Source of the DNA: Cupriavidus pauculus | Lineage (GTDB): Bacteria > Pseudomonadota > Gammaproteobacteria > Burkholderiales > Burkholderiaceae | DNA length: 64,000 nt | Reading direction: 5' to 3' | NCBI RefSeq assembly: GCF_003854935.1 | Contig: NZ_CP033969.1 | Location: forward strand, 1,054,001 to 1,118,000 | In this document: one piece after another, positions 1 through 64,000 of the stretch | Position numbering within the stretch: position 1 is the stretch's first letter | How the letters are laid out: each line of letters starts with the position of its first letter | Notes under the pieces: model-generated | Told to the model about the DNA's origin: nothing | The model's input: the letters and a program-made list of their open reading frames with translations, nothing else | The model's database searches: none | Made by a program: the position numbers and the translations under genes

Positions 1-959
1 GCCCGGCAGGTACAGCAGACGCCGCCCTTGCACGCATAGGGCAGGTCCAGCCCGGCGGCCAGCGCGGTGTCCAGTACATTTGCGTCTTCCAGCGGCAGGC
101 GCATGCTGTGCTGCTTGCCGTCGAGCACGACCACCAGTTCGGCCGTGCCGGCGTGGCTGGCATGGGCGGCCGATGCGGCCGGGGCAGGGCGCCGGGGCGC
201 CAGCGGCACGCCAAAGCGCTCGGCGTGGATCTTGTGCGGGTCAAGCCCGGCGGCCTTGAGCGCCGCCTCCACCTCGTCGATCATCGACGCGGGGCCGCAG
301 ACGAACGCGGCGTCGATGTCATCGACGGGCAGCAGCGTTTCCAGGAAGGCGGTCACGCGCGGGCCGTCCAGCCGGCCGTGCAGCAGGTCTACCTCCTGCG
401 GCTGGCGCGACAGCACGTGGTACAGCGTGAAGCGCGACAGGTACTGGTTCTTCAGGTCCTCCAGCGCTTCGGAGAAGATGATCGTGTCGACGCTGCGGTT
501 GCCGTAGATCAAGGTGAAACGGCTCTCGGGCTCCACGGCCAGCGTGGTGCGGATCAGCGACAGCACCGGCGTGATGCCGCTGCCCGCCGCGAAGGCCACG
601 TAGTGGCGCGCCGCCCCGGCATCGAGCGGCACGTGGAAGCGGCCGTCCGGCGTCATCACGTCGAGGGTCTGGCCCGCCGCCACGGTGTCGTGCAGCCACG
701 TGGAGAAGACGCCGTCGTCCACCAGCTTGACGGCCACGCGCAGCTCGCCGCGCTCGTCGTAGTCCTGCACGCCGCAGCAGATCGAATAGGAGCGGCGCAC
801 GTCCGTGCCGTCGACCGGCGCCCGGAGCGTCAGGAACTGGCCCTGGGTGAAGCGGTAGGCATCGCGCAGGTCGGGCGGCACGTCGAAGGCGATCGAAACC
901 GTGTCCGACGTCTCCGGGCGGACCTGCGCCACGCGCAGCGGATGGAACTGGGGAGTCAT
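1..959 (-). CDS. paaE: Phenylacetyl-CoA epoxidase reductase subunit PaaE (3' end cut by window)
   Basis: Reductase of the phenylacetyl-CoA 1,2-epoxidase. It passes electrons from NAD(P)H through FAD and a 2Fe-2S cluster to the PaaA diiron centre, in the cytoplasm. Seen: an N-terminal ferredoxin-reductase fold with RRSYSIC (FAD binding) and GSGITPVLSLI (nucleotide binding), VCGPASMID near the end of the reductase domain, then a plant-type ferredoxin domain with YACKGGVCCTC just before the window edge. The last cluster cysteine lies outside. It starts at ATG 959, 12 bases after paaD, as the last visible gene of paaABCDE. The Shine-Dalgarno is weak, so coupling to paaD is likely. The family assignment is secure; only the end is missing. 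Confidence 0.93.
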   Translation of the reverse strand, partial: MTPQFHPLRVAQVRPETSDTVSIAFDVPPDLRDAYRFTQGQFLTLRAPVDGTDVRRSYSICCGVQDYDERGELRVAVKLVDDGVFSTWLHDTVAAGQTLDVMTPDGRFHVPLDAGAARHYVAFAAGSGITPVLSLIRTTLAVEPESRFTLIYGNRSVDTIIFSEALEDLKNQYLSRFTLYHVLSRQPQEVDLLHGRLDGPRVTAFLETLLPVDDIDAAFVCGPASMIDEVEAALKAAGLDPHKIHAERFGVPLAPRRPAPAASAAHASHAGTAELVVVLDGKQHSMRLPLEDANVLDTALAAGLDLPYACKGGVCCTCR

Positions 960-971
960 GGCCGGCGGTGC

Positions 972-1604
972 TCAGTAGGGTTTGAAGTAGTCGAACGGCT
1001 CGCGGCAGTCCAGGCAGCGGTACAGCGCCTTGCAGGCCGTGGACGCGAAGCGGGACACTTCCTGCGTGTGCCGGCTGCCGCAGTGAGGGCAGGCGATGGC
1101 CACCGGCTGCGCGGCGCGCGGGACGAAGCGCAGCGGCTGCGCGGCCCCCGGTCGCGACGGGCCCGGCGCGCACTGCCCGGGCGGCGCGATGCCGTAGGCG
1201 CGCAGGCTGGCGCGGCCGGCTTCGGTGATCCAGTCGGTGGTCCAGGCCGGGGCCAGCACGGTGCGCACGCGCCACGGCCCCAGGCCGGCGGCTTGCAGCG
1301 CGCGGCCGACGTCTTCCTCGATCTGGGACATCGCCGGGCAGCCCGAATAGGTGGGCGTGATCACGGCCTCGATGGTCGTGCCGTCGTCGGCCAGCGCCAC
1401 GTCGCGCAGGATGCCGAGGTCGCGGATCGACACCACGGGGATTTCCGGGTCCGGCACGGCCTCCAGCGCCGCCCAGGCCCGCGCCAGACGGTCGTCGGCC
1501 GTACCCGGCGCTGCGCTGGCCGGGGCGGCATCGAACACGGGCGCGAACGGCGAGATGGCGGGCGGCGTCATCGGCAAGGCTGGCGGCGAGGCAGGGCGCT
1601 GCAT
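972..1604 (-). CDS. paaD: Phenylacetyl-CoA epoxidase accessory subunit PaaD
   Basis: PaaD is a MIP18/DUF59-family protein thought to help iron-sulfur or diiron assembly of the PaaABCE epoxidase. Seen: 210 residues with the DUF59 core (VPDPEIPVVSIRDLGIL, then TPTYSGCPAM with the conserved cysteine near residue 89). The C-terminal zinc ribbon has two CxxC pairs, CPHCG and CLDC. The first 40 residues are Pro/Ala-rich and longer than usual; an internal ATG at residue 12 is an alternative start. GGGAG lies about 10 bases upstream of ATG 1604. It sits between paaC and paaE, all leftward. Confidence 0.92.
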   Translation of the reverse strand: MQRPASPPALPMTPPAISPFAPVFDAAPASAAPGTADDRLARAWAALEAVPDPEIPVVSIRDLGILRDVALADDGTTIEAVITPTYSGCPAMSQIEEDVGRALQAAGLGPWRVRTVLAPAWTTDWITEAGRASLRAYGIAPPGQCAPGPSRPGAAQPLRFVPRAAQPVAIACPHCGSRHTQEVSRFASTACKALYRCLDCREPFDYFKPY

Positions 1605-1617
1605 GGCGGGCTCCCGC

Positions 1618-2469
1618 TTACCACTGCGCGCCCGGATGGGCCCGCGCCAGCCCCTGCAGTTCGGCCAGCAGGTAGCTCATGTGTTCGGAATGCACGCCGT
1701 GCTTGCCGGTGGAAACAAAGTCCGACGCGGCCGGACGGCGCAGCGTGGCGTCGTCGAGCACGGCGGTCACCGTGGCGTCCCACGCCTCGCGCAGGTCGGC
1801 CGTCAGCAAGCCCACGCCCTGCGCGGCGGCTTCCTGCTCCACGGCATCGACGGCGAAGCACTCGTTCATGTACGGCAGCAGGTGGTCCAGCGCACGCTGC
1901 ATGCGGTCGTGCGAAGCCGCCGTGCCATCGCCCAGCCGCACCATCCAGTCGGCCGCATGGTGCAGGTGGTAGCGCACCTCCTTGGCCGACTTGGCCGCGA
2001 TGGCCGCCAGGTCGGCGTCGCGGCTGGCTTCCAGCGCCGGCCAGAGCTCGGCCATCAGCGCGCTGTAGAGGAAGTTGCGCGTGATGGTGACCGCGTAGTC
2101 GCGGTCGGCGCGCGCGGTGCCGGCCAGTGGGCCGTGGTGTGGCAGTTCCTGCAGCGTCCAGTTGCGGAAGTCGGACTCGCGGCGCCAGTAGGCGTAGTCG
2201 TCCTCGTGGCGCGCGCGGCCGGTCAGGCGGCCTTCCAGCACGCCGGCGTGGCTGTAGAGCAGGCGGGCCTGGCCGATCAGGTCCAGGCTGATGTTGGCCA
2301 GCGCGATGTCTTCTTCCAGCACCGGGCCGTGGCCGCACCATTCGGCGTTGCGCTGGCCCAGGACCAGCGCGTTGTCGGCCAGGCGCAGCACGTACTGCAG
2401 CGGCGCGGTCTGCGCCAGGGGCAGGCGCGCCAGGGCGGCGGCGCCGTCGTTGACCAGGGTTTGCGTCAT
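1618..2469 (-). CDS. paaC: Phenylacetyl-CoA epoxidase structural subunit PaaC
   Basis: PaaC is the inactive ferritin-like partner that forms the heterodimeric core with the catalytic subunit PaaA. Seen: 283 residues, all-helical composition, with the family signatures LGQRNAEWCGHGPVLEEDIA near the N terminus, LDLIGQARLLY, EVRYHLHHAADWMVRLGDGT in the middle and STGKHGVHSEHMSYLLAE near the C terminus. Length matches the family. It starts at ATG 2469, 11 bases after the paaB stop, and ends 13 bases before paaD, as expected for a translationally linked operon. Confidence 0.95.
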   Translation of the reverse strand: MTQTLVNDGAAALARLPLAQTAPLQYVLRLADNALVLGQRNAEWCGHGPVLEEDIALANISLDLIGQARLLYSHAGVLEGRLTGRARHEDDYAYWRRESDFRNWTLQELPHHGPLAGTARADRDYAVTITRNFLYSALMAELWPALEASRDADLAAIAAKSAKEVRYHLHHAADWMVRLGDGTAASHDRMQRALDHLLPYMNECFAVDAVEQEAAAQGVGLLTADLREAWDATVTAVLDDATLRRPAASDFVSTGKHGVHSEHMSYLLAELQGLARAHPGAQW

Positions 2470-2479
2470 GGGGCCGGCC

Positions 2480-2770
2480 TTACATGTGGTTCACTTCGTC
2501 GGGCAACTGGTAGAACGTGGGGTGGCGGTAGATCTTGTCGGCGGCCGGGTCGAAAAGCTCGGCTTTCTCGGCCGGCGCACTGGCCGTGATGGCCGACGAC
2601 GGCACCACCCAGATCGACACGCCTTCCTGCCGGCGCGTGTAGACGTCGCGCGCCATGTGCAGCGCCTGCTGCGCGTCGGCGGCGTGCAGGCTGCCGCAAT
2701 GCTTGTGTTCCAGGCCCTGCTTGCTGCGGACAAAGACTTCCCACAGCGGCCATTCCTTCTGTTGTGTCAT
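2480..2770 (-). CDS. paaB: Phenylacetyl-CoA epoxidase subunit PaaB
   Basis: Small structural subunit that bridges PaaAC heterodimers in the epoxidase complex. Seen: 96 residues starting MTQQKEWPLWEVFVRSKQGL, with the family motif HKHCGSLHAADAQQAL and the C-terminal IYRHPTFYQLPDEVNHM. I chose ATG 2770 because GGAG lies just upstream and the conserved domain begins here. A longer open frame to 2848 adds 26 Pro/Ala-rich residues that overlap the end of paaA and are unlikely to be translated. Confidence 0.95.
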   Translation of the reverse strand: MTQQKEWPLWEVFVRSKQGLEHKHCGSLHAADAQQALHMARDVYTRRQEGVSIWVVPSSAITASAPAEKAELFDPAADKIYRHPTFYQLPDEVNHM

Positions 2771-2792
2771 GGTGGTCTCCTTGGCCGGCGCG

Positions 2793-3812
2793 TCAGGCGG
2801 CCTGGGCGGTCTGGCCGGCGATGGCGCGCCGGGCGCGCTTTTCGGCATGGGCCAGCGCGGCTTCGCGCACCCACGCGCCGTCCTGGTGCGCCTTGACGCG
2901 CGTGGCCAGCCGCTCGCGGTTGCACGGGCCGTCGCCGTTGATCACGCGCCAGAATTCGTCCCAGTCGAGCGGGCTGTAGTCGTAGTGGGCGCGGTCGGCA
3001 TTCCAGACCAGGCCGGGGTCGGGCAGCGTCACGCCGAGCACCTTGGCCTGCTCCACCGTGGCGTCGACAAACTTCTGCCGCAGGTCGTCGTTCGAGATCC
3101 GCTTGATGCCCCAGGCCATCGTCTGGGCGCTGTTGGTGGAGGCGGCGTCGGGCGGGCCGAACATCATCAGCACCGGAAACCACCAGCGGTCCACGGCGTC
3201 CTGCACCATGGCGCGCTGGGCCTCGGTGCCGCGCATCATCGCCAGCAGCGCGTCAAAGCCCTGGCGCTGGTGGAACGATTCCTCCTTGCAGATGCGGATC
3301 ATCGCCCGCGCGTACGGCCCGTACGAGCAGCGGCACAGCGGAATCTGGTTCATGATCGCCGCGCCATCCACCAGCCAGCCGATCACGCCGACATCGGCCC
3401 AGGTGAGCGTGGGGTAGTTGAAGATCGACGAATACTTGGCGCGGCCGGTGTGCAGCGCATCGACCAGGTCGTCGCGCGAGGCGTTCAGCGTCTCGGCCGC
3501 GCTATATAGATAGAGGCCGTGGCCGGCTTCGTCCTGCACCTTGGCCAGCAGGATGGCCTTGCGCTTGAGCGACGGCGCGCGGCTGATCCAGTTGCCTTCC
3601 GGCTGCATGCCGATGATCTCGGAATGCGCGTGCTGCGAGATCTGGCGCACCAGCGTTTTCCGGTACGCCTCGGGCATCCAGTCCATCGGCTCGATCTTGC
3701 CGTCCTCGGCCATGCGGGCGTCGAAGGCGGCCTGTCTGGCGCCAGCGTCGGCATGCGGCGCGTCGGGCGCCGGCTGGGGCTGGCCGGGGAGGTCGAGGCT
3801 CTGTGTGTACAT
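2793..3812 (-). CDS. paaA: Phenylacetyl-CoA epoxidase catalytic subunit PaaA
   Basis: Diiron oxygenase subunit that epoxidises the ring of phenylacetyl-CoA, the committed step of aerobic phenylacetate degradation. Seen: 339 residues with two ferritin-like metal motifs, QDEAGHG (about residue 93) and [12 protein letters not shown] (about residue 175). The other family blocks [10 protein letters not shown] and [14 protein letters not shown] are also present. The start at ATG 3812 is preceded by AAGGAG. It is the first gene of paaABCDE, about 75 bases downstream of a promoter with an embedded palindrome. No ligase (paaK) or hydratase genes are visible here. Confidence 0.96.
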
Positions 3813-3886
3813 CGCGTCTCCTTGACTCGTCTTTGGCGGGGGCCGATCGCTGATTGGTATGGGTAGTGGGATCGGGCAGTCTGGCT

Positions 3887-3916
3887 ACTATATAGATAAA
3901 CCGACCGGTCGGTCAA
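3887..3916 (-). promoter_or_regulatory. paa operon sigma-70 promoter
   Basis: Leftward promoter: -35 TTGACC (3916-3911), an 18-base spacer, and -10 TATAGT (3892-3887). The overlapping TATATA at 3894-3889 gives a 16-base alternative. It is the only strong match upstream of paaA and lies about 75 bases from its start codon. Confidence 0.7.
3900..3913. promoter_or_regulatory. Perfect 14-bp palindrome, probable PaaR operator
   Basis: ACCGACCGGTCGGT is a perfect inverted repeat lying in the spacer between the -35 and -10 boxes of the paa promoter. A repressor bound here would block RNA polymerase. TetR-type PaaR regulators of betaproteobacteria are known to act on palindromes of this general type, with phenylacetyl-CoA as inducer. 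The assignment to PaaR is an inference; no paaR gene is in the window. Confidence 0.65.
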
Positions 3917-4019
3917 TTTAAGGTTTGTACGATGGACAGGCGCGACAAAACCTGATCAACACGTGAGGCCGGCGCCACGTGTAGTATCGAACTTCATCTT
4001 CTTCACGGAGGGCATGACG

Positions 4020-4490
4020 ATGTCTGGCAAGGCTTACAGCAAGATCGCGGTGGCAGTGGACGGCAGCAGCACGTCCGACCTGGCGCTGCAAGAGGCGATT
4101 CGCGTGGCCAGCGGGGGCGGCGGTACGATCCTGGCGCTCTACGTGGTCGACAACGGCGTCATGCTGTTCGATGCCGGTTTCTACGACCCGACGCAGATCG
4201 AACGGGCCTACGTGGACAGCGGCAAGAAGGCGCTGGAATCGGCCGGGCAACTGCTGGGCAACGCGGGCGTGGCATTCGAGACGCGGCTCGTGACGGAGCC
4301 GGCCGTCATTGGCGATATCGCCGGGTCGATCAACGCGGCCGCCAGCGAATGGGGCGCCGACCTGCTGGTGATCGGTACCCATGGCCGACGCGGCGTGCGC
4401 CGGCTGGTGCTGGGCAGCGTGGCCGAGGCCGTGATTCGGCAATCGACCATGCCGGTGCTGCTGGTACGCGGCGAGGCAGCGGCCGACTGA
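4020..4490 (+). CDS. Universal stress protein, UspA family, ATP-binding type
   Basis: Small cytoplasmic stress protein of about 156 residues with one Usp domain. Seen: KIAVAVDGSSTSDLALQEA at the N terminus and GTHGRRGVRRLVLGS near the C terminus. The latter fits the G-x2-G-x9-G-S pattern of ATP-binding Usp proteins, as opposed to the UspA type that does not bind ATP. I chose ATG 4020 because GGAGGG (4007-4012) lies 7 bases before it; ATG 4014 would leave only one base. It is divergent from paaA and monocistronic. An inverted repeat (ACACGTG at 3959-3965 and CACGTGT at 3976-3982) lies upstream and might be a control site. Confidence 0.9.
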   Translation: MSGKAYSKIAVAVDGSSTSDLALQEAIRVASGGGGTILALYVVDNGVMLFDAGFYDPTQIERAYVDSGKKALESAGQLLGNAGVAFETRLVTEPAVIGDIAGSINAAASEWGADLLVIGTHGRRGVRRLVLGSVAEAVIRQSTMPVLLVRGEAAAD

Positions 4491-4547
4491 CGGCGTCGCG
4501 CCACCGCGCGGCGGGCGGCCGGGGGTCAGGCTGCCATTAGCCAGCCA

Positions 4548-4826
4548 TCATCCGGCAAAGCGGAAATGTCCGCCGCGCAGCACGATCTCGCGTGCCTCGG
4601 TCAGCTCGAATAGCGTTTCGGCCAGTTGCTCGATCCGCTTGCGGTTGGTCGTGAACGCCCGCACAAGATCCTCCTCGCGTGGCGATTGCGCCCCGCAATA
4701 GGCTTCCAGCGCCTCCGCCGTGACCGAATATTGCGACCAGTTGCCGTTGACCGTGGCGGGACAGGACAGCGTCAGGCTGGCCCCGCAGTAGGTGGGAACG
4801 CTGGTGGGAAAGGTGATATCGGCCAT
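4548..4826 (-). CDS. DUF1488 family protein
   Basis: Protein of 92 residues with the DUF1488 look: a short beta-rich N-terminal part, then VTAEALEAYCGA and a helix ending in LRGGHFRFAG. The biochemical role of the family is unknown. The start at ATG 4826 has a weak GAGGT upstream. It converges on the uspA-like gene and lies alone between it and the FUSC gene. Confidence 0.8.
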   Translation of the reverse strand: MADITFPTSVPTYCGASLTLSCPATVNGNWSQYSVTAEALEAYCGAQSPREEDLVRAFTTNRKRIEQLAETLFELTEAREIVLRGGHFRFAG

Positions 4827-4921
4827 GGCATACCTCGTCTTGCCGGGAACGGGGAAACCGCGAATATCCTTTCAATATAGGCAATTACCGATGCCTGGCA
4901 AGCCGCGCACCGGGTGCTGGA

Positions 4922-7030
4922 TCAACCTGCGGCGGCGCCGGGCAGGCGCACGCGCCGCGCCATGGCCTGCTCGGCCGCCAGCCGGCGCAGGCGGGCGACG
5001 GTGTCGTGGGCGGCGTCGATATGGCCGTCCGCATAGGTGCACTGCTCGGCCAGGAACTGTTCGAACAACGGGTCGGACGGCGTCAGCGGCATCCGGCGCG
5101 CCGGCGCCACGGCAGCGCTGACGCCGGTGCGGCCCGGCCGCACGGCCACTTCGGCCAGCCGGGTTTCCAGATCGGACAGCAGGGTCTGGATGGCCGGCCC
5201 CGGCAGCGCGTGGGGCTCGCCCGATTCGGCGCCCGCCCGGACCAGCCCGGCCAGCGACGCCATGCGCCGGGCCGTGGCATGCAGCGCCACGTGGGCGGCG
5301 CCCAACTGCGCGTCGAGATCGCCGGCGCACTGTGCCAGCGTCTCCTCGGCCCGCGTCGACGCCCGGCCGGCCGCCACGCGCAGCGCCTCCAGCCGCATCC
5401 GGGCCGGCGTGACGGTCCGCGCGCTGCTGATGGCGGCGCGCAGATAGACCGCGTTGACCGACAGCGCATCGAGCGTGTGCCGATAGGCGCGCGACAGCTC
5501 CGCGCGCGGCGCCAGCACGTAATAGCTCGCCAGCGCGATCAGGCAGCCAATGGCCGTATCCACGCCGCGCAGCGCCGCCACATGGCTGCTGCTGGACGCC
5601 GGCTCGCCGAGCCAGGAAAACAGGATGACCGCCGGCGTCAGGCAGAACGCAAAGCCGCCCGCGCTGCCGGCCAGCCGCAGCGCGTAGGCGGCGGCCAGCC
5701 CCAGCGCGCTGAGTCCCAGGGCCAGCACCGGGCTGGGATGGGCCAGCCCCACCGCGCACGCCAGCAGCGCGCCGGCCAGCGACCCGGCAAAGCGCTGGAA
5801 CGAGATCTGGCGCGTGGTCTGCAGGCGCGGACTCAACACCATGATCACGGTGACGGCGACCCAGTAGCCATGGTCGACCTGCAGCAACTGCGATGGCAGC
5901 AGGCTCAAGGCCCCGGCGAACGCCATGCGCAGCGCGTGCCGCGTGACCCGCGCATCGCGGGCGGCAATGTCGGCCAGCGCCTGACCGATCCGGTCGACGA
6001 CGGTGGCCAGGCCGGCCTTCGGCCATGCGAAGGTGTCGCGCCAGCGATCGAACGGCGGATGCTGGGCCAGCGCGGCCAGCGCCGACTGGTACGCCGGCGG
6101 GGCGCCGGCATTGGCACGCTGTCCGATCAGGCGGCGCACATCGCGGTCGAGCATGGCGCTCAGCGCGGGCAGATCCGGGGCATGGCGGGCCAGCGCCTGC
6201 CGTACCTGCTCCTGCGTATCGGCCAGGCACCGCGCGGCGTAGGCCAGCGGCAGCGCGTGGTTATCTCCGGCCCGCTCGCGCAGCTCGCCGGCGACGATCA
6301 GCAGCGCGAACATCGCGTCGGCCACGGCCAGCGAGTAGGCGTAGTGGAGCATGCCGACCGGATCGACAAGGCCACGCCGCGCCGCCACTGCGGCGCGCCC
6401 GGCTTCAATTCGCTCGCGGATTTCCTTCTTGTGCGGGGCCGTGTCGCCGGGCGTGGGCGCCGCCAGGCAATCGGCAAAGCGCTGCAGGGCGTCGTAGACC
6501 GCGATGATTTCGGGGCGCGGGCGCGCATCGCGCTGCGACGGCACCAGCACCAGGCACATCAGGCAGGCAAAGACGCCGCCGCGCAGGTAATCGACGGCCG
6601 CCGCGCCGGCATGGGCCAGCACGGCGGCATCGCCTACCGGCTGCAGGCAGGCGGCGATCAGCACCACATAGAGCAGCTTGAACCACAGCGCGGCGGCCGG
6701 GCCGCGCAATTCGGCCAGCCCGGCGATGACGCCCGCGGCGATCACCACGGCGAGCGCCGCAAGCGGCGAATGCGCCAGGCTGGCACCAATCAGGCTGGCC
6801 GCCGCCCCGCCGATGCCGACCGCGCCGAGGCCACGGATGCGGGAAGCCGCGGTGCCCTGGCGGTCGGCCAGGCAGGTCCAGATCGAAGCGGTGGCCGACC
6901 ACAGGTAACCCTGGTCGCCCGTGAGCCACCCGATGCCGGCCAGGGCGAAGAACGACAGCGCATAGACGACGCCGCGCTGGACAAACGCGGCGTCAAGCCA
7001 GAACGAGGGAAGGCGCAGGGGGCGGCGCAT
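4922..7030 (-). CDS. FUSC family inner-membrane protein (YccS/YhfK-like)
   Basis: Integral membrane protein of 702 residues with the fusaric-acid-resistance-like layout. There is an N-terminal cluster of about five to six membrane helices (residues about 15-160), a soluble region (about 165-375), a second cluster (about 380-510, with SFQRFAGSLAGALLA) and a C-terminal helical soluble tail. Proteins of this layout are proposed exporters of aromatic acids or other small molecules, but most, including YccS, have no proven substrate. No membrane-fusion or outer-membrane partner is adjacent, which argues against a classical FusABC efflux system. No clear Shine-Dalgarno precedes ATG 7030. Confidence 0.85.
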   Translation of the reverse strand: MRRPLRLPSFWLDAAFVQRGVVYALSFFALAGIGWLTGDQGYLWSATASIWTCLADRQGTAASRIRGLGAVGIGGAAASLIGASLAHSPLAALAVVIAAGVIAGLAELRGPAAALWFKLLYVVLIAACLQPVGDAAVLAHAGAAAVDYLRGGVFACLMCLVLVPSQRDARPRPEIIAVYDALQRFADCLAAPTPGDTAPHKKEIRERIEAGRAAVAARRGLVDPVGMLHYAYSLAVADAMFALLIVAGELRERAGDNHALPLAYAARCLADTQEQVRQALARHAPDLPALSAMLDRDVRRLIGQRANAGAPPAYQSALAALAQHPPFDRWRDTFAWPKAGLATVVDRIGQALADIAARDARVTRHALRMAFAGALSLLPSQLLQVDHGYWVAVTVIMVLSPRLQTTRQISFQRFAGSLAGALLACAVGLAHPSPVLALGLSALGLAAAYALRLAGSAGGFAFCLTPAVILFSWLGEPASSSSHVAALRGVDTAIGCLIALASYYVLAPRAELSRAYRHTLDALSVNAVYLRAAISSARTVTPARMRLEALRVAAGRASTRAEETLAQCAGDLDAQLGAAHVALHATARRMASLAGLVRAGAESGEPHALPGPAIQTLLSDLETRLAEVAVRPGRTGVSAAVAPARRMPLTPSDPLFEQFLAEQCTYADGHIDAAHDTVARLRRLAAEQAMARRVRLPGAAAG

Positions 7031-7252
7031 GGGCGGAAAGAAGCAGGATGTCTCAGGGTGAGTACCGACCCCACTCTACGGACACTATTGCTGCGTCGCA
7101 ACATTTCCATGGAATCACGGCGTTTTGCGCGTCGCTTGTGCTCGGTTGCACCAGTTTGGGGAAATGTGATCCACCCGGGTGCCGGAAGGCCATTCCGGCA
7201 GCTTTGCGACGGAATGATGGCGGGCAGCCAAGGGATTGCCCAAATTTTGGGT

Positions 7253-7284
7253 AAAAAAAAACCCGCGCAGGTTGTGCGCGGGTT
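7253..7284 (-). terminator. Intrinsic terminator, leftward
   Basis: A perfect 10-bp stem (7284-7275 with 7269-7260; AACCCGCGCA on the minus strand) with a CAACC loop, followed by a run of seven further T (7259-7253). It could end both the small RNA and read-through from spmAB. Confidence 0.9.
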
Positions 7285-7315
7285 GGAATCCACCGAGGTG
7301 GTGGAGGAGACAGAC
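7253..7315 (-). ncRNA. Candidate small regulatory RNA, about 60 nt
   Basis: A complete leftward transcription unit with no reading frame. A promoter at 7347-7319 would start RNA near 7311-7315. The RNA begins with a pyrimidine-rich TCTCCTCC stretch, forms a 5-bp hairpin CCACC/GGTGG (7304-7300 with 7294-7290) whose loop is ACCTC, and ends in an intrinsic terminator. Both TCTCCTCC and the ACCTC loop are complementary to Shine-Dalgarno sequences, a common layout of antisense-acting small RNAs. An attenuated leader of the FUSC gene, whose start is about 220 bases downstream, is the main alternative. The sequence shows the signals; transcription is inferred. Confidence 0.55.
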
Positions 7316-7318
7316 TTC

Positions 7319-7347
7319 ACTATACACGACTTGTTGCGACGCACCAA
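7319..7347 (-). promoter_or_regulatory. Sigma-70 promoter of the candidate small RNA
   Basis: -35 TTGGTG (7347-7342), a 17-base spacer, and -10 TATAGT (7324-7319), reading leftward. Its start site would fall 25-30 bases before the terminator hairpin. Confidence 0.6.
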
Positions 7348-7415
7348 GCTTCGGCCGTGAAAATGCCTGCAAGACCGCACAATCAGCGTTGTTGTCGTAC
7401 AACAGGCGGGGGGAT

Positions 7416-8660
7416 TCAGCGGAAGAGGTAGGCGATCCACACGGCCGCGGCCAGTCCGACCCCATCGGCGAACAGGGCACAGCCCAGGGCGTGGCGGGTA
7501 TTGCGCACGTTCACGCTGCCAAAATAGACAGCCAGCACATAGAAGGTGGTCTCGGTCGACCCCTGGATGATCGCGGCGAGCCGGCCCTGGAAGGAATCGA
7601 CGCCGTAGGTGGTCATGACGTCGACCATCAGGCCCCGGGCGCCGGCGCCGGACAGGATCTTCATCAGCCCGACCGGCAGGGCCGGGACGAAATCGGTATT
7701 GACGCCCAGCCACTGGAATCCGGCCGTCAGCGCCCGCATCGCCACGTCCATGCAGCCGCTGGCTCGGAATAATCCGATCGCTACCAGGATGGCGACCAGA
7801 TAGGGAATGATCTGCACCGCGACGCCGAAACCTTCCTTGGCGCCTTCGATGAAGGCGTCATAGACATTGACGCGCCGCAGGGCGCCGCAGACCAGGAACA
7901 ACATGATCAGCGACAGGATGAAGCCGCTGCCGGCCAGCGCCGCCATCTGGCTGACCTGGTCGGACGGGGCATGGCGCAGCCAGACGAACAGCCCGGCGAC
8001 GGCCGCGCCGGCCAGGGCGAAGGCGATCAGCACGGCAGGCTTGAACAGGTTCAGCCGCTGTACCCACGCGACGGCGAGCAGCCCGGCCAGGCAGGACGCG
8101 CCGGTGGCCAGCAGTGTCGGCAGGAAGATATCGGCCGCGTTGAATCCGACCAGCCCCTGCTTGACGGCCAGCGCCTGGCGGATGGCGATCACCGAGGTCG
8201 GAATCAGCGTCAGCCCGGCCGTGTTGAGCACGATGAACATGATCTGCGCGTTCGTCGCGGCGTCGGGCCGGCGGTTGAGGGTTTGCAGCTCGCGCATCGC
8301 GGTCAGGCCGAGCGGCGTGGCGGCGTTGTCCAGGCCAAGCATGTTGGCGGACACGTTCATCATCATCGCGCCTTGTGCCGGGTGGCCCTGGGGGACGCCC
8401 GGAAAGAAGTGCCGCAGCAGCGGGTTCATCAACCGGGCAAAGAGGTCGATCACGCCGGCGCGTTCGCCGATCCGCATGATGCCGATCCACAGGCTCATGA
8501 CGCCGGCCAGGCCCAGCGAAATCTCGAACGCGGTGCGCGCGCTGTCGAACAGGCTGGCGAGCAGGGCAGGGAAGACCGTGGCATCGCCGGCCACGAGCCG
8601 GACGCAGGCGGCCAGGAAAGACAATAGGAAGAATCCGAGCCAGACGAGGTTCAGTGCCAT
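7416..8660 (-). CDS. Fused SpmA-SpmB nucleoside-recognition (Gate domain) membrane protein
   Basis: Inner-membrane protein of 414 residues in which homologues of Bacillus SpmA and SpmB are fused into one chain. The N-terminal half has GAMMMNVSANMLGLDNAATPLG and LNTAGLTLIPTSVIAIR, the SpmA signature. The C-terminal half (from about residue 235) has IPYLVAILVAIGLFRASG and QGSTETTFYVLAVYFGSVNVRNTRHA, the SpmB signature. In non-sporulating proteobacteria such proteins are unrelated to spores and are presumed transporters or membrane scaffolds of unknown substrate. No Shine-Dalgarno is evident before ATG 8660. It is leftward and stands alone. Confidence 0.88.
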   Translation of the reverse strand: MALNLVWLGFFLLSFLAACVRLVAGDATVFPALLASLFDSARTAFEISLGLAGVMSLWIGIMRIGERAGVIDLFARLMNPLLRHFFPGVPQGHPAQGAMMMNVSANMLGLDNAATPLGLTAMRELQTLNRRPDAATNAQIMFIVLNTAGLTLIPTSVIAIRQALAVKQGLVGFNAADIFLPTLLATGASCLAGLLAVAWVQRLNLFKPAVLIAFALAGAAVAGLFVWLRHAPSDQVSQMAALAGSGFILSLIMLFLVCGALRRVNVYDAFIEGAKEGFGVAVQIIPYLVAILVAIGLFRASGCMDVAMRALTAGFQWLGVNTDFVPALPVGLMKILSGAGARGLMVDVMTTYGVDSFQGRLAAIIQGSTETTFYVLAVYFGSVNVRNTRHALGCALFADGVGLAAAVWIAYLFR

Positions 8661-8683
8661 CGACGTATATAAGGCCAGTGGAA

Positions 8684-8712
8684 GGCTTCGCCCCGCGCGG
8701 CGCGGCGAAGCC
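8684..8712 (-). other. GC-rich hairpin between the DUF488 and spmAB genes
   Basis: Perfect 9-bp inverted repeat GGCTTCGCC/GGCGAAGCC with an 11-base loop. It lies 22 bases beyond the stop of the leftward DUF488 gene but has no T-run, so it is at best a weak terminator. Confidence 0.4.
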
Positions 8713-8733
8713 TCGCATCATAGCCTGCCCGTC

Positions 8734-9120
8734 CTAGGCGATGTCGGCGCCGCGTTCAGCCAGTAACGCGCGGAGGATCGAGCGATGGCAGTGAGATTCG
8801 TCCTCGCAATAGCAACCGAGCGAAAAATTGGTCTGGTGGGAGAAGGCGGCGAGCAGGTCCAGCGTGCGGCTGGCGTCGGGCTGCGCCATCTCGGCACGAA
8901 ACTGCCTCTCGAACGCCCGCCACGCCTTGGGATCCTTTGCCGCCTGCGCCTGGGCCACCAGGTCGGCGGAGGGCGACAGCACCGGGTACCAGACGTCATA
9001 GAAATCGCGGCTGGCGAACTCGGCCTTGGGCACGCCGCGCGGCGGCCGTCGCACGGTGCCCATGCGCAGCCCTTCGTCCGCGGCACGCGCTTCGCCAAGC
9101 CTGACGATGCGGATGGCCAT
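8734..9120 (-). CDS. DUF488 family protein
   Basis: Protein of 128 residues belonging to DUF488, a small cytoplasmic family of unknown function. Seen: IRIVRLGEARAADEGLR at the start, DFYDVWYPVLSPS, and the family's C-terminal cysteine/histidine signature LGCYCEDESHCHRSIL. The start at ATG 9120 is supported by AAGGAG seven bases upstream. It is leftward, divergent from the rRNA operon, and no functional partner is adjacent. Confidence 0.87.
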   Translation of the reverse strand: MAIRIVRLGEARAADEGLRMGTVRRPPRGVPKAEFASRDFYDVWYPVLSPSADLVAQAQAAKDPKAWRAFERQFRAEMAQPDASRTLDLLAAFSHQTNFSLGCYCEDESHCHRSILRALLAERGADIA

Positions 9121-9204
9121 CGGTCTGCTCCTTATTGATTCAGTGTCGGAAAGCTTATGACAGATGGCCCGGCAGGGGTCGTCTTCCCTTTTTTCAGAAA
9201 GCCC

Positions 9205-9233
9205 TTGCGCACCGCGTGGAACCCGTCTAATAT
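9205..9233 (+). promoter_or_regulatory. rrn promoter P1 (candidate)
   Basis: -35 TTGCGC (9205-9210), exactly 17 bases, -10 TAATAT (9228-9233), then a GC-rich discriminator (TCGCCCCC). A GC-rich discriminator is typical of stringently controlled stable-RNA promoters. Confidence 0.6.
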
Positions 9234-9357
9234 TCGCCCCCTCGCAACACGAACCGCGCTGCAAACGCAGCAGCGACAAGGGTTGCGGGGTCGATGGGGG
9301 TTGGAGTTGGCGAGGTTTGCCAGCGCCGGCCGGCGGAAAAAAGTTCTGCGAAACCTG

Positions 9358-9386
9358 TTGACGAAACGTTGAATGCTCTGCATAAT
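9358..9386 (+). promoter_or_regulatory. rrn promoter P2
   Basis: -35 TTGACG (9358-9363), 17 bases, -10 CATAAT (9381-9386). An A-rich stretch upstream (GGAAAAAAG, about 9335-9343) resembles an UP element. It is the better of the two matches ahead of 16S. Confidence 0.75.
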
Positions 9387-9447
9387 CTCGTTTCTCCGCT
9401 GCGACGAAATACGCAGCGACAGCGAACGGCGAAGCCGGCCCGCTGAA

Positions 9448-9458
9448 GTTCTTTAACA
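9448..9458 (+). promoter_or_regulatory. boxA antitermination site in the 16S leader
   Basis: GTTCTTTAACA matches the boxA consensus recognised by NusB-S10 on nascent rRNA. The identical sequence recurs before 23S at 11494-11504. Confidence 0.8.
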
Positions 9459-9460
9459 AC

Positions 9461-9488
9461 CAAACAACCGATAAGTGTGGGCGCTTGA
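9461..9488 (+). other. 16S RNase III processing stem, leader arm
   Basis: Complementary to 11205-11233 downstream of 16S: ACCGATAAGTGTGG pairs with CCACACTTATCGGT, and CGCTTG with CAAGCG. The pairing is near-perfect over about 27 positions, with one bulge and one wobble. It closes the whole 16S precursor. Confidence 0.75.
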
Positions 9489-9651
9489 TGGCGAACGCCG
9501 CCGGGGACTTCGGGTTCCTGGTGTTGCTTCAACAGTATCAAGTGCTCGCACAGTAAAACATGTTGGTTTGGCTCTTCGGAGCTAAGCCAGTCAGTTTTCT
9601 GAGAGTGAGCGACCGCTCGAAAGAGCGAGCCCTTCGGGGCACACAGAGATT

Positions 9652-11183
<1,532 letters not shown>

Positions 11184-11204
11184 CCAGAGGCTTGTGTTCA
11201 CAAG

Positions 11205-11233
11205 TCAAGCGTCCACACTTATCGGTTTGTTTG
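11205..11233 (+). other. 16S RNase III processing stem, trailer arm
   Basis: Pairs with 9461-9488 (see that entry). It lies between the 16S end and tRNA-Ile. Confidence 0.75.
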
Positions 11234-11247
11234 AGTGTTACAGCCAA

Positions 11248-11324
11248 GGGTCTGTAGCTCAGGTGGTTAGAGCACCGTCTTGATAAGGCGGGGGTCGTAG
11301 GTTCAAGTCCTACCAGACCCACCA
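11248..11324 (+). tRNA. tRNA-Ile (GAT)
   Basis: 77-base cloverleaf with encoded CCA. The acceptor stem GGGTCTG pairs with CAGACCC, the anticodon is GAT at 11282-11284, and the T arm is GTAGGTTCAAGTCCTAC. It is the first spacer tRNA of the rrn operon. Confidence 0.98.
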
Positions 11325-11332
11325 AGTTATCC

Positions 11333-11408
11333 GGGGGATTAGCTCAGCTGGGAGAGCACCTGCTTTGCAAGCAGGGGGTCGTCGGTTCGATCCCGTCATC
11401 CTCCACCA
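11333..11408 (+). tRNA. tRNA-Ala (TGC)
   Basis: 76-base cloverleaf with encoded CCA. The acceptor stem GGGGGAT pairs with ATCCTCC (one G-T), and the anticodon TGC is at 11366-11368. It is separated from tRNA-Ile by 8 bases, the usual Ile-Ala spacer pair. Confidence 0.98.
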
Positions 11409-11493
11409 CTTACCTTGGGGTAGTTGTCAAAGAGAAGCGCTCGGTTGCGAGTGTTTGTCTTTGGCTGTTGCCATCGAGCATGTTTGCTCGGCT

Positions 11494-11504
11494 GTTCTTT
11501 AACA
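11494..11504 (+). promoter_or_regulatory. boxA antitermination site before 23S
   Basis: GTTCTTTAACA, identical to the leader boxA at 9448-9458, in the 271-base spacer between tRNA-Ala and 23S. That spacer holds no other gene. Confidence 0.75.
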
Positions 11505-11664
11505 ATATGGGATGTAGTAAAGGTGTCGCGAGTGCGTTGATGAGGCGCGCTGCAGTACGCGATACCGGGTTGTGATTGTATCAACCAAAATGTATTTAAG
11601 TGATCGAAAGATGACTTGGAATACGGCACAAACGCGAGAACTCAGACCTGTAATGGATGTGGAG

Positions 11665-11679
11665 ACACACTCGTTATAG

Positions 11680-11686
<7 letters not shown>
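11665..11686 (+). other. 23S processing stem, 5' arm
   Basis: Pairs with 14551-14572: ACACACT...TTATAGG...TCAAG against CTTGA...CCTATAA...AGTGTGT with two mismatches. The stem closes the 23S precursor and includes the mature ends. Confidence 0.7.
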
Positions 11687-14550
<2,864 letters not shown>

Positions 14551-14559
<9 letters not shown>

Positions 14560-14572
14560 ATAACCAGTGTGT
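14551..14572 (+). other. 23S processing stem, 3' arm
   Basis: Pairs with 11665-11686 (see that entry). Confidence 0.7.
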
Positions 14573-14677
14573 TTTACCTGGTGTTCCGCTGTGCCACAGG
14601 CATACAGCACAACCCCATATCTTTACTACACCCAGATTCGCCCGCGCTGACCACACGTCAGCGCCGGCAACCCCTCA

Positions 14678-14794
14678 TGCCTGGTGACCATAGCGAGTTG
14701 GAACCACCCCTTCCCATCCCGAACAGGACCGTGAAACGACTTTGCGCCGATGATAGTGCGGACTACCCGTGTGAAAGTAGGTCATCGCCAGGCT
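14678..14794 (+). rRNA. rrf: 5S ribosomal RNA
   Basis: About 117 bases. GCCTGG at the 5' end pairs with CCAGGC at the 3' end, with the conserved CCCATCCCGAACAGG and GATGATAGTG in between. It is the last gene of the rrn operon; no distal tRNA precedes the terminator. Confidence 0.96.
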
Positions 14795-14805
14795 CTTATA
14801 CCCAG

Positions 14806-14841
14806 AACCCCCAAGCCCAAAAGCTTGGGGGTTTTGCTTTT
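14806..14841 (+). terminator. rrn operon intrinsic terminator
   Basis: Stem AACCCCCAAGC/GCTTGGGGGTT (14806-14816 with 14823-14833), loop CCAAAA, followed by TTGCTTTT. It lies 12 bases after 5S. Confidence 0.9.
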
Positions 14842-15023
14842 GCAGCGGCGAGATTGCTGGCGCCGGCCAGCCGCCATGCCGCTGCCAAAGCGCGATTTAC
14901 AAGACCCTATAGGGTGAGAGCGTCGATTTCAGATCGATGATTCTGGTCCGCACAGGGCTGCCGCCAGGCTGCCAATGCAGGCTTCCGGAGTAACCGCAAC
15001 AGCACAGCCCGCTTGGAAAGTGC

Positions 15024-15052
15024 TTGACAGCCCCGGCAAGTTAAACCATAAT
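15024..15052 (+). promoter_or_regulatory. Promoter of the tRNA-Tyr-Gly-Thr-tuf unit
   Basis: Consensus -35 TTGACA (15024-15029), 17 bases, -10 CATAAT (15047-15052). It starts RNA about 8 bases before tRNA-Tyr. It follows the rrn terminator, so the tRNA-tuf unit is transcribed separately. Confidence 0.85.
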
Positions 15053-15066
15053 CACAAGTTCTCTGC

Positions 15067-15152
15067 GGAGAGGTGCCCGAGTGGCTAAAGGGGGCAGACT
15101 GTAAATCTGTTGGCTTACGCCTACGCTGGTTCGAATCCAGCCCTCTCCACCA
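15067..15152 (+). tRNA. tRNA-Tyr (GTA)
   Basis: 86-base tRNA with a long variable arm, typical of bacterial tRNA-Tyr. GGAGAGG pairs with CCTCTCC, the anticodon is GTA (15101-15103), and CCA is encoded. Confidence 0.97.
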
Positions 15153-15201
15153 GAATGCAAGACAGCAGCCGGACTGAGCCGGTGAGGCAGGAAGTAACCG
15201 G

Positions 15202-15275
15202 GCGGGTGTAGCTCAATGGTAGAGCAGAAGCCTTCCAAGCTTACGACGAGGGTTCGATTCCCTTCACCCGCTCCA
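15202..15275 (+). tRNA. tRNA-Gly (TCC)
   Basis: 74 bases. GCGGGTG pairs with CACCCGC, the anticodon is TCC (15234-15236), and the encoded CCA is preceded by T73. Confidence 0.97.
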
Positions 15276-15312
15276 GTGCCCAGGTTGCCGTCGCAGAAGT
15301 AAGTCAAGATTC

Positions 15313-15387
<75 letters not shown>

Positions 15388-15431
15388 TCAATACCCGCAC
15401 TGGCAATTGCTACCGAGACAGGAGTCGCGAA

Positions 15432-16622
<1,191 letters not shown>

Positions 16623-16639
16623 TTTTCAGGTCGAACTGG

Positions 16640-16667
16640 CGAACGCGGCACCAACCAGTCGCGTTCG
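16640..16667 (+). other. Hairpin after the first tuf gene
   Basis: Stem CGAACGCG/CGCGTTCG with a 12-base loop, followed only by TTTGCC. It may slow transcription or form a processing site before tRNA-Trp, but is a poor terminator. Confidence 0.35.
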
Positions 16668-16710
16668 TTTGCCAGAGGGGTTGGCGTGAAGCCGGCCCTA
16701 CAGTTGTTTT

Positions 16711-16786
16711 AGGGGTATAGCTCAACTGGCAGAGCGTCGGTCTCCAAAACCGAAGGTTGGGGGTTCGATTCCCTCTGCCCCTGCCA
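16711..16786 (+). tRNA. tRNA-Trp (CCA)
   Basis: 76 bases. AGGGGTA pairs with TGCCCCT (one G-T), the anticodon is CCA (16744-16746), and CCA is encoded. It lies between tuf and secE, as in many proteobacteria. Confidence 0.97.
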
Positions 16787-16795
16787 AATCAATCA

Positions 16796-16825
16796 GCCGC
16801 GTCGCAGGAATACCTGTGACGCGGC
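16796..16825 (+). other. Stable hairpin between tRNA-Trp and secE
   Basis: GCCGCGTC-G-CAGG pairs with CCTG-T-GACGCGGC around an AATA loop: 13 pairs with one wobble. There is no T-run. It probably marks the 3' processing boundary of tRNA-Trp, or is a 5' stabiliser of the secE mRNA. Confidence 0.5.
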
Positions 16826-16844
16826 TTAGTCTCGTTTGCGAAAC

Positions 16845-17225
16845 ATGGCTAATCCCAATGTCGAAACCGTAGGCGCCTCGACCGGCAAGTGGATGCTTGT
16901 GGTCGCGGTACTCCTGGTGGTCGCCGGAGTCATCGGTTTCTACGCGCTGGCCCAGCAGCCGTCGTACGTCCGTGGCGCCGCGCTTTTTGCTGGCCTCGCC
17001 CTTGGCGTCGTGGTGGCGCTGGTCTCCGCGCCGGGCAAGGACTTTGTGGGTTTTGCGCGTGAGTCGTACCGAGAAGTTCGCAAGGTCGTCTGGCCGACGC
17101 GCAAGGAAGCCGGTCAGATGACCGGGCTCGTGTTTGCCTTCGTGGTGATCATGGCGCTGTTCCTGTGGTCGGCCGACAAGCTCATCGAGTGGGTCATCTT
17201 TTCGCTCGTCCTGGGCTGGAAATAA
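16845..17225 (+). CDS. secE: Preprotein translocase subunit SecE
   Basis: Essential membrane subunit of the SecYEG channel. Seen: 126 residues, the long three-helix form. Two hydrophobic helices lie in residues about 15-65. The conserved cytoplasmic segment FARESYREVRKVVWPTRKEA follows, then the C-terminal helix. ATG 16845 is chosen; a TTG at 16836 would add three residues. No clear Shine-Dalgarno is present. It forms an operon with nusG, 10 bases downstream. Confidence 0.96.
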   Translation: MANPNVETVGASTGKWMLVVAVLLVVAGVIGFYALAQQPSYVRGAALFAGLALGVVVALVSAPGKDFVGFARESYREVRKVVWPTRKEAGQMTGLVFAFVVIMALFLWSADKLIEWVIFSLVLGWK

Positions 17226-17235
17226 GAGGTAGCAC

Positions 17236-17817
17236 ATGACGGATAACGCTCAGCAGGAAACCACGGCCGCAGAATCGCCCGCTTCGAAGAAGCGCTGGTA
17301 CGTGGTGCACGCCTACTCCGGCATGGAAAAGAGCGTGCAGCGCGCGCTGCAGGAGCGCATCGAGCGCGCCGAGATGCAGGACAAGTTCGGCCGCATCCTG
17401 GTGCCCTCCGAAGAAGTGGTCGAGATCAAGGGCGGCCACAAGTCCGTGACCGAGCGTCGTTTCTTCCCCGGCTACGTGCTGGTGGAAATGGAAATGACCG
17501 ACGAGACGTGGCACCTGGTGAAGAACACCAGCAAGGTGACCGGTTTCGTGGGCGGCGCACGCAATCGCCCGAGCCCGATCTCGCAGCGGGAAGTGGACAA
17601 GATCATGACCCAGATGCAGGAAGGGGTCGAGAAGCCGCGTCCCAAGACGCTGTTCGAAGTGGGCGAGATGGTCCGCGTCAAGGACGGCCCGTTCACAGAC
17701 TTCAACGGTAACGTCGAGGAAGTGAACTACGAAAAGTCGCGCCTGCGCGTGACGGTCACGATCTTCGGACGTGCCACGCCGGTGGAGCTCGAGTTCGGCC
17801 AGGTCGAGAAGGTTTAA
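17236..17817 (+). CDS. nusG: Transcription antitermination factor NusG
   Basis: Binds RNA polymerase, suppresses pausing and links it to Rho or ribosomal S10. Seen: 193 residues with the NGN domain ([17 protein letters not shown], then [12 protein letters not shown]) and the C-terminal KOW domain ([18 protein letters not shown]). About 15 extra residues precede the NGN core compared with E. coli. It sits in the conserved position between secE and rplK. Confidence 0.97.
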
Positions 17818-17934
17818 GGATTTTGTCCGGCGCAGCCCCTGAGGCGGCGCCGGGCGGATGGAGCGGTCCGCAAGGGCGCTCAAGAGGAGCGTGAGGTCAT
17901 GCCCGGCATGACGATAGCGCGTTACGACTCAACA

Positions 17935-17963
17935 GGATCTGATTCCGCAACAGGAACGGATCC
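17935..17963 (+). promoter_or_regulatory. Candidate L1-binding leader hairpin before rplK
   Basis: Two short helices, GGATC/GATCC and TTCC/GGAA, separated by an asymmetric TGA/CG internal loop and capped by GCAACA, just upstream of the rplK Shine-Dalgarno. L1 is known to repress the L11 operon in other bacteria by binding a helix-internal loop-helix near rplK. The assignment is by position and shape only. Confidence 0.35.
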
Positions 17964-17977
17964 GGATTGGAGTAGAG

Positions 17978-18409
17978 ATGGCCAAGAAGATCATTGGCTT
18001 TATCAAGCTGCAGATTCCGGCTGGTAAGGCAAATCCCTCCCCGCCCGTTGGTCCCGCACTGGGTCAGCGTGGTCTGAACATCATGGAGTTCTGCAAGGCG
18101 TTCAACGCCCAGACCCAGGGTATGGAACCCGGTCTGCCGGTGCCGGTGGTGATTACCGCCTTCGCCGACAAGAGCTTCACGTTCGTGATGAAGTCGCCCC
18201 CGGCGACCGTGCTGATCAAGAAGGCAGCCGGCCTGACCAAGGGTTCGGCCAAGCCGCATACCGACAAGGTTGGCAAGATCACCCGCGCTCAGGCTGAAGA
18301 AATCGCGAAGGCCAAGAACGCCGATCTCACCGCTGCCGATCTCGAGGCCGCCGTGCGTACGATCGCTGGTTCGGCGCGTTCGATGGGCATCACCGTGGAG
18401 GGTCTGTAA
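17978..18409 (+). CDS. rplK: 50S ribosomal protein L11 (uL11)
   Basis: Binds the GTPase-associated centre of 23S rRNA and is needed for RelA activation. Seen: 143 residues, start [20 protein letters not shown], the proline-rich [11 protein letters not shown] that contacts thiostrepton-type antibiotics, and the C-terminal RNA-binding domain ending [21 protein letters not shown] precedes ATG 17978. The stop abuts the rplA start codon directly. Confidence 0.98.
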
Positions 18410-19105
18410 ATGGCTAAGGTTTCGAAGCGCGTCGCCGCCAACAAGGCGAAGATCGAGCGCACCAAGTTCTACCCGATCGACGAGGCCCTGAGCCTGGTCA
18501 AGAGCTGCGCCTCGGCGAAGTTCGACGAGTCGATCGACGTGTCCGTGCAACTGGGCATCGACGCCAAGAAGTCGGACCAGGTTGTCCGTGGTTCCGTCGT
18601 GCTGCCGGCCGGTACCGGCAAGAGCGTCCGCGTGGCCGTGTTCGCCCAGGGCGACAAGGCTGAAGCCGCCAAGGCTGCTGGCGCCGACGTGGTGGGCATG
18701 GAAGACCTGGCCGAGCAAGTCAAGGCCGGTAACCTGAACTTCGACGTCGTGATCGCCTCGCCGGACACGATGCGTATCGTCGGTACGCTGGGCCAGATCC
18801 TGGGCCCGCGCGGCCTGATGCCGAACCCGAAGGTTGGCACCGTGACGCCGGACGTCGCCCAGGCCGTGAAGAACGCCAAGGCTGGTCAGGTGCAGTTCCG
18901 TGTCGACAAGGCCGGTATCATCCACGCCACCATCGGCCGCCGCTCGTTCGAAGACGCTGCGCTGAAGAGCAACCTGAGCGCCCTGCTGGACGCCCTGGTC
19001 AAGGCCAAGCCGGCCACGAGCAAGGGTGTGTACCTGCGCAAGGTCGCCGTGTCGTCCACGATGGGCGTTGGCGTCCGCGTCGAACAGACCTCGCTGGCAG
19101 CCTGA
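18410..19105 (+). CDS. rplA: 50S ribosomal protein L1 (uL1)
   Basis: L1-stalk protein that moves with deacylated tRNA and represses its own operon. Seen: 231 residues with [20 protein letters not shown], the central [12 protein letters not shown] and the C-terminal [18 protein letters not shown]. It begins immediately after the rplK stop, indicating translational coupling. Confidence 0.98.
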
Positions 19106-19482
19106 GCTGACGGCAACCGCCTGACCGGAACCCGATAACGCCGGCCAGGGGAAGAATTGAGGATCGCGGCGGCGCCGCGATCGTCGCAAGGCTTTGGGCA
19201 GTGGCATCAGCCAGGCAGATTTGCCGGGCAGGTGTTGCTGGTTATCAAAGACCGCTGGTGTTCACACCGCGACGGCTCTGCCGACGCAGCGTGGACTTAA
19301 TCGGTCGGCCCTTGCGGGGCTTGCCCCGATGGCCGCCGGCCCGCCAGCGCAGATGGCGCACCCGAAGGGATTGATGATGCCGGAGCATTCCGGCGGATTC
19401 GGGCCAATCGGACGCCGTTCGTTTGGACTGATGCGTGAGGCGACGGGCAACCGCCGCATTCGCATCGTTTTGGAGCTTAACC
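19106..19482 (+). promoter_or_regulatory. rplA-rplJ intergenic leader, candidate L10 autoregulatory RNA
   Basis: 377 bases without a gene. A perfect 9-bp hairpin GATCGCGGC/GCCGCGATC lies at 19162-19182. Near the end an extended hairpin forms: GATGCG (19430-19435) pairs with CGCATC (19461-19466), and inside it GGCG (19439-19442) pairs with CGCC (19452-19455), across an asymmetric TGA/GCATT internal loop. The L10-L12 complex is known to bind a kink-turn-containing leader at this position in many bacteria, so this is a likely counterpart. I see no secure promoter. Confidence 0.5.
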
Positions 19483-20004
19483 GTGCCACTCAATATTGAA
19501 GATAAGAAGGCCGTCGTTGCTGAGGTTTCGGCGCAAGTCGCCAAGGCCCAGACCATCGTCGTGGCCGAATATCGCGGCATTACGGTTGGCGATCTGACCA
19601 AGCTGCGTGCTACCGCTCGTCAGCAAGGCGTGTACCTGCGCGTTCTGAAGAATACGCTGGCTCGCCGTGCCGTCGAAGGTACGCCGTTTGCAGGCCTCGC
19701 AGAGCAGATGACGGGTCCGCTGATCTACGGTATTTCCGAAGATGCAGTGGCCTCGGCCAAGGTTCTGAACGACTTTGCCAAGACCAACGACAAGCTGGTC
19801 CTGCGCGCAGGGTCGTACAACGGCAACGTTCTCGATGCTGGCGCCGTCAAGGCCCTGGCTTCGATCCCGAGCCGCGACGAACTGATCGCTCAGCTGCTTG
19901 GCGTGATGCAGGCGCCGGTGTCGGGCTTCGCCCGTCTGCTGGCCGCGCTGGCTGCCAAGAACGCCGAAGGCGCTCCCGCGGAAGCGGAAGCCCCGGCTGC
20001 CTGA
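19483..20004 (+). CDS. rplJ: 50S ribosomal protein L10 (uL10)
   Basis: Stalk base that anchors L7/L12 dimers. Seen: [37 protein letters not shown] and a C-terminal helix for L12 binding ([20 protein letters not shown]), followed by an Ala/Glu tail. I chose GTG 19483, giving 173 residues, because the family starts here and TGGAG lies 7 bases upstream. The in-frame extension to 19435 runs through the leader structure and is not conserved in character. Confidence 0.97.
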
Positions 20005-20064
20005 GCTGCCGCATAGACAGATCGCAATACCGATCCCGAATCAAATCTAGTAGGAGTAATCCAA

Positions 20065-20439
20065 ATGGCAATCACTAAAGACGACATCCTGGAAGCCGTT
20101 GGCGCGATGTCCGTGATGGAACTGAACGACCTGGTCAAGGCGTTCGAAGAGAAGTTTGGCGTGTCGGCTGCTGCCATGGCTGTGGCTGCTGCCCCGGGCG
20201 CTGGCGGTGCCGCCGCTGCTGAAGAAAAGACCGAGTTCAACGTGATTCTGGCCGAAGTTGGCTCGAACAAGGTTGGCGTGATCAAGGCCGTGCGCGAGAT
20301 CACCGGTCTGGGCCTGAAGGAAGCCAAGGACCTGGTCGATGGCGCACCGAAGCCCGTCAAGGAAGGCGTGGACAAGGCTGCTGCCGACGAGGCCAAGAAG
20401 AAGCTGGAAGAAGCCGGCGCCAAGGTCGACGTCAAGTAA
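20065..20439 (+). CDS. rplL: 50S ribosomal protein L7/L12 (bL12)
   Basis: Stalk protein that recruits and stimulates translational GTPases. Seen: 124 residues with the N-terminal dimerisation part ([20 protein letters not shown]), a very Ala/Gly-rich hinge (about residues 35-53) and the C-terminal domain with [20 protein letters not shown] and [19 protein letters not shown] precedes ATG 20065. Confidence 0.98.
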
Positions 20440-20875
20440 GTGGTACCGCGCGTGCCTCTGTGGCACGCGGCAGGGGCTGGCAAAGGGAAATTCCCGGCGC
20501 CAGCCTTTTTGCGCTTATGCGGGTGTGTTCGATGCGGCACCCAGCTAGGGCGCAGACCGGTCCGGATGGACGAAATGTGAAGTAGCGTATGCTTCGGCAG
20601 GCGATATCGATCGCTGCCTCAGCAGAAGCCAAACATCAGTGGCACACTAGGTGGTTGCTGATGTTTGTCTTCTGAACCGACTGCAGAAGACAAGTTTGGT
20701 CGGGTGCCCCCCGGACGTGTGCAGGCATTGCGCCGTGCAATGACCACACCGTCCGCAGCGTGCGGGCACCGTCAGCCAGAGGTTGGTAGCGGCCAACCGC
20801 CAAATCCCCTCCCAGTCGCTGAACACCTCAGGTGCCGGCAAGGTCCAGCCAGCCCTGCGATGATTCGGAGATCCC
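20440..20875 (+). promoter_or_regulatory. Structured rplL-rpoB intergenic leader
   Basis: 436 bases without a gene but with four consecutive dyads: a terminator-like hairpin at 20475-20510, GGCA-GCGAT/ATCGC-TGCC at 20597-20618, AAACATCAG/CTGATGTTT at 20631-20666, and TTGTCTTCTG/CAGAAGACAA at 20665-20693. The last two share bases 20665-20666, so complete formation of both is excluded. In E. coli the same gap carries an attenuator and an RNase III site that set the ratio of ribosomal protein to RNA polymerase. No promoter of good quality is evident. Confidence 0.6.
20475..20510 (+). terminator. Attenuator-like hairpin after rplL
   Basis: GGCTGGC (20475-20481) pairs with GCCAGCC (20499-20505), followed directly by TTTTT; an inner GGGAA/TTCCC can pair too. 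It lies 35 bases after the rplL stop. Because rpoB lacks its own obvious promoter, partial read-through (attenuation) is more likely than full termination. Confidence 0.65.
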
Positions 20876-24982
<4,107 letters not shown>

Positions 24983-25097
24983 TCCAGGTTTGATGCGGGT
25001 GCCGGCACGGCCGGTACCCACCAGCGAAGGTTTCCCACAGGATTGAATGCCGCCGCGCCGGACAGACTCCGGCCCGGTGGCGAAACAAGGAGTTGCA

Positions 25098-29339
<4,242 letters not shown>

Positions 29340-29368
29340 TCGCGTCCGACGCTACCGCGGTAGTCAAG

Positions 29369-29398
29369 AACCCGGCTCGAAAGAGCCGGGTTTTTTTT
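29369..29398 (+). terminator. Intrinsic terminator after rpoC
   Basis: A perfect 10-bp stem AACCCGGCTC/GAGCCGGGTT with a GAAA tetraloop and eight consecutive T (29391-29398). It ends the secE-to-rpoC transcription unit 29 bases after the stop. Confidence 0.95.
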
Positions 29399-29478
29399 CG
29401 TCCTGGAGGGCTTGCTGGCGCTGGCTCGGGGCGCCACCGTCCATCGCACAGGTCGAGTCCGCTGGGCGACACGACGCC

Positions 29479-30669
29479 TCAAAAGCTGTGGTTCAGATTG
29501 ATCTGGAAAACACTGTCATGGCAGATCGGCGCAAAGGGGCTGTCACTGTTGCACGCGGCCTTGCGCGCTTGCAGGGCCAGGCGGATGGACTGCCCGAAGC
29601 GCCGGCTGAACTCCAGGCGATGGACCAGCACGCGGTTGGCGCGGTCGTGCAGGATGCCGTACAGAAGTTCCGCGTCGCCGGGCTCGTTGAAGCGCAACCG
29701 CACGCCACCGAACAGGGCGTTCTTGTAGAGCGCCAGCGGCGCGCTGTCGTCGCGGTCGTCCCGCAGGATCTCGAACAGCAGGGAGACATCCAGGCTCGGT
29801 TGCGTCACCGTGTACTCCCCGCCAGCGGTCCAGGACCAGAAAGGGCGTCCTTGTCCCCGTCGATGAATGGCCTCGCCTTTCCATAGCATGCTGCCCACTG
29901 GCACCTGGGCGGTCAGGCCAAGCTGACGGATGCGCCGGTAGTTCGCGGTCAAGTCCGCCGAGAAGTCCGGCTCGCGCGACAGGCCATCGAAAACATAGGC
30001 GCTCAGGTCGCCTGGGCCGACCGTACCAGACCAGTACACCGCCACATCATTGGTGCGCAGCCAGGGCGACAGCCCATGCGGTGCGTTGTCCGTCGCCACG
30101 GGGCCTACGCGCAGGCGGCTGCCGGTGCCAAGCAGCGGCCGGGGACGGAACCAGGGCATCCAGTACGCGGCGAACCGGCCATACCGATCGGTGAAGCGCG
30201 TATAGGACAGCATCGGCTGGCCGAGCTTGGCCTGCAGATCGATATCCGCGCGCGTGTCCACCTGGTTGATGATGTTGGCCGGATGGCTGGACTCCATCAC
30301 GCTCCAATCGACGGTCTCCATCCCGACTTGCCAGAGGTTGTCACCGTCCTCATAGCGCAACTGGGCTTCGCGCGCATCAACGTACCGCATCGCAGTGTCC
30401 GCCGTGTCGAGCCGCGCGTAGATCGTCAATCGCGCCGACAATTCGGGCACCGCCGGATGCGTGACGATCCAGCCGGGATTCAGGACCAGCGCACCCGAAT
30501 GCCAGCGTTGGTCCGGCAGCGCGGGGCGACGGTTGAACAGCCGCGCTTCGATTCCGATGCTGCCCGACGTCTCGACGTCAGGCACGGCCTCGGTGCCACC
30601 GGATGCAAGACCGAAGCCGATGGCCGCGCACCACCGCGCAGCGATCCGCCGGCTAACGGACATACTCAA
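29479..30669 (-). CDS. Predicted outer-membrane beta-barrel protein of an export cluster
   Basis: I do not recognise a named family with certainty. The protein has 396 residues: a probable signal peptide (RRIAARWCAAIGFGLASGGTEA), then aromatic-rich alternating segments typical of beta-strands, and a C-terminal phenylalanine (QINLNHSF), the sorting signal of outer-membrane barrels. Its start overlaps the end of the LolA-like gene by 17 bases. RND/MMPL transporters with a LolA-like partner are often accompanied by a DUF1302-type or similar outer-membrane protein, so it may complete an envelope-spanning export route. The function and substrate are unknown. Confidence 0.75.
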   Translation of the reverse strand: MSMSVSRRIAARWCAAIGFGLASGGTEAVPDVETSGSIGIEARLFNRRPALPDQRWHSGALVLNPGWIVTHPAVPELSARLTIYARLDTADTAMRYVDAREAQLRYEDGDNLWQVGMETVDWSVMESSHPANIINQVDTRADIDLQAKLGQPMLSYTRFTDRYGRFAAYWMPWFRPRPLLGTGSRLRVGPVATDNAPHGLSPWLRTNDVAVYWSGTVGPGDLSAYVFDGLSREPDFSADLTANYRRIRQLGLTAQVPVGSMLWKGEAIHRRGQGRPFWSWTAGGEYTVTQPSLDVSLLFEILRDDRDDSAPLALYKNALFGGVRLRFNEPGDAELLYGILHDRANRVLVHRLEFSRRFGQSIRLALQARKAACNSDSPFAPICHDSVFQINLNHSF

Positions 30670-31453
30670 GCCGCTGCGGCAGGAAGTCCTGGCGGTTGAT
30701 GCTCGATTCGCGGAACCTGTAGTTGCGCATGTTGATGCGCGTGGACTTGCCCGTCTGGTGATTCAGCATGGACATCCAGGCCGGCTTCAGCAGACGACCC
30801 TCGTAGCGCTCATATCCGCCAGTCTCCAGCGTCTTCTGCAGTGCGCCGCGCCGGTCATAGAACTCCGTCTTCAGCGCGACCCATCGCTCCTTGTCGATCC
30901 AGAGCATCTGTCGGGTATAACCCGAGCCTTCGTAACGCGGCACGCGCTCCAGCTTGAAACTGGGCCGGTCGGCCACCGTTTCTTCGCCAACCAGCGTGTG
31001 GCTGAACTTGCGCGGCAACTGCGACGTCAGGTCCTCGAAGGAAAACTCGCTGCCAAGGAACGAGCCCGACCTGTTGTCGGATGCAATGCGCCGGGTCCGC
31101 TTCAGCGACGGCAGGTATAGCCATTGGTCGTCGGGTTTGTCGGCGTGCGAGAAGGTCAGGAAGGCGGTGTGCTTGATGTCCGCCGGCGCTTCGAAAACGA
31201 TCAGATGCTTGTCGCCATCGTCTGCGACCTCCAGCACCGCGCCTCGCATCCGCCGCACGCTCTCCCGGCCCTGCCGATCGCGCAGGATCATCTCCATGTC
31301 CATCCGGTAGCTGTCGAAGCCTCTCTCCCGCGCGTAGGCTTCTGCCGCAATCGCTTCCCCGGGGTCCGGGGCACCGGCCGAGGTTTCACCGTGCACCGGC
31401 ACCGCGGCGAGCACGAAAAGGAGTACGGCCAGCCTTGAAACGGTTCGCATCAT
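30653..31453 (-). CDS. Outer-membrane lipoprotein-sorting (LolA-like) periplasmic protein
   Basis: Protein of 266 residues of the LolA-like family that accompanies MMPL transporters. Seen: a signal peptide (MMRTVSRLAVLLFVLAAVPVHG), then DMEMILRDRQGRESVRRMRG, KPDDQWLYLPSLKRTRRIAS, SFLGSEFSFEDL and KPAWMSMLNHQTGKSTRI, which are characteristic of this family. It is predicted to ferry a lipid or lipoprotein-like cargo through the periplasm. Its ATG 31453 overlaps the MMPL stop codon (ATGA), showing tight coupling. The open frame extending upstream to 32077 is the shadow of the MMPL gene. Confidence 0.87.
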   Translation of the reverse strand: MMRTVSRLAVLLFVLAAVPVHGETSAGAPDPGEAIAAEAYARERGFDSYRMDMEMILRDRQGRESVRRMRGAVLEVADDGDKHLIVFEAPADIKHTAFLTFSHADKPDDQWLYLPSLKRTRRIASDNRSGSFLGSEFSFEDLTSQLPRKFSHTLVGEETVADRPSFKLERVPRYEGSGYTRQMLWIDKERWVALKTEFYDRRGALQKTLETGGYERYEGRLLKPAWMSMLNHQTGKSTRINMRNYRFRESSINRQDFLPQRLEYVR

Positions 31454-33852
31454 GGCGTCAATGTTCCCTGTGTCATGGTTGATGGCAATGGCTTGTCGAG
31501 TTCGCGCGTGGCGCGGCGGTCCATCACGTAGAGCAGCGGCGGCAGGACCACCAGGTCGATCACGCCGGCAATGCCGATGGTCAGCAGCGACATGATTCCC
31601 AGGTTGGCATTGAGATCGAAGTGCGACAGCGTCAGGGCGCCGAATCCCAATACCAGCACGACCGTCGTCAGGACCAGCGCGACACCCGAACTGCCATACG
31701 CGTACTCGATTGCCGCGCGGGGCGGCAGCCCCTGCCGGGTCCGCGCCGCGTGATACTTGTAGATGCTGTGGATGGTGTCGTCGACGATGATCCCGTAGGC
31801 CAGGACGCTGACGATTGCAACCGACATCCCGACCTGCCCCACCGTGGCGCCCCAGACGCCAAAAGCCAGCAGCGAGGGCAGGACATTCGGCAGCAGGCTG
31901 GCGATGCCAAGGCGAACACTCTGCATGGCCACCGCAATAACCAGCGAGATCAGCAGGATCTGCAGCACATACCCCTTCAGTGTCCCGGGGATGTTGGACT
32001 GGCCGATGCGCGCAAACATCATGGACGGGCCGGTGCCGTGCGTGGCCATCGTGTCCGGCAGGTTCGCGCGCATCCATTCATGCGCGCGGCGATCGAACGC
32101 CACCAGCTCCGCGGAAGACATGTCGGCGAGCACCACGGTCAACCGGCTGGCGGATCGATCGATCCGGATCTGATCGTTGAGGCTGAGCCCGGGTGGCAGC
32201 GACATCTCGAAGAGCAGCAGCATCTGCGCGCTCTGCACGTCGTCATCCGGGATGCGATAGGCCGCTGGCGAGTCGTTCTCAAGCGTGCGGTGAATCCGCT
32301 TCACGATGTCGGATAACGCGCTGACATGATGAACCTCGGGCTGCGACCGCAGCCACGCGGCAAGACGATCGACGTCCTGCAGATAGCTGGATGACGCAAC
32401 CGACGTACCCGCCGGCGCCGCCAGGGAGTAGTGGACTGCGTGCACGCCCGTCAGATGGGCGCTGATGAAGTCCGTATCGCGCCGAAACTCGACGGCGGGG
32501 CTGAAGTAATCGACGAAGTTGTCTTCGAGCTGGTTTTGCGCGGCGTAGATGCCGCCGAGGACCGCCAGCGCAGCCGCGCATCCGAAGATCGGGCGTCGCC
32601 GATCGACCATTACCACGGCAAACCTGCCCAACGCTTGGCCCTGCCGCAGCAGACGGCCGTTGCCCTTCAGCGGCAGCAACGCCAGGCAGGCGGGCAGGAA
32701 CGTCACCGAGAAGATGAAGATCGCCAGGGCCCCCGTACCCAGTATCACGCCAAACGTTGCAATCGGCGGCACGTCGGACAGGCACATGCTGAAGAAGCCC
32801 AGGGCGTCCGTGCCACACGCCATGGCCACGATCGGCAGGTTGATGGCCACCGATTCACGGACGGCGTCCTGCTGGCCCAGCCCGGCGGCCATGCGCCGCA
32901 CGGCATAGACGATGACGTGCAGGCTGCACGCCACGGCGATCGTCGTCAGGATGGTCGGCGCCGACACCGACATGGCGGTGAGCCGGAGCCCGAACCATCC
33001 GGCCATTCCCAGCGACGCGACGATCGACAACGTCATGACCAGCAGCGCCGCCAGCACGCCCACCGCACTGCGCAAGGCGATGAACATTACCACCAGGATC
33101 AGCGCGTACATCAGCGGCGTCAGTGTCTCCAGGTCATTCTGCGCCTGCTCCTCGAACGCCGTATCGAGCAGGATGCCGCCGCTGGCCTTGATCTTGATGT
33201 CGGGATACTCGGCCCGATGCGCCTCGATCAGTCTGCGCAGCCCATGCACGGCTTCCGGCATGCTCGCTTCGGTGGGCGCCGGGAGCGCAAAGCTGATGTT
33301 CACGCCCGACACGGCGCCGTCGTGCGAGACCAGCCGGCCCACCAGCGATGTCTCGCCCATCGCAATGGTGCGGATTCGCTCGATGCCGCTGGCGGTCTCG
33401 GCCAGTTCGGCCTGGTAGAGCGGACGAACCCGAAGCAGATCGGCGTCCGCCTCGGCGTGCTGATGATTGGTCAGGCTGTCCACGCGCCGCGCGTGCGGCA
33501 ACGACCAGGCTTTCTCGGTGAACGCCGCCATGGCGCCCAGGGCGCGGGCCGAAAACACGGTGCCATCACCAGGCACGAACGCGACCAGGGCATCGTAATC
33601 GTCGGAATACGAGTGACGAAGGGATTGATGCGCGAGCAGCTGGGGGTCGTCGGGCCGAAAGAAGTCGCGGTAGTCGCTGCTGAAGCCCAGACGATCCAGT
33701 CCAACGGCCGCAAGCGCGCAAAGGCAGATGGAGAGCGCCAGCACCAGCCTGCGCCGACGCATCAGCCAGCAGGCGTAGCGCTCCGCCCATCGGCTGCCGG
33801 GTACTGGGGTGTGCTCGCTGCTGAAACTATAGTGGTCCTGCTGGCCGCTCAT
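31450..33852 (-). CDS. RND superfamily transporter, MMPL type
   Basis: Inner-membrane exporter of 800 residues with the duplicated RND layout. One membrane helix (about 34-54) is followed by a periplasmic domain, five helices (about 240-400), a second single helix (about 425-445), a second periplasmic domain and five more helices (about 625-785). Seen: FSSDYRDFFRPDDPQL, the COG1033-type start of the first periplasmic domain, and YGIIVDDTIHSIYKYH in the second membrane block. GGGGAGGAG precedes ATG 33852. It heads a three-gene leftward operon. Related systems move hopanoids or lipids; the substrate here is unknown. Confidence 0.88.
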   Translation of the reverse strand: MSGQQDHYSFSSEHTPVPGSRWAERYACWLMRRRRLVLALSICLCALAAVGLDRLGFSSDYRDFFRPDDPQLLAHQSLRHSYSDDYDALVAFVPGDGTVFSARALGAMAAFTEKAWSLPHARRVDSLTNHQHAEADADLLRVRPLYQAELAETASGIERIRTIAMGETSLVGRLVSHDGAVSGVNISFALPAPTEASMPEAVHGLRRLIEAHRAEYPDIKIKASGGILLDTAFEEQAQNDLETLTPLMYALILVVMFIALRSAVGVLAALLVMTLSIVASLGMAGWFGLRLTAMSVSAPTILTTIAVACSLHVIVYAVRRMAAGLGQQDAVRESVAINLPIVAMACGTDALGFFSMCLSDVPPIATFGVILGTGALAIFIFSVTFLPACLALLPLKGNGRLLRQGQALGRFAVVMVDRRRPIFGCAAALAVLGGIYAAQNQLEDNFVDYFSPAVEFRRDTDFISAHLTGVHAVHYSLAAPAGTSVASSSYLQDVDRLAAWLRSQPEVHHVSALSDIVKRIHRTLENDSPAAYRIPDDDVQSAQMLLLFEMSLPPGLSLNDQIRIDRSASRLTVVLADMSSAELVAFDRRAHEWMRANLPDTMATHGTGPSMMFARIGQSNIPGTLKGYVLQILLISLVIAVAMQSVRLGIASLLPNVLPSLLAFGVWGATVGQVGMSVAIVSVLAYGIIVDDTIHSIYKYHAARTRQGLPPRAAIEYAYGSSGVALVLTTVVLVLGFGALTLSHFDLNANLGIMSLLTIGIAGVIDLVVLPPLLYVMDRRATRELDKPLPSTMTQGTLTP

Positions 33853-33941
33853 CGCTCCTCCCCCACTGAGATTCCTCTGGGCAGATTGGAGCCGTTCGGC
33901 ATGCGGGCAGCAAGCGAAGAATCCTTAAAGTGCACCTGATC

Positions 33942-33957
33942 TGGCGCAAACAGTGCT
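33942..33957 (+). promoter_or_regulatory. Candidate sigma-54 promoter of the cytochrome cd1-like gene
   Basis: TGGCGCAAACAGTGCT fits the -24/-12 consensus TGGCRCRNNNNTTGCW at every fixed position but one (G for the first T). GG (33943-33944) and GC (33955-33956) are separated by exactly 10 bases. It lies 115 bases before ATG 34072. No enhancer site or activator gene is recognised nearby. Confidence 0.6.
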
Positions 33958-34071
33958 TCGAATCCGTACCCACCGGCGCGCGCTTTCCATCCCCTGTGGG
34001 CGTCGCTGTCCGCGCGCAGACTTGTGTAGTCGCCACCAGCAGAGCGTGGCGTTCCCCACAAAAGGTAAGCG

Positions 34072-35628
34072 ATGCTAGGAAAAGTGCTAGGGACCGTTTT
34101 GGCGGCCGGCGTGTCGTCGGCCATATCGGCCATGCCCGCGGACGCCCTCAAGCGTGCGGACGCGCTGTACCAGGCCAACTGCGCGGTGTGTCACTCGGCC
34201 AGCCGGGGCGGCTATGTCGGGCCGGCCCTGCACAAGGACCGGCTGGTGCAGAGCGAAGCCGCGCTGCGCGGCACGATCATGACCGGCATTCCTGACACGC
34301 TGATGCCGCCGTTCCATTCGCGCATGGCGGACGAGGACATCCGGTTGGTCTCGCAGTACATCAAGACGCAGCCAGTGGGGCGCCCCGAATGGTCGATGCA
34401 GCAGATCCGCGACAGCCTGCAAGTGCTCGTCGATGAATCGACGCTGCCGTCGAAGCCCAGCTACCAGATTGGTTCGGTCTACGACCTGATGGTGGTGATG
34501 GCGCGCGGCCGCTACGGGCGCGGCACCGGCGACAACGCGAAGACCGTGTTCCTGGACGGCGCCACGAACAAGGTGGTTGGCGAGATCGCCACGCCGGTTG
34601 CGCCGCACATCATGGAATTCAGCCCGGTGGAGGCGCGCTGGGCGTGGCTCAAGAGCGACGACGGGCATGTCTACAAGATCGACCTGTACACGCTCAAGGT
34701 GGTGCGCAAGGTCAAGACGGGGCTGACCGGGCCCGGCATCGCCGTGTCGAACGACGGCAAATGGCTGGCCGCGAGTTCGTTCGTGCCGAATCTCGTGGTG
34801 ATCCTGAAGGCGGACACGCTGGAGCCCGTGAAGTACCTGCGCCTGGAGGGCAAGGACCCCGATGGCAAGTTCATCCAGTCGGCCGGCGGGCCGGTGATCG
34901 GGAGCCGGATCAACAACAGGTTCGCGCTGACGTTGCGTCAGGCGGGACAGATCTGGATCGTCGACCCCGACCGCGAAGGCATGCCGGTGACCAAGCTCGA
35001 AAAGGTCGGCCGGATGCTGCACGACACGTTCCTGACGCCCGATGGCCGGTACTCGATGGTGGCGTCTTACGGCGACAACAAGATCGTGGCCATCGACCTC
35101 AAGGAGAACAAGGTGGCGCGCGACATCCCTGCGGGCTGCCAGCCGCACGTGGGGTCCGGCGCGGTGACGCCGGTGGGCGGCCGGATGCTGGCGTTCGGCA
35201 CCAATATCGGCCAGTGCGACAAGGGCGACGTCGTCACGGTGTGGGACACGGCCGACTTCTCGGTGGTGAAGAACATCGCCGTGGCAGGCCCGACGGAGTC
35301 GCCGGCGGCGCATCCCGACGCGCCGTACGTGGCTGTCGACATCGTCAGCAAGGACAAGAAGGCGTCGCAGATCCAGCTGATCGACAAGCAGACGCTGGAG
35401 GTGGCGCGCACGCTCGATGCAGGCGGCCATGCGTTCTTCCCGGAATACACGCGTGACGGCAAGTACCTGTACGTCAGCGCTGGCTACTACGGCGACCGGC
35501 TGCGGATCTACGACAGCAAAACCCTGGCGCTGGTGGCCGAGCACAAGATGGAAAGCCCGGCCGGCATCTTCTCGCGCGCCCGTACCCAATGGATCTCGGT
35601 GGGTTTGCCGCCGACGCGCAAGCACTAA
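34072..35628 (+). CDS. Cytochrome cd1-like protein (NirS/NirN family): c-heme plus d1-heme domain
   Basis: Periplasmic protein of 518 residues. Seen: a probable signal peptide (MLGKVLGTVLAAGVSSAISA), a cytochrome c domain with CAVCH (C37, C40, H41) and likely axial M78 in TLMPPF, then an eight-bladed propeller-like d1 domain from about residue 130. H179 (VAPHIMEF) matches the proximal d1-heme ligand and H317 (RMLHDTF) matches one of the two active-site histidines of nitrite reductase. The other appears replaced in GSRINNRF (278-284). No d1 biosynthesis or other nir genes are adjacent, so nitrite reduction is doubtful; electron transfer or d1 handling (NirN-like) is possible. A small cytochrome c follows in the same operon. 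Confidence 0.8.
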   Translation: MLGKVLGTVLAAGVSSAISAMPADALKRADALYQANCAVCHSASRGGYVGPALHKDRLVQSEAALRGTIMTGIPDTLMPPFHSRMADEDIRLVSQYIKTQPVGRPEWSMQQIRDSLQVLVDESTLPSKPSYQIGSVYDLMVVMARGRYGRGTGDNAKTVFLDGATNKVVGEIATPVAPHIMEFSPVEARWAWLKSDDGHVYKIDLYTLKVVRKVKTGLTGPGIAVSNDGKWLAASSFVPNLVVILKADTLEPVKYLRLEGKDPDGKFIQSAGGPVIGSRINNRFALTLRQAGQIWIVDPDREGMPVTKLEKVGRMLHDTFLTPDGRYSMVASYGDNKIVAIDLKENKVARDIPAGCQPHVGSGAVTPVGGRMLAFGTNIGQCDKGDVVTVWDTADFSVVKNIAVAGPTESPAAHPDAPYVAVDIVSKDKKASQIQLIDKQTLEVARTLDAGGHAFFPEYTRDGKYLYVSAGYYGDRLRIYDSKTLALVAEHKMESPAGIFSRARTQWISVGLPPTRKH

Positions 35629-35639
35629 GGAGCCCGACC

Positions 35640-35993
35640 ATGACACGTTCTCATTGGAAACTGCCGGTCGCGGTGCTGACATGGCTTGGCGTGGCCGCGG
35701 CGGCCCAGGCGGCTGCGGGCGTTGAGGGGGGCAAGCCGGTGCAGAAGCCGGCCGACAAGCTGGCGGCCATCCTGCCGATGTGCGCCACCTGCCATGGTGT
35801 GGACGGCATCAGCAGCGTCGGCTTGTATCCGAACCTGGCCGGGCAGAAGGCCGAATACCTGGCCAAGCAGCTGCGCGACTTCAAGGCCGGCCGGCGCGAC
35901 GATGCCGTGATGCGGCCGATGGCGGAGCCACTCGACGACGCCGCCATCGACGCCTTGTCCCGCCACTTCGGCGCGATGCGCGCCGCGCCGTAG
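35640..35993 (+). CDS. Small class I cytochrome c
   Basis: Periplasmic monoheme cytochrome of 117 residues. Seen: signal peptide (MTRSHWKLPVAVLTWLGVAAAAQAA), heme motif CATCHG, YPNLAGQKAEYLAKQL and the likely methionine ligand in DAVMRPMAEPL, as in the cytochrome c4/c553 group. I chose ATG 35640 because AAGGAG lies upstream and the signal peptide starts there. It begins 11 bases after the cd1-like gene and is probably its electron donor or acceptor. It converges on the MocR gene with a gap of three bases. Confidence 0.88.
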   Translation: MTRSHWKLPVAVLTWLGVAAAAQAAAGVEGGKPVQKPADKLAAILPMCATCHGVDGISSVGLYPNLAGQKAEYLAKQLRDFKAGRRDDAVMRPMAEPLDDAAIDALSRHFGAMRAAP

Positions 35994-35996
35994 CGA

Positions 35997-37532
35997 TCAG
36001 GCGTCGAGGCCGGCCGGTGCGTCTGCATCGGCCGCCCGCTGCCGGCATGCGCCGACGGCCAGCTTGAGCCGGACCAGCGCCTGGCGGATCTGGTCCACGT
36101 TCTGCGACGCATAGCCGAGGAGCAGGATCCGTTGGGCCGCGGCCGGGATGAAGCCGCAGGCGGCCTCGTGCAGCGGATACAGCCGGATGCCGTGCGCCAG
36201 TGCGCGATCCGCGACGCTTGCGGCGGTCGGCCCATCGGACGGCAGATGGAGCGCGACGTGCATGCCCGTGTCCGCGCCGCTGATGTGGCATCGGCCGTCC
36301 CAGATGTCATGCAGCCCGGCGAGCAGGGCGTCGCGCTGCTCGCGGTAGCGGCGGCGCAGGCGGTACAGATGCCGGCTGTAGTCGCCATATTCGATCAGCC
36401 GCGCCAGCACGGCCTGCTCGAGCCATGGGCAGCCGTGGTTGAGCAGCGCCTTGCGGCGCGCGATGGCGTCGGTCAGCCAGGGCGGGCAGGCCATGAAGCC
36501 GAGCCGCAGGCCCGGCCCGAGCACCTTTGAGAACGATCCGACGTAGACCACCCGGGAAGGATCCATCGCCATCAGCGGCGGCGGCGGCGCGCCTTCGTAG
36601 GCGAAGTCGCCGTCGTAGTCGTCCTCGATGACGCAGGCGCCGGACTGGGCGGCCCAGCGCAGCAGGGCGCGGCGCCGGTCCATCGACATTGTGTAGCCCA
36701 GCGGGTACTGGTGCGAAGGCGTGGTGTAGACCAGCCGAACAGGCCCGGACGGCAGCGCATGGGCGCAGAGCCCGTCCGCATCGACCGGTACGCCGATCGG
36801 CGTCGCGTGGGCAAGCTGGGGCAGGTTGCAGAAGCCGGCATAGCCCGGCGATTCGACCACGACGCGGTCGCCATGGTGGACCAGCTGCGCGGCAAGCAGG
36901 TGCAGGGCTTCCTGCACGCCGGAGACGATCAGGATCTGCGTCGGCTCGACGGCCAGCGCGCGCGTGGCGGCCAGGTAGTCGGCAATCTGCATGCGCAGAC
37001 CCCAGAGGCCTTCCGCCGGCGGGTATTCGCTGATGGCCTGGCGCATCTGCCGCAGCAGCGGGTTCGACAGCATGGCCCAGCGGCGGGCCGGGAACGCATC
37101 GGGCGCCGGACGGCCAAGCTTGAAATCGTGGATCACCGGCAGGCGGGGCGGCGAGGTATGAACGCCGGGCGGGCACACCGCTGCGCGGGCGGGGGATTCC
37201 ATGGGCGGCGGCACGGCCTCGGCCGGCATGGCCGATGGTGGCACCGGTGCCGGTGGCGCCGAGGCACGCGGTATGGCATCGGCCACATAGAAGCCCCGGC
37301 CCGGCTCGCCGCGCAGCAGCCCGGCATCGGTCAGGCCCTCGTAGGCGCCGACCACGGTGTTGCGGGACACCCGCAGCGTGGCGACCAGGCACGTGATCGA
37401 TGGCAGGCGGTCGCCGGTCTGCAGGCGCCCGGTCACGATCATGCGCTCGACCTGCCGCATGATCTGTCGCTTGTAGGGCTCCGGCCCCCCGCGCACGATC
37501 TCGATCGGAAGGGTGAAGGCATGGCGCTGCAT
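35997..37532 (-). CDS. MocR/PdxR-type transcriptional regulator (GntR HTH plus aminotransferase domain)
   Basis: Regulator of 511 residues. Seen: a GntR-type winged helix (residues about 10-80: GDRLPSI...LRVSRNTVVGAYEGL, ending RGEPGRGFYVAD), a Pro/Ala-rich linker (about 85-135), and a fold-type I aminotransferase domain with VSGVQEALHLLA, IEDDYDGDF and VYVGSFSKVLGPGLRLG, whose lysine should bind pyridoxal phosphate. Such proteins control pyridoxal, GABA or taurine genes, usually divergent from their target. Here the divergent neighbour is recQ, about 180 bases away, so the target is not obvious. ATG 37532 gives the family start. Confidence 0.9.
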   Translation of the reverse strand: MQRHAFTLPIEIVRGGPEPYKRQIMRQVERMIVTGRLQTGDRLPSITCLVATLRVSRNTVVGAYEGLTDAGLLRGEPGRGFYVADAIPRASAPPAPVPPSAMPAEAVPPPMESPARAAVCPPGVHTSPPRLPVIHDFKLGRPAPDAFPARRWAMLSNPLLRQMRQAISEYPPAEGLWGLRMQIADYLAATRALAVEPTQILIVSGVQEALHLLAAQLVHHGDRVVVESPGYAGFCNLPQLAHATPIGVPVDADGLCAHALPSGPVRLVYTTPSHQYPLGYTMSMDRRRALLRWAAQSGACVIEDDYDGDFAYEGAPPPPLMAMDPSRVVYVGSFSKVLGPGLRLGFMACPPWLTDAIARRKALLNHGCPWLEQAVLARLIEYGDYSRHLYRLRRRYREQRDALLAGLHDIWDGRCHISGADTGMHVALHLPSDGPTAASVADRALAHGIRLYPLHEAACGFIPAAAQRILLLGYASQNVDQIRQALVRLKLAVGACRQRAADADAPAGLDA

Positions 37533-37715
37533 GGTGTCTTGTGGTGGGAACCTGAGTCGCCATCGTAGGACGGTGGCGCCACGCCCTGCTTGTGCTGGCG
37601 CAAGACAGCCGGCCGCATTTGGCATCCACGCGACATCGCCACGGCCGCACCGGACCTGCGCGCCGCGTGCGGTGGTATGGTTACGCCTTTCCCGCTTTCC
37701 GTATCCGGCTGTCCC

Positions 37716-39566
37716 ATGTCGCGCGCCCTGGCGATTCTCAAAGAAGTCTTCGGCTATCACGCCTTCCGCGGCAGGCAGGCCGAGATCATCGACCACGTGG
37801 CCGATGGCGGGGACTGCCTGGTCCTGATGCCCACCGGTGGCGGCAAATCGCTCTGCTACCAGATTCCCGCGCTGCTGCGCCAGCAGGCCGGCCATGGTGT
37901 CGGCATCGTCGTTTCGCCATTGATTGCGCTGATGCAGGACCAGGTGGCGGCGCTGACCGAAGCGGGCGTGCGCGCCGCGGTGCTGAACTCGACGCTGAGC
38001 AGCGGCGAGGCGTCGGCCGTGGAGCGCGACCTGCTGGCCGGCCGGATCGAGGTGCTGTACGTGGCGCCCGAACGGCTGATGACGCCGCGCTTCCTGGATC
38101 TGCTGGACCGCACGCGCGTGGGGCTGTTCGCCATCGACGAGGCGCACTGCGTGTCGCAATGGGGGCACGACTTCCGGCCCGAGTACATCCAGCTTTCGGT
38201 GCTGCACGAGCGGTTCCCGAACGTGCCGCGCATCGCGCTCACGGCCACCGCGGACTCGCTGACGCGCAACGAAATCATCGAGCGGCTCGCGCTGGACGAT
38301 GCGCGCGTCTTCATCTCCAGCTTCGACCGGCCGAACATCCGCTACCGCATCGTCGAGAAAGACAACGCCAGGCAGCAACTGCTGGCCTTCATCAAGGCCG
38401 AGCACATGAACGGCGACGGCGGGCACGACAGCGGCATCGTCTACTGCCTGTCGCGCAAGAAGGTGGAGGAAACCGCGCAGTGGCTGGCCGGCCACGGCAT
38501 CAACGCGCTGGCCTACCACGCCGGCATGGACGCCCAGGTGCGGCAGCACCATCAGGCCCGGTTCCGCGAGGAGGAGGGCATCGTCATGGTGGCGACGATT
38601 GCGTTCGGCATGGGCATCGACAAGCCGGATGTGCGCTTTGTGGCACACCTGGACTTGCCGAAGAGCATGGAAGGCTATTACCAGGAAACTGGCCGCGCCG
38701 GCCGCGACGGGCTGCCGGCCAACGCGTGGATGGCCTATGGCCTGGGCGACGTCGTGCAGCAGAAGCGCATGATCGACGAATCCGAGGCGGACGACGCCCA
38801 CAAGCGGGTGTCGTCCGCCAAGCTCGACGCGCTGCTGGGTTTGTGCGAGACGGCCGGCTGCCGGCGGGTGCGGATCCTGGCCTACTTCGACGAGTCGGCC
38901 GGGCCGTGCGGCAACTGCGACACCTGCCTGGAGCCGCCGTCCACGTGGGACGGCACCCGGGAGGCGCAGATGGCACTGTCCTGCGTCTACCGCACGGCGC
39001 AGACCAGTCGCGTCCATTTCGGCGCCACGCACCTGATCGACGTGCTGCGCGGCAATTCGACCGAGAAGATCCGCCAGTGGGGCCACGACAAGGTGTCGAC
39101 CTTTGGCATCGGCAAGGACCTGTCCGTATCGGAATGGCACGCAATCTTCCGCCAGCTCATTGCCCACGGGCTGCTGGTGATCGATCACGGCGGCCATGGC
39201 GCGCTGCTGCTGGGCGAGCCGGCCCGGGCGGTGCTCAAGGGTGAGCAATCGATCACACTGCGGCGCCAGGTAAGCAAACCGGCCAAGTCCGGAGAGCGGG
39301 CAGGGCGCGGCGGCACGCGCACCGACCACACCGCCACGATGGACGCCGACACGCTGGCCAACTGGGAGGCGCTGCGGCGCTGGCGGACGGCCACGGCCAA
39401 GTCGCATGGCGTGCCGGCCTACGTGATCTTCCACGATGCCACGCTCGCCGAGCTGGCGCGCAGCGCGCCGGAGTCGCTGGACGACCTGGCGGAGGTGCCC
39501 GGCATCGGAGCGTCGAAGCTGGAGCGGTACGGCGACGAAATCCTCGAAGCGCTGCGGGCGGTGTGA
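37716..39566 (+). CDS. recQ: ATP-dependent DNA helicase RecQ
   Basis: 3'-to-5' helicase of the RecF recombination and repair pathway. Seen: 616 residues with [11 protein letters not shown], Walker [34 protein letters not shown], helicase motif [12 protein letters not shown], the RQC zinc cysteines (C...C, then CGNCDTC) and a C-terminal HRDC domain ([20 protein letters not shown]). ATG 37716 is chosen from the family start [14 protein letters not shown]; an ATG at 37677 would add 13 residues, and neither has a clear Shine-Dalgarno. Confidence 0.96.
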
Positions 39567-39585
39567 GGCCAGACTGGATGTGGCA

Positions 39586-39609
39586 CGTATACGTATACGC
39601 CGCGTATAC
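39586..39609. repeat. Three GTATAC palindromes beside the rpsL promoter
   Basis: GTATAC occurs at 39587-39592, 39593-39598 and 39604-39609. The first two form the perfect 14-bp palindrome CGTATACGTATACG (39586-39599). The cluster ends three bases before the -35 box, a typical activator or repressor position. Confidence 0.7.
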
Positions 39610-39612
39610 CCC

Positions 39613-39641
39613 TTGACCGTTGCAAACCACGCTGCTAGAGT
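39613..39641 (+). promoter_or_regulatory. str operon (rpsL) promoter
   Basis: -35 TTGACC (39613-39618), 17 bases, -10 TAGAGT (39636-39641), about 240 bases before rpsL. Confidence 0.6.
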
Positions 39642-39879
39642 GCCAGATTCGAGTTTTTGGCTTCGGATTTCGCTCGTCCGTCGGGTTTGTGGCGCTTCAG
39701 GTGCCCGGCAGGCAGGACGGCAGCGGGATCCCGGCAAGCTCGCGCTCTTTGGCAAGTCTGTCACTTCACAGCCCTTCCTACAGAGCGTCCTGCTCGCCTT
39801 TCCCGCCCAAAACCCGTTGTTGCCCCTTGGTCAGATGCTGGCGGAGGGGTGTTTTTGTAAAACCAAGCTGGATTGAACA

Positions 39880-40257
39880 ATGCCAACTATCAACCAACTG
39901 GTTCGCAAGCCGCGTGTCTCTGAAGTCATCAAGAGCAAGAGCCCCGCGCTTGAGAACTGCCCGCAGCGTCGCGGCGTGTGCACCCGCGTGTACACCACGA
40001 CGCCGAAGAAGCCGAACTCGGCACTGCGTAAGGTCGCCAAGGTGCGCCTGACCAACGGTTTCGAAGTCATTTCGTATATCGGCGGTGAAGGCCACAACCT
40101 GCAGGAACACTCGGTCGTGCTGATCCGCGGCGGCCGTGTGAAGGATCTGCCGGGTGTGCGTTACCACATCGTCCGTGGCTCGCTGGACCTGCAAGGCGTG
40201 AAGGACCGCAAGCAGGCCCGTTCGAAGTACGGTGCGAAGCGTCCGAAGGCTGCCTAA
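39880..40257 (+). CDS. rpsL: 30S ribosomal protein S12 (uS12)
   Basis: Decoding-centre protein. Seen: 125 residues with [22 protein letters not shown] and [13 protein letters not shown]. Lysines at the classical streptomycin positions (K43 and K88) are wild type, so no target-based streptomycin resistance is expected. It is the first gene of the str operon rpsL-rpsG-fusA-tuf; the Shine-Dalgarno is weak (GGATTG). Confidence 0.98.
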
Positions 40258-40323
40258 GCTTTCGCGCAAAGCAATATCCGACGGCCGTGACGATGCGTCA
40301 TGGAGCTGTCACCAGGCGGCGGT

Positions 40324-40340
40324 AAAACGGAGCGTTTTTT
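40324..40340 (+). other. Small hairpin with T-run between rpsL and rpsG
   Basis: AAAACG/CGTTTT with a GAG loop and two further T. It is AT-rich and weak, at most an attenuator. In E. coli the rpsL-rpsG gap carries the S7 autoregulatory site; I cannot recognise that structure here with confidence. Confidence 0.35.
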
Positions 40341-40456
40341 GTGCGCCGTGCCGTCGAGTAAGTGGTCACCCGGCGAATTTGTCCAGCCTGATGCTGGCAA
40401 GCTAGTTGGTGGCCGGAGAGCGGAAACATTCAGACCGCCTCTCAACTGAATCTTAA

Positions 40457-40936
<480 letters not shown>

Positions 40937-40962
40937 GGCGCGCGAAAAACGCTGTTGGTTGC

Positions 40963-40994
40963 CGGGCGGGCTGTGTTTTCACACATCTCGCCCG
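40963..40994 (+). other. Hairpin between rpsG and fusA
   Basis: Outer stem CGGGCG/CGCCCG (40963-40968 with 40989-40994) and inner TGTG/CACA around a TTTT loop. Only three T follow. It is a likely processing or pausing element rather than a terminator. Confidence 0.4.
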
Positions 40995-41054
40995 TTTGTG
41001 TTAGGGGCGCAGCCCATGAGATTGCTGCGCCTCACGGACGAATAGAGGATTAAA

Positions 41055-43166
41055 GTGGCTCGTAAGACTCCCATTGAGCGCTACCGCAATATCGGTATTT
41101 CGGCTCACATTGACGCGGGTAAAACCACCACGACCGAGCGGATCCTGTTCTACACCGGTGTGAACCACAAGATCGGTGAAGTGCACGACGGCGCGGCCAC
41201 GATGGACTGGATGGAGCAGGAGCAGGAGCGTGGCATCACGATCACCTCCGCTGCTACCACCGCCTTCTGGAAGGGCATGGGCGGCAACTACCCCGAGCAC
41301 CGTTTCAACATCATCGACACCCCGGGCCACGTGGACTTCACCATCGAGGTGGAGCGTTCCATGCGCGTGCTGGATGGCGCCTGCATGGTCTACTGCGCAG
41401 TGGGTGGCGTGCAGCCCCAGTCGGAAACCGTCTGGCGCCAGGCCAACAAGTACGGCGTGCCGCGTCTGGCGTTCGTCAACAAGATGGACCGTACCGGCGC
41501 GAACTTCTTCAAGGTCTACGACCAGCTGAAGACCCGCCTGAAGGCCAACCCGGTGCCCGTGGTGGTGCCGATCGGCGCCGAAGACGGCTTCCAGGGCGTG
41601 GTCGACCTGCTGGAAATGAAGGCCATCATCTGGGACGAAGCCAGCCAGGGCGTGAAGTTCGAGTACCAGGACATCCCGGCCGAGCTGAAGGACACCGCTG
41701 ACGAATGGCGCGAGAAGATGGTCGAGTCGGCCGCCGAAGCCAGCGAAGAGCTGATGGAAAAGTACCTGGGCGGCGAAGAGCTGACCCGCGCAGAGATCGT
41801 CAAGGCGCTGCGTGACCGTACCATCGCCTGCGAAATCCAGCCGATGCTGTGCGGCACCGCGTTCAAGAACAAGGGTGTGCAGCGTATGCTGGACGCCGTG
41901 ATCGACTTCCTGCCGTCGCCCGTGGACATCCCGCCGGTCAAGGGCGTGGACGAAAGCGACGACGAGAAGAAGCTGGAACGCAAGGCCGACGACAACGAGA
42001 AGTTCTCGGCGCTGGCCTTCAAGATCATGACCGACCCGTTCGTCGGCCAGCTGATCTTCTTCCGCGTGTACTCGGGCAAGATCAACTCGGGCGACACCGT
42101 GTACAACCCGGTGAAGCAGAAGAAGGAGCGTCTGGGCCGTATTCTGCAGATGCACGCCAACCAGCGCGAGGAAATCAAGGAAGTGCTGGCCGGCGACATC
42201 GCCGCCGCGGTGGGCCTGAAGGACGCCACCACGGGCGACACGCTGTGCGATCCGGCTGCCCCGATCGTGCTCGAGCGCATGGTGTTCCCGGAGCCGGTGA
42301 TCTCGCAGGCCGTGGAGCCGAAGACCAAGGCCGACCAGGAAAAGATGGGCATCGCCCTGAACCGCCTGGCCGCCGAGGATCCGTCGTTCCGCGTGCGTAC
42401 CGATGAAGAATCGGGCCAGACCATCATTTCGGGCATGGGCGAGCTCCACCTGGAAATCCTGGTGGACCGCATGAAGCGCGAATTCGGCGTGGAAGCCAAC
42501 ATCGGCGCCCCGCAGGTGGCCTACCGCGAAACCATCCGCAAGAAGGCCGAGGACGTCGAAGGCAAGTTCGTCAAGCAGTCGGGCGGCCGCGGCCAGTACG
42601 GTCACGCCGTGATCACGCTGGAACCGCAGGAGCCGGGCAAGGGCTTCGAGTTCATCGACGCCATCAAGGGCGGTGTGATTCCTCGCGAATACATCCCCGC
42701 GGTGGAGAAGGGTATCGTCGACACGCTGCCGTCCGGTATCCTGGCCGGCTTCCCGGTGGTGGACGTGAAGGTCACGCTGACGTTCGGTTCGTACCACGAC
42801 GTGGACTCGAACGAAAACGCGTTCCGCATGGCCGGCTCGATGGCTTTCAAGGAAGCCATGCGCAAGGCCAGCCCGGTTCTGCTGGAGCCGATGATGGCCG
42901 TGGAAGTGGAAACGCCGGAAGACTACACGGGTACCGTGATGGGCGATCTGTCGTCCCGCCGCGGCATCGTGCAGGGCATGGACGACATGGTTGGCGGCGG
43001 CAAGATCATCAAGGCCGAAGTCCCGCTGTCGGAAATGTTCGGTTATTCCACGGCGCTGCGCTCGGCCACCCAAGGCCGCGCCACGTACACCATGGAATTC
43101 AAGCACTACGCCGAGGCGCCGAAGAACATCGCCGAAGCCGTGATGACCGCCAAGGGCAAGCAATAA
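41055..43166 (+). CDS. fusA: Elongation factor G
   Basis: Translocase GTPase of 703 residues. Seen: [15 protein letters not shown] (P loop), [37 protein letters not shown], and domain IV with [12 protein letters not shown]. The start codon is GTG at 41055, supported by AGAGGA at 41044-41049 and the family N terminus [14 protein letters not shown]. The fusidic-acid contact region looks unaltered. It is third in the str operon. Confidence 0.98.
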
Positions 43167-43174
43167 ACGTCGCA

Positions 43175-43199
43175 CCGCCACGCATGACCTGCGTGGCGG
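43175..43199 (+). other. Hairpin between fusA and the second tuf
   Basis: Perfect 9-bp inverted repeat CCGCCACGC/GCGTGGCGG with an ATGACCT loop and no T-run; possible mRNA processing or stabilising element. Confidence 0.5.
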
Positions 43200-43243
43200 C
43201 GCAAAAGAATCGAATCAGACTGTATTCCATTAGGAGCTGAAAC

Positions 43244-44434
43244 ATGGCAAAGGAAAAGTTCGAGCGGACCAAGCCGCACGTGAACGTAGGTACGATTGGT
43301 CACGTTGACCACGGCAAGACGACGCTGACGGCAGCGATTGCCACGGTGCTGGCTGCGAAGTTCGGTGGCGCCGCCAAGAAGTACGACGAGATCGACGCTG
43401 CGCCGGAAGAGAAGGCGCGTGGCATCACGATCAACACCGCGCACGTGGAATACGAGACGGCCAACCGTCACTACGCCCACGTTGACTGCCCGGGCCACGC
43501 CGACTACGTGAAGAACATGATCACGGGCGCCGCGCAGATGGACGGCGCCATCCTGGTGTGCTCGGCCGCTGACGGCCCGATGCCGCAGACGCGCGAGCAC
43601 ATCCTGCTGGCCCGTCAGGTTGGCGTGCCGTACATCATCGTGTTCCTGAACAAGTGCGACATGGTGGACGACGCCGAGCTGCTCGAGCTGGTGGAAATGG
43701 AAGTGCGCGAGCTGCTGAGCAAGTACGACTTCCCGGGCGACGACACGCCGATCGTGAAGGGTTCGGCCAAGCTGGCGCTGGAAGGCGACAAGGGCGACCT
43801 GGGCGAAGAAGCGATCATGCGCCTGGCCGAAGCGCTGGACACGTACATCCCGACGCCGGAGCGCGCCGTGGACGGTACGTTCCTGATGCCGGTGGAAGAC
43901 GTGTTCTCGATCTCGGGCCGCGGTACCGTGGTGACCGGCCGTATCGAGCGCGGCGTGGTGAAGGTCGGTGAGGAAATCGAAATCGTGGGTATCCGCCCGA
44001 CGGTGAAGACGACCTGCACGGGCGTGGAAATGTTCCGCAAGCTGCTGGACCAGGGCCAGGCTGGCGACAACGTCGGCCTGCTGCTGCGCGGCACGAAGCG
44101 CGAAGACGTGGAGCGTGGTCAGGTCCTGTGCAAGCCGGGCTCGATCAAGCCGCACACGCACTTCACCGGCGAGGTGTACATCCTGTCGAAGGACGAAGGC
44201 GGCCGTCACACGCCGTTCTTCAACAACTATCGCCCGCAGTTCTATTTCCGCACGACCGACGTGACCGGCTCGATCGAGCTGCCGAAGGACAAGGAAATGG
44301 TCATGCCGGGTGACAACGTGTCGATCACCGTCAAGCTGATCGCCCCGATCGCCATGGAAGAAGGCCTGCGCTTCGCTATCCGCGAAGGCGGTCGTACCGT
44401 CGGCGCCGGCGTTGTGGCAAAGATCCTCGACTAA
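43244..44434 (+). CDS. tuf: Elongation factor Tu, copy 2
   Basis: Second EF-Tu gene, 396 residues, encoding the same protein as 15432-16622. The first 160 or so bases of the two genes are identical. The differences I see are all silent, apart from the TAA/TGA stop change; the flanks differ entirely. It lies in the str operon after fusA (the tufA position of E. coli), with TAGGAG before ATG 43244. Confidence 0.98.
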
Positions 44435-44445
44435 GCAACCTTCCC

Positions 44446-44470
44446 GGGACATGCCTTCGGGCGTGTTCCC
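44446..44470 (+). other. UUCG-capped hairpin between tuf and rpsJ
   Basis: GGGACATGCC folds with GGCGTGTTCCC (one bulge, one wobble) around a TTCG tetraloop. No T-run. Probably a stabiliser or processing site separating the tuf and rpsJ messages. Confidence 0.45.
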
Positions 44471-44513
44471 GACAATCCGGGCACGCTGCCCATCGCTCTT
44501 TTAAGGAACAATC

Positions 44514-44822
44514 ATGCAGAACCAGAAGATCCGTATCCGCCTGAAGGCTTTCGACTACCGCCTGATCGACCAGTCGGCCGCCGAAATCGTGGATACCGCC
44601 AAGCGTACCGGCGCGATCGTCAAGGGCCCGGTGCCCCTGCCGACCCGCATCCAGCGCTTCGACATCCTGCGTTCGCCGCACGTCAACAAGACCAGCCGCG
44701 ATCAGTTCGAGATCCGCACTCACCAGCGCCTGATGGACATCGTCGATCCGACGGACAAGACCGTCGACGCGCTGATGAAGCTCGACCTGCCGGCCGGCGT
44801 GGACGTCGAGATCAAGGTGTAA
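44514..44822 (+). CDS. rpsJ: 30S ribosomal protein S10 (uS10) / NusE
   Basis: Ribosomal protein that also acts with NusB at boxA and with NusG. Seen: 102 residues, [51 protein letters not shown] and [25 protein letters not shown] precedes ATG 44514. Unusually, it is separated from rplC by 349 bases with a terminator-like hairpin and a new promoter. Confidence 0.98.
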
Positions 44823-44858
44823 TCATGTGTCGGGCCGCCTGGCGGCCTGGTGCAGCGG

Positions 44859-44889
44859 AAACGGCGGACGCAAGTTCGCCGTTTTTGTT
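44859..44889 (+). terminator. Terminator-like hairpin after rpsJ
   Basis: AAACGGCGGAC pairs with GTTCGCCGTTT (11 pairs, one G-T) around a GCAA tetraloop, followed by TTGTTT (the last stem bases are part of the T-run TTTTT). It starts 37 bases after the rpsJ stop. It could end or attenuate the str-rpsJ message. Confidence 0.7.
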
Positions 44890-45010
44890 TATGCGGCGCC
44901 TGCCGCGCCGGCATATGCCCGGAAAACCACGGCTTCGGCATGCAAAGTGCCGCATTGGACGCCGTGCCGGCGATTTCTGCGCTTCCTAGCCAGAAAAAGC
45001 GCCACACATC

Positions 45011-45039
45011 TTGCCCTTTCCAAAAGCCTGCGTTATATT
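45011..45039 (+). promoter_or_regulatory. Promoter upstream of rplC
   Basis: -35 TTGCCC (45011-45016), exactly 17 bases, -10 TATATT (45034-45039). The predicted start (about 45046) coincides with the base of a 7-bp hairpin, so the message would begin with a protected 5' end. Confidence 0.7.
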
Positions 45040-45171
45040 GTAAGGCTACCCGTTTCTCCGGGTAGTGGGGGCCGTTTTGGCCGGCGCAGTCCTTTTCGCG
45101 CAACCCGCAAATCGCACAGTTTTCGTGTATCAATCAGCCCCGGCCAATCGCAGCTGGGAATGGAGCAAACC

Positions 45172-45816
45172 ATGAGCCTTGGCCTTGTAGGTCGCAAGGT
45201 TGGCATGACCCGTATTTTCACGGACGACGGTGATTCGATTCCCGTTACCGTGGTCGAGGTCGGCGACAACCGCGTGACGCAAATCAAGACGGACGAGACC
45301 GACGGTTACACTGCGGTTCAAGTCACCTTCGGCAGCCGACGCGCAAGCCGCGTTACCAAGCCGCTGGCGGGTCATCTCGCCAAAGCCGGCGTGGAAGCTG
45401 GTGAAATCATCAAAGAATTCCGCATCGATGCAGCCAAGGCTGCCGAACTGCAAGCTGGCGGTTCGCTGTCGGTCGACCTGTTCCAGGTCGGTCAGAAGAT
45501 CGACGTGCAGGGCGTGACCATCGGTAAGGGCTACGCCGGTACCATTAAGCGCTACCACTTCGCATCGGGTCGTGCCACCCACGGTAACTCGCGTTCGCAC
45601 AACGTGCCGGGTTCCATCGGTATGGCGCAGGATCCGGGCCGCGTGTTCCCGGGCAAGCGCATGACGGGTCACCTCGGTGACGTCACCCGTACCGTGCAAA
45701 ACCTCGAGATCGCCAAGATCGACGCAGAGCGCAAGCTGCTGCTGGTCAAGGGCGCCATCCCCGGTTCCAAGGGCGGCAAGGTCATCGTGACCCCGGCCGT
45801 CAAGGCCAAAGCTTAA
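45172..45816 (+). CDS. rplC: 50S ribosomal protein L3 (uL3)
   Basis: Early-assembly protein reaching into the peptidyl-transferase centre. Seen: 214 residues from [15 protein letters not shown], with the [21 protein letters not shown] loop region near residue 140 and [20 protein letters not shown] lies 6 bases before ATG 45172; the longer open frame upstream is intergenic read-through. It is the first gene after the internal promoter. Confidence 0.97.
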
Positions 45817-45828
45817 GGAGCGCATGTA

Positions 45829-46449
45829 ATGGAACTCAAGCTCCTCCAGGATAACGGTCAAATCGGCGCCGGCGTTGCTGCCTCGCCCGAAGTGTTCGGC
45901 CGTGACTACAACGAAGCGCTGGTTCACCAGATCGTCGTTGCGTACCAGGCGAACGCCCGTAGCGGTAACCGCAAGCAGAAGGACCGCGAAGAGGTCAAGC
46001 ACACGACCAAGAAGCCGTGGCGCCAGAAGGGTACGGGCCGTGCTCGTGCGGGTATGTCGTCCTCGCCGCTGTGGCGTGGCGGTGGCCGTATCTTCCCGAA
46101 TACGCCGGAAGAGAACTTCAGCCAGAAGGTCAACAAGAAGATGTTCCGTGCCGGCATGCGCTCGATTTACTCGCAGCTCGCACGTGAAGGTCGTATCAAT
46201 GTGGTGGACGGTTTCGCTGTCGACGCGCCCAAGACCAAGCTGCTGGCCGACAAGTTCAAGGCCATGGGCCTGGACTCGGTGCTGATCATCACCGACAGCC
46301 TCGACGAAAACCTCTACCTGGCTTCGCGCAACCTGCCGAACGTGGCAGTCGTGGAGCCGCGTCACGCTGATCCGCTGTCGCTGGTGCACTACAAGAAGGT
46401 GATCGTGACGAAGGCAGCCGTTGCGCAGATCGAGGAGTTGCTGAAATGA
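45829..46449 (+). CDS. rplD: 50S ribosomal protein L4 (uL4)
   Basis: Lines the peptide exit tunnel; in E. coli it also attenuates the S10 operon. Seen: 206 residues with [26 protein letters not shown], the tunnel loop, and the C-terminal [20 protein letters not shown]. Its stop overlaps the rplW start (ATGA). Confidence 0.98.
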
Positions 46450-46760
46450 CGCAAGTAGCCAAGAACGATCATCGTTTGATGCAGGTGCTGCTCGCGCCGG
46501 TGGTTTCCGAAAAGGCAACCCTGGTCGCCGACAAGAATGAACAAGTCGTGTTCGAAGTGGCTCGCGATGCCAACAAGGCAGAAGTGAAGGCCGCCGTCGA
46601 ACTGCTGTTCAAGGTCGAGGTGCAGTCCGTTCAGATCCTGAACCAGAAGGGCAAGCAAAAGCGCTTTGGCCGCTTCATGGGCCGTCGCAACCACGTCAAG
46701 AAGGCATACGTGGCGCTCAAGCCGGGTCAGGAAATCAATTTTGAAGCGGAGGCCAAGTAA
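46446..46760 (+). CDS. rplW: 50S ribosomal protein L23 (uL23)
   Basis: Docking site for trigger factor and SRP at the exit tunnel. Seen: 104 residues, [38 protein letters not shown] and [20 protein letters not shown]. Overlaps rplD by 4 bases and is followed by rplB after 2 bases. Confidence 0.97.
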
Positions 46761-46762
46761 TC

Positions 46763-47593
46763 ATGGCACTCGTCAAGACCAAGCCGACTTCCCCGGGTCG
46801 TCGCTCGATGGTGAAGGTGGTCAACAAGGACCTTCACAAGGGCGCCCCGCACGCTCCGCTGCTGGAAAAGCAATTCCAGAAGTCGGGCCGTAACAACAAT
46901 GGTCATATCACCACCCGCCACAAGGGCGGTGGTCATAAGCACCACTACCGCGTGGTCGATTTCAAGCGCAGCGACAAGGACGGCATCCCCGCCAAGGTCG
47001 AGCGCCTGGAATACGATCCGAACCGCAGCGCCAATATCGCGCTGGTGCTGTTCGCCGACGGCGAGCGCCGCTACATCATCGCCACCAAGGGCATGGTAGC
47101 CGGCCAGTCGCTGATGAATGGCTCGGAAGCGCCGATCAAGGCCGGTAACAACCTGCCGATCCGCAACATCCCGGTCGGTACCACGATCAACAACGTCGAA
47201 ATCCTGCCTGGCAAGGGTGCGCAAGTCGCACGCGCTGCCGGTGGTTCCGCCGTGCTGCTGGCCCGCGAAGGCCTGTACGCCCAGGTTCGTCTGCGCTCCG
47301 GTGAAGTGCGTCGCGTTCACATCGAATGCCGCGCCACCATCGGTGAAGTGGGCAACGAAGAGCACAGCCTGCGCGTGATCGGCAAGGCCGGTGCCACGCG
47401 CTGGCGCGGCATTCGCCCGACCGTTCGCGGCGTGGTGATGAACCCGGTCGACCACCCGCACGGTGGTGGTGAAGGCAAGACTGCTGCTGGTCGCGATCCC
47501 GTGTCGCCGTGGGGTACCCCGGCCAAGGGTTACCGTACCCGCAGCAACAAGCGCACGGACAGCATGATCGTCCAGCGCCGTCACAAGCGCTAA
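46763..47593 (+). CDS. rplB: 50S ribosomal protein L2 (uL2)
   Basis: Core protein needed for peptidyl-transferase activity and subunit association. Seen: 276 residues, [31 protein letters not shown] and the strongly conserved [14 protein letters not shown] near the C terminus with its key histidine, then [14 protein letters not shown]. Confidence 0.98.
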
Positions 47594-47615
47594 TCGGTAG
47601 GTAGGAGCTAAAGAT

Positions 47616-47891
47616 ATGACTCGTTCCGCAAAAAAGGGTCCGTTCTGCGACGACCACCTGCTGAAGAAGGTGGAAGCGGCTGCAGGCGGCAAGGACAAGA
47701 AGCCCATCAAGACATGGTCGCGCCGTTCGACGATCATGCCTGAGTTCATCGGTCTGACGATCGCCGTGCACAACGGCCGTCAACACGTGCCGGTGTACGT
47801 GACGGAAAACATGGTTGGCCACAAGCTCGGCGAATTTGCGATTACCCGCACGTTCAAGGGCCACGCGGCTGACAAGAAAGCGAAGAGGTAA
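47616..47891 (+). CDS. rpsS: 30S ribosomal protein S19 (uS19)
   Basis: Head protein contacting S13 and the A-site finger. Seen: 91 residues, [35 protein letters not shown] and [26 protein letters not shown] precedes ATG 47616. Confidence 0.98.
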
Positions 47892-47900
47892 GGTGCCATC

Positions 47901-48230
47901 ATGGAAGTGAAAGCGATTCATCGCGGTGCCCGTATCTCCGCCCAGAAGACGCGTCTGGTCGCTGACCAGATCCGCGGTCTGCCGATCGAGCGCGCGCTCA
48001 ACATCCTGACGTTCAGCCCGAAAAAGGCTGCCGGGATCGTGAAGAAGGTGGTCGAGTCGGCCATCGCCAACGCCGAGCACAACGAAGGCGCCGATATCGA
48101 CGAACTGAAGGTCAAATCGATCTTCGTCGACAAGGCAACCTCGCTCAAGCGCTTCACCGCACGGGCGAAGGGCCGCGGCAACCGCATCGAGAAACAAACC
48201 TGTCACATCACTGTGACGCTCGGCAACTAA
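47901..48230 (+). CDS. rplV: 50S ribosomal protein L22 (uL22)
   Basis: Lines the exit tunnel opposite L4. Seen: 109 residues, [40 protein letters not shown] and the tunnel hairpin [15 protein letters not shown]. No macrolide-resistance-like deletion is evident. Confidence 0.98.
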
Positions 48231-48239
48231 GGAGTCACG

Positions 48240-49037
48240 ATGGGACAGAAGATTCATCCGACTGGCTTCCGTCTGGCCGTCAGCCGTAACTGGGCTTCGC
48301 GTTGGTACGCCAACAACACGAAGTTCGCCGGCATGCTGAAAGAAGACATCGAAGTTCGCGACTTCCTGAAGAAGAAGCTCAAGAACGCATCGGTTGGCCG
48401 CGTCGTGATCGAGCGCCCGGCCCGTAATGCTCGCATCACCATTTACAGCTCGCGTCCGGGCGTGGTGATCGGCAAGAAGGGCGAGGACATCGAACTGCTG
48501 AAGGCCGAGCTGCAACGTCGCATGGGTGTGCCCGTGCACGTGAACATCGAGGAAATCCGCAAGCCGGAAACCGATGCGCAGCTCATCGCCGATTCGATCA
48601 CGCAGCAGCTCGAGCGCCGCATCATGTTCCGTCGCGCCATGAAGCGCGCGATGCAGAACGCGATGCGTCTGGGTGCCCAGGGCATCAAGATCATGAGCTC
48701 GGGCCGTCTGAACGGTATCGAAATCGCACGTACCGAGTGGTACCGCGAAGGCCGTGTGCCCCTGCACACCCTGCGTGCCGACATCGACTACGGCTTCTCG
48801 GAAGCCGAAACCACCTACGGCATCATCGGTGTCAAGGTGTGGGTCTACAAGGGCGATCACCTGGGCCGCAACGACGCGCCTGTGGTTGAAGAGCCGCAAG
48901 AAGACCGTCGTCGTCGTCCGGGTCGCCCGGAAGGCCGCCGCCGTGAAGGCGAAGGCCGTCCGTCGGGTAACCGCCGCGGTGGTGCCGGTGCTGGTCGTCG
49001 TGCTGCGCCTGGCGCAGACGCGAAGAGTGGAGAATAA
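48240..49037 (+). CDS. rpsC: 30S ribosomal protein S3 (uS3) with long basic tail
   Basis: mRNA-entry protein with helicase role. Seen: 265 residues with [20 protein letters not shown], the KH domain [17 protein letters not shown], the S3 C-terminal domain ([21 protein letters not shown]-like, here [19 protein letters not shown]) and a tail of about 45 residues from [16 protein letters not shown] that is rich in Arg and Gly. E. coli S3 has 233 residues; the extension is a known tendency in betaproteobacteria. Confidence 0.97.
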
Positions 49038-49039
49038 CA

Positions 49040-49456
49040 ATGCTGCAACCGAAGCGTAGGAAGTATCGCAAGGAGCAGAAGGGCCGCAACACGGGTAAGG
49101 CTACCCGTGGCAACGCCGTGTCTTTCGGCGAATTCGGCCTGAAGGCAATGGGCCGTGGCCGCCTGACCGCTCGTCAGATCGAGTCGGCACGTCGTGCGAT
49201 GACCCGTCACATCAAGCGTGGCGGCCGCATCTGGATCCGGATTTTCCCGGACAAGCCGATTTCGAAGAAGCCTGCCGAAGTCCGTATGGGTAACGGCAAG
49301 GGCAACCCGGAATACTACGTGGCTGAAATTCAGCCGGGCAAGATGCTGTACGAGATGGATGGCGTGAGCGAAGAGCTGGCGCGTGAGGCGTTCCGCCTCG
49401 CGGCCGCCAAGCTGCCGATCGCCACGAATTTCGTGGTGCGTCAGGTCGGTACGTAA
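49040..49456 (+). CDS. rplP: 50S ribosomal protein L16 (uL16)
   Basis: Positions tRNAs in the A site of the large subunit. Seen: 138 residues, [54 protein letters not shown] with the conserved arginine substrate of YcfD-type hydroxylases, and [12 protein letters not shown]. Starts 2 bases after rpsC. Confidence 0.98.
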
Positions 49457-49466
49457 GGAGATTGGG

Positions 49467-49661
49467 ATGAAAGCATCCGAACTGCGCGGCAAGGACGCCG
49501 CAGGCCTGAACCAGGAGCTCTCCGAGCTGCTGAAGGCTCAATTTAGCCTGCGCATGCAAAAGGCCACCCAACAGCTGCAGAACACCAGCCAGCTGAAGAA
49601 GGTGCGCAAGGACATCGCGCGCGTGCAAACCGTGCTGACCGAGAAGGCGAACGCGAAATGA
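49467..49661 (+). CDS. rpmC: 50S ribosomal protein L29 (uL29)
   Basis: Two-helix protein at the tunnel exit. Seen: 64 residues, [37 protein letters not shown] and [18 protein letters not shown] 49467 has AAGGAG upstream; the longer open frame overlaps rplP out of frame and is not real. Its stop overlaps rpsQ (ATGA). Confidence 0.97.
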
Positions 49662-49936
49662 CTGAAGCTGCGAAGACTGAAACGTCGCTTCGCCGGACCC
49701 TCGTGGGCCGTGTCGTGAGCGACAAGATGGACAAGACCGTCACGGTCCTGATCGAAAACCGCGTCAAGCATCCTCTGTACGGCAAGTACGTGCTGCGTTC
49801 GAAGAAGTACCACGCACACGACGAAGCCAACCAGTACAAGGAAGGCGACAAGGTCGAGATCCAGGAAACGCGTCCGCTGTCGCGGACCAAGTCCTGGGTG
49901 GTTTCCCGGCTGGTAGAAGCGGCGCGCGTCATCTAA
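49658..49936 (+). CDS. rpsQ: 30S ribosomal protein S17 (uS17)
   Basis: Early-binding body protein with an OB fold. Seen: 92 residues, [42 protein letters not shown] and [15 protein letters not shown]. Last gene before the internal spc promoter. Confidence 0.97.
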
Positions 49937-49957
49937 GTACAACAGTACGACGTTGAC

Positions 49958-49986
49958 TTGCAAGTCCAGGATTGTGTTGCTATAAT
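49958..49986 (+). promoter_or_regulatory. Internal spc promoter before rplN
   Basis: -35 TTGCAA (49958-49963), 17 bases, consensus -10 TATAAT (49981-49986) with an extended -10 TG (49978-49979). About 215 bases of leader precede rplN, the position where the E. coli spc operon begins. Confidence 0.75.
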
Positions 49987-49995
49987 CCTGGACTT
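49962..49995. repeat. Perfect 12-bp inverted repeat over the spc promoter
   Basis: AAGTCCAGGATT (49962-49973) and AATCCTGGACTT (49984-49995) are exact complements with a 10-base gap. The right arm covers the last half of the -10 box and the left arm the end of the -35 box, so a protein bound here would contact both promoter elements. Confidence 0.85.
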
Positions 49996-50207
49996 CCGCT
50001 TTATTGCGCTCGCCTTGCAACATCACCCGGCGGCCTGTGAAGCGAGCCAAGGGCAGGCATCCGGCAGGTTTGGATGCGGCCACTACCGACTTCCAAGTTG
50101 ATCAACCCAAGCGGCGCTGGCGCAATGCCTGGCTCCGACGGGACCAAGACTGACCGGCTGTCCTCAATTACAGAAGGACTGGCGGATTAAGTTGGGAAGA
50201 TAACACC

Positions 50208-50576
50208 ATGATTCAGACAGAAAGCCGGCTCGAAGTGGCCGATAACACCGGTGCGCGCGAAGTGCTGTGCATCAAGGTACTGGGTGGGTCCAAGCGCCGC
50301 TACGCGAGCGTGGGCGACATCATCAAGGTGACCGTGAAGGACGCGGCGCCGCGCGGTCGCGTGAAGAAGGGCGACATCTACAACGCAGTCGTCGTGCGTA
50401 CCGCCAAGGGCGTGCGCCGCGCTGACGGTTCGCTCGTCAAGTTCGACGGCAACGCCGCCGTACTGCTGAACAACAAGCTCGAGCCGATCGGCACCCGTAT
50501 CTTCGGGCCGGTGACTCGTGAACTCCGTACCGAGCGCTTCATGAAGATCGTGTCGCTCGCTCCGGAAGTGCTGTAA
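50208..50576 (+). CDS. rplN: 50S ribosomal protein L14 (uL14)
   Basis: Subunit-interface protein contacting 16S rRNA and target of RsfS. Seen: 122 residues, [51 protein letters not shown] and [14 protein letters not shown]. First gene of the spc group. Confidence 0.98.
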
Positions 50577-50585
50577 GGAGCCGCC

Positions 50586-50894
50586 ATGAACAAGATTCGC
50601 AAAGGCGACGAAGTCATCGTGCTGACCGGCAAGGACAAGGGCAAGCGCGGTGTCGTCCAGGCAGTGCAAGGCGACAAGGTCGTGGTCGAAGGCGTGAACG
50701 TTGCCAAGAAGCACGCTCGCCCGAACCCGATGCTGGGTACCACCGGTGGCGTGGTCGACAAGCTGATGCCGCTGCATATTTCCAACGTTGCGCTCGTGGA
50801 TGCCAATGGCAAGCCGTCGCGTGTCGGTATCAAGGTCGAAGACGGCAAGCGCGTGCGCGTGCTGAAGTCGACCGGTGCCGTCCTGGCCGCTTGA
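50586..50894 (+). CDS. rplX: 50S ribosomal protein L24 (uL24)
   Basis: Assembly initiator with a KOW motif. Seen: 102 residues, [37 protein letters not shown] and the C-terminal [17 protein letters not shown] precedes ATG 50586. Confidence 0.97.
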
Positions 50895-50919
50895 TTCTGG
50901 GCACAGATAGGAGTTGAGC

Positions 50920-51462
50920 ATGACAGCACGTCTGCAAGAGTTTTACAAAGAACAAGTTGTGCCGGCGCTGATGAAGCAGTTCGGCTACAAGTCGATCATG
51001 GAAGTGCCGCGTTTCACCAAGATCACCCTGAACATGGGTCTCGGTGAAGCCATCAATGACAAGAAGGTCATTGAGCTGGCCGTTGGCGATCTGACCAAGA
51101 TCGCCGGTCAGAAGCCCGTGGTGACGAAGGCCAAGAAGGCCATCGCCGGCTTTAAGATCCGTCAGGGCTACCCCATCGGCGCGATGGTGACCCTGCGTGG
51201 CGAGCGCATGTTCGAATTCCTGGACCGTTTCGTGACCGTGGCCCTGCCGCGCGTGCGTGACTTCCGTGGTGTATCGGGCAAGTCGTTCGACGGTCGTGGC
51301 AACTACAACATCGGTGTGAAAGAGCAGATCATTTTCCCCGAAATCGAGTACGACAAGATCGACGCACTGCGTGGTCTGAACATCAGCATCACGACGACGG
51401 CAAAGAACGACGAGGAAGCCAAGGCTCTCCTGAACGCGTTCAAGTTCCCGTTCCGTAATTAA
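50920..51462 (+). CDS. rplE: 50S ribosomal protein L5 (uL5)
   Basis: Binds 5S rRNA and the P-site tRNA. Seen: 180 residues, [56 protein letters not shown] and [21 protein letters not shown] chose ATG 50920 (AGGAG six bases upstream) over an in-frame TTG at 50914 that adds two residues. Confidence 0.97.
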
Positions 51463-51471
51463 GGGGTAACC

Positions 51472-51777
51472 GTGGCTAAACTGGCTCTGATTGAACGTGA
51501 GAAGAAGCGCGCAAAGCTCGTGGCGAAGTATGCCGACAAGCGCGCAAACCTCAAGGCCATTATTGACGACCAAGAAAAGTCGGAAGAGGAGCGTTATCTG
51601 GCGCGTCTCGAGCTGCAAAAGCTCCCGCGCAACGCGAACCCGACCCGCCAGCGTAATCGCTGCGCGATCACCGGTCGTCCCCGCGGTACCTTCCGCAAGT
51701 TTGGCCTGGCGCGTAACAAGATCCGCGAAATCGCCTTCAAGGGCGAAATCCCGGGTCTGACGAAAGCCAGCTGGTAA
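51472..51777 (+). CDS. rpsN: 30S ribosomal protein S14 (uS14), zinc-free long form
   Basis: Head protein of 101 residues. It is the long type without the zinc CxxC pairs: [20 protein letters not shown], then [22 protein letters not shown] and the C-terminal IPGLTKASW. The start codon is GTG at 51472, with AAGGGG five bases upstream. Confidence 0.97.
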
Positions 51778-51804
51778 TTACGCACAGGCTACAGGAGAAA
51801 CAGT

Positions 51805-52200
51805 ATGAGCATGAGCGATCCTATCGCCGATATGCTGACGCGCATTCGCAACGCCCAGGGCGTGCAGAAGGCGTCGGTGGTCATGCCCTCGTCCAAACTG
51901 AAGGTTGCGATCGCCAAGGTCCTGAAGGACGAAGGCTACGTCGAAGACTACTCGGTGCAGGAAGACGGCGGCAAGGCGCAACTGACCATTGGTCTGAAGT
52001 ACTACGCCGGCCGTCCGGTGATCGAGCGCATCGAGCGCGTCTCGAAGCCCGGCCTGCGCGTGTACAAGGGCCGCAGCGACATCCCCCAAGTGATGAACGG
52101 CCTGGGTGTGGCGATCATCTCGACCCCGCAGGGTCTGATGACCGACCGCAAGGCACGTGCCACTGGCGTGGGCGGTGAAGTTCTCTGCTACGTCGCGTAA
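51805..52200 (+). CDS. rpsH: 30S ribosomal protein S8 (uS8)
   Basis: Central-domain assembly protein; in E. coli it represses spc translation. Seen: 131 residues, [38 protein letters not shown] and [26 protein letters not shown] seven bases upstream favours ATG 51805 over the ATG at 51811. Confidence 0.97.
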
Positions 52201-52209
52201 GGAGCAAAC

Positions 52210-52743
52210 ATGTCCCGTGTAGGTAAGGCTCCCATCGCGCTGCCGAAAGGCGCGGAAGTGAATGTGGCGGCTGGCGTGCTCTCCGTGAAGGGCCCGCTCG
52301 GTACGCTGTCCCAGCCGATTCACAGCCTGGTGAAGGCCAACGTTGCCGACGGCACGCTGACTTTCGAACCGGCTGACGAGTCGCGCGAAGCGAACGCCCT
52401 GCAAGGCACCATGCGCGCCCTGGCGGCAAACATGGTCAAGGGCGTGACCACCGGTTTCGAGCGCAAGCTGACGCTGGTTGGCGTGGGTTACCGCGCTCAA
52501 CTGCAAGGCTCCGCGCTGAAGCTCCAGCTTGGTTTCTCGCACGATGTGATCCACGAAATGCCGGAAGGCGTGAAGGCCGAAACGCCGACGCAGACCGAGA
52601 TCGTGATCAAGGGTGCTGACAAGCAGAAAGTCGGTCAGGTTGCCGCGGAAGTCCGCGCGTACCGTCCGCCCGAGCCCTACAAGGGCAAGGGTGTCCGTTA
52701 CGCCGACGAGCGCGTCATCCTGAAGGAAACCAAGAAGAAGTAA
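52210..52743 (+). CDS. rplF: 50S ribosomal protein L6 (uL6)
   Basis: Protein near the sarcin-ricin loop. Seen: 177 residues, [47 protein letters not shown] and [25 protein letters not shown] precedes ATG 52210. Confidence 0.98.
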
Positions 52744-52754
52744 GGGGTGCAATG

Positions 52755-53111
52755 ATGAACAAGAAAGACGCTCGTTTGCGCCGTGCACGTCAGACCCGCG
52801 CCAAGATCGCGGAACTGAAGATCAATCGTCTGACCGTGTTCCGTACGAATTCGCATATTTACGCTCAGGTGTACTCGCCGTGCGGCACGCAAGTGCTGGC
52901 TTCGGCCTCGACCGCCGAAGCAGAAGTGCGCAAGGAACTGACTGGCAGCGGCGCTACCGTTGCCGCCGCCACCCTGGTGGGCAAGCGCGTTGCCGAGAAG
53001 GCAAAGGCCGCTGGCGTGGAAACCGTCGCGTTCGATCGCGGTGGCTTCCGCTTCCACGGTCGCGTGAAGGCCCTGGCTGATGCCGCGCGTGAAGCCGGCC
53101 TCAAGTTCTAA
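52755..53111 (+). CDS. rplR: 50S ribosomal protein L18 (uL18)
   Basis: 5S rRNA-binding protein, 118 residues. Seen: [40 protein letters not shown] and [23 protein letters not shown]. Two consecutive ATGs exist (52752, 52755); AAGGGG at 52742-52747 fits the second with a 7-base spacing. Confidence 0.97.
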
Positions 53112-53132
53112 GCGCTCAAAGAGAGATACGTC

Positions 53133-53651
53133 ATGGCAAAGATGCAAGCAAAAGTCCAACAGGACGAACGCGACGACGGCCTCCGCGAGAAGATGATCTC
53201 GGTCAACCGTGTCACCAAGGTGGTGAAGGGTGGCCGTATCCTCGGTTTCGCTGCGCTGACCGTGGTGGGTGACGGCGACGGCCGCATCGGCATGGGCAAG
53301 GGCAAGGCCAAGGAAGTTCCGGTGGCCGTGCAGAAGGCAATGGACGAAGCCCGTCGCAAGATGGTCAAGGTCGCACTGAAGAACGGCACGCTGCAGCACG
53401 AAGTCGTTGGCAAGCACGGTGCCGCCAAGGTGCTGATGATGCCCGCCAAGGAAGGTACCGGCGTGATCGCCGGCGGCCCGATGCGCGCGATCTTCGAAGT
53501 GATGGGTGTGACGAACGTGGTGACCAAGTCGCACGGTTCGACGAACCCTTACAACATGGTTCGTGCCACCCTCGATGGTCTGCAAAAGATGAGCACGCCG
53601 GCGGAAATCGCCGCTAAGCGTGGCAAGTCGGTTGAAGACATCCTCGGCTAA
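53133..53651 (+). CDS. rpsE: 30S ribosomal protein S5 (uS5)
   Basis: Accuracy (ram) protein at the mRNA entry. Seen: 172 residues, [60 protein letters not shown] and [19 protein letters not shown]. The spectinomycin loop looks wild type. Confidence 0.98.
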
Positions 53652-53661
53652 GGTGAACGAA

Positions 53662-53844
53662 ATGTCGCAGAAAACCGTAAAAGTGCAACTCGTGCGCAGC
53701 CTGATCGGCACGCGCGAGGATCATCGCGCCACCGTACGTGGCCTGGGCCTGCGTCGCCTGAACTCCGTTTCGGAGCTGCAGGACACGCCCGCCGTGCGCG
53801 GCATGATCAACAAGGTCTCGTACCTGGTCAAGGTTCTGGCCTGA
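53662..53844 (+). CDS. rpmD: 50S ribosomal protein L30 (uL30)
   Basis: Small protein of 60 residues: [38 protein letters not shown] and a short C-terminal strand. ATG 53662 lies 10 bases after the rpsE stop; the upstream in-frame extension overlaps rpsE. Confidence 0.97.
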
Positions 53845-53863
53845 TCGGGACTTGGAGAGCAAC

Positions 53864-54298
53864 ATGCAACTGAACAACCTGAAACCGGCTGCCGGTTCGA
53901 AGCACGCCAAGCGTCGCGTCGGCCGCGGTATCGGCTCCGGCCTGGGCAAGACGGCCGGTCGCGGTCACAAGGGTCAGAAGTCGCGTTCGGGCGGCTTCCA
54001 CAAGGTCGGCTTCGAAGGCGGTCAAATGCCGCTGTACCGTCGCCTGCCGAAGCGTGGCTTTACCTCGCTGACCAAGGCCTTCACGGCCGAGGTGACCCTG
54101 CGCGACATCGAACGCCTGGAAGCTGCCGAAGTGGACCTGCTGGTCCTCAAGCAGGCTGGCCTGGTGGGCGAGCTGGTCAAGACCGCGAAGGTGATCAAGG
54201 CTGGCGAACTGTCCCGCAAGGTGACGATCAAGGGTCTGGGTGCCACCGCTGGCGCCAAGGCTGCGATCGAAGCCGCTGGCGGCCAGATCGAAGCGTAA
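53864..54298 (+). CDS. rplO: 50S ribosomal protein L15 (uL15)
   Basis: Late-assembly protein of 144 residues with a glycine/arginine-rich extended N terminus: [57 protein letters not shown] and the C-terminal globular part. GGAGAG precedes ATG 53864. Confidence 0.97.
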
Positions 54299-54347
54299 TT
54301 ACGCAGTAGCATTCGCAGCATAGGCGAAGTCACAGTCGGAGCATCGT

Positions 54348-55691
54348 TTGGCCACGGCGAAACCCAATGCAAGCGCGCAGGCCAGGAACACGGCGAAGTA
54401 CGGCGATCTCAAGCGCCGGCTGATGTTCCTGGTGCTGGCCCTGATCGTCTACCGCATCGGTGCACATATTCCGGTGCCGGGGATCGATCCGGACCAGCTT
54501 GCGAAGCTTTTCCAGAGTCAGTCGGGTGGCATCCTCGGGATGTTCAACCTGTTCTCGGGCGGTGCGCTGTCGCGCTTTACCGTCTTCGCGCTCGGCATCA
54601 TGCCGTACATCTCGGCGTCGATCATCATGCAGTTGCTGACGATCGTGCTGCCGCAGCTGGAAGCGCTGAAGAAGGAAGGGCAGGCAGGGCAACGCAAGAT
54701 CACGCAGTACACGCGCTACGGCACCGTGGTTCTGGCCACGTTCCAGGCGCTGTCGATTGCGGTGGCGCTGGAGTCGCAGCCAGGGCTGGTTAACGATCCG
54801 GGCCTGATGTTCCGGGCAACGGCGGTCATCACGCTGGTGACCGGGACGATGTTCCTGATGTGGCTGGGTGAGCAGATCACCGAGCGTGGTCTGGGCAACG
54901 GCATTTCGATCATCATTTTCGGCGGTATCGCGGCGGGCCTGCCCAACGCGATCGGCGGACTGTTCGAACTGGTCCGCACGGGTTCCATGAGTATCATCGC
55001 GGCGATCCTGATCGTTGCGATCGTGGCTGGTGTGACCTTCGCCGTGGTGTTTATCGAACGTGGCCAGCGCAAGATCCTGGTGAACTATGCCAAGCGTCAG
55101 GTCGGCAACAAGGTGTACGGCGGTCAGTCGTCGCACCTGCCGCTGAAGCTGAACATGGCAGGGGTGATTCCGCCGATCTTTGCATCGTCGATCATTCTGT
55201 TCCCGGCGACGATTGCGGGCTGGTTCACGTCTGACTCGACGGGCACGGTGGGACGGTTCATCAAGGACCTGGCCGCCACGCTGTCGCCGGGCCAGCCGGT
55301 CTACATCCTGCTGTATGCGGCTGCGATTGTATTCTTCTGCTTCTTCTATACGGCTCTGGTCTATAACAGCCGGGAAGTTGCGGATAACCTGAAGAAAAGT
55401 GGAGCCTTCATTCCGGGCATCCGTCCGGGCGAGCAAACGACGCGCTATATCGACAAGATCCTGGTGCGCCTGACGCTGGCCGGTGCGATTTACATCACAC
55501 TGGTTTGCCTGTTGCCGGAATTCCTGGTGCTGCGCTGGAACGTTCCGTTCTATTTTGGCGGAACCTCGCTGCTGATCATCGTGGTCGTCACGATGGACTT
55601 CATGTCACAGGTTCAGTCCTATGTCATGTCGCAGCAGTACGAGTCGCTGCTGAAGAAGGCGAATTTCAAGGGTAACCTGACCTTGCGCTAG
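54348..55691 (+). CDS. secY: Preprotein translocase subunit SecY (TTG start)
   Basis: Pore-forming subunit of the SecYEG translocon, 447 residues and ten predicted membrane helices. Seen: [26 protein letters not shown] (helix 1), [28 protein letters not shown] (plug and helix 2), [11 protein letters not shown] and [15 protein letters not shown]. The reading frame has no ATG near the conserved start; TTG 54348 with GGAG upstream gives [10 protein letters not shown]..., the likely start. A weak start codon could limit SecY output relative to L15. Confidence 0.95.
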
Positions 55692-55719
55692 AACTGCCGG
55701 GTCGGGACGGGCACCAGGT

Positions 55720-55938
55720 ATGGCAAAAGACGACGTCATCCAGATGCAGGGGGAGGTCCTGGAAAATCTCCCCAACGCGACGTTCCGCGTCAAGCTTGAA
55801 AACGGCCACGTAGTACTCGGGCATATCTCGGGCAAGATGCGAATGAACTACATCCGGATTCTTCCGGGTGACAAGGTGACGGTTGAGCTGACTCCATATG
55901 ATCTGTCGCGCGCACGTATCGTCTTTCGGACTAAGTGA
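55720..55938 (+). CDS. infA: Translation initiation factor IF-1
   Basis: OB-fold factor of 72 residues that covers the ribosomal A site: [40 protein letters not shown] and [12 protein letters not shown]. Position between secY and rpmJ is conserved. Confidence 0.97.
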
Positions 55939-55969
55939 CGCGAACTGGAATTGAAGGAAGAGGAAAATC

Positions 55970-56086
55970 ATGAAAGTGCTGGCTTCTGTTAAGCGCATTT
56001 GCCGCAACTGCAAAATCATCAAGCGCAACGGTGTCGTGCGCGTGATCTGCTCGTCGGATCCCCGCCACAAGCAACGCCAAGGCTAA
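55970..56086 (+). CDS. rpmJ: 50S ribosomal protein L36 (bL36), zinc-binding form
   Basis: Protein of 38 residues, translated by eye from ATG 55970 (AGGAAAATC before it): [18 protein letters not shown], then [20 protein letters not shown]. The pattern CxxC...CxxxxH is the complete zinc ribbon (C+ form), so its function depends on zinc supply. Confidence 0.97.
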
Positions 56087-56105
56087 TCGGAAAGAGGATT
56101 GACGA

Positions 56106-56471
56106 ATGGCACGTATCGCAGGGGTTAACATCCCGAACCATAAGCACACCGAAATCGGTCTGACGGCCATTTATGGTGTCGGCCGCTCGCGCGCCCGCAA
56201 GATTTGCGAGGCTACCGGTGTACCGTTTGACAAGAAGGTCAAGGATCTGACCGACGCCGACCTGGAAAAGCTTCGTGACGAAGTGGGCAAGGTCACGGTC
56301 GAGGGTGACCTGCGTCGTGAAACCACGATGAATATCAAGCGTCTGATGGACCTTGGTTGCTATCGTGGCATGCGTCACCGCAAGGGTCTGCCGATGCGCG
56401 GTCAGCGTACCCGCACCAATGCACGTACTCGCAAGGGTCCGCGCAAGGCCGGCGTGGCACTGAAGAAGTAA
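56106..56471 (+). CDS. rpsM: 30S ribosomal protein S13 (uS13)
   Basis: Head protein contacting the P-site tRNA and L5. Seen: 121 residues, [57 protein letters not shown] and the basic tail. First gene of the alpha group. Confidence 0.98.
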
Positions 56472-56495
56472 AGCCGAAGGCATAGGAAGAATCGA

Positions 56496-56897
56496 ATGGC
56501 AAAAGGTCCGAATAACGCCGCCCAGCGCGCGCGTAAGAAGGTCAAGAAGAACGTTGCCGACGGCATCGCACACGTCCACGCTTCGTTCAACAACACCATC
56601 ATCACCATCACCGATCGCCAGGGCAACGCCCTGTCGTGGGCAACCGCCGGTGGCCAGGGCTTCAAGGGTTCGCGCAAGTCGACCCCGTTCGCTGCCCAGG
56701 TAGCTGCCGAGAACGCCGGCCGTGTGGCGCAAGACCAGGGTATCAAGAACCTGGAAGTGCGCATCAAGGGTCCGGGTCCGGGTCGCGAGTCGGCTGTCCG
56801 TGCGCTGAACGCGCTGGGCATCAAGATCGCCGTGATCGAGGATGTGACGCCGGTGCCGCACAACGGCTGCCGTCCGCCGAAGCGCCGCCGTATCTAA
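56496..56897 (+). CDS. rpsK: 30S ribosomal protein S11 (uS11)
   Basis: Platform protein near the Shine-Dalgarno helix. Seen: 133 residues, [37 protein letters not shown] and the C-terminal [18 protein letters not shown]. Confidence 0.98.
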
Positions 56898-56928
56898 GCG
56901 CCAGGCTGGGCCTGCGGGGCGAGGGGCT

Positions 56929-56958
56929 TTGCCCTATGTCTCCGGGCTGTGGTAGTAT
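56929..56958 (+). promoter_or_regulatory. Candidate promoter before rpsD
   Basis: -35 TTGCCC (56929-56934), 18 bases, -10 TAGTAT (56953-56958), in the 281-base rpsK-rpsD gap. Moderate match. Confidence 0.45.
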
Positions 56959-56959
56959 C

Positions 56960-57178
56960 CCGCGTTGGCCTGCTGCAATTCATTGCGGCGGGCTTTCGTT
57001 TTGCGTCCGCGTGCCGAGACTGCTGTCTCGGGCGAGGGCGATTTCGTCATGCTTTTGCGTTGCCTCCGCGTGGCTTGCCCACGGCGGATGAAGAACCATA
57101 AGCCCACCGTCCGCCACGATCTGATGGCGGACTCGCGGCGCGTCTCGATGGCGTCGCGATCGATCAAAGGAAGATAAA
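56960..57178 (+). promoter_or_regulatory. Structured rpsD leader
   Basis: Contains CCGAGAC/GTCTCGG around TGCT (57014-57031), TCCGC-GTGG/CCAC-GCGGA with one bulge (about 57065-57088), and the perfect 8-bp GTCCGCCA/TGGCGGAC (57109-57116 with 57125-57132). S4 is the translational repressor of the alpha operon in E. coli; a leader directly before rpsD would be a fitting place for a different S4 control site, but this is inference. Confidence 0.45.
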
Positions 57179-57802
57179 GTGGCACGTTATACCGGCCCGA
57201 AGGCCAAACTTTCCCGCCGCGAAGGCACCGACCTGTTCCTGAAGAGCGCCCGTCGCTCGCTGGCCGACAAGTGCAAGCTGGACAGCAAGCCGGGCCAGCA
57301 CGGCCGCACCTCGGGTGCCCGTACGTCGGACTACGGCAACCAGCTGCGTGAAAAGCAGAAGGTCAAGCGCATCTACGGCGTGCTGGAGCGTCAGTTCCGC
57401 CGCTACTTCGCCGAAGCCGACCGCCGCAAGGGCAACACCGGCGAAAAGCTGCTGCAACTGCTGGAATCGCGCCTGGACAACGTCGTGTACCGCATGGGCT
57501 TCGGCTCGACCCGCGCCGAAGCGCGCCAGCTGGTGTCGCACAAGGCGATCCTGGTGAACGGTCAGACGCTGAACGTGCCGTCGGCCCAGATCAAGGCTGG
57601 CGACATCGTGTCGATCCGCGAGCAGTCGAAGAAGCAGGTCCGTATCGCCGAGGCCCTGTCGCTGGCCGAGCAGTCGGGCTTCCCGAGCTGGGTGAGCGTT
57701 GACGCCAAGAAGTTCGAAGGCACGTTCAAGCAGGCTCCGGATCGCGCCGATATCTCTGGCGACATCAACGAAAGCCTGATCGTCGAACTGTATTCGCGTT
57801 AA
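57179..57802 (+). CDS. rpsD: 30S ribosomal protein S4 (uS4)
   Basis: Primary 16S binder and accuracy protein. Seen: 207 residues, [40 protein letters not shown], and the S4 RNA-binding domain [31 protein letters not shown]. The start codon is GTG 57179 with AAGGAAG upstream. A 281-base leader separates it from rpsK. Confidence 0.98.
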
Positions 57803-57859
57803 TCGCGGACCGACATTCGAACGGTTCAGCGCTTGCCTGGTTATCAAGGCTTCGCTTTC

Positions 57860-57889
57860 AGCCCGGCGCGCCCTGCGGCGCGCCGGGCT
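57860..57889 (+). other. 13-bp perfect hairpin between rpsD and rpoA
   Basis: AGCCCGGCGCGCC/GGCGCGCCGGGCT around CTGC, followed by TATTGCCC. The stem is as strong as a terminator's, but the T-run is interrupted, so partial termination or RNA processing is likely. Confidence 0.7.
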
Positions 57890-57977
57890 TATTGCCCATC
57901 ATGCGATGGGTTTTCTCAGGTTCCAAACGTCAGCCTTATCGGTGTAACGAGCCGAGGGTATTGAAAAGGACAACCTA

Positions 57978-58958
57978 ATGCAAACAGCACTCCTCAAGCC
58001 AAAAATCATCGCCGTCGAACCGCTGGGCGACCACCACGCCAAAGTCGTGATGGAGCCGTTTGAGCGCGGTTATGGGCATACGCTTGGTAACGCGCTGCGT
58101 CGCGTCCTGCTGTCGTCGATGGTCGGCTATGCCCCGACCGAGGTCACGATCGCTGGGGTCGTCCACGAGTATTCCACCATCGATGGCGTGCAGGAAGACG
58201 TCGTCAACCTGCTGCTCAACCTGAAGGGCGTGGTGTTCAAGCTGCACAACCGCGACGAAGTCACGGTGTCGCTGCGCAAGGATGGCGAAGGCGTGGTCAC
58301 GGCCGCCGATATCGAGCTGCCGCACGACGTCGAGATCATCAACCCGAATCACGTGATTGCCCACCTGTCCGCCGGCGGCAAGCTCGACATGCAGATCAAG
58401 GTCGAGCAAGGCCGTGGCTACGTGCCGGGTAACGTGCGCAAGTTCGGCGACGAATCGGGCAAGGTCATCGGCCGCATCGTGCTGGACGCCTCGTTCTCGC
58501 CGGTCCGCCGCGTGTCGTACGCCGTGGAATCGGCCCGTGTGGAACAGCGTACGGACCTGGACAAGCTGGTGATGAACATCGAAACCGACGGCGTGATCTC
58601 GCCCGAGGAAGCGATTCGCCAGTCGGCCCGCATCCTGGTGGACCAACTGTCGGTGTTCGCCGCGCTGGAAGGCACGGAATCGGCCGCCGAGGCCGCGTCG
58701 AGCCGCGCGCCGCAGATCGATCCGATCCTGCTGCGTCCGGTGGACGACCTGGAACTGACGGTGCGTTCGGCCAACTGCCTGAAGGCCGAGAATATCTACT
58801 ACATCGGCGACCTGATCCAGCGTACCGAGAACGAACTGCTCAAGACCCCGAACCTGGGTCGCAAGTCGCTCAACGAGATCAAGGAAGTCCTGGCTTCGCG
58901 TGGCCTGACCCTCGGCATGAAGCTCGAGAACTGGCCGCCCGCAGGTCTGGAGAAGTAA
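57978..58958 (+). CDS. rpoA: DNA-directed RNA polymerase subunit alpha
   Basis: Assembly platform of RNA polymerase; its C-terminal domain contacts UP elements and activators. Seen: 326 residues, [38 protein letters not shown], a linker near 230-245, and the C-terminal domain with [20 protein letters not shown] and [20 protein letters not shown], including the arginine-equivalent DNA-contact region. AAAGGA precedes ATG 57978. Confidence 0.99.
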
Positions 58959-59118
58959 TTGGCAGGGCGAGGCTGCCGCAAGGTGGCTTCGCCGGTCATG
59001 TGCCCCGGGCAATTCCGCCCGTGGCAATGAAGCACTACCGGCCCGCGCCGACGCCCGCGATCTCGCAGGCGGCAGCGATAGAAGAGCTGGTCAAACACTG
59101 TAATCGAAAGGAATCATC

Positions 59119-59514
59119 ATGCGTCACCGTCATGGCCTGCGGAAACTGAACCGCACCTCGTCGCACCGTCTCGCGATGCTGCGCAACATGTCCAACTCGC
59201 TGTTCCAGCACGAGCTGATCAAGACCACCCTGCCCAAGGCCAAGGAACTGCGCAAGGTTGTCGAGCCGCTCATCACGCTGGCCAAGAAAGACACCGTTGC
59301 CAACCGCCGCCTGGCTTTCGCCCGCCTGCGCGACCGCGACATGGTCACCAAGCTGTTCACCGAACTGGGCCCGCGCTACAACGCTCGTCCGGGCGGCTAC
59401 ACCCGCATCCTGAAGTTCGGCTTCCGTCAGGGCGACAACGCGCCGATGGCGCTGGTCGAGCTGGTGGATCGTCCGGAAATCACCGAAGCCCCGGCCGAAG
59501 AAGCCGCGGAATAA
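59119..59514 (+). CDS. rplQ: 50S ribosomal protein L17 (bL17)
   Basis: Tunnel-exit protein of 131 residues: [40 protein letters not shown] and [16 protein letters not shown], ending with an acidic Ala/Glu tail. Last gene of the superoperon, 160 bases after rpoA and 53 bases before a terminator. Confidence 0.98.
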
Positions 59515-59567
59515 GTGATGCCCGGTCCGTCGCACGCTGACGGGCCAGCGGACACAGCACTACAATC

Positions 59568-59598
59568 GAGCCAGGCTTTTGCCTGGCTCTTTTGTTTT
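59568..59598 (+). terminator. Intrinsic terminator of the ribosomal superoperon
   Basis: GAGCCAGGC/GCCTGGCTC (9 bp) around TTTT, followed by TTTTGTTTT. It ends 18 bases before the cutA start, so cutA needs its own promoter or read-through. Confidence 0.9.
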
Positions 59599-59615
59599 GT
59601 GCTTCCCGACCTGTC

Positions 59616-59996
59616 ATGACCGTCACACCTGCCCCCAGCGGCACCGCGCAGCCCGCACCCTTTGAAGCCGTCTGGATGGCGATGACCAACCTTCCGGACG
59701 AGCCGTCGGCCATCCGCGTGACGCAGGCGATACTGTCCGCCCGGGTGGCCGCGTGCGTGAACCGGCTGGCGCCGTGCCAGTCGGAGTACTGGTGGCAAGG
59801 CAAGCTGGAGCAGGCGCAGGAATGGCCCCTGCTGATCAAGACGACCGCCGGCCAGTACGCGGCCCTGGAGGCCATCATCCGCGCCGAGCACCCCTACGAC
59901 GTGCCCGAGGTGGTTGCATGGCCGCTGCAGGCCGGATTGCCGGCCTACCTGGGCTGGGTGCGGGCGGAAACGACCGGGCCGGCACCGCGTACCTGA
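59616..59996 (+). CDS. cutA: Divalent-cation tolerance protein CutA
   Basis: Trimeric protein of about 126 residues, linked to copper tolerance in E. coli though its exact role is unclear. Seen: MTNLPDEPSAIRVTQAILSARVAACVN, YWWQGKLEQAQEWPLLIKTT, IRAEHPYDVPEVVAWPLQAG and PAYLGWVRAET. The start is uncertain: ATG 59616 gives an N-terminal tail of 19 residues before the core; ATGs at 59592 and 59700 are alternatives, and none has a good Shine-Dalgarno. The dsbD neighbour is a common pairing. Confidence 0.93.
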   Translation: MTVTPAPSGTAQPAPFEAVWMAMTNLPDEPSAIRVTQAILSARVAACVNRLAPCQSEYWWQGKLEQAQEWPLLIKTTAGQYAALEAIIRAEHPYDVPEVVAWPLQAGLPAYLGWVRAETTGPAPRT

Positions 59997-60095
59997 CGCC
60001 AGAACACATAACGGAAAAACATGGGAATGACGGGGATCTGTATCGGTGCAGCGTCGCGGCAAGGCGACAGCCGGGGCTTCGGGCTGCGGTCGGGC

Positions 60096-61991
60096 ATGCG
60101 GCATATCGTCGCATTGGTGCTGGCGATGCTGGCCTGCCTGATCGGGCTCGGCGGCGCCCATGCCGCCACCGAGGATGATTTCCTGCCGCCCGAACAGGCG
60201 TTCAAGTTCGCCGCGCGCCAGATCGATCCGACGACGATCGAAGTCCGCTTCGACGTGGCCGACGGCTACTACCTCTACCGCGAGCGCTTTGCGTTTGCCG
60301 CCCAGCCGGCCGGGGTGGTGCTCGGCAAGCCGTCGATGCCGGCGGGCAAGGTGCATTTCGACGAGACCTTTGGCAAGGACATGGAGACATACCGCGGCGC
60401 CGTGGTCGTCAGGGTGCCGGTGGAGCAGGCGCCCGCCGACGGCCGCTGGACGCTGGTGGTGACCTCCCAGGGCTGCGCGGACAAGGGGCTCTGCTATCCG
60501 CCGATGGAGAGCGTCTACAAGGTGGGCGGATCGGTCCTCGGCAACCTGTTCGGCGACCGCAACGCGCCGGCGCGCTCCAGCCCCGTCGCGCCCCAGGCCG
60601 ATAGCCCCGCGGCCGAGCCGCCAGCCGGCGAATCGTCGGCCGGACGCGTGCGCGGTGCGCCGGTCGACGACAACGACCGTATTGCCGGCGCGCTGGCCAG
60701 CCGCAGCCTGCCGCTGATCGCCGGGCTGTTCTTCGGGCTGGGGCTGCTGCTGACGTTCACGCCGTGCGTGCTGCCGATGGTGCCGATCCTGTCGTCGATC
60801 GTCGTCGGCGAGCATGTCACGCGCGGCCGGGCCTTCGTCGTGTCGCTGGCCTACGTGCTTGGAATGGCGGTGGTCTACACCGCCGTGGGCGTGGCGGCGG
60901 GCCTGGCGGGCGAGGGCCTGTCCGCGGCGCTGCAGACCCCCTGGGTGCTCGGCCTCTTCGCGCTGCTGCTGATCGCGCTGTCGCTGTCGATGTTCGGCCT
61001 CTATGAACTGCAGTTGCCGCAGCGCTGGCAGACGCGACTGACCGAGTCGTCGAACCGTCGCCAGGGCGGCCAGATTGCGGGTGCAGCGGCGATGGGCGCC
61101 ATTTCGGCGCTGATCGTTGGCCCGTGTGTCACCGCGCCGCTGGCGGGGGCGCTGGCCTATATCGCGCAGACCGGCGATGCGCTGGTCGGGGGGGCCGCGC
61201 TGCTGGCCATGGCGCTGGGCATGGGCGTGCCGCTGCTGCTGGTCGGCGTCGGGGCGGGCAACCTGCTGCCGCGCGCCGGCAAGTGGATGGAAGCCACCAA
61301 GCGCTTTTTCGGATTCCTGCTGCTCGGGGTGGCAATCTGGATGGTCACGCCGGTGCTGCCGGCCTGGCTGGTGATGCTCGCGTGGGCCGCGCTGCTGATT
61401 GTTGCCGCGGTCTATCTCGGCGCCTTCGACGCGCTGGGCCCCGACCCGCGCGGCTTGCTGCGCCTGGGCAAGGGTCTCGGCCTGGTTGCGGCGCTGGCCG
61501 GCGCGATCCAGGTCGTCGGCGTCGCCTCGGGCGGACGCGATCCGCTGCAGCCGCTGTCCCACATTGGCGGATTCTCCGGCGCCGTGTCGGGCGCGCCGGC
61601 GGGCAAGGATGCCGCGCTCAGGTTCGACCGCGTGCGCAGCGTGGCGGAACTCGATGCGCGGGTCGCGCAGGCGGCGGCCGCGGGCCGGCCGGTGCTGCTC
61701 GATTTCTATGCCGACTGGTGCGTGAGCTGCAAGGAAATGGAAAAGCTGACGTTTCCCGATCCGAGGGTCCGCGCGCGGCTGGCCAACGTGGTGCTGCTGC
61801 AGGCCGACGTGACAGCCAACAATGCGGACGACAAGGCGCTGCTCAAGCGGTTCGGGCTGTTCGGCCCGCCCGGCATCATCCTGTTCGGCCCGGACGGACG
61901 CGAGCGGCCGGTGCGGGTGATCGGCTACCAGTCGGCCAACCGCTTCCTGGACAGCCTGGAGCGGGCCCTGGGCAAGGCGCCGCAGACCTGA
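60096..61991 (+). CDS. dsbD: Thiol:disulfide interchange protein DsbD
   Basis: Carries reducing power from cytoplasmic thioredoxin to periplasmic DsbC/DsbG and cytochrome c maturation. Seen: signal peptide (MRHIVALVLAMLACLIGLGGAHA), periplasmic alpha domain with QGCADKGLC (C127, C133), eight membrane helices with the redox cysteines in FTPCVLPM and VGPCVTAPLAG, and the C-terminal thioredoxin domain with WCVSC (C542, C545). I prefer ATG 60096 because the signal peptide starts there; ATG 60021 would add 25 polar residues but has a slightly better GGA. It converges on the CorA-type gene. Confidence 0.95.
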   Translation: MRHIVALVLAMLACLIGLGGAHAATEDDFLPPEQAFKFAARQIDPTTIEVRFDVADGYYLYRERFAFAAQPAGVVLGKPSMPAGKVHFDETFGKDMETYRGAVVVRVPVEQAPADGRWTLVVTSQGCADKGLCYPPMESVYKVGGSVLGNLFGDRNAPARSSPVAPQADSPAAEPPAGESSAGRVRGAPVDDNDRIAGALASRSLPLIAGLFFGLGLLLTFTPCVLPMVPILSSIVVGEHVTRGRAFVVSLAYVLGMAVVYTAVGVAAGLAGEGLSAALQTPWVLGLFALLLIALSLSMFGLYELQLPQRWQTRLTESSNRRQGGQIAGAAAMGAISALIVGPCVTAPLAGALAYIAQTGDALVGGAALLAMALGMGVPLLLVGVGAGNLLPRAGKWMEATKRFFGFLLLGVAIWMVTPVLPAWLVMLAWAALLIVAAVYLGAFDALGPDPRGLLRLGKGLGLVAALAGAIQVVGVASGGRDPLQPLSHIGGFSGAVSGAPAGKDAALRFDRVRSVAELDARVAQAAAAGRPVLLDFYADWCVSCKEMEKLTFPDPRVRARLANVVLLQADVTANNADDKALLKRFGLFGPPGIILFGPDGRERPVRVIGYQSANRFLDSLERALGKAPQT

Positions 61992-62021
61992 GCGCGCCCC
62001 GCTGGCGGCCGCCCAGGCCGC

Positions 62022-63305
62022 CTAGCGGTCCAGCCAGCGCCCGAGCGCCCAGATGGTGCCGATCGTCGCCACCACGCCGCCCATCAGTCCGATCGACCAC
62101 CAGAAACCGTTGGGCTCCTGCAGCCACGGCATGCGCGCGAAGTTCATGCCGAAGACGCCTGTGATCAGCGTCAGCGGCATGAACAGGGCCGTGATGACGG
62201 TCAGCGCCCGCATCGTGCGGTTGGTGCGGTGGGCAACCGCCGAGAAGTGGATCTGCACCGCCGATTCGATCGAGTCTTCCAGCCGCCGCGCGTGCGCCAG
62301 CACGCGCAGGATGTGCTCCATGAGGTCCGTCAGCCGTACCAGCAGCATTTCGTCGCGGCTGGCGGCGCCGGGATCGGCATCGCCGGAGCTGTAGCGGTTG
62401 TCCAGCAGGCTGTCGCGGAATTCCTGCAGCGCGTCGCGCTGTTCCTCGCTGAGGTTTTCAAGCCGGCGGAGCTGGATGCGGGCGTCTAGCAGCCCCTCCC
62501 AGCTCGAAAAACTCTGTCGCGTGCTCAGCAGCGCGCGCTGCCAGCGGTCGAGCTGGCGCGTCAGCGGCGTCCGCAGGTCCAGGTAGCGGTCCACCATCGC
62601 GTTCAGCAGCCGCAGCATCAGGTCCTCGGGCCGCGTGGGCGGGCGCACGCCGTGCAGCAGCGAACCGCTGCCATTCGGGCGCGCGGCCGACGCCGGCGCG
62701 CCGCACGTATCCAGCAGCCGCTGCCTGACCTGCTCGATGGTCCGCGAGGGCGCGGGCCGCACGGTGACCAGCACGTTGTCGAAGACGAAGAAGGCCACCG
62801 GCTGCGTGTCGATGCGCGCCAGCGCGGGCAGGAACCCGGGCGGGTACTTGCGCGATGCCTTGCGCGGCGCGGGCAGCGGCGACGCGCCCACAGCACCGGC
62901 CGGCGGCACGCCGGCAACGCTTCCGTTGCCGGCCGAAGGCGCCACCGTGGCACCCGTCGCCAGCCGCTCGCCGGCCCCGTCTCCCGGCGCCGCGTCGGCC
63001 TCGGCAAACTGCCGGCTGGTCTCGAACGTCAGCTTGCGGAAGATCACCATGTCGTACGCGTTTGTCGTGTCGAAGAACGACGGATGCGCGGGATTGGTGG
63101 CGTCGGCCAGGTGCAGGTCGAGGATCGGGGCGCCGGTCAGCGCCTCCAGCCGGTCGCGCCACGCGCCGGGTGCGGGCGTGACTTCGTCCGTCGAGCAGTC
63201 GGCCCACACGAAGCGGGCTGCCGCGTTGCCGGCCAGGAAGTCGCGCGCGGCATCCAGCGTCGCGAGCGGATGCACCTGGCTGGCTGAAAAGCCGAGTAGC
63301 TGCAT
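62022..63305 (-). CDS. CorA/ZntB-type divalent-cation transporter
   Basis: Pentameric inner-membrane channel family, 427 residues. Seen: a long cytoplasmic domain (FVWADCSTDEV, ILDLHLADATNP, TNAYDMVIFRKL), then two C-terminal helices with the signature GMN (VFGMNFARMPWL) after the first. Residues about 101-153 form a Gly/Ala/Pro-rich insertion absent from typical members. Mg, Co, Ni or Zn may be transported; the sequence does not decide. It starts 10 bases after hemB and is probably co-transcribed with it. Confidence 0.9.
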   Translation of the reverse strand: MQLLGFSASQVHPLATLDAARDFLAGNAAARFVWADCSTDEVTPAPGAWRDRLEALTGAPILDLHLADATNPAHPSFFDTTNAYDMVIFRKLTFETSRQFAEADAAPGDGAGERLATGATVAPSAGNGSVAGVPPAGAVGASPLPAPRKASRKYPPGFLPALARIDTQPVAFFVFDNVLVTVRPAPSRTIEQVRQRLLDTCGAPASAARPNGSGSLLHGVRPPTRPEDLMLRLLNAMVDRYLDLRTPLTRQLDRWQRALLSTRQSFSSWEGLLDARIQLRRLENLSEEQRDALQEFRDSLLDNRYSSGDADPGAASRDEMLLVRLTDLMEHILRVLAHARRLEDSIESAVQIHFSAVAHRTNRTMRALTVITALFMPLTLITGVFGMNFARMPWLQEPNGFWWSIGLMGGVVATIGTIWALGRWLDR

Positions 63306-63315
63306 GCGGCGGCTG

Positions 63316-64000
<685 letters not shown>

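Follow-up and report, generated by a model that had tools for sequence, protein, structure and literature searches.

A cytochrome cd1-type protein outside the NirS clade in Cupriavidus pauculus and its relatives points to a probable second use of heme d1

INTRODUCTION

The accessible parts of the literature name the cytochrome cd1 nitrite reductase as the one protein in which the rare cofactor heme d1 exists (PMC6054029) and describe d1 as the cofactor of NirS (PMC13168839). NirS (PDB 1nir, 1aof) is built of a c-heme domain and a d1 propeller; the accessible part of one account gives His182 as the fifth ligand, His327 and His369 as the residues that hold nitrite, and Arg156, Arg198 and Arg372 as the side-chain contacts to d1 (PMC7278500). 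NirN, a dihydro-heme d1 dehydrogenase (PDB 6rtd/6rte), has the same two domains, and NirF (PDB 6tv2), which has a d1-type propeller, works with a small cytochrome c partner, NirC, according to the text available (PMC13168839).

Here we describe a cytochrome cd1-type protein of C. pauculus, which we call X. It shares with NirS the domain pair and the set of proximal and distal histidines, but identity is about 25-28 %, R198 is replaced by D and R372 by S, a cysteine (C356) stands three residues before the distal histidine, and X lies outside the NirS clade, with a small cytochrome (called C here) and a MocR regulator of its own. Among solved chains the best match of X is NirN (175 bits), which likewise has S at the R372 column. 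X differs from NirN, however, in having both distal histidines together with R145 and D196, and the two fall into separate clades. In contrast with NirF, X carries a c-heme domain itself and keeps the two distal histidines, and the Alcaligenes cluster described below holds separate nirF and nirC-like genes besides the genes for X and C. We consider it likely that X is a periplasmic d1-heme oxidoreductase that forms a clade of its own and works with the small cytochrome under its own regulator.

RESULTS

The gene pair and its neighbours

The window, by which we mean the whole 64-kb stretch analysed (C2:1054001-1118000 of the 6.18-Mb genome), had been noted in an initial annotation for a gene pair encoding a c-heme protein with a d1-type propeller and a small cytochrome. 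This description stands. The 518-residue open reading frame contains the CAVCH motif, matches both Cytochrome_CBB3 and Cytochrom_D1 (PF02239; 186 bits, cut-off 25.5) and is followed by a cytochrome c gene (Table 1). A search of the window with the PF02239 profile gave no second match. The fold of X is NirS-like, its N-terminus appears signal-like by eye, the protein is probably secreted, and its nearest relatives are in Cupriavidus. There is a second cysteine at position 382 in addition to the X-specific C356, which lies just ahead of the distal His359; the two might form a disulfide, or there might be a role at the d1 site.

Table 1. Features of the X locus (positions in the window)
Feature	Position	Strand	Description
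-24/-12 site of the initial annotation	33942-33957	+	TGGCGCAAACAGTGCT; 9/12 consensus positions; unsupported as a promoter
Upstream element, first half	33964-33973	+	CCGTACCCAC (common form: CCGTANCCAT); lies some 100 bp ahead of the start
Upstream element, second half	33988-33993	+	CATCCC, 24 bp further on
X	34072-35628	+	518-aa cytochrome cd1-type protein; c-heme domain plus d1 propeller
X, c-heme residues			C37-x2-C40-H41, Met78
X, d1-propeller residues			H179 proximal; H317 and H359 distal; signature D196, C356, S362
C	35640-35993	+	Small monoheme cytochrome c (CATCH), 117 residues, directly 3' of X
MocR-type regulator gene	35997-37532	-	GntR domain plus PLP aminotransferase domain

The start of C was placed at 35640; an in-frame alternative upstream, at 35589, overlaps X. 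The gene follows X in 15/15 loci and we propose that C is the electron partner of X. The initial annotation had overlooked the MocR gene, which is convergent with X and C in the window and whose start codon was set by the homologous N-terminus. A MocR match adjoins X in all 14 other loci tested (L054 was outside the test). It lies downstream and convergent in Cupriavidus and upstream and divergent in the other loci, and the Alcaligenes MocR scores above the PdxR cut-off. On the other flank of X there is a divergent MMPL/RND transporter gene.

The pair had also been called an orphan with no nir or d1-synthesis genes beside it. This holds within the window but fails for the genome as a whole, where nirS, nirF, nirDL, a nirG-like gene, nirJ and nirN lie at about C2:1252.7-1260.9 kb, approximately 163 kb from X on the same contig. 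No match to nirE was obtained in this genome, and a candidate ORF gave no family.

Active-site residues and position in the family

The alignment had 52 rows: 16 core X, two diverged X, the paralogue X2, 19 NirS, seven NirN and seven NirF. HMMER alignment to P. aeruginosa NirS places H179 at H182, H317 at H327 and H359 at H369, in agreement with the initial annotation, which had taken H179 as the proximal and H317 as a distal histidine. It had further proposed that an active-site histidine was lost at the motif GSRINNRF, given as residues 278-284 but actually residues 277-284. This is not borne out, as H317 and H359 are both present in 16/16 X sequences and the column concerned (that of R279) is H in only nine of the 19 NirS rows, with L in nine and T in one. 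The alignment restores both active-site histidines, which goes against the argument made from the loss of one of them.

The three pocket columns are H in 16/16 X and 19/19 NirS, and the H327 column is D in 7/7 NirN, Y in 7/7 NirF and Y in X2. On this alignment X keeps the full histidine set of NirS, unlike NirN and NirF. The arginine trio is different: R156 is kept as R145, but R198 has become D196 and R372 has become S362 in all 16 X sequences. The column of D196 is R in 33/33 NirS, NirN and NirF rows and that of C356 is K, E, R or G in the same three families, the S at the R372 column being common to X and NirN. Because two of the three arginines that contact d1 in NirS are changed, d1 may sit differently in X, or may be a d1 variant.

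In the tree, from which seven near-copies among the 52 rows had been removed, the 15 NirS rows form one clade (support 100), the 16 X rows another (99; 13 core, the two diverged sequences and X2) and the seven NirN rows a separate one (99); the tree is from a quick search with no bootstrap, and X2 of Pseudothauera is long-branched. By these sequences X forms a clade of its own, the fourth after those of NirS, NirN and NirF. The architecture itself is known; what is new in X is a variant at family level and not a category of system. The nir cluster elsewhere in the genome, which counts in part against the initial reading, is accompanied by an X that groups outside the true NirS proteins.

The two diverged X proteins, in G510 (L137/L159) and G246 (L138/L160), have 48-51 % identity and keep the histidine set. 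No match to C or MocR was found in the 15-16 kb covered at either locus. G246 has NirJ. In G510, a 97 %-complete genome that has NirS, there was no NirF-level match and no NirJ at E 1e-100. G246 also has two different NirS genes about 4.4 kb apart (L161, 5882-7477 and 11840-13435), with 59 and 71 % identity to the NirS of the window's genome. In Pseudothauera (L059, 9124-11117) a second diverged pair, X2 and a small cytochrome C2, lies directly behind X and C; X2 has about 41 % identity and a Y where X has H317, and another MocR-like gene is found at 12063-13478.

The arginine changes and the G510 copy without NirJ would fit a protein that has lost d1 binding and is now a relic or serves as an ordinary c-type cytochrome sensor. 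Against this, dN/dS is approximately 0.1, which indicates purifying selection, the proximal and distal histidines are fixed in 16/16 sequences, and X is linked to d1 genes in genomes that lack NirS (see below). We regard loss of d1 binding as the least probable of the explanations considered here.

The upstream region

A near-consensus -24/-12 promoter had been proposed ahead of X. The site is there and agrees with the consensus at nine of 12 positions, but 54 sites in the window, this one included and both strands counted, score 9 or more, and no -24/-12 site scoring 7 or more was found 110-150 bp upstream of X in any of seven Cupriavidus relatives. In four of these seven there is a different sigma-54 match, of 9-10/12, at -53. 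When TGGCGCAAACAGTGCT was searched for with three mismatches allowed, the site itself was the only match, and at least one match appeared in 50 of 100 shuffles. A sigma-54 start for X is possible, but these matches do not establish it.

There is, in contrast, a conserved element in this region. All eight Cupriavidus upstream regions have a CCGTACCCAT-like element (no more than one mismatch) followed by CATCCC at 24-bp spacing. The first element is also found, with the same tolerance, at -89 to -104 in 3/3 Achromobacter, 2/3 Alcaligenes and Thauera. In total it occurs in 14/16 upstream regions, being absent from L059 and L063; the chance per region is 0.036 by single-base shuffling, for a pattern chosen from the same sequences. 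We propose that this element is the MocR operator.

The genome's own nirS has a perfect FNR-type box upstream (TTGACTGCCATCAA), whereas no such box with one mismatch or fewer is present within 330 bp of X in the eight Cupriavidus regions. The box upstream of X is perfect in 3/3 Alcaligenes and has one mismatch in 3/3 Achromobacter.

Distribution and association with heme d1 genes

Genome contigs were scanned for relatives of X, and of the 29 loci obtained 15 have a nearly full-length X with 73-91 % identity: seven from the Cupriavidus group (one labelled Ralstonia sp.), three each from Achromobacter and Alcaligenes, and one each from Thauera and Pseudothauera. NirJ scores above the cut-off in all 15 genomes, in all six further X genomes described below and in the window's own genome. 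In the three Achromobacter and three Alcaligenes genomes the only PF02239 matches are at NirF level and X level, so that neither NirS nor NirN was found with this profile, and the copper enzyme NirK is above the cut-off in 6/6. NirS is present in Thauera, Pseudothauera and six of the seven Cupriavidus-group genomes, the exception being Cupriavidus sp. U2 (G151), which has NirF, NirN and X, no NirS match, and NirK below the cut-off. A plain replacement of NirS by X is not general, since the six Cupriavidus carriers, the window's own genome, Thauera and Pseudothauera have both.

The gene order in Alcaligenes (L128) is MocR on the reverse strand, X, C and a gene for a CysG N-terminal domain, followed on the opposite strand by nirJ, nirH-like, nirG-like, nirDL, nirF, nirC-like cytochrome and nirE genes. 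By protein matches, the same order is repeated in Achromobacter (L126), and X lies less than 7 kb from NirF in 12/12 NirS-less genomes of the Achromobacter/Alcaligenes family. Because X stands beside nirE-C-F-DL-G-H-J, and NirS and NirN were not found, X appears to be the only visible d1 client in Alcaligenes and Achromobacter.

Among 200 genomes of this family, PF02239 matched in 19 (E 1e-20): ten have NirF and X only, and nine have NirS. Eight of the nine have two more matches, whose scores and frame lengths are those expected of NirF and NirN, and one (G954) has NirS as its single match. Six of the ten X genomes were new to the first set, and NirJ and NirK are present in 6/6. X genomes with no NirS match thus number 13, with NirJ in 13/13 and NirK in 12/13 (all but G151); these genomes are related and the counts are not independent.

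The Cupriavidus data alone give a weak link with d1, X being present in 4/9 NirS genomes and 0/6 others in a genus sample of 15 (chance 0.09). The strong evidence for the link comes from the Achromobacter/Alcaligenes family; the figure of 2e-12 takes no account of kinship, and we do not treat it as a probability. In wider samples an X profile (E 1e-60) matched 4/399 genomes of the order and 2/398 of the phylum sample, the latter both of the window's genus. These draws are thin, with no Achromobacter or Alcaligenes carrier among the genomes found. In the Thauera family PF02239 matched in 127/199 genomes, and the matches listed stay above the scores expected of X, so that this count carries no information on X in that family. 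A plasmid search gave 36 records, all below 60 % identity (27.7-30.0 % among the 15 matches listed), which are probably NirN or NirS kin.

The same distribution bears on two other explanations. X might be an analogue of NirN, finishing or carrying d1 for another, unrecognised client. NirN is its best match among solved structures and shares S362, and NirN itself was not found in 12 of the 13 NirS-less X genomes (G151 has it). In those 12 genomes, however, PF02239 matches reveal no further client that would need maturing. X also has H where 7/7 NirN have D, and Cupriavidus carriers have both NirN and X. A maturation role is unlikely in our view.

X might otherwise be a divergent NirS, a backup nitrite reductase that converts nitrite to NO at times when NirS or NirK is silent. 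This would account for the NirS-like fold with all three pocket histidines and the FNR-type box in 3/3 Alcaligenes. In Thauera and Pseudothauera, moreover, only about 4-5 kb separates X from nirS, and none of the nine NirS genomes of the Achromobacter/Alcaligenes family sample has X, as expected of two proteins doing the same job. On the other hand, X does not fall in the NirS clade and has fixed changes at positions that bind d1, the Cupriavidus X lacks the FNR-type box of nirS, and NirS or NirK is already there in 21 of the 22 X genomes checked (the exception is G151). A backup reductase is the most plausible of the alternatives, but we hold it only tentatively.

Absence of nirS in one strain and remnants of X at two loci

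In the assembly of Cupriavidus sp. U2 nirS is missing from the nir cluster and X is kept. Sequences that flank nirS in G099 (L042, 10495 and 12169) abut in U2 (L158, G151:C12; 13639 and 13646), the matches to nirF, nirDL, nirJ and nirN are kept at 94-96 % identity, and no NirS was found elsewhere in the assembly. Slightly beyond the nirS gap (L158, 13857-14781) there is about 0.9 kb of DNA with no match to the relative.

At the two C. pauculus loci covered (L067, 7001-7838; L070, 7001-7916) only the first 43-56 codons of X are left, and both remnants adjoin a frame-broken MocR gene, as if X and MocR decay together.

One of these two loci with a remnant is from strain UM1, described in the accessible text as a known heterotrophic nitrifier (PMC4279423), and this argues against an oxidative role, in which X would oxidize hydroxylamine, NO or a related nitrogen compound in heterotrophic nitrification and pass the electrons to C. 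Such a role is suggested by the presence of X in Alcaligenes faecalis, a studied heterotrophic nitrifier for which the part of the report available calls the origin of NO uncertain and places nirK in the lowest-expressed quarter of genes (PMC11160463). A MocR-type regulator would also suggest an amine or amino-acid signal. We think oxidation improbable, to much the same degree as maturation.

DISCUSSION

Our preferred reading, that X is a d1-heme oxidoreductase with its own electron partner and regulator, can be put as a tentative mechanism. Electrons would pass between C and the c-heme of X (His41/Met78) and then to a d1 heme held by H179, with H317 and H359 in the substrate-handling role of H327 and H369 of NirS. 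The cofactor would be d1 or, given that NirN was not found in most of the NirS-less genomes, dihydro-heme d1. X would act under conditions reported by MocR and, in Cupriavidus at least, not by an FNR-type site. The d1 pathway would be kept for X in Achromobacter and Alcaligenes, and d1 would be shared by X and NirS in most Cupriavidus carriers and in Thauera.

Reduction of nitrite is the simplest chemistry for the X pocket, and our leading guess for the most likely reaction is that X reduces nitrite or some related small nitrogen oxide. Because NirS or NirK is already present in nearly all the X genomes, X probably acts under a condition, on a substrate or in a direction of its own. Whether X is a d1 enzyme outside the NirS family for which copper-type denitrifiers such as Alcaligenes and Achromobacter keep the d1 pathway as a second use, with a reaction new to d1 proteins, we would put at about an even chance. 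Some of the data tell against the preferred reading: the proximity of X to nirS in Thauera and Pseudothauera and the FNR boxes in Alcaligenes would also fit denitrification, and the changed d1-contact arginines and the G510 copy without NirJ or a NirF-level match are further points against it.

A d1-heme redox role other than denitrification had been suggested initially, for reasons that were mostly wrong; what speaks for it now is the finding of relatives of X beside d1-synthesis genes in genomes with no NirS match. The X clade is undescribed in the titles and abstract openings listed, supplements and most subscription journals being beyond the reach of that search. As far as the accessible texts go, A. 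faecalis Mc250 is listed with nirECFDLGHJES (PMC7643998) and no NirS is reported for A. faecalis ATCC 8750 (PMC11160463); both reports may be right if the 'nirS' of Mc250 is X. Surveys of nirS by annotation may likewise miscount the X family.

Genomes that lack NirS but have d1-synthesis genes and a d1-type protein of another clade contradict the picture of d1 as existing only in NirS. Taken together, the sequence comparisons suggest that this cofactor probably has a second use besides nitrite reductase, and the NirS-less X genomes are a clean test system for d1 use.
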